Assembly (NCBI GenBank): GCA_015490555.1
Contig: WFXO01000019.1
Location: forward strand, 1-32,349
Direction of reading: 5' to 3'
DNA from: Caldifarciminota bacterium
GTDB lineage: Bacteria; Hydrothermota; Hydrothermia; WGAB01
DNA length: 32,349 nt
Within the stretch, counting starts at the first letter, position 1. The number at the start of each line of letters is the position of its first letter. Shown here in pieces: positions 1-32,349 of the stretch. The notes under the pieces were generated by a model. The model ran no database searches and had not been told where the DNA came from. It saw nothing but the letters and a program-made list of their open reading frames with translations. Both the position numbers and the translations under genes were made by a program.

Positions 1-2
1 AC

Positions 3-452
3 ATTCCCCCTGGAGTCTTCGATGTGGTGAACCTCGAATTGAGTTACCAGGGCAATCCGGGCTCCTTCACCCTGACGGGGACCGAACTTCAGTTTGTAGA
101 CTCCACAAGTACCCGCATGATTTCAGGTTTTATCACGGGTGGTCCACAAACAGCAGTAATCTTGGAAGGGTTGGCCACACAGGTGGTCCTTCCCTCTGGG
201 AACATCCTCCACGACCAGTTAGATGTACGTTTGACAGCCCCCTATCCTCTTGGGAATCTGCGCATCCAATTGGTGGACATTACCGGACGAGTGGTGAGGA
301 CCCTTTATCACGGTCAAGTTGCAACGAATACACTAAACTTCCGCGTTCCGGTAAAGAAACTTGGCGTGAGTGATGGGGTTTACTTCCTGCGGGTCGACAG
401 CGAGAAAACGCATTCGGTACACCGGGTGATCCTCCTTCGTGACCAAGAATAA
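3..452 (+). CDS. C-terminal part of a secreted protein with a type IX-like sorting domain (5' truncated)
   Basis: The frame is open to the window edge, so the GTG at 24 in the ORF track is not a credible start and the gene begins outside. The last ~75 residues have the look of a Por/type IX secretion C-terminal sorting domain or FlgD-like Ig domain: a beta-rich stretch with 'VDITGRVVRTL' followed by 'GVYFLRV' and a short basic/hydrophobic end. In that family the domain directs outer-membrane export and surface anchoring. The upstream ~75 residues are beta-rich and I recognise no enzymatic motif. The stop is followed at once by a strong hairpin terminator, so this ends a transcription unit. 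Family call is by pattern only; the function of the missing N-terminal part cannot be said. Confidence 0.75.
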   Translation: MPPGVFDVVNLELSYQGNPGSFTLTGTELQFVDSTSTRMISGFITGGPQTAVILEGLATQVVLPSGNILHDQLDVRLTAPYPLGNLRIQLVDITGRVVRTLYHGQVATNTLNFRVPVKKLGVSDGVYFLRVDSEKTHSVHRVILLRDQE

Positions 453-468
453 CCAAAAGGAGATGCAG

Positions 469-511
469 GCCACCGGGGGCGATAGGTGTTGCCCCCGGTG
501 GCTTTTGTTTT
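469..511 (+). terminator. Rho-independent terminator
   Basis: A perfect 12-bp stem (gccaccgggggc pairing with gcccccggtggc) around a 10-nt loop is followed by TTTTGTTTT. It lies 16 bp after the stop of the sorting-domain gene and separates it from the accessory island. Confidence 0.93.
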
Positions 512-556
512 ACAGACCCTTGGATAACCACAATAAAGCGCGATGAATCAAAACAA

Positions 557-585
557 TTCATTTAAAAAGGGGAACTTCGTATCTT
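557..585 (+). promoter_or_regulatory. Possible sigma70 promoter for the zinc-ribbon gene
   Basis: TTCATT and TATCTT are separated by 17 bp in an A/T-rich stretch. The predicted transcript would have a leader of ~58 nt before the ATG at 650. The -35 match is only moderate, and TTGAAA at ~588 is a competing -35. Confidence 0.4.
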
Positions 586-649
586 ATTGAAAAAGACATG
601 GGGGATGTAAAAATAAGCAGAATATTCAAACGGTGTAGAGGAGGATCCA

Positions 650-1510
650 ATGAACACCAACCTTTACAACATACAAGGGGACCCACCCCAGCATGCCGCC
701 TTGGAATACTTCTTCCTCTCCCTCGACTACTGGAGGGCAGTGGTCGAGGCGTATGCGAGAGGGAAAGAACAGGATCTCATTTGGTGCAGGTTCTTCTCCT
801 CTGTTCTGAAGTGTGTATCGGCAATGTTTGAAATACCAGGTGATCCCGAAAATCCACAAAATCTTCAGTGGGCGAGACTCGAAGAACATGTTAACGCAGA
901 AGTACTCAATCTCCTCCAAGAATACAGCAAGTTTTGGGATAATGAGGCCCGGGAAAGTTGGGAGGCAGAAGATAAAGAACGGCTACTGTCTCAGTATCCT
1001 AAAGTGATATGGCCGCTGGTAGTTCAAAATGCTGAAAGATTGTCTCAGAATTTACCTAATCACAAGGGCTGGTGTCAAGACTTTAATGAAGACGACCTTA
1101 TGTTTCTCGTGGGATTTGGGTCAGAGTCACGTGCTCCAAATGAGCGAGTGGAGATCAAACGGAGGATTTTGGTCAAACCACGAACTATTCACATAGATCC
1201 ACAGGAAACAGTTCCTGATTGGTGGGGAGAATGGTGTGACTTTCTGGAAAAGTTTCACTACCGGCCATTTAGATTGGCAAAGAGTAAAGAACCCAATCGA
1301 TGGGTCAATCCTTGCACACCAGGATTTGTCTCCACAAATTCACCTAAATTGGTATTAGGCCAGACTCAAACAACATGCCCGAATTGTGGGTCTGAAAGTG
1401 CAGATGCCCAAATCGAAGAGATGAGTAACAAAATCGCTTGTTTGATGTGTCTTTATTGTGGTCTTACGATCCTTTATGATACCGAAGAGTTTGAAGCTTG
1501 GAGGGATTGA
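650..1510 (+). CDS. Unrecognised protein with C-terminal four-Cys zinc ribbon
   Basis: I do not recognise this 286-residue protein. The start is well supported: GAGGAGG sits 5 nt before the ATG. No signal peptide or membrane segment is visible. The body is acidic and aromatic-rich, with helical-looking stretches to about residue 130. The C terminus has a clear zinc ribbon: C243-x2-C246, a 20-residue loop, then C267-x2-C270, a form common in nucleic-acid-binding or structural zinc sites. It is convergent with the nuclease-like gene; only 33 bp separate its stop from the stop of that gene's restored reading frame. Base composition is more A/T-rich than the chromosomal genes to the right, consistent with an acquired cargo gene. 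Whether it works with the neighbouring nuclease-like gene is unknown. Confidence 0.8.
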   Translation: MNTNLYNIQGDPPQHAALEYFFLSLDYWRAVVEAYARGKEQDLIWCRFFSSVLKCVSAMFEIPGDPENPQNLQWARLEEHVNAEVLNLLQEYSKFWDNEARESWEAEDKERLLSQYPKVIWPLVVQNAERLSQNLPNHKGWCQDFNEDDLMFLVGFGSESRAPNERVEIKRRILVKPRTIHIDPQETVPDWWGEWCDFLEKFHYRPFRLAKSKEPNRWVNPCTPGFVSTNSPKLVLGQTQTTCPNCGSESADAQIEEMSNKIACLMCLYCGLTILYDTEEFEAWRD

Positions 1511-1543
1511 GATGCATGTAGATGCTGATGTGCACAATATGCT

Positions 1544-2338
1544 TTAAAAAGTACGCACCAACTTGAGCTTGTAGGCCTCTCTTTCCATATCCAGAAGTAA
1601 ATAAACAGCGTCAAAATATCGTGAGGTGTAAGTGTGTTCGACGATTCTTGACAAAGTATCTGGATCGTACGTTGCGGATAATCGCTCAAAGTTCGCAGCC
1701 AACAGAAGCTAGAGCTCATCAAGTCTCTGGATGACTTCCGACTTCTTGCCCGATTCCTGATTCCCCTCATTGAGCCATCTGTCAACCTTTTTGTCCTTTT
1801 CATCAATTCTCTGTTGAATATGCTCGGGCGAAAATTCGGGAATACATGATCCTAAAAGAAGCGAGACATGCAATTTTTTTAGACTTTCTCGACGGGAGAC
1901 TCGAAGGCTATCGATGACGTGTTCCAGGCAGGCCTTCTTGAGATCGAAGTAAGAGAATTCATATTCAAAAGACGTACTCGGAGAGTTTTTCACTTTTTCA
2001 ATAATGAACTGTGCAAGACGGCATGCTATTTCCTCATGATTCTGTAATTTCCCCTTGTGGAAGAGAACTGAGACGTAAACTGGCGGGATTCTGCAATTTT
2101 CTAAAATTTGCTCTACCCGACAACAAATCTTATCTCGTACTTCCTCTTTTCCTCTCAGTTGTTCGGACCAAACGAACTCAGAAACTTCGATGCCGATTTT
2201 CTTCCCATTGTGCACAATGGTGCCATCCGGCTTATCCCCCTGCTTGTAGGTGTCTTTGGGGATATTCAAAATTTCAAGGAGATGGAGCGTGAACCTTCTC
2301 TCCCGCTCTTCCTGTGCCGTGTGTGATTCTTTGCGCAT
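1544..2338 (-). pseudogene. PD-(D/E)XK nuclease-like protein interrupted by an in-frame TAG
   Basis: The annotated ORF (1709-2338, 209 aa) stops at a TAG at 1709-1711, but the same frame continues as convincing protein for 54 more codons to a TAA at 1544-1546, including 'YFDAVYLLLDMEREAYKL'. The full product would be ~264 residues. The N-terminal third contains 'KPDGTIVHNGKKIGIEVSEF'; the D38 and E51 spacing resembles the PD-(D/E)XK restriction-endonuclease fold, with Ser53 where Lys is usual. The rest is helical and charged, with no membrane segment. The start has no Shine-Dalgarno site; a weak TTTAAC box lies 9 nt upstream. TAG is used as an ordinary stop elsewhere here (ksgA, ORF 5044), so genome-wide recoding is unlikely. 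A nonsense mutation, an assembly error or readthrough are the options. Nuclease assignment is tentative. Confidence 0.65.
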
Positions 2339-2458
2339 AATCAGATTGTTAAAGTAGAATCCCCAAGATACAAGAGCGTATCCAAGTATACCGTACCCAC
2401 ACCTTATTACTTATTAACCCCATAACTCAACGCTTAATAACTCTGGCACCTTTCCGTT

Positions 2459-2493
2459 CCTAATAAAACCCTGGCCCCGGAAAGGGACCAGGG
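2459..2493 (-). terminator. Leftward rho-independent terminator
   Basis: Read on the minus strand, CCCTGGTCCC and GGGGCCAGGG pair with one mismatch around a 5-nt loop and are followed by TTTTATTAG. It would stop leftward transcripts coming from the repeat region or reading through from the S24 repressor gene. Confidence 0.75.
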
Positions 2494-2620
2494 GGCAGGA
2501 GGGACTGCATGGAGAGGAAATCAGCTATCGAAATTGTAGGTGAAATGTGGGTAGGGGTCAAGAGGCCAATATGGGAATTGGGAATGGTGGATATTTGTGG
2601 CAGCGATGCACTAAAAACGG

Positions 2621-2640
2621 ACATTAAAACCCCCAAAAAT
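2621..2640. repeat. Direct repeat copy 1
   Basis: acattaaaacccccaaaaat. Identical to the copies at 2654 and 2741. Copies 1 and 2 share a few extra flanking bases (gg before, t after) and start 33 bp apart, about three helical turns. Confidence 0.9.
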
Positions 2641-2653
2641 TTTTCAGTGATGG

Positions 2654-2673
2654 ACATTAAAACCCCCAAAAAT
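2654..2673. repeat. Direct repeat copy 2
   Basis: Exact copy of the 20-bp unit, 33 bp after copy 1 (start to start). Confidence 0.9.
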
Positions 2674-2740
2674 TCTCCCCCATGTTCTTTTCTTAGAATG
2701 ATGCGGGAAAGAACGATGGAAGGATCTTCCAAATCCGTGT

Positions 2741-2760
2741 ACATTAAAACCCCCAAAAAT
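2741..2760. repeat. Direct repeat copy 3
   Basis: Exact 20-bp copy, 87 bp after copy 2 (start to start). Confidence 0.9.
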
Positions 2761-2923
2761 AAAACGATAACCCATTAATTGATAAGTTATTATATTCCAG
2801 TTATTTAATGTGTTAGATGTTAACCATGAGATAAAAACAAGAAAAGAAGGGGGTGTTCACTACAGCGTGATGAAAACGCAGAAAATCCCAATGTAGAGGG
2901 AAGAGTAGTCCCTTCCCCGGCGT

Positions 2924-2943
2924 ACATTAAAAACCCCAAAAAA
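2924..2943. repeat. Direct repeat copy 4 (diverged)
   Basis: acattaaaaaccccaaaaaa, two changes from the consensus, in the same orientation, 183 bp after copy 3. Confidence 0.8.
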
Positions 2944-3380
2944 CACAGAAAGAAGATAGTCAATAAGGTTAACTAACCAGTAATATCTTAAAGATACTCA
3001 CTATTTAAAATATTACAGGGAAAAGCAAAATGGATTATTCGCATCATAAAAATAATTTCATAAGCATCATTATTTTATTATTTTTATTATTTCAGCTCAT
3101 CATTTATCGTTTATTTCCTTATTCCTCCGTCAATTCGGTTACGAAGTCATGCCCTTAGGATATTTTGCTATCATAATATTCTAATATTACTTTATGCAAG
3201 CATATTGTTTTCGATAGGGGTATAGCCCACAAAAAACTTTTCAAATTTTGCCGGATTTTTCCTTTCTCAGTGGGGGATCTATGGGAAAATATATGAGGAT
3301 ATATCTTCGACTTTCACTCCGCCCTCAAAAAAGATTTATGTACAATGTTGTGGGGCCTAGGATTGAAAGGCTCTGTGTTT

Positions 3381-4280
3381 TTAAAGTTTTCGTGAGACCA
3401 AAACAGCTCGCCCAATGATTAAGACCTGCATTGCAGGGAGAAACATTGTCTCAAACTGGGGATTGAAAGGTACAAGTAGGATAGAATCGTTACTAGGATA
3501 TAACACTCGCCTGAGGAAGGGCCTTGTAAAAGCTAGGCCTAAGATAGCTGACTCTATATCCTTGACATCCTCGAAGATGATCACGAGTGCGATATCATCA
3601 GATTTTACCTCGCTGTTAGGAGAAATCACAACCAGATCCCCTCGATTTATCACAGGGCTCATGCTGTCGTCATGGACCTCAATAGCAAATACATCGGGAT
3701 CCTCTATAGACTGAGGGACAGGGAGGTATTCTTCCTCCGGAGAGCTCCAGTAAAGAGCTTTGACGAGCCTTTTTCTATAATAATTACTGCAATAATCCTT
3801 GAATCCGCGTAGGTCTACAGTAAGGGAACCTTGGGAACTCATCCTGATTCTTTTTCCGCGTTCACGGATAAATCCCTTCAAGAGGTGAATCAATTGGGCT
3901 GAGCCTTTTTTGAGGACCGGGGCAAATGACACCTCTATTTTGTTGTAGGAGAGGGAAATCATCAAACCTTCACCGTATATGAGCCAGTTAGGATTGACCC
4001 CCAGTACACTCGCTATCCCTTGAAGCACGACGATTTTGGGAAGTTGTTGCCCTAATTCATACTTTTCTAGTGTCACCCAGGAAATCCCAAGCTTTTTTGC
4101 GAGTTCTTTGAGCGTCAGCCCTCTGAATTTCCTGGCCGTCCTGATCCTTTCCCCAACACCGGGTGCAACTTTTCTTTGTCTGCTGCTTCCTTCAACGGGT
4201 TCCATTGGTTCCCCCAGACCAATTATAACTGTGTCTGGAACTTGATTTTTATCTTTTTCTTGTATCCTGAGTCTTGACAA
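3381..4280 (-). CDS. Phage-type repressor: HTH plus S24/LexA-like domain lacking the catalytic Lys
   Basis: This 299-residue protein has an XRE-type helix-turn-helix at about 43-105 ('GERIRTARKFRG', 'LGISWVTLEKYELG'), a long ~90-residue linker, and a C-terminal peptidase S24 fold. The nucleophile motif is intact (S206 in 'HDDSMSP'), but the lysine general base, expected where LexA has 'VKRL', is Arg (R257/R258 in 'FLRRVL'). I also see no clear Ala-Gly or Cys-Gly cleavage site before it. Known S24 repressors self-cleave with a Ser-Lys dyad; this one may be non-cleavable or controlled otherwise. It faces the Cro-like gene across a promoter/operator, the usual lysis-lysogeny arrangement. The track's start is TTG; an ATG at 4205 preceded by GGGGGA is a good alternative (274 aa) and leaves the HTH whole. 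Confidence 0.88.
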   Translation of the reverse strand: MSRLRIQEKDKNQVPDTVIIGLGEPMEPVEGSSRQRKVAPGVGERIRTARKFRGLTLKELAKKLGISWVTLEKYELGQQLPKIVVLQGIASVLGVNPNWLIYGEGLMISLSYNKIEVSFAPVLKKGSAQLIHLLKGFIRERGKRIRMSSQGSLTVDLRGFKDYCSNYYRKRLVKALYWSSPEEEYLPVPQSIEDPDVFAIEVHDDSMSPVINRGDLVVISPNSEVKSDDIALVIIFEDVKDIESAILGLAFTRPFLRRVLYPSNDSILLVPFNPQFETMFLPAMQVLIIGRAVLVSRKL

Positions 4281-4302
4281 AGTTGTAAATTCTTTGTATA
4301 AT
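4274..4302 (+). promoter_or_regulatory. Consensus sigma70 promoter for the Cro-like gene
   Basis: TTGACA, 17-bp spacer, TATAAT: a full consensus match. The -35 box overlaps the TTG start codon of the divergent repressor. The -10 box ends 9 nt before the ATG at 4312, so the transcript should start within ~3 nt of the start codon. Confidence 0.92.
4277..4297. promoter_or_regulatory. Operator-like inverted repeat between -35 and -10
   Basis: ACAAAG and CTTTGT form a perfect 6-bp inverted repeat with a 9-bp spacer, lying exactly between the -35 and -10 boxes of the rightward promoter and beside the repressor start. This is where a dimeric HTH repressor would block transcription. A TATACA box on the minus strand (4295-4300) could serve the repressor itself. 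Confidence 0.6.
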
Positions 4303-4311
4303 CAACATGCC

Positions 4312-4614
4312 ATGAATCGGACATGCCTCTCAATTAAAAACGAACACTTCGGGGATTGCAAGAAAGCCAGACCCTTGACAACGAAAATCAAATATCTCCT
4401 CATCCTCAAGGGTCTGACGGTCGAGGAGCTCGCAAGGAGAATCGCACGACGGTACCGCAAGAAAATCTCCGCAACTGTGGTTTCAAAGGTAATCCACGGA
4501 CATCGCTTTACACGGTATATCCAGGTGGGCATCGCGAAAGAATTGGGAGTCCCCTTCGAAGACATCTTCGAGGTGGATCATGCTGACCGTGAAAGAGTTG
4601 GCCAAAATTCTTAA
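4312..4614 (+). CDS. Cro-like HTH regulator
   Basis: A ~100-residue basic protein with one helix-turn-helix: 'LTVEELARRI', a basic turn, then 'SATVVSKVIHGHRF' as recognition helix and 'AKELGVPFEDIF' closing the XRE-type fold. The track starts it at a TTG inside the -10 box, which is impossible for a transcript from the consensus promoter; ATG 4312 is the sensible start and implies a leaderless mRNA. It is divergent from the S24 repressor and overlaps the excisionase-like gene by 35 bp, forming the start of an early rightward operon. By position it should act like Cro: a small antagonist of the repressor. It could equally be a second activator; only the HTH is certain. Confidence 0.8.
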   Translation: MNRTCLSIKNEHFGDCKKARPLTTKIKYLLILKGLTVEELARRIARRYRKKISATVVSKVIHGHRFTRYIQVGIAKELGVPFEDIFEVDHADRERVGQNS

Positions 4615-4885
4615 AGTATCCCCGAAAACCATATACAAAATGGTCTCTGAGGGTGAAATCCCCGTCCACTATCGATTCGGAGGCAGTATACGCTTCGACG
4701 AGCGGGAAATTCGGGAATGGATTAAGAAGTGCAGGGTTGTCAACCCAGCTCCTATTATTCGTTCCGCAAGAATTCGGTCAGTAAGAAAAAAAGGGGCCTT
4801 TCGGCCCCACTCGCCATATAGGAGTTACCATGGAAAGTATAATCCAGATAAAGACACAAAGTCAACCTCTCAAAGAAGAGAATAA
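4580..4885 (+). CDS. Excisionase-family (MerR/AlpA-like) HTH protein
   Basis: A 101-residue protein whose first 55 residues are a textbook excisionase/DNA-binding domain: 'TVKELAKILKVSPKTIYKMVSEGEIPVHYRFGG' cut here at the core, then 'IRFDEREIREWI'. Such proteins bend DNA at attachment sites and steer the integrase toward excision, or act as AlpA-like activators. GAGGTGG lies 4 nt before the ATG. It overlaps the Cro-like gene by 35 bp. The C-terminal ~45 residues are basic and low in complexity, and they are encoded over a hairpin that works as a terminator for the opposite strand. The tyrosine recombinase downstream at 5950 is its likely partner. Confidence 0.85.
   Translation: MLTVKELAKILKVSPKTIYKMVSEGEIPVHYRFGGSIRFDEREIREWIKKCRVVNPAPIIRSARIRSVRKKGAFRPHSPYRSYHGKYNPDKDTKSTSQRRE
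4786..4808 (-). terminator. Leftward terminator inside the excisionase-like gene
   Basis: GGGGCC and GGCCCC form a stem with a short loop. On the minus strand the stem is followed by seven T residues and CTTAC, a good intrinsic terminator. On the plus strand there is no T-tract. No leftward gene is seen to its right, so it suggests an antisense transcript or a barrier to leftward readthrough. Confidence 0.65.
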
Positions 4886-5078
4886 AAACCCGTTAATTCC
4901 TGGGAACATCTCAAGATCCTGTAAACTCCCACGACTCCCTGGACAAACCACCCGGACGCCCTTACTGGAAATGACCTTACAAGCTTCTCAACGGAGTATC
5001 ACTCTCGTCACGTATTTCTTTCCGTCTAAAAGGAGTGTAACCCATGCGTCGAGCTCGCAAGACTCCCCACACCTATAA
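4830..5078 (+). CDS. Possible small element protein (82 aa)
   Basis: An unrecognised 82-residue ORF. Its support is a good ribosome binding site: TAGGAG 5-6 nt before the ATG at 4830. It overlaps the excisionase-like ORF by 56 bp and the next ORF by 35 bp, in the packed style of phage early regions. The sequence is polar, rich in Ser, Thr, Pro and Gln, with no recognised motif or membrane segment. If real, the gene bridges an otherwise empty 158-bp gap between the excisionase-like gene and ORF 5044. Chance is possible. Confidence 0.4.
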   Translation: MESIIQIKTQSQPLKEENKNPLIPGNISRSCKLPRLPGQTTRTPLLEMTLQASQRSITLVTYFFPSKRSVTHASSSQDSPHL

Positions 5079-5913
5079 TAAAGTTCAGCCCAAAACGGCA
5101 TTCACTACTGCTCTCCAAAAAATCCGGAATTTCTTCTCGTTTAAGACCACGCAGCCAACCAGGGTCCAGAACCCAAGTGACAATCCGGAAGCCGAAAACC
5201 CGGAATACCCTCTTTTAGAAAATGCTGGACATATAAAACCTTCTCTTTTTGTCACCCCCACACTTACACACTCCAGATCACAATACCGAGGGTACTCGAA
5301 AACCAACAAAAAGGCGACGCCTCCTTCGAAAGTTCAGCGGTATAACGCAGGATCTGACGATCCACGGAACCCACAGTCTGTACATTTGAAATCACACCGG
5401 CAGCATGAACCGAATCCCAGCACCCCGACAAGACTCCCGTATCACACGCTCATTGAAGGCACGGATTTTGAGCCCCTATTCTTACAGAACCCGGATGCCT
5501 GGCTTCAGATCCTACAACGTTTTGATAAAAAGAAAATTGCAGATTCCGTGCAAGGTGTCCAGTCCCTCTTGGACAGTGGAGCCCCCATTCGAAATATTGT
5601 CGCTTACCTGGTCAAGGTCCTACAGAATGGGGGTTTCGTATCACAAAAATCTCCCACCTCCACGACCCAAAGAATGGTCTTAAAACTTCAAGAACTCGAA
5701 ACACGATACTGGAGTCTTGGGACTTTGCTTGAGAAGTGGTTAACGCTACCCAAGAGTGAACGGGACCAGTGGATCCACAGAGCACGTGAAAGGTTTCTCA
5801 GTCAACACTACCCTCTGAGATTCCTGAAACAGTACTCCTACGCAATCGAATATGAAGCTATTAGGCTGTGGTGTTCAATGGATCAACAACGAAGGGTTAC
5901 TGACGAAGGGTAG
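5044..5913 (+). CDS. Unrecognised island protein with disordered N terminus and helical C terminus
   Basis: I do not recognise this 289-residue protein. AAAGGAG sits 7-8 nt before the ATG. Residues 1 to ~130 are basic and rich in Pro, Ser, Thr, Asn and Gln with little hydrophobic content, so probably disordered. Residues ~135-285 look like a folded helical domain ('DAWLQILQRFDKKKIADSV', 'LLDSGAPIRNIVAYLVKVLQNGG', then Trp- and Arg-rich helices). Its place between excisionase and integrase, where small elements often carry a replication or initiator gene, suggests a role in replication or maintenance, and the 'I.NIVAYLVKVL' helix loosely recalls plasmid Rep winged-helix C-terminal regions. That is a guess from context. 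No nuclease, ATPase or primase motif is visible. Confidence 0.7.
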   Translation: MRRARKTPHTYNKVQPKTAFTTALQKIRNFFSFKTTQPTRVQNPSDNPEAENPEYPLLENAGHIKPSLFVTPTLTHSRSQYRGYSKTNKKATPPSKVQRYNAGSDDPRNPQSVHLKSHRQHEPNPSTPTRLPYHTLIEGTDFEPLFLQNPDAWLQILQRFDKKKIADSVQGVQSLLDSGAPIRNIVAYLVKVLQNGGFVSQKSPTSTTQRMVLKLQELETRYWSLGTLLEKWLTLPKSERDQWIHRARERFLSQHYPLRFLKQYSYAIEYEAIRLWCSMDQQRRVTDEG

Positions 5914-5949
5914 ACTTTTTAAAAATGGGCTGGTGAAGTATCCGGCAGG

Positions 5950-6996
5950 ATGAGGATTTTCAAGAGGGGCAGGTATTGGTGGATTGACTTTACGTATCAC
6001 GGCAGGCGTTACCGCTTTTCACTGAAAACAACAATGAAATCAGTGGCCAAAGCTGTGATGAGGGATATCCAACGAAAGATCGTGGCAGAAGAGTTCTCAT
6101 TGCCTTGGCAGACAGAATCCATCATTTTCGATGATTTTGTTACAGAGTACCTCAAACATTCCCAAATGCATAAAACCCCCGCCGGATTTGCATTGGAAAA
6201 AGTTATCATTCGCCACCTCCTGGAGCATTTCTCGGGAAAACCCTTAGAGGCAATTCGGCCGGAGGATATTGAACACTACAAAATGAAGAGGCTGAAAAAA
6301 GTGAAACCTGCCACCTTGAATCGTGAACTCCGCGTATTACGCGCTCTGCTCAACAAGGCCGTTCAGTGGGGCCACATCGATGAAAGCCCCTTCAAATATG
6401 TCAAGCTCCTTAAGGAGCCTCCGGGTCGGATTCGGTACCTCTCCACGGACGAACTTAGGAGACTCCTTGCTGTTCTTGGAGATGGACACCTGCGGACCAT
6501 TGTTCTTATTGCTCTTAACACCGGAATGAGAAAGGGTGAGATCTTATCTCTTCGTTGGAAAGATATCGACTTCGAACGCCGCCTCATCATCTTGAAGCAG
6601 ACCAAAACGAACCAATTGAGGATCGTTCCCATGAATGACATCGTCTATCACGCCCTCTTGGCCGCAAAACCCAAAAACGCCCATCCCCAAGACAGGGTTT
6701 TCCAAATCAAAAGCTTTAAACGGTCGTGGAAGACAGCTTTGAAGAAAGCCGGCATTCACGATTTCCGCTTTCATGACCTTCGTCACACGTTTGCCTCGTA
6801 TCTTGTGATGAAGGGGATAGATCTCCGGACGGTTTCGGAGTTGTTAGGTCACCGGACCTTAAAAATGGTGTATCGATACAGTCACTTAAATGAAGAAAGG
6901 TTGCGGGTTGCGACGAACACCCTTGGCACAATTTTGGCACACTCGGCGAATTTGGACAAACTGGAGTCAGATAAAAGTGAACGTGGAAGTGATTGA
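5950..6996 (+). CDS. Tyrosine recombinase / phage-type integrase
   Basis: A 348-residue site-specific recombinase that should integrate and excise the island. The N-terminal ~55 residues look like a short arm-binding domain ('RYWWIDFTYHGRRYRFSL'). A SAM-like core-binding domain follows at ~60-150 and the catalytic domain at ~160-325. All active-site residues are present: R194 ('TGMRKGE'), K219 region, H275 and R278 ('HDLRHTFAS'), H301 ('LLGH') and nucleophile Y310 ('YRYSHL'). No strong Shine-Dalgarno site is seen, so the start is somewhat uncertain. The gene ends 18 bp from the 3' end of tRNA-Gly, the classic position for an integrase whose attachment site lies in a tRNA gene. I did not find the second attachment copy in this window. 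Confidence 0.95.
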   Translation: MRIFKRGRYWWIDFTYHGRRYRFSLKTTMKSVAKAVMRDIQRKIVAEEFSLPWQTESIIFDDFVTEYLKHSQMHKTPAGFALEKVIIRHLLEHFSGKPLEAIRPEDIEHYKMKRLKKVKPATLNRELRVLRALLNKAVQWGHIDESPFKYVKLLKEPPGRIRYLSTDELRRLLAVLGDGHLRTIVLIALNTGMRKGEILSLRWKDIDFERRLIILKQTKTNQLRIVPMNDIVYHALLAAKPKNAHPQDRVFQIKSFKRSWKTALKKAGIHDFRFHDLRHTFASYLVMKGIDLRTVSELLGHRTLKMVYRYSHLNEERLRVATNTLGTILAHSANLDKLESDKSERGSD

Positions 6997-7014
6997 GTTT
7001 CAGAAGGTTAAGGA

Positions 7015-7089
7015 TGGAGCGGGAGACGGGATTCGAACCCGCGACCCCTACCTTGGCAAGGTAGTGCTCTACCTCTGAGCTACTCCCGC
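7015..7089 (-). tRNA. tRNA-Gly (GCC)
   Basis: The minus strand folds as a full cloverleaf: acceptor GCGGGAG/CTCCCGC, D arm GCTC...GAGC, anticodon stem CTACC/GGTAG around TTGCCAA (anticodon GCC), T loop TTCGAAT, and an encoded 3' CCA (TCCA end). A consensus promoter precedes it. Its 3' end faces the integrase, so it is the likely insertion target. Confidence 0.97.
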
Positions 7090-7101
7090 TTGGGTCCATC
7101 A

Positions 7102-7130
7102 ATTATAACGAGCGCACAGGAACGGTGCAA
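7102..7130 (-). promoter_or_regulatory. Promoter of tRNA-Gly
   Basis: On the minus strand TTGCAC, 17 bp, TATAAT, with the -10 box ending 12 nt before the mature tRNA 5' end. It lies just downstream of the murJ stop, so the tRNA has its own promoter. Confidence 0.88.
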
Positions 7131-7139
7131 ATGCAGGGG

Positions 7140-8642
7140 CTATGGCTTCTTCCGCAACCGTCTCAATAGGGTTTCCAGTTCGGGGATCCGGAGCCAGAGC
7201 CCCAGGCCGACAAACACCCCGAGAAACAGCCCGCCGGAAAGGAGGAGATCGGTCAAGGGTGATTGGGGTCGGACCCAGGCCAGCGGAATGGCGGAGCCGA
7301 GGGTTACGAGGATGAGTCGGATCCCCCACGCCAGGGGCTCTCGGGTCATGGGAAACTCTTTCGCCAGGACCCCGGTCAGGAAGAGGACTTGAGCGGTGCT
7401 GGCCGCCGAGGTGGCCAGGGCCAGGGCTGGAAAGCCCAAAACGGGGGATAAACTCAACGCGATCCCTAAGTTGACCCCCGCTGCCAGCGCAAAAGCGATG
7501 TTGGGGACCCGGATCTCTTTCCGTGCAAAAAAGACGTTCAAGAGGACCCGAGACAGTGCAAAAGGGACAATGTTCAACGCATAGAAGATCAATGCCTGGG
7601 CCGTGTAAAAGACATCGGGGCCACGAAAGGCGCCCCGCTGGTATAGGACTGCCACTAAGGATTCCGCCCGAAGGATGAAGAAAACTGTTACGGGGAAGGT
7701 GAAAAAGAGGGCGCCGCGGACGGCGGACCAGAGTTCTGCGCGCAGGGCTTCTGGTGTATCCACCTGTCGGCTGATCTCTGGAAGGGACACCGCCGAGACC
7801 CCCACGCCAAAGAGGGCAATCGGCAAATGCATCAGTCGGAAGGCATAGTTGAGGTACGAGATGGCCCCTTCTCGCAAAAAAGAGGCGATTAGGGTATTGA
7901 CGAACAGTGTAAACCGGGTGAGGGCTGTGTTCAGCACGACGGGGACAAAGAGTTTTTGAACGCTTCGGATGCCAGGATGTTGGGGCTCCGGCCGGGTCCA
8001 ACGGATCCCCGTTTTCTTGACCGCAGGGACCTGAACAAGGATCTGAAGAAGACCGCCCACCAAAACCCCCACCCCGACGAAAAACAACGCAATCCGAGGT
8101 TCCATCTTTTGCCAGGCCGCGATGCCAATGAAGAGCAGAACGCCCACATTGAAAAACGCCGGTGCCAACGCCGGGATAAAAAAGACCCGAAACGCGTTGA
8201 GGACCCCCATGAGCAGGGCGGAGATGCCGACCAAGACCAGATAAGGAAAGAGTAAGCGGGTCAACTCAACGGTCAACTGGAATTTGACCGGGATACTGCG
8301 GAATCCGTATGCCGTGATGGTGACCCAAATTGGGGCCAGAAGGATGCCGAGGAGGACCATCAGGGTCCCGAACCCCAAGATCCCCCAAAACACGGTTGCG
8401 AACAGGCGTTCAGGCCTTTCGCGTCGTTCCACAGCCTGGACAAAGACCGGAACAAAGGCGGTTTGAATGGCATTCTCGGCCAAAAGGTCTCGGAGGTAAT
8501 TCGGGATCCGGAACGCCACATAGAAGACATCGGAGAACCGACTGGCCCCAAAGAGGAACGCGATCCCGGCCTCGCGAAGGAGCCCTAAGAATCGGCTAAT
8601 GAGTGTAGCGGACGCAAAGGAGAGAACCGACCGATACCGCAC
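7140..8642 (-). CDS. murJ: Lipid II flippase MurJ
   Basis: A 500-residue polytopic membrane protein of the MurJ/MviN group in the MOP exporter superfamily, which flips lipid II across the inner membrane for peptidoglycan synthesis. The N-terminal signature is clear ('SRFLGLLREAGIAFLFGAS', 'DVFYVAFRIPNYLRDLLAE'), with the Arg-rich first-helix motif and 'AIQTAFVPVF' after it. About 13-14 hydrophobic segments follow and the length is normal for the family. The start is GTG at 8642; the promoter at 8650-8678 has its -10 box ending 7 nt before this codon, so the mRNA is predicted to be leaderless. It is transcribed toward tRNA-Gly, 50 bp beyond its end. Confidence 0.95.
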   Translation of the reverse strand: MRYRSVLSFASATLISRFLGLLREAGIAFLFGASRFSDVFYVAFRIPNYLRDLLAENAIQTAFVPVFVQAVERRERPERLFATVFWGILGFGTLMVLLGILLAPIWVTITAYGFRSIPVKFQLTVELTRLLFPYLVLVGISALLMGVLNAFRVFFIPALAPAFFNVGVLLFIGIAAWQKMEPRIALFFVGVGVLVGGLLQILVQVPAVKKTGIRWTRPEPQHPGIRSVQKLFVPVVLNTALTRFTLFVNTLIASFLREGAISYLNYAFRLMHLPIALFGVGVSAVSLPEISRQVDTPEALRAELWSAVRGALFFTFPVTVFFILRAESLVAVLYQRGAFRGPDVFYTAQALIFYALNIVPFALSRVLLNVFFARKEIRVPNIAFALAAGVNLGIALSLSPVLGFPALALATSAASTAQVLFLTGVLAKEFPMTREPLAWGIRLILVTLGSAIPLAWVRPQSPLTDLLLSGGLFLGVFVGLGLWLRIPELETLLRRLRKKP

Positions 8643-8649
8643 AGGCTAA

Positions 8650-8678
8650 AAGATACGCACCCATCCAGAGGAAGTCAA
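8650..8678 (-). promoter_or_regulatory. Promoter of murJ
   Basis: Minus strand TTGACT, 17 bp, TATCTT. The -10 box ends 7 nt before the GTG start of murJ, leaving no room for a Shine-Dalgarno leader. Confidence 0.82.
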
Positions 8679-8933
8679 ATCAAACACCTCAACACCTCCC
8701 ACTTCCCTGCGATCCCCGTGATCTTTACAAAGGGGGAAGGTGGCCTTAAAATAGTCTTTCAAGAAAGCCAAACCGGTTAGCGAATCTATCCAAGGTTGTT
8801 CTTCTTTGCTGCCACAGGTTTCACTTCACTATCAAGGTCTATTGGACTCCACATCGGGGTTGGGGAGTCCTCGGATGCCGGAGAAAAATAGATTTATCGC
8901 CGCCATTAAGGCTACACAAGCATGGACACGGCC

Positions 8934-8962
8934 TTTACATTGGTTAACTTCTCATGTAAAAT
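8934..8962 (+). promoter_or_regulatory. Promoter of the Rrf2 regulator gene
   Basis: TTTACA, 17 bp, TAAAAT. Predicted leader of ~57 nt before the ATG at 9027, which has its own AAAGGAGG site. Confidence 0.82.
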
Positions 8963-8969
8963 TGAGAAG
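8948..8969. promoter_or_regulatory. Operator-like dyad over the -10 box
   Basis: CTTCTCA and TGAGAAG are perfect inverted repeats 8 bp apart, and the 8-bp spacer contains the whole -10 box. Rrf2 proteins bind dyads as dimers, so autorepression by the adjacent regulator is the simple reading. Confidence 0.65.
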
Positions 8970-9026
8970 ACTGGGTGGCTGTGTCCTTAGAATTGGCAAA
9001 GAAATAAATTAAAAGGAGGCTGAATT

Positions 9027-9461
9027 ATGGACATCACAAGGACCACACACTACACACTGCGGACGCTGGTGGAACTGGCCCTCCACAAAGAGGGTGAAGT
9101 GGTCTCCAGTAAAGAGATCTCCGAAAAACAACTGGTCCCGCGGAACTACCTCCCCAAGATTGTCTTGATCCTCGCGACCAAAGGGCTCGTCCGGACCGAG
9201 CGAGGGAAAATGGGCGGTCTTCGTCTGGCCGTAGACCCTTCGAAGATCACCCTTCTGGATGTCTTAGAGGCGGTCGAAGGCCCCCTGACCTTCAACCGTT
9301 GTGGCCTGTATCCGGAAGAGTGTCCCCACGGTCCAGATTGCCCGCTGGGCGCGGCGTGGGACGAGATCCAAGAGAAGTTCGCCGAGTCCCTCCGATCGGT
9401 CACCATTAAGGACTTGGCGGAGCGACTCAAGAAGTTCCGAAAGTCTTCCAAGAAGCGTTAA
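9027..9461 (+). CDS. Rrf2-family transcriptional regulator with Fe-S cysteines
   Basis: A 144-residue Rrf2/IscR-type regulator. The winged-helix domain fills residues 3-80: '[15 protein letters not shown]', '[20 protein letters not shown]' as the HTH, then the wing '[10 protein letters not shown]'. Three cysteines follow in the family's cluster loop, C92, C99 and C105 ('[10 protein letters not shown]', 'GPDCPLG'), with the C-x6-C-x5-C spacing seen in Fe-S-sensing members such as IscR, NsrR and RirA. It probably senses iron, redox state, NO or Fe-S status through a cluster; which one cannot be told. A strong AAAGGAGG site lies 8 nt before the ATG. The promoter carries a dyad over the -10 box. 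No isc, suf or nitrogen-oxide gene is adjacent. Its TAA overlaps the convergent uvrA TAA by 4 bp. Confidence 0.93.
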
Positions 9462-12277
9462 ACCGAGACCCGTTCTCGGTTGAACACCTCCCGCAGGTAG
9501 CGGCCCGTCACGGAGGCCGGGCTCTCGGCCACGGCCTCCGGCGGGCCTTCTGCAACAATTTGCCCGCCTTGATCGCCCCCTTCGGGCCCTAAGTCAATCA
9601 CCCAATCCGCAGATTTGATCACATCCAAGTGGTGCTCAATGACCACCACGGTATTCCCCATATCCACGAGTCGTTGCAGGACCTCAATGAGTTTCTGAAC
9701 ATCGGCAAAGTGGAGCCCCACGGTCGGCTCATCCAGGATGTACAGTGTCCGACCTGTGGCTTTCTTCGAAAGTTCCTTCGCCAGTTTAATCCGTTGGGCC
9801 TCCCCGCCGGACAGAGTGGTCGCGGGCTGCCCGAGTTTGATGTACCCCAACCCCACATCCTGTAACAGCCGCAGATATTTCATGATGTTGGGGATATCCG
9901 CAAACAGTTCCGCCGCGCGGTCCACAGAGAGATCCAGGACCTGTGCAATGTCAAAGCCTTTGAACTTCACCTCCAAGGTCTCCCGGTTGTACCGCTTGCC
10001 TTTACAAACCTCACACGGGATATAGACATCTGGCAGGAACTGCATCTCGATCAGGATGTATCCGCTGCCCTGGCACGCCTCACATCGTCCCCCGCGAACA
10101 TTGAAGGAAAACCGACTTTTCGTATAGCCCCGGATTTTGGACTCCGGCAGTTGTGCAAAGAGTTCCCGGATGTGGGTGAAGACACCGGTATACGTGGCGG
10201 GGTTCGAACGAGGTGTCCGACCGATGGGGGATTGATCAATGTTGATCACCTTATCCAGGTGTTCGACGCCTTCCAGGGCATTATAAGGACCCACGGGGTC
10301 TCGGGAACCATAGAGGGCACGTCGGAGCGCCGGATAAAGGGTGTCCTCGATCAACGAAGACTTTCCCGAGCCGGAGACCCCCGTGATGCACACAAAGAGT
10401 CCTAAGGGGATTCGGACATCAATGTTCTTCAGGTTGTTGGTCCGGACGCCCCGAATCATCAGAAATTTGTCACCGGGCTGGCGTCGCTGTTTAGGGATCG
10501 GGATTTGGAGTTCACCAGACAGGTATTTCCCTGTAAGAGACCGGGGATGGCCTGCGATCGCGTCCGGGGGGCCTTCTGCAACCACTTGTCCTCCATGATC
10601 GCCAGCGCCGGGGCCTAAATCCACCACCCAGTCTGCTGTCCGGATGGTCTGCTCATCATGCTCGACTACAATCACCGTATTGCCGATATCCCGGAGACGC
10701 AATAGCGTTCGGATGAGGCGGTGGGTATCTCGGGGATGGAGCCCGATGGTGGGCTCGTCCAAGATATAAAGGACGCCGGTGAGGCCGGACCCGATCTGGG
10801 TTGCCAAGCGGACCCGCTGGTCCTCTCCGCCGGAAAGGGTCTCCGAGGGCCGGTCTAAGGTCAGATAGCCCACCCCGACATCCAGCAGGAACCGGAGTCG
10901 GGACTGGATCTCCCGAAAGATTTGGCGTGCGATGAGGAACTCCCGCTCGGTGGGATTGAGATGGTCAAAAAAGTCATACGCCTCTTGAATCGACATCTGG
11001 ACGATATCCCAGATCGAGTGGTCTCGGATCTTTACGGCCAGGGCTTCTCGTCGGAGCCGGGCCCCTTTACACACCGGACAGGCCCGTTTGGACATGAACT
11101 GTTCAATCTCTTCCCGGACCCAATCCGACTCTGTCTCCACATACCGTCGCCACAAATGAGGGATGACCCCCTCATAGCCCCAAATCTCCGAATGGGTACC
11201 ATTGGTGTCAAAGGTTCCTTCCTCGTTCCCGTAAAGGACGACATTTCGAAACTCTTCCGGCAAATCTTTCCACGGGGTTGCCAAATCCACGCCGTACCGA
11301 CGGGCCAGGCGATAGAGTTTCCGATACAGCCATTCGTTAGGTTCTCCATAGGGCTTGAGTGCCCCCTCTTCGATGGACAAGGTCGGGTCGGGGACGATGA
11401 GGCTGGGATCGGGCTCCATTTCTACCCCCAGTCCATTACACGCCGGACACGCTCCGTAAGGGGAGTTAAACGAGAACAAGCGAGGTTCCAGTTCAGGCAT
11501 CGAAAATCCACACTTCGGACAGGTCAAAAGTTCGCTAAACAGGACTTCCTCTTCTTGGTCGCCGACCAAGACCTTCACGAACCCTTCGGACTCTTTCAAC
11601 GCTTGCTCTACGGAATCTGCCAGCCGGGACCGGATCCCTTCCCGAATTTTGAGTCGGTCTACTATGATTTCGATGGTGTGGATCTTATAGCGATCCAGGG
11701 TCGGGGGCTCTTCCAGCAAATAGAGTTCTCCATCCACGCGGACACGGAGAAAGCCCTTCTTGCGTAATTTTTCGAACAGGGCCCGATATTCTCCTTTCCG
11801 GCCTCGTATTACGGGGGAAAGGATCTGGATTTTGGTCCCCTCAGGATATCGCAAGAGGGCATCCACGATCTCGTCAAGGGTGGTCTTTTTCAGCACGACC
11901 CCGCAATCGGGGCAATGGGGGACGCCGATCCGTGCAAAGAGGAGCCGCAGATAGTCATAGATCTCGGTTACGGTCGCAACCGTAGACCGCGGGTTTTTGG
12001 AAGCCTTGCGCCGTTCGATGGCAATGGCAGGAGAAAGGCCCTCGATGTAATCCACATCGGGCTTTTCCATTAAGCCCAGGAACTGGCGGGCATAGGCCGA
12101 AAGGGATTCCACATACCGGCGCTGACCTTCGGCATAAAGGGTATCAAAGGCCAGGGAAGACTTTCCGGAGCCAGAGATTCCTGTAATGACCACAAACTTC
12201 TCCTTCGGAATCTCGACATGGAGATTCTTGAGGTTGTGGACCCGTGCACCGTGAACAACGATCTTCTTGGGGGCCAT
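9458..12277 (-). CDS. uvrA: Excinuclease ABC subunit A (UvrA)
   Basis: Damage-sensing ATPase of nucleotide excision repair. From ATG 12277 it is 939 residues, normal for UvrA. The first ABC module has Walker A 'GISGSGKSS' near residue 33, followed by '[20 protein letters not shown]'. The UvrB-binding region carries 'CPDCGVVL', and zinc modules 'CPKCG...CPACNG' and 'CPVCKGARL' follow. The second module has 'GVSGSGKSS', 'CEACQGSG...CEVCKGKR', the signature '[15 protein letters not shown]' and '[13 protein letters not shown]'. The first signature reads LSGGEDQR (Asp for the usual Ala). The track's TTG start adds 15 residues that overlap a TTGAAG-17-TATGCT promoter, so the '[16 protein letters not shown]' start is better; the -10 box ends 9 nt before it. 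It lies 47 bp after the CDF gene. Confidence 0.97.
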
Positions 12278-12286
12278 AGGCCTAAT

Positions 12287-12315
12287 AGCATACGCATCCC
12301 CCTCCTCCGCTTCAA
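12287..12315 (-). promoter_or_regulatory. Promoter of uvrA
   Basis: Minus strand TTGAAG, 17 bp, TATGCT, ending 9 nt before the ATG at 12277. It is contained in the 47-bp gap after the CDF gene plus the last few CDF-proximal bases. It predicts a leaderless uvrA mRNA. Confidence 0.65.
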
Positions 12316-12324
12316 TGGGCAAAA

Positions 12325-13239
12325 TCAGGAAGGATCTTCCGACACTGAGTCCTCTTCTATCCAGGGCTCGATGTGGGCGGTGACTTTGCCTTTGATATGG
12401 CGATTCACTTCCTTTTCCAACTGGGTGACGAGGTCATGGGCCTCACGGAGGGTCATCTCCGGACTCGCCTCGACATGGAGGATGACTTCAATATGCTGAC
12501 CATAGCGATGGATTTCGATGTCGTGCACATTGTTTAAGCCCGGGATCTCTTCTGCAACTTGGTGGACCAGATCCTCGAGTTCCTTGGGCACCGGCTCCCC
12601 GAGGAGGGGAGATCCGATCTCCCGGACCAGCCGGTAGGCGGTCCAGAGGATATAGCCCGCGATGCCGAAGCCCAGGAGCCCATCCATCCAGGGGAAAGAT
12701 CCTTGTGCCAAGAGCCCGATTCCTACAGCATACGAGGTCCATGCATCGGACCGATGGTGGAATGCATCGCTTTTGAGGCCAGGGGAATCCAAGGATTCTC
12801 CAAATCGGAGGGACAGGAGGGTCATCCCTTCCTTTATCAGGCCGGTGGACAGGACGATCAGGATCGCCCAGATGGGGATGGCCTGGGCCTCAGGATGGAG
12901 GATTCGGGTAAACGCCTTGACCAGGAACTCCAAGCCCACAATGCCCAAAATGACGGCAATCGCAAAACCGGAAAGGAATTCGGCCCGGCCATGGCCAAAG
13001 GGGTGCTCAGGGTCTGCCGGTTTCATCGCCATGCGAGCCCCCAGATAGACCAAAAAGGTGGTCAGGGCATCACTCAGGCTGTGAAAGGCATCGGCTTTTA
13101 AGGCAACTGAGAGGAGAAGATCCCCCAAGACCCACTTCACACCCCCAATGAAAAGGTTGGCCAAAAGGATGATCGTGGCAACCTGCCGGACTTTCCGGAG
13201 GCGTTGGCGTTCCGAGTGTGTTGGAGAGGAGGGGACCAT
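12325..13239 (-). CDS. Cation diffusion facilitator (CDF) family metal efflux protein
   Basis: A 304-residue inner-membrane metal/proton antiporter that exports divalent metals such as Zn, Fe, Mn, Co or Cd. Six membrane segments are visible between ~15 and 215. The transport-site motifs are present: '[15 protein letters not shown]' in TM2 and '[15 protein letters not shown]' in TM5, plus '[14 protein letters not shown]' in the loop between TM2 and TM3. The C-terminal domain (~220-300, '[24 protein letters not shown]') is the usual ferredoxin-like dimer domain. The ATG lies 3 bp after the plsY stop, so the two are cotranscribed. The HxxxD/HxxxD-type pattern suggests a FieF-like member, but the substrate cannot be set from sequence alone. 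Confidence 0.95.
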
Positions 13240-13242
13240 CCG

Positions 13243-13896
13243 TCAAACAACGAGATCGAGTTTCTTTTTGACGTCTGTATCGAACAGGAGCCGATTCCAC
13301 AGGGTCGGCCAGAATGGGCGTCCGGCTTTCAGATCCTGGGGGAACGGATAGATCCGCTTCAGTAGCACAACCCCCAGGGCGGAAAGGGTCAATCCCTGGG
13401 CCCAGGGGGCTCCCCCACAGAGGGGGCAGAAAAACGCAAGGAGCACCGCGGTCACGAGGGCCAGCAGGACCCCCAAGGCGTTCTCCTTCAGGACCGTAAA
13501 AATCAAAACCACAATCAAAGACAACAGGGTGATTTTCGGAATCATCACGAGGAAGAGTCCCAATGTCACAGAGATCCCTCGTCCCCCTTGGAACTTGAGG
13601 TAGACCGACCAGTTATGGCCCACAATGGCGGCGATGCCCCCTACCACCTGTTCGTTCAGTGAGAATCCCCAGGCGCGAAGGAGAAACACCACCACGATCG
13701 CCTTGGAGATATCCAGGAGCCCGCTGAGGATGCCATAGGGCACCCCTACGCTACGGGCCACATTCGAGCCCCCTACATTGCCGGTCCCGACTTTGCGGAT
13801 ATCAATCCCCTTGACCCAGCGGGGGATCAAGTATGAAAAGGGGATCGATCCGAGGAGATACCCGAAAAGGGCTATCCAGAGAGATTGTGGGTACAT
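13243..13896 (-). CDS. plsY: Acyl-phosphate glycerol-3-phosphate acyltransferase PlsY
   Basis: Membrane enzyme that moves the acyl group from acyl-phosphate to glycerol-3-phosphate, the first step of phospholipid synthesis. About 217 residues from ATG 13896. The family motifs are clear: 'GYLLGSIPFSYLI' in the first helix, the glycerol-3-phosphate site 'RKVGTGNVGGSNVARSVG', and the Gly-rich third motif 'HNWSVYLKFQGGRGISVTLG'. Five or so hydrophobic helices are present. The track's upstream TTG would add three residues. The start lies inside the 3' end of the dksA-like gene (25-bp overlap), which points to a coupled dksA-like/plsY/CDF operon. No plsX is next to it. Confidence 0.96.
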   Translation of the reverse strand: MYPQSLWIALFGYLLGSIPFSYLIPRWVKGIDIRKVGTGNVGGSNVARSVGVPYGILSGLLDISKAIVVVFLLRAWGFSLNEQVVGGIAAIVGHNWSVYLKFQGGRGISVTLGLFLVMIPKITLLSLIVVLIFTVLKENALGVLLALVTAVLLAFFCPLCGGAPWAQGLTLSALGVVLLKRIYPFPQDLKAGRPFWPTLWNRLLFDTDVKKKLDLVV

Positions 13897-14216
13897 CGTG
13901 AGCAAAGATTCGTCCAGGGTAAAATTTCCAGTCGTTCCGATTCGATTTCTTGTCCGCAGACCTCACAGATGCCATAGGTTCCGTCATCAATCCGTTCTAA
14001 GGCTTTGTCAATTGCGCGGAGCAATTCAATTTCACGATCCGCCAGTTTGGCCATCAGGTCTTCCGTAAGGGTAAAGTTGGCCCAGTCTTCACGGTCCATA
14101 GGTTCCTGCGTGCTCTCTCCTAAACGGTCCTCATCCTCTTTGCTTCGGATGAGATAGGAGAGGATCTCTTCCTTCTTCGTAATCAGGAGTTTGCGAAACT
14201 TCTTTCGGTCTGTCAT
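13872..14216 (-). CDS. DksA/TraR-family zinc-finger protein
   Basis: A 114-residue protein with the DksA/TraR layout: a helical hairpin (about 1-75) then a four-Cys zinc finger, C84-x2-C87...C105-x2-C108 ('GICEVCGQEI', 'LCSRCTHN'). The coiled-coil tip region contains 'DREDWA', matching the DxxDxA motif that lets DksA act in the RNA polymerase secondary channel with ppGpp. A role in transcription control by stringent response is likely but not proven. The start is ATG 14216 ('MTDRKKFRKLL'), not the track's TTG; a TTGCAT-18-TATCAT promoter ends 8 nt before it. It heads the operon with plsY, CDF and perhaps uvrA. Confidence 0.9.
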   Translation of the reverse strand: MTDRKKFRKLLITKKEEILSYLIRSKEDEDRLGESTQEPMDREDWANFTLTEDLMAKLADREIELLRAIDKALERIDDGTYGICEVCGQEIESERLEILPWTNLCSRCTHNLSG

Positions 14217-14224
14217 GGAGGCAT

Positions 14225-14254
14225 ATGATAACGGCAACCGAAAGTTTGATGCAA
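14225..14254 (-). promoter_or_regulatory. Promoter of the dksA-like/plsY/CDF operon
   Basis: Minus strand TTGCAT, 18 bp, TATCAT, ending 8 nt before the ATG at 14216. Again too close for a leader with a Shine-Dalgarno site. Confidence 0.7.
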
Positions 14255-14312
14255 GACAGCCTTATTTATGAAAGCCCAGACGGCAGGGTCGGGGAAACCC
14301 CAGGTTTCTGCC

Positions 14313-14341
14313 TTGACTCACGAAGGGGGACCCCATAGGAT
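14313..14341 (+). promoter_or_regulatory. Promoter of the lamin-tail/ksgA unit
   Basis: TTGACT, 17 bp, TAGGAT. It lies downstream of the track's ATG at 14268 and ~52 bp upstream of ATG 14394, which supports the later start. Confidence 0.72.
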
Positions 14342-14393
14342 TTCGGCACACGACGGGAGGACCCTTCGGGGATCCGCACAAAACGGGGTGTGT

Positions 14394-16070
14394 ATGATCG
14401 GTATCCAACTCGGCATCCTGAGCCTTTGGCTCCTCTCTCAATCCCTTGTCTTGAACGAGGTCTACCCCAATCCCCCGGGCCCGGAATCCGGCAGTGGCTC
14501 CCCGGGAGACCGCTTCGAATGGATTGAACTTTACAATCCCACCGCCTCGCCCCTTTCCATCTCCGGCATCTGGCTCAGTGACGGGGATGAGGTAGACTCC
14601 CTGGTTCCTGTTGAAGACTCCATGTACCTTCAGGTTTTTCCAGGGGTCCGAATCGCGACAGACACCCTTCCGCCCCAGAGCTTTGCACTCATACTGGACC
14701 GTGAGTTTTTAGGAACCGGGGATTCCGCATACCCGATCCAAATCCCGCCCCAAACCGTTCTGTTGACAACCTCAGATACCGACTTAGGGAACGGGCTCAG
14801 CAACTCGGACCCCCTGATCCTCCTTTCACCAACCGGGGACACTCTGGATGTCTATGGCACGCCTGAAAACCCCGAAGATTCGCTCCCCTTGAATCCCGAG
14901 GATGGGGTCTCGGTGGAACGGGTCTCCTGGCAGACCGGGGATATTTGGACCAATTGGCGGTTCTCCCGATGGGGGGCCTCCCCAGGCCGAACCAACTCCT
15001 GGTCCCTGGAGAACGACCTGGGGTGGGTCCCGGAGTCCCTCACCATTTTCCCTGCACTTCCCTCCTCGGTGGATTCCCTGATCCTGCGATGCTTTCTGAT
15101 GAATTACGGCCGGTCCACGGTCCCGTCCTTTGAGATCGATCTTTCGTGGGGACCTTTCTCGGATCATCGGGTTCTCTCCATGTCTCTGGAGCCGGACGAA
15201 GGAGTGGCCCTGGAGTTCCGGGGGCCTCCCTTGCCGGAAGGGCTCCAGACCATTATCGTATCCCTCGCCACCCAGGATGAAGACTCAACAGACGATCGCG
15301 TCTCACGGTCTCTTTATGTCGGTCTGGCACCCGTTGTGATCAACGAGATCATGTACAACTCGGACCTCGAGTGGATTGAACTCTTTAACCGCTCTTCGGA
15401 ATCGGTAGACCTTGCAGGCTTTGTCCTTGTGGATTCTGCGGGTGGACGTTCCGGCCCTTTTCCAGACAGCACCCTGGCCCCCAATACCTACCTTGTCATT
15501 GCCGGTTCTGAGGCTTTCGGTGACCGGTTCCCGGGCGTTCCCTTCCTGGTGCCCCCAGACGGTCTACCGACCCTGAACAACACGTTTGAAACCCTGTTCC
15601 TGGAGGATGCGAACGGAACCCTTTGGGACCGAGTGTTCTATCGTTCTTCCTATGGGGGAGGGCCGGAGGTCTCCCTGGAACGGGTCTCTCCCGAACTGCC
15701 GTCTTCTCTTGCCTCCAACTGGGCTTCTTGTCAGGACCCCACGGGCTCCACCCCCGGTCGCCAAAATTCGGTCTACCTCAACCTCGACACTACCCCTCGG
15801 ACCTTCACCCTCTCCCCAAAAGCCGTACACCCTGGAGAGCCCATCCTTCTGACGTACGACTTAGGGGTTCCCACGGTAGACATCGAGGTCATGGTCTTCG
15901 ACCTACGCGGTCGACTGATTGCACACCCTCTAAACCAACAAGGTCTGCCGGGGGCAGGACAGGTCCTCTGGAACGCACCCGATCTTCCGGGCCTGTACAT
16001 CGTGTACCTGGATGCACGGTCGGGGCCCCATCGGTTTCGAAAGAAAAAGACCTTTGTAGTGATGCCTTAA
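14394..16070 (+). CDS. Secreted protein with two lamin-tail domains and a C-terminal FlgD/type IX-like domain
   Basis: From ATG 14394 the product is 558 residues and starts with a signal peptide ('MIGIQLGILSLWLLSQS'). It is followed directly by a lamin-tail domain ('VLNEVYPNP', 'FEWIELYNPTASPLSISGIWL') at ~18-180. A beta-rich CARDB/Ig-like stretch comes next (~190-320), then a second lamin-tail domain ('VVINEIMYNSDLEWIELFNRS') at ~330-480. The end is an Ig-like FlgD or type IX sorting-type domain ('VMVFDLRGRLIAHP', 'GLYIVYLDARSG'). Lamin-tail proteins of this type are extracellular or surface bound; no catalytic motif is seen. The track's start at 14268 lies before the promoter and would bury the signal peptide behind 42 unlikely residues. 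ksgA follows after 3 bp. Confidence 0.88.
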   Translation: MIGIQLGILSLWLLSQSLVLNEVYPNPPGPESGSGSPGDRFEWIELYNPTASPLSISGIWLSDGDEVDSLVPVEDSMYLQVFPGVRIATDTLPPQSFALILDREFLGTGDSAYPIQIPPQTVLLTTSDTDLGNGLSNSDPLILLSPTGDTLDVYGTPENPEDSLPLNPEDGVSVERVSWQTGDIWTNWRFSRWGASPGRTNSWSLENDLGWVPESLTIFPALPSSVDSLILRCFLMNYGRSTVPSFEIDLSWGPFSDHRVLSMSLEPDEGVALEFRGPPLPEGLQTIIVSLATQDEDSTDDRVSRSLYVGLAPVVINEIMYNSDLEWIELFNRSSESVDLAGFVLVDSAGGRSGPFPDSTLAPNTYLVIAGSEAFGDRFPGVPFLVPPDGLPTLNNTFETLFLEDANGTLWDRVFYRSSYGGGPEVSLERVSPELPSSLASNWASCQDPTGSTPGRQNSVYLNLDTTPRTFTLSPKAVHPGEPILLTYDLGVPTVDIEVMVFDLRGRLIAHPLNQQGLPGAGQVLWNAPDLPGLYIVYLDARSGPHRFRKKKTFVVMP

Positions 16071-16073
16071 GAC

Positions 16074-16871
16074 ATGCGGAGACCCTACAGTCAAATCTTT
16101 CTCAAAGACAAAAACATCCTCCAAAAGATCCTCCGACATGTAGAGTGCCCTCCCTCCCTTCCGATCTTAGAGATCGGGCCTGGAGAAGGGGATCTCACCA
16201 GAGTGCTCTTGGATCACGGGTTTCGAGTCATCGCAGTGGAAATCGACGTCCGGATGGTCCAACGACTCGAGGAGACCTTTGAATCCTTCCTCCAAACTCG
16301 GCAACTCCAGTTGATCCATGCGGATTTTCTGAGGGTTCCGTGGCCGGATCTCCTGGCCCATGCAGACCATGGAGAGATGTGTGTGGTTTCCAACATCCCG
16401 TATGCCGTGACCGGCCCGATCCTGGAGCGGCTCGTGGAAGCCGCGCGATGGTTGCCCCGCGTCTACCTTACGGTCCAGTGGGAGGTCGGCCAGCGGATCG
16501 TGGCGTCTCCCGGCTCGAAAACCTACGGGGCCCTCTCGGTATGGGTCCAGACCGTTTACATCCCGCGCTTGTTATTCAAGATCAAGCGGACGAGTTTCTG
16601 GCCTGTGCCGGAGGTGGATTCCGCCTTTGTCGCCTGGACACGCCGAGATCCACCCCAGGTCCCTTACGCTGAACAGCCGACCTTTTTTGCGTGGGTCCGG
16701 AAACTCTTCCAATTCCGGCGGAAGACGCTCCGTCGGATCCTTCGGGACCTGGGGGTTCTCTCGTATGTCGAGCCTGTGTTAGATGAGTCCATCCTTCAAA
16801 AACGTCCCGAAGAACTGGATATCCCTACCTTCTACCGCCTTTTCCGCATCCACGCCTCGGAATCCCGTTAG
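16074..16871 (+). CDS. ksgA: 16S rRNA (A1518/A1519) dimethyltransferase KsgA
   Basis: SAM-dependent methyltransferase that makes the two N6,N6-dimethyladenosines near the 3' end of 16S rRNA, a late check in small-subunit assembly. 265 residues, a normal length. Motifs: 'YSQIFLKDKNILQKIL' (the N-terminal QNFL-type region), SAM motif I 'LEIGPGEGDLT', acidic motif II 'AVEID', and the catalytic 'NIPYAVTGPIL' (usual NLPY). The C-terminal helical domain has 'FQFRRKTLRRIL'. It starts 3 bp after the lamin-tail gene with no Shine-Dalgarno site, so it is cotranscribed and perhaps translated by re-initiation. Its TAG overlaps the convergent reverse gyrase-like gene's stop by 4 bp. Confidence 0.96.
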   Translation: MRRPYSQIFLKDKNILQKILRHVECPPSLPILEIGPGEGDLTRVLLDHGFRVIAVEIDVRMVQRLEETFESFLQTRQLQLIHADFLRVPWPDLLAHADHGEMCVVSNIPYAVTGPILERLVEAARWLPRVYLTVQWEVGQRIVASPGSKTYGALSVWVQTVYIPRLLFKIKRTSFWPVPEVDSAFVAWTRRDPPQVPYAEQPTFFAWVRKLFQFRRKTLRRILRDLGVLSYVEPVLDESILQKRPEELDIPTFYRLFRIHASESR

Positions 16872-19285
16872 AGTTCCGGGATCTCGAGATCTTCCAGGAT
16901 ATGCCGGGCTTCCGGGGTCAGGACAATCCCCGTATCCGTCCACTGGAGATAGGATCGGATCTGCCAAATGCTCTGGAGGGGGGAGACATCCGGGAGAATG
17001 TCGCAGGCGAGGCGGACCAACGTCCCAGCAGAAATCCCCCCGGCGTGCTCTCTGCGTCGTCGTTCGATCCGTGTGACGGTATACTGGCCTGTCGCCGGGA
17101 TCGAGCCCAATTTCAAGGGAACCAGCACATTGAACCCCATCTCGAGGATCTCGAAGGGCACGGCCTGGGTCTGGCTCCCCCATGGGGTCTGGATCTGGAT
17201 ACGGACGCGCCGGACCCGCGTCGGCCGAAGGAAGCCCGCAATCCAGCGGCGGAAGATACGATCGTAAAGATCGAGTCCCGAGGCCTTGAGCGGGAACCGC
17301 CTGCTCAAAAGAGCCAAGTCCTGCCGATCAATCGGCCGGGTCGTGAGAATTCCCGCCTCTTCAGGAGACTCCGTGCGAAGATAGGCTTCTCCCCACACGG
17401 ACCGGATGTATCGATGGGCCATCTCCCGGAAAAACGGGCCCACGGGGGTGTTTTGCCACGGGGTCGTGATCAGCCCCTGCTGATACAATTGCTGGAGGTT
17501 CTGGAGTTGTTCCTTCAAGAGGGCCTCTGTGTGTGCCTGGATCAGGCTCGGGAGCGTGTGGGGAGGCGGTGGGTTGATCTCGACCTCCTCGATCTCCGTG
17601 GTGATTTGGATCTCGTGCCTCCGGTTCTCTGGATGCTCCTCTTCTTCGGGCAGGGGGAACTCAAAGAAGAGCCCATCGACCACCACCCGCACCCGAGGGC
17701 CGGCCTCTTTCGGCCTCTGGGCCTCAATCTCGCGGAGCAGTTCATAAAGGCGGGGGTCCGTCAAATGGAGCGGACTCTGTGTCGCAAGGGATTTTGCACG
17801 TCGTTCCGCTCGAATATGGAGATGGATCCGATCCATCAATCGCTGTGTCTGCTGGGGCTCCTCCAACGGCTCAAAATCCAGAGAGTAGAGATTGGTAAAC
17901 CGAAGGACCTTGATACGGCCTCCATAAGGGCGGGCGATCGCAGCAAGGAGGACCGCCTGACATAGGAACCCCTCATCCGTCATCACGGTGATCCGAGGAT
18001 ATCGTCGAAAGAGTCTCCGTAAACGGGGAAACCGTTCCGGATCGGGGACAATGGTAGAGCCCTGAATGTGGAAAACCGGAGGGAGTCGAAGGAGGGTCAG
18101 CGGTCCCAGATTGCCCACACCTTCGAAGACGGTGAAGCCGGCGGCACGCCGCTCCCAAAGGTGGGTAAACCCCAGGTCTCGTCCGGTGGGCCCATGGTCG
18201 GGCAGGACCAACAGGGTGTGGGTGTCCCGTAAAGGGGCAGGATCTGGGAGTTGACGGAGCACGTGGCCGAAGGGATGGAGGGCCCGATCGAGCAGGCGGG
18301 CCTCGCGCTCTGAGATCGCCAGCGCCAGGCAAGCCTTCACACGGGGGTGTTGGGCCTCTTGAACCGCTTGAAGGAATTGGGAGACATCCGCCACTTGAAG
18401 CGAGTGGTCTCGGAGAACCCCTGCATTCCGGAGCCGGCGCTGGATTGCCGGATCCAAAAGGGATTCGGTCAACGTTCGACGAATTCGCTGGATGACCTCG
18501 TCTGGGGGCTCCGGTAAGCGGACCAGGGCCTGGTACAGAGGCCGAAAGGACGCAGGCAAAAAGGGAAGTAGTTGATAGAGGATGGATGCCAACACTTCGG
18601 CGTCGGCCGGGATCTGTTCCGGCCGAAATCGGAGTCCTGGAAAAGTGAGGGTCCGACTCACCCGTTCCCTTTCCCCTCCGTCGGCTCCCAGGACCTGCGC
18701 GCCGGGGATAACCTGATAGGGGAACTTGGTCACCGCGTGGATCAGAAGTCCGCCATGCTCTTTGGCCTCTTCCAGAGCGGGAAGGGGAGGGAGCAGCCAG
18801 CCAATGAAACACCGGTAATTTCGAAAGTCCCAACGGGAGAGTTCCTCAGGTTGGGTGAGAACCCGAACCTCCCCGGCATCTGGCCGTCCCTGCAAGATCA
18901 AGGTTCGATCTGCTAAGAACTTCGAGGAAAGGACCCGATCTTGGTCCTGGGGGCGAACGCCTATGATCACGGGGCCCTTGTATCCCCCTGCCATCCAGAG
19001 GATAAAGTCCAATGGGCGATATTCGGGCAGGAGCGGGATCCGGATGGACTCTCCGTTGAGCACGGCCAGAGTCCACGGCTGCCAGGCCCGGGGTGGGGGC
19101 TCCCCTCGAATTTTCTCAAACCGGTCTAAGAGTCGGCGATAGGGCGCGGGCCAGGCCTTGGCGGCTTCGACCCGCTCCTCGTGGTCCTCACATTGCGGAC
19201 AGGGCATTCCAGCGAGAAACCGTGAGAGGCTTACGTCCCCTCCACACGCAAAACAGGCACGTTTCACCCTGATACGAGAGATCAT
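16868..19285 (-). CDS. Reverse gyrase homologue lacking all catalytic motifs (putative pseudoenzyme)
   Basis: From ATG 19285 (GGAGGG 5 nt upstream) this is an open 805-residue frame. The N terminus has the reverse gyrase zinc finger (C11, C14, C29, C32) and the 'F.K..G..P...Q.W' block before the helicase, but the Walker A site that should follow is 'IRIPLLPEY', with no GKT. The DEAD-box position is 'CFIGWL'. In the TOPRIM region (~355-460) the acidic DPDxEGE motif reads 'MTDEGFLCQA', keeping one Asp, and the first Glu is gone. The topoisomerase IA part (~570-805) aligns well ('NPPPPHT', 'GEAYLR', 'TRPIDRQDL', 'LYDRIFRRWIAG', 'NVLVPL'), yet the active-site 'GLITY.RTDS' is 'GLITTPWQNT', Thr608 for Tyr, and 'GIGRPSTYA' is 'DVSPLQSIW'. 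It cannot work as a topoisomerase. It ends the recF-dciA-gyrB run. Confidence 0.85.
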   Translation of the reverse strand: MISRIRVKRACFACGGDVSLSRFLAGMPCPQCEDHEERVEAAKAWPAPYRRLLDRFEKIRGEPPPRAWQPWTLAVLNGESIRIPLLPEYRPLDFILWMAGGYKGPVIIGVRPQDQDRVLSSKFLADRTLILQGRPDAGEVRVLTQPEELSRWDFRNYRCFIGWLLPPLPALEEAKEHGGLLIHAVTKFPYQVIPGAQVLGADGGERERVSRTLTFPGLRFRPEQIPADAEVLASILYQLLPFLPASFRPLYQALVRLPEPPDEVIQRIRRTLTESLLDPAIQRRLRNAGVLRDHSLQVADVSQFLQAVQEAQHPRVKACLALAISEREARLLDRALHPFGHVLRQLPDPAPLRDTHTLLVLPDHGPTGRDLGFTHLWERRAAGFTVFEGVGNLGPLTLLRLPPVFHIQGSTIVPDPERFPRLRRLFRRYPRITVMTDEGFLCQAVLLAAIARPYGGRIKVLRFTNLYSLDFEPLEEPQQTQRLMDRIHLHIRAERRAKSLATQSPLHLTDPRLYELLREIEAQRPKEAGPRVRVVVDGLFFEFPLPEEEEHPENRRHEIQITTEIEEVEINPPPPHTLPSLIQAHTEALLKEQLQNLQQLYQQGLITTPWQNTPVGPFFREMAHRYIRSVWGEAYLRTESPEEAGILTTRPIDRQDLALLSRRFPLKASGLDLYDRIFRRWIAGFLRPTRVRRVRIQIQTPWGSQTQAVPFEILEMGFNVLVPLKLGSIPATGQYTVTRIERRRREHAGGISAGTLVRLACDILPDVSPLQSIWQIRSYLQWTDTGIVLTPEARHILEDLEIPEL

Positions 19286-19310
19286 CGTGCCCTCCGGAGA
19301 GCAGGGGGGA

Positions 19311-20303
19311 TCATCCTTCCCTCTGCGTAGACTTGGACCACAAGGGCAACGTCTGGATCCGGATGCCCCAGTGCAAGAGGACGAGGGTTCCCATGACCGA
19401 AGGGACAACGATCCGGATCGCATGACTCAACAGCGCAAAGGAAAGGGCCAACTCCCGGGATAAGCCGAACGGTGTCAGACTGACGATGCAGGCATACTCA
19501 AAGACGCCGAGGTAGCCGGGTGCCGAGGGGAGCATGACGCTCAGATTGATGGCGACCATGGCCAGGAGGGTCACGGGCACAGGAGGAGAAACCCCTAAGG
19601 CCCAGAACGCGGCGTGGTAACTCCACCCCTCGAGTCCCCAGATCAACAATGTCAGGCCAGCCGTCCCCACAAGTTCACGAGGGGTCCTCAGGACCCGTAG
19701 CCCCCCGAAAAGTCCTTCGGCGATCCGAAGGAGCCAGAGCTGCCAACGTTGAGGCAGCCGTTGGATCAGCGCATCAAAGAGCCGCGACAAAGACGCGCGT
19801 CGCCAGTAAAGGAGGTAGTAGGCCGGGAAAATGCCGAAGAAGAGGACCGCACTCACAACGACCAGCGGACGAAGGACCCGGGGGAGGGGAACAAAAAGGA
19901 GTGCGACCACCGCAAAGCCCACGGTGGCCGCCCCATCAAAAAACCGTTCCAGTAGCACCGAGGAAAAGGCCGCACTCCGGGAAACCTCGGTTCGCTGTCC
20001 CAGAATCAATGCGCGTAAGACTTCTCCCAGGCGGGCGGGAAAGATGTTGTTGCCCAAGAACCCCAAAAGCAGGCTACCCAGAACCGGGCCATAGCGGAGC
20101 CGGGCAACAGGGCGGAGCATCCACTGCCACCGCAACCCCCGCAGGAAATAACTCACAAAATGGAGACTCGCTGCCAGGAGAAAGAGTCCGAGATGGGTCC
20201 GGGGGAGCAGATCGCGTAAGACCCCGAGATCGATTCCCCGGAAACTCAACACAAGGGCCACCACACTGACGGCCACACCGACCGCCGTGCGAACCCAAAC
20301 CAC
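19311..20303 (-). CDS. Flippase-like membrane protein (LPG synthase TM / UPF0104 family)
   Basis: A 330-residue polytopic membrane protein of the lysylphosphatidylglycerol-synthase transmembrane (AglD/UPF0104) family. Eight or so hydrophobic helices are present. Family signatures are 'LRGLRWQWML' and 'GFLGNNIFPARLGEVLRALIL', followed by 'SAAFSSVLLERFFDGA', plus 'PSAPGYLGVFEYACI' near the C terminus. Members act in lipid or polyisoprenoid-linked transport or lipid modification; the aminoacyl-transfer domain of true MprF is absent. GTG 20303 has AAGGAGGT 3 nt upstream, somewhat close. It lies 60 bp after the DUF4097-like gene and 25 bp before the reverse gyrase-like gene, so it belongs to the same leftward unit; a functional link to DNA topology is not evident. 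Confidence 0.88.
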   Translation of the reverse strand: MVWVRTAVGVAVSVVALVLSFRGIDLGVLRDLLPRTHLGLFLLAASLHFVSYFLRGLRWQWMLRPVARLRYGPVLGSLLLGFLGNNIFPARLGEVLRALILGQRTEVSRSAAFSSVLLERFFDGAATVGFAVVALLFVPLPRVLRPLVVVSAVLFFGIFPAYYLLYWRRASLSRLFDALIQRLPQRWQLWLLRIAEGLFGGLRVLRTPRELVGTAGLTLLIWGLEGWSYHAAFWALGVSPPVPVTLLAMVAINLSVMLPSAPGYLGVFEYACIVSLTPFGLSRELALSFALLSHAIRIVVPSVMGTLVLLHWGIRIQTLPLWSKSTQREG

Positions 20304-20363
20304 GTTACCTCCTTGGGGTTTTCAGACAGAGATGAAGCAATGGATTCCGGCTGGACATGGTGG

Positions 20364-24315
<3,952 letters not shown>

Positions 24316-24324
24316 CTTGGGCGA

Positions 24325-24353
24325 ATTTTACAGGATTCTCCTGGAAAAGTCAA
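24325..24353 (-). promoter_or_regulatory. Promoter of the recF-dciA-gyrB run
   Basis: Minus strand TTGACT, 17 bp, TAAAAT, ending 9 nt before the recF ATG. It is the only strong promoter I see for the six-gene leftward run, although internal promoters cannot be excluded. Confidence 0.85.
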
Positions 24354-24519
24354 TGAATTTTGCACCCCAACCCCATAAACTCCGCATTTGTTAAACTGGG
24401 GAATTGTTCAAGAAAAAATCACTACTTGGTTTGTAGCATATTGTGTCCATGTATTTTCCTGGCTCCCAGCGAGTTATTTGTGTAGGAATTTTATCTTGCC
24501 AAAAAGTTTTTGTGGGTTC

Positions 24520-24549
24520 TTGACAGGGGGGGCATCGAGGGCATAAGGT
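24520..24549 (+). promoter_or_regulatory. Promoter of the PorV-like barrel gene
   Basis: TTGACA, 18 bp, TAAGGT. The predicted start at ~24556 leaves a ~12-nt leader that contains GGAAGG before ATG 24568. Confidence 0.65.
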
Positions 24550-24567
24550 AGCAATGGAAGGTGGCGC

Positions 24568-25326
24568 ATGGGGATTGCTTGGGTACTAATCGCAGGGCTG
24601 TTGGGTCTCTTTGAAGACCTCTACTTAGAGCCGGAGGTGTTGGCAGGCCATCTGCTGACCTTGGAGGGCTCCCCGAATGCCGTCTTCTATCAGCCGGCTC
24701 TGCTGGGGAGTGCAACCACATTGGCTGTCATGGGGAGTCAGCCTTTCGGGATGGCAGGGGTGACCTACGCACGTCTGGCACTCTCGAGTCATCGGTGGGG
24801 GTGGGGAGTCACCACGCTCCGGGCCGATGCTTACCAAGAAGTCTCCCTTCATGGGGGACGGGCTTTTCAGTGGTCGAAAGGCCGTTTTGGGGTCGCGCTG
24901 TGGGGGCTCCAACTTCGGGCGGGATTGGAGGACCGAAGAGTTCTGGGATGGGATGTGGGATCGGCCACCACTCTCCGGGGGTTCCACCTGGCTCTCCGGC
25001 TCCGGGCTGGTCTCTGGCCAGGCTGGTTCTGGCGATCGTTTCCCTTACGCCTAGCCCTTTCCTCCAAAATCGGCATCAATCCTACCGTCGCCCTGGATGT
25101 AGAATTCGAGGAAGGCTATGAACCGGAATGGCGACTCTCCGCACTCTATACAATGACCCCGCTTTTGACCGTGGGGACAGGTCTCAGTCTGTCCCCACCC
25201 CAATGGACCCTCCTGATGGCGCTATCCCTTTCCCCGGAAATCCTCTATGCGGTGAGGGTCCACCCATACCTTGGGCTAACCCATGCCCTCGAGATCCGTT
25301 GGTCACCGTTCGGACGGGTTCGATGA
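24568..25326 (+). CDS. PorV/UPF0164-like outer-membrane barrel protein
   Basis: A 252-residue protein with a short signal peptide ('MGIAWVLIAGLLGLFEDL') and a run of alternating amphipathic beta strands. The early 'SPNAVFYQPALLGS' block resembles the 'NPA.L' segment that marks PorV/PorQ/UPF0164-type outer-membrane proteins, after which Gly- and aromatic-rich strands repeat to the end ('WGWGVTTLRA', 'LHLAL'-type strands). PorV-type proteins work with the type IX machinery that matches the sorting domains elsewhere in this window, but the resemblance is of fold rather than a firm assignment. The 3' end overlaps the convergent kinase gene by 24 bp. Confidence 0.7.
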   Translation: MGIAWVLIAGLLGLFEDLYLEPEVLAGHLLTLEGSPNAVFYQPALLGSATTLAVMGSQPFGMAGVTYARLALSSHRWGWGVTTLRADAYQEVSLHGGRAFQWSKGRFGVALWGLQLRAGLEDRRVLGWDVGSATTLRGFHLALRLRAGLWPGWFWRSFPLRLALSSKIGINPTVALDVEFEEGYEPEWRLSALYTMTPLLTVGTGLSLSPPQWTLLMALSLSPEILYAVRVHPYLGLTHALEIRWSPFGRVR

Positions 25327-28300
25327 ACCGCCGGGTTTCCCCAACGCCTGTTGGAGGGCTCGGACCAGATCCTGCAGCGTGAACGGCTTGGGGATAAACC
25401 CCACGATCCCCTCTTCCGGTACCTCTTGCGGACTCTCAACGGAATAGCCACTGAGGAGAATGCCCCGGAGATCCTTTTTCAACTTCCGGAGTTTGCGAAA
25501 CAACTCCACCCCGCTCATCTTGGGCATGGTATAGTCTGAGAAAACCACCTGGATCCGATCCGCGGCCTCTTGGAAGACCTTAAGGGCCTTTTCGGGATCA
25601 TTGACCGCCAACACCCGGAGGCCTAAGGACTCCAGCATCAATTTGCCGACATCTAAAACCGCAGGTTCGTCGTCTACAAAGAGCACCCAGGCTCCTTCGG
25701 GCTCAAACGAAATCTCTTCAGAAATCGGCTCTTCTGGCTTCTCCTCCGAAGGGACGGGCCCTTCATACCAGGGCAAATAGATCCGGAAGGTGGTTCCCTT
25801 CCCCACCTCACTCTCAACGTCAATATATCCCTTGTGTTGGCGGACAATTCCATAGACCTGTGAAAGGCCCAGACCGGTCCCTTTACCAAAGGGTTTGGTT
25901 GAGAAGAAGGGCTCAAAAATGCGTCTTCGAACTTCGGGTGGGATCCCTTTGCCGGTATCCGTGACCTCCAGAACAACCCACTTCCCTGGCCGCATCCCGG
26001 GATACCGGGGGGTCGCGTCCGGAGCGACCTCTATGGGGTAGAGCCGGAAGGTCAGGGCCCCGCCGGTCGGCATGGCGTCACGGGCGTTGATGGCCAAATT
26101 GGTGATCATCCGCTGGAGTGCAGCGGGGCTTCCTAAGACAGGATAAGGCCCAGAACCTAACTCGGTCCGAATTTCGATACTTTCTGGTAAAATCCGATTC
26201 AACAGGGCCAGTGTGTCTAAAAGTTGAGCCTTCAGATCTAAGGGTCGGGTTTCTGCGGTGGTCTTCCGGCTGAAGTCCAAGAGTCTGCGGACCAATTCTG
26301 CGGCGCGGCCGCTTTGTTCAACAATCACATCGGCGGCCTCTTCCACGGAGGAGGGAATCTCGGGATCGCGACGGATCATTTCGGCGTATCCCACGATCGC
26401 CTGAAGGATATTATTGAAGTCATGGGCGATCCCGGCCGCCAACTGGCCCACCGCGGCCAGTCGATCCTGTTCTTGGATCCGTCGTTGGAGCTCCCGGGCC
26501 TCTGTGACGTCCCGCAGCACCAGAATCCAGCCCTGCTTTTTCTCTTCCAGGTTCACGCGCTTGACCGCAATCTCAAAAATCTTTCTCTCCGGTTCGCGAA
26601 TTTGGATCTCCTGCCAGCGTCCCTCCATGTGCGGGCGCAGTAACTCCTGGATGGGGATTTCCCCGACACGCAGGAGCCGCCCATCGGTATGGATCTCACC
26701 AATCTGTTGGATGATTTCGCGGCCGAGGGCATTGCCCAAAAGGACGCGATGCTCGGCATCCAGGAGAACCATCCCCTCTGGCATCTGTTCCAAAACTTGT
26801 TCTAAGCGCTCTCTGCCTGTGCGTTCCAATGCCAACAAACGTTCGGTGGTCCTCGCGATCAACCAAGCAAGGGTATAAAGAGTACGGGCAACATCCTCCG
26901 GGATCTCCCGGGGTTCTTCTAATGCAAGTACCAAGGCCCCGGTCGTTCCTTCATCGCCGGTCAGAGGAACGGAAAAGATGGTCTGTAAAGTTTTCACGGC
27001 AGGCTTTGTGGCGTCGTAGTCCGGGGCTTCTTCGAGAGTGATGGGAATCTCCGCAGGCTTGCGGCCCTCGGGGAGAAACAGAGACCCATAAGAACGAAGT
27101 ACATAAGCCTTTAAGTCATCTATCTGCTGTTGGGAAACCACGCGGCGAATGTATGCGGAGCCGCGGATTGCTCCATCCGTTGGCAAGAACAGCATAAAGA
27201 TGTCGTAGGGGACCAAATGACGGACATTTTCCGCAAGCACACGGGTGAGTTCTTCCAGCGTTAAAACCCGGCTGAGTTCCTGGGCGACATGGAAGAGGAC
27301 CTGCAGTTCCTGGGTCCGGCGTTTGACCTGAACTTCGAGATCCTGAGCGAGGGTCTCTAAGCGGTGAGCATAAGCATGAATTTCCTCATTGAGCACAGCC
27401 TGTGCTGCGAGTTCGGCCACGTGGCGGACAAAATCGATTTCATCTTCCTCCCACCCTCTCGGACCCTCTCGCTGCCCTACACTGAGAACACCCCAGACCT
27501 TCCCACGAACGCGGATCGGGATCTCCAAAACCGCTTGAATTCCCGCCTGCTTCCACTGAGCCTCGTAGAAGTCTTTTAAGTCGGCGATTTGGTCCACTGA
27601 GGAGGCAACGATCCCCAAACCCCGCAGAATCCGTTGCTGATACTCCGGAAATTCCGCCAGAGATCGGGTCTCTGGAACTTCTATGTTGTCTCCTCGAGTA
27701 ACGTAAGTCAAACGATGCAACACCTTTTTACGTGCATCGTACTCCCAGAAACTGACGATATCTGCTTCTAAGACATCGAGAATCTGTTGGGCCAAGGTTT
27801 GAAAGCCACGGCGGACCTTGCCCTCTGTGAGGTCAGGATGTTTCATCATCTCCAGAAGGGCCTCTTGCTGCTTCCGGATGCGTTGAAGGCGACTTTCCTG
27901 GGCCTGTTCGGCCAGGACTTTCTGCGTGACGTCCCGACCGGTGGAGACAAAATGCGTGATTCGACCTTGGCGATCTTTCACGGGAATAATCTTCTGATCC
28001 TCGTAAAACAGGGTGCCGTCCTTTTTACGATTGACAAACAACGCATGGAAGGGCCTGCCTCCCAGGATGGTGTCCCAGAGTTCACGGTAAAACTCCGGAG
28101 GATGTTCCCCGGACTTCAGGATGCTAGGAGTCTTCCCCAGAACCTCCTCTCGGGAATACCCGGTGACCTCCTCAAATTCTTGATTCACATAAGTGATTCG
28201 CCCCTCTGGAGTAGTGATCACAATGATATCCCCCGATTGTTCTAACGCCAAAGAGAGTGTTTGGATCCTTTCCTGGGAACGTGCTCGATGGATGGCCAGG

Positions 28301-30273
28301 GCGACATGCTCAGCGAAGGACCACGCGCTCCTCAACTCCTCCTCTGTCCACTCACGGGGGGTGGTGTAATACAGAACAAATTTACCGATGAGTTGTCCTT
28401 CAAAAGCCAAGGGGAGGAAGATTAAAGAGCGGATACCTTCCTTTTGGAGGGCTGGCAAAAAGGGTTTCAAAGACTCCTCTTTGAGGACATCCGAGATGAC
28501 AAGGGGCTGGTAGTCTGAAGTGGTTTCAGCCCATGGACTATGCCCTTCGGTAATCTTCCGATAGGCCTCCGAGAGGCCATGCCAGGCTTTCCAGCGCATG
28601 ACACCGGTGTCATCCACGACCAGAATGCCCGCATAATCACACCCGAAGATTCGCATGGCCCCGCGAAGGGCGAGTTGGAACACCTCGGAAAGCGAGACTC
28701 CTCGGACCAAAGCATGGGAGATCGCATAGAGGGTTTCCAGCCGTTCCCATTGAATCCGGGCCTCCTCCTCCGCACGTTTCTGTGCGGTAATGTCCCGGAT
28801 CATCCCCTCATAATAGGCAATTTGTCCTTGCTCGTTGAAAATGGCACGGACCGATTCGCTCACCCAGATCACCTGACCGTCATACCGTTTGAGGCGGAGT
28901 TCGATGTCTTGGACAACTCCTTTTTCCTCCACCTCACGCCGCCAGCGTTCACGATCCTCGGGAGAAAGATAGTGATTCTGGACAGGCGTTTTGAGTAGAG
29001 TTTCCTTATCCGGATACCCCAGCATTTCTACGAGCGCCGGGTTGGCTTCCAAGAGTCGACCGTCGGGGGTGGAGCGGAAGATCCCTACGGGCACGTGATC
29101 AAATAGGTCTTGATATCGTTGACGGGCTTGCTGGATTTCTTGGATTCGTTGTTCTCGCTCGAGGATCCACGCAATCTGCTGACTGTAAATTTCTGCCAAT
29201 TCGATCTCCTCTTTGCGGAAGGTGCGAGGCTTATTTCTATATAGCGTCAGCGCTCCCAAGATTCCTTGCTGCCAAATGACGGGAGCAACCAGAAGAGTCC
29301 GAATTCCTTCTTGTTTGACCGCTTCGTGAAATTCGGGAAGATGTTGAGTGATGGGATCATATAAAAGGTCTCGGATGAGGACCACCCGTCGCTCCCTGAG
29401 GGCCCGGCTGCCCGGCACCCGGTCCTGATATTTCAGAAGTACCCGGATATACGCATCAGAAAGTCCAATGGTTTGACTTGCCGCAAGGGTCCCCTGACGG
29501 GGATTAAAGAGGTAAATCGCTCCCCGATCCGCATCTAAGATCTCCATGGCGCGCTGCAGGACTTGACGGAGCAACGAAGAGAAATCCTCTGTCTTCGACA
29601 CATTCTGAATAGCCCATAGGACGGCTTCGCGTTGGATGAGGGCCCGGTGCAAGTGGCGAAGCAAAAAGAGGCCCGTGAGTCCGATGCCAAAAAGCGCCCA
29701 TAAAAGCCAGTTCACCGTGAGCAGTCGATCATGGTAGCGCCGTGCCAGATTCCGGACCCTTTCCTCCTCTGCTGAAATGGTTCGGTCCAGGGACAGCAGT
29801 GGAAGGTTGACGTCATTGAGTGCAGAGAGGAGTCGCTGAAGGGTCTGTGAATTCCTGGGCGGGGTTGGTGGTAACTTTGAGATCGCCTCCTTAAACTTCC
29901 ACCAGGCTCGCGCCAACTCCGTCTCTGAACGGATGGCTTCTGAAGACCGGTATCGAGCCTCAGTGAGTCCTCTAAATTCCTTTTCAAAACGAACCAAATG
30001 GGTAGGAATCCGAGCATATGCCAGGGAATCCGCAAAACCAATTCCCTGCACGAGGTCCTGTACCAGGGCATCATGAAGAATGGTCAATTGAAGAACATGA
30101 TCGTATTGCTTGGCCAGGTCCTCAACCTGTAAATTCACTCGTTGCTCTTGATAAATCAACCAACTTCCTATAATCCCTAATGGCACAATCACCGCCAGTA
30201 AAATTCCTAAGCCCCAGGTGGTAAGGGCTCGGATGGGCCTTCTGGGGAGAATTTCCTGCAGGCGGGGGGTCAT
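25303..30273 (-). CDS. Large hybrid sensor histidine kinase (multi-GAF/PAS, with receiver)
   Basis: A 1656-residue hybrid kinase. TM1 is at ~18-41, a ~140-residue outside domain follows, and TM2 is at ~185-206. Cytoplasmic modules in order, by pattern: GAF ~225-375, PAS ~385-500, GAF ~525-665, PAS ~670-785, GAF ~815-960, GAF ~990-1145, PAS ~1155-1260. Then HisKA with the phospho-accepting His1284 ('[10 protein letters not shown]'), HATPase with N box '[11 protein letters not shown]', G1 'DTGKGI' and G2 'GTGLGL', and a receiver with Asp1580 ('[12 protein letters not shown]') and its acidic pocket 'VDDE'. It should pass phosphate to its own receiver or onward. No response regulator with an output domain is adjacent. 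The start lies 7 nt after a TATCTT box. Confidence 0.95.
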
Positions 30274-30280
30274 GATTTAA

Positions 30281-30286
30281 AAGATA
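30281..30286 (-). promoter_or_regulatory. Possible -10 box of the kinase gene
   Basis: TATCTT on the minus strand, 7 nt before the ATG at 30273, the same geometry as murJ. No good -35 is found at 16-18 bp, so this is the weakest of the set. Confidence 0.35.
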
Positions 30287-30471
30287 TCCAGAGTCCCAAC
30301 ATGGAAACCTTTAGATTGAGCGTGTTCCTGCAGAAAAACTCATTGTACAACCGTGTCCCTTTATAACCCATTTCTATCCTTCCGGACCATCTTATCTCTT
30401 TTTTCCCAAGGCCACATTGTAGCAGAGGTGGACCGTGCTGTCAACCCCATCAGACACTCGAGGATATACAG

Positions 30472-30500
30472 TTGCAGGGACTGAGGGTGTGCCATAACAT
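30472..30500 (+). promoter_or_regulatory. Promoter of the BamD-like lipoprotein gene
   Basis: TTGCAG, 17 bp, TAACAT, ending 9 nt before ATG 30510. The GGGGGG in the gap could act as a poor ribosome site, but the spacing predicts a leader of at most ~3 nt. Confidence 0.7.
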
Positions 30501-30509
30501 TGGGGGGCT

Positions 30510-31322
30510 ATGAACTTCCGGAAAATCCCTGGATTTTTGCTCTTTGTCGCGGTGGCGGCCTGTGCGCCCCGCCAGACGACCATTCCAAATACACCCGAGG
30601 CCTTGTTTCAACAGGCACAGGAACTCTATCAGAAGGGAGAGTATTCCCGTGCAGCCCAACTGTTTCAACAATTCATTTTCCGGTATCCAACCTCCGGCCT
30701 TGCAGACGATGCACAGTTCTACTTGGCAGAATCCTATTTTCGGCAAAAAGACTACGACCAGGCCATCATTGAATACCGGTTCTTGATCGACAATTTTCCG
30801 TCTATGAACTACGTTCCGAAGGCAGAACTCCGGATTGCCGAAGCCTATCTCAGAAAAAGTCCACCTCCCGAACTGGATCAGACGGATACGGAACAGGCGA
30901 TCCGGCTTTTTCGGCGATTCTTGGCGCGTTACCCGGATTCCCCTCTGGCAGACACTGCACGCCTCCTTCTGGCCCAAGCAAAAGAAAAATTGGCCCAGAA
31001 AATGCTGATTGCTGCCGTGACTTATCGGAATCTCAAGATGTACGATGCAGAGAAATTCTATCTGGACTTGCTCTTACGAGAATATCCGGAGAGTCAGGCC
31101 GCCTGGCAAGCAAAATATTACTTGGCCGAATACTACTTGGTTCAAAACCAGCCCGACAAGGCAACCCCGTTGATTTATGAAATCATCGAGGACTCTAACG
31201 CTTCCCCTTCGCTGATCCGGAAGGCCAAGATTTTGGGGCTCAAGTATCGAATTTGGCCCTTTAAAAAATTGGAGACGTTAGAAAAGGCCTCTTCCACGAC
31301 CGTAGAGGACCATTCGCCGTAA
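30510..31322 (+). CDS. BamD/YfiO-like TPR lipoprotein
   Basis: A 270-residue lipoprotein. The signal sequence ends in a lipobox ('LFVAVAAC', Cys at ~18), which places it in a membrane facing the periplasm. TPR-like repeats follow: 'LFQQAQELYQKGEYSRAAQLFQQFI' in part, 'DDAQFYLAESYFRQKDYDQAIIEYRFLI', and 'AEKFYLDLLLREYPESQAAWQAKYYLAEYY'. This is the BamD layout; BamD helps assemble outer-membrane barrels with BamA. Neighbours on both sides encode barrels or a membrane kinase, and a barrel gene starts 11 bp downstream, so assembly of outer-membrane proteins is a fitting role. CpoB/YbgF-type TPR proteins are an alternative. Confidence 0.87.
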   Translation: MNFRKIPGFLLFVAVAACAPRQTTIPNTPEALFQQAQELYQKGEYSRAAQLFQQFIFRYPTSGLADDAQFYLAESYFRQKDYDQAIIEYRFLIDNFPSMNYVPKAELRIAEAYLRKSPPPELDQTDTEQAIRLFRRFLARYPDSPLADTARLLLAQAKEKLAQKMLIAAVTYRNLKMYDAEKFYLDLLLREYPESQAAWQAKYYLAEYYLVQNQPDKATPLIYEIIEDSNASPSLIRKAKILGLKYRIWPFKKLETLEKASSTTVEDHSP

Positions 31323-31333
31323 GGAGGGTTTCC

Positions 31334-32349
31334 ATGGGTGTGCTTTGGACCAGCACGTTGTTATGGCTTCTTGGCTTCCCCGGTCCGTATTCCGTGGGGA
31401 GTCTGTATCGCGTCTTCACGGCGGATCCCCGGGCCCCCCAAACCCTCCACTTCACCCTTTTGGACCTTCAAGGCTACCTGACCAAGTTTCCGGTGACGGG
31501 CAAACTCCAAGCCAATGAGCCGGGGACCCGGGAGGGCACGGATCTCGCCCTTGCCTTAGACGCTCACGCCGGTGCAGGGCTTGCCCTCAACCGACTTCTG
31601 GAATTGGGTGCAGATCTTCAGTTTGCAACAGATTTCTTGTATCCCGACCAAAATATCCTCTATGTCCAACAGGGCGGGGATTGGGTCGCTCGCTCGCCCA
31701 AGCCCCGGATTGCCCTCGGCTTCGGGGACCTCGCCCTGACCCTCAAACTCAGCCTGCCCTTCAAGAAGGTGGTCCACTTTGCATGGATCCCACAACTCTG
31801 GATCCCGGTCGGTCCCCAGTCATTTCGGGATTCCACAGACCTCGACACCGGCGCGATCGCATGGATGTACAAGGGCGGCTATTTCCGCCGCTTCGCAAGT
31901 CAATCCATGGCGCTTGGAACGATCTTCGCCGTGTCCTTACGCCCGGTCCCGGTTTTGGGTCTCCATCTGAATGCAGGATGGACCCGGCCACGCCTCGAAG
32001 GGGATTCTCAGACCTTCGTATACGGGGTGGGATTGGAAATTCGACTCCCCCGTGCACGACTCTTTTTCGAAGACTATACCGAGCGTTTCACGCAAAGCAC
32101 AGCGTCCCAGCGCTATGGCGAGGGATGGGCGGTCTCCACCTTGGGGCTTGAGTCGGGCCCGTACCCGGGCTCACAGTTCAATCTCCACCTCTTTTTCACC
32201 CATAAGATCCCGGGGTTGGGGCGGGATCCCAGCCTTTTCTTCCCCTACAAGCCAGATTATGGGTTTGGCTTTGGGTTCACCTATGCCTTTTCCTGGGCCC
32301 GTCCGACCCCTCCGGCTCCACCCCCGGAGGAAGAGCACCTGTCTCTTAT
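31334..32349 (+). CDS. Outer-membrane beta-barrel protein, 3' truncated by window end
   Basis: The ORF track omits this gene because it runs off the window. ATG 31334 has AAGGAGGG 4-5 nt upstream and lies 11 bp after the bamD-like stop. The frame is open for 338 codons. A signal-peptide-like start ('MGVLWTSTLLWLLGFPG') is followed by long alternating beta strands with aromatic girdles ('FGDLALTLKLSLPF', 'GWAVSTLGLESGPY', 'YGFGFGFTYAFSW'). The visible end turns into a Pro/Glu-rich linker ('ARPTPPAPPPEEE'), as in barrel proteins that carry a periplasmic OmpA-like peptidoglycan-binding domain; that domain would lie outside the window. Function beyond an outer-membrane barrel is not known. Confidence 0.82.
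   Translation, partial: MGVLWTSTLLWLLGFPGPYSVGSLYRVFTADPRAPQTLHFTLLDLQGYLTKFPVTGKLQANEPGTREGTDLALALDAHAGAGLALNRLLELGADLQFATDFLYPDQNILYVQQGGDWVARSPKPRIALGFGDLALTLKLSLPFKKVVHFAWIPQLWIPVGPQSFRDSTDLDTGAIAWMYKGGYFRRFASQSMALGTIFAVSLRPVPVLGLHLNAGWTRPRLEGDSQTFVYGVGLEIRLPRARLFFEDYTERFTQSTASQRYGEGWAVSTLGLESGPYPGSQFNLHLFFTHKIPGLGRDPSLFFPYKPDYGFGFGFTYAFSWARPTPPAPPPEEEHLSL

Follow-up and report, generated by a model that had tools for sequence, protein, structure and literature searches.

Salmonella genomic island 1 (SGI1) is an integrative element. Its oriV has four iterons, which are 17 bp long, contain a G5 core (RKGGGGGHRATTATGCG) and have AT-rich flanks (PMC7433901). A rep gene adjoins these iterons in SGI1, where a DnaA box is also present, and replication was abolished when oriV was lost (PMC7433901). 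In the stretch of 32,349 nucleotides analyzed here (hereafter the window), an integrative element carries an array of four repeats of about 20 bp. The array is real and element-specific and belongs to a known general kind.

Three copies of the repeat, at positions 2621-2640, 2654-2673 and 2741-2760, match ACATTAAAACCCCCAAAAAT exactly, and a fourth, at 2924-2943, matches it with two mismatches. All four copies lie on the plus strand in one orientation, and the copy-to-copy spacings are 33, 87 and 183 bp; the positions and the irregular spacing given in the original prediction were thus reproduced. The view that the unit is too long and too well kept for chance was also borne out, since only 0.01 matches to ACATTAAAACCCCCAAAAAT with three or fewer mismatches are expected in the window on the basis of dinucleotide shuffles. 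A weighted scan of both strands of the whole window showed no fifth copy (the best other score was 11.8, versus 31 or more for the copies) and no inverted copy. The copies share a sharply bounded unit of about 20-21 bp, G[G/T]ACATTAAAACCCCCAAAAAT. Since no more than one to three bases of the flanks are alike, the conserved unit is about 21 bp long. The conserved thing, judged from the four copies, is the 20-mer unit itself, as a recognition site would show. The 20-mer is asymmetric, having neither a palindrome nor dyad symmetry, and reads ATTTTTGGGGGTTTTAATGT on the minus strand.

The cluster is restricted to this locus. In the source genome, searched over the 2,163,145 bases (2.16 Mb) of its 109-contig draft, there was only one other 20-mer site with three or fewer mismatches, a lone site on contig C5, and no second cluster was found. 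The search of 60 relatives gave isolated two-mismatch sites only, with no cluster. The exact 20-mer had no match in IMG/VR and three single matches in GTDB, all unrelated. The motif is, by these searches, private to this locus. The repeat is not scattered throughout the genome, and the link to the element that had been proposed is supported. In a scan of IMG/VR for paired GACATTAAAA sites, 50 loci were obtained, none of which was recognized as related. No DNA similarity to the gap that contains the array was found among plasmids and phages, and a literature search for the 20-mer motif found nothing. Separately, an unrelated phage contig in IMG/VR (L142:3211-3267; L113/L142) has three perfect tandem 19-bp repeats, CGACATTAAAAGTGGACCA, which are intergenic and operator-like.

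The array has its place in an element with integration and regulation modules. The element parts seen are an S24 repressor, a Cro-like protein, an excisionase, an ORFan, a tyrosine integrase and an adjoining tRNA-Gly. The S24/HTH repressor is encoded on the minus strand at 3381-4280 (Peptidase_S24, 2.4e-14), and is followed on the plus strand by the Cro-like HTH protein (4294-4614), the HTH_17 excisionase-type protein (4580-4885, TIGR01764), the 289-aa ORFan ORF 5044 (5044-5913), which is a candidate binding protein by position only, and the tyrosine integrase (5950-6996). The tRNA-Gly(GCC) gene, on the minus strand at 7015-7089, is the attachment gene. To the left of the gap lies a 209-aa ORFan, ORF 1709 (1709-2338, minus strand), which matches no family; by eye, its KPDGTI...KKIGIEVSEF recalls the PD-(D/E)XK nuclease motif. 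No relatives of ORFs 650, 1709 and 5044 were found in the phylum, in plasmids or in IMG/VR. Structure models predicted from single sequences for ORFs 5044 and 1709 had mean pLDDT values of 49 and 46, respectively, a confidence too low for use.

The gap itself is non-coding, about 1 kb long (2339-3380), and lies between ORF 1709 and the repressor gene, both on the minus strand. The G+C content is about 0.55-0.6 to the right of the tRNA gene, 0.43-0.49 in the element, and, in 60-bp bins, 0.2-0.38 at about 2940-3300. Within the array most 60-bp bins have 35-47% G+C, and a single bin immediately to the right of copy 3 has 23%. The original prediction had placed the copies in an AT-rich gap. An AT-rich tract does exist, but the sustained tract (approximately 2940-3300, 20-38% G+C) lies to the right of the array. 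This tract is a candidate unwinding region and contains an imperfect inverted repeat at 3043-3090. On the other side, a leftward intrinsic terminator is located at 2469-2493 on the minus strand, with a stem of 10 pairs (2493-2469) followed by TTTTATT. The terminator that had been said to end the tract is therefore real, but is located about 130 bp past the leftmost copy. No consensus DnaA box (TTWTNCACA) was found in 2340-3380, where there is a single relaxed match. In addition, GATTGAAAGG occurs twice in 3350-3475; the two copies, near 3360 and near 3462, are separated by about 100 bp and recall a CRISPR repeat end.

We tentatively regard the four repeats as same-orientation sites for a DNA-binding protein that the element encodes, most likely forming an iteron-like replication or maintenance site. 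A sharp asymmetric unit in a single orientation, private to the element and with an AT-rich tract adjoining, fits the sites of an element-encoded protein. In such a mechanism the repeats, each of about 21 bp or two helical turns, would be bound by this protein, and the array would be used when the element is excised. Loading of the protein on the repeats would then open the AT-rich tract to the right. The binding, the identity of the protein (ORF 5044 or a protein encoded outside the part of the element that is seen) and the role in replication are what we infer.

Two features known from iteron origins were found at the locus, namely multiple direct repeats in the size range of about 17-22 bp and an adjoining AT-rich tract. 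Iterons are usually regularly spaced, however, and the spacings of 33, 87 and 183 bp represent neither whole helical turns nor a regular interval. No Rep_3 gene was found in the genome, and none of the window's element proteins, from an element that is incomplete in the draft, had a rep or par family match. Since neither a Rep gene nor a DnaA box was found, the iteron origin stays a model. Iterons and a partition site, two of the options raised earlier, thus keep some standing, weakened by these absences. A scan of 19 related integrase loci, replicating ones included, showed no similar array. The iteron model has support by analogy from SGI1 and from related-integrase elements, some of which have genes for replication: one (L100) has an HTH_36/DnaD-type initiator, DnaB and a DnaG-like primase, and another (L088) has DnaB. 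A more specific proposal, that the array and the ORFan 5044 constitute a replication or maintenance module of an undescribed type in tRNA-targeting integrative elements of this uncultured phylum, seems decidedly doubtful. As an origin, the array would provide a handle on the replication of small integrative elements in an uncultured lineage.

It is worth considering a regulatory array, which we think somewhat unlikely. The Cro-like protein (4294), the HTH_17 protein (4580) or ORF 5044 would bind the sites and control a leftward transcript or ORF 1709. The array is indeed upstream of ORF 1709 on the minus strand, and a weak leftward promoter match at 2816-2789, between copies 4 and 3, is followed by the leftward terminator. 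The three-copy 19-bp direct array in the intergenic region of the unrelated phage locus in IMG/VR is consistent with such a role. The promoter matches are, however, at chance level (4 found, 3.5 expected), the terminator precedes ORF 1709, and the 20-mer was not found in the S24/Cro intergenic region.

The array could also be a stranded remnant of a Tn7-, Mu- or IS21-like transposon, representing one of its ends. Near both ends, such transposons have several direct sites at irregular intervals to which the transposase binds, and the sites here are likewise several, asymmetric, irregularly spaced and all in one orientation. In addition, the GGACATTAAAA core of the 20-mer recalls transposase sites of this type, which serves as a lead only. 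For a complete transposon a second end would be expected, but there are no inverted copies, and the 20-mer cluster has no other copy in the genome. Nor was a true IstB found in the genome, the best match (1.3e-6) being weaker than the DnaA-like background, and seven IS21-type loci of the phylum showed no comparable sites. These facts make a transposon end unlikely.

Another explanation is a leftward non-coding RNA that contains three or four of the 20-nt repeats and ends at the 2493-2469 terminator, in the style of a type III toxin-antitoxin system with ORF 1709 as the partner. The layout of repeats, terminator and ORF fits, and the terminator is a good one. The repeats, however, are not tandem, and ORF 1709 has no match to any toxin family. 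The folding of the predicted RNA is ordinary (z scores of -1.66 and -0.88), and nothing above threshold was obtained in the Rfam search. We consider this explanation improbable.

Arrays of direct repeats of about 20 bp are also a known form of partition sites, and the array resembles a centromere in this respect. Since no gene of the ParA, ParB or ParR type was found among the window's element genes, a partition-like site appears quite improbable. Still less likely is that the repeats are coding. A frame for an 89-aa protein (2509-2778, plus strand), with AGGAGG before the ATG at 2509, contains the three exact copies as in-frame [D/Y]IKTPKN motifs, and the spacings are all multiples of 3. Copy 4, however, lies outside this frame behind stops, and the codons are identical down to the third base. 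The frame has no family match, and codon scores do not decide the matter.

The ends of the element were examined from a duplicated segment of 173 bp at 6890-7062, which covers the integrase 3' end and, of the tRNA-Gly gene, the 3' part as far as the anticodon stem. Its second copy, with two differences, is located at C89:43552-43724 (L053:9553-9725), beside a comEC gene and without the 5' part of the tRNA; there is no second copy within the window. From this sequence match, the C89 copy is probably the element's far att end, or else the end or scar of a second copy. C89 and C19 may therefore hold both ends of one element. The synteny of comEC, tRNA-Gly and murJ is not conserved in relatives and is uninformative on this point. 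If C89 is the other end, the element extends beyond the part seen, and contigs missing from the assembly may carry more of its genes. Since the genome is a draft in 109 contigs, the larger part of the element may be absent. A three-gene cluster just inside the C89 att end (L053:10799-12792) comprises two ORFans and a second recombinase, which is XerC-like.

Near the integrase/tRNA junction, a direct pair GGCACA-N5-GGCACA is located at 6925-6941 on the plus strand, with 0.01 expected by chance in the window. The pair recurs immediately to the inner side of the C89 att end (L053:9842). It is also present in 11 of 19 related-integrase loci (L085, L088, L089, L091, L093, L094, L097, L098, L101, L102 and L103), where it is located at the integrase 3' end or shortly past it, with a tRNA gene adjoining. 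It is probably the recognition site of this integrase family. This by-product of the analysis is firmer, since in many related elements the pair indicates where integrase and tRNA genes meet and is an aid in locating element ends. With the GGCACA pairs as integrase sites, the 20-mers are not needed as arm sites. The earlier suggestion that the 20-mers are arm-type sites of the integrase, which does have a weak Arm-DNA-bind_2 match, is contradicted by the GGCACA pairs at the att junctions and by the position of the 20-mers about 4 kb inside, away from the att core and the tRNA, and is hardly credible. Repressor operators, also put forward earlier, are unlikely: for an S24/CI operator, the 20-mer lacks dyad symmetry and has no match around 4200-4320, the S24/Cro promoter region. 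A CRISPR array is unsupported as well, in agreement with the original prediction, since the spacings of 33, 87 and 183 bp form no regular repeat-spacer units.

Compared with known systems, the array resembles type III toxin-antitoxin loci (ToxIN) in the order of repeats, terminator and a gene of about 200 codons, whereas ToxI repeats are tandem and the repeats here are not, and no ToxN-like protein is present. With the arm-type sites of tyrosine integrases it shares direct repeats in an integrase-bearing element, but it is in the wrong place and another motif has that role here. Like the ends of Tn7, Mu and IS21, it has several asymmetric, irregularly spaced direct sites, although it has neither a second end in inverse orientation nor a transposase. 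The array differs from SGI1 in that no rep gene or DnaA box was found with it. As in the SGI1 oriV, however, the repeats are direct, number four, measure 17-20 bp and have a G5 core. They are located in an integrative element with AT-rich DNA adjoining, and, as in SGI1, an HTH_17 gene is present in the same element.
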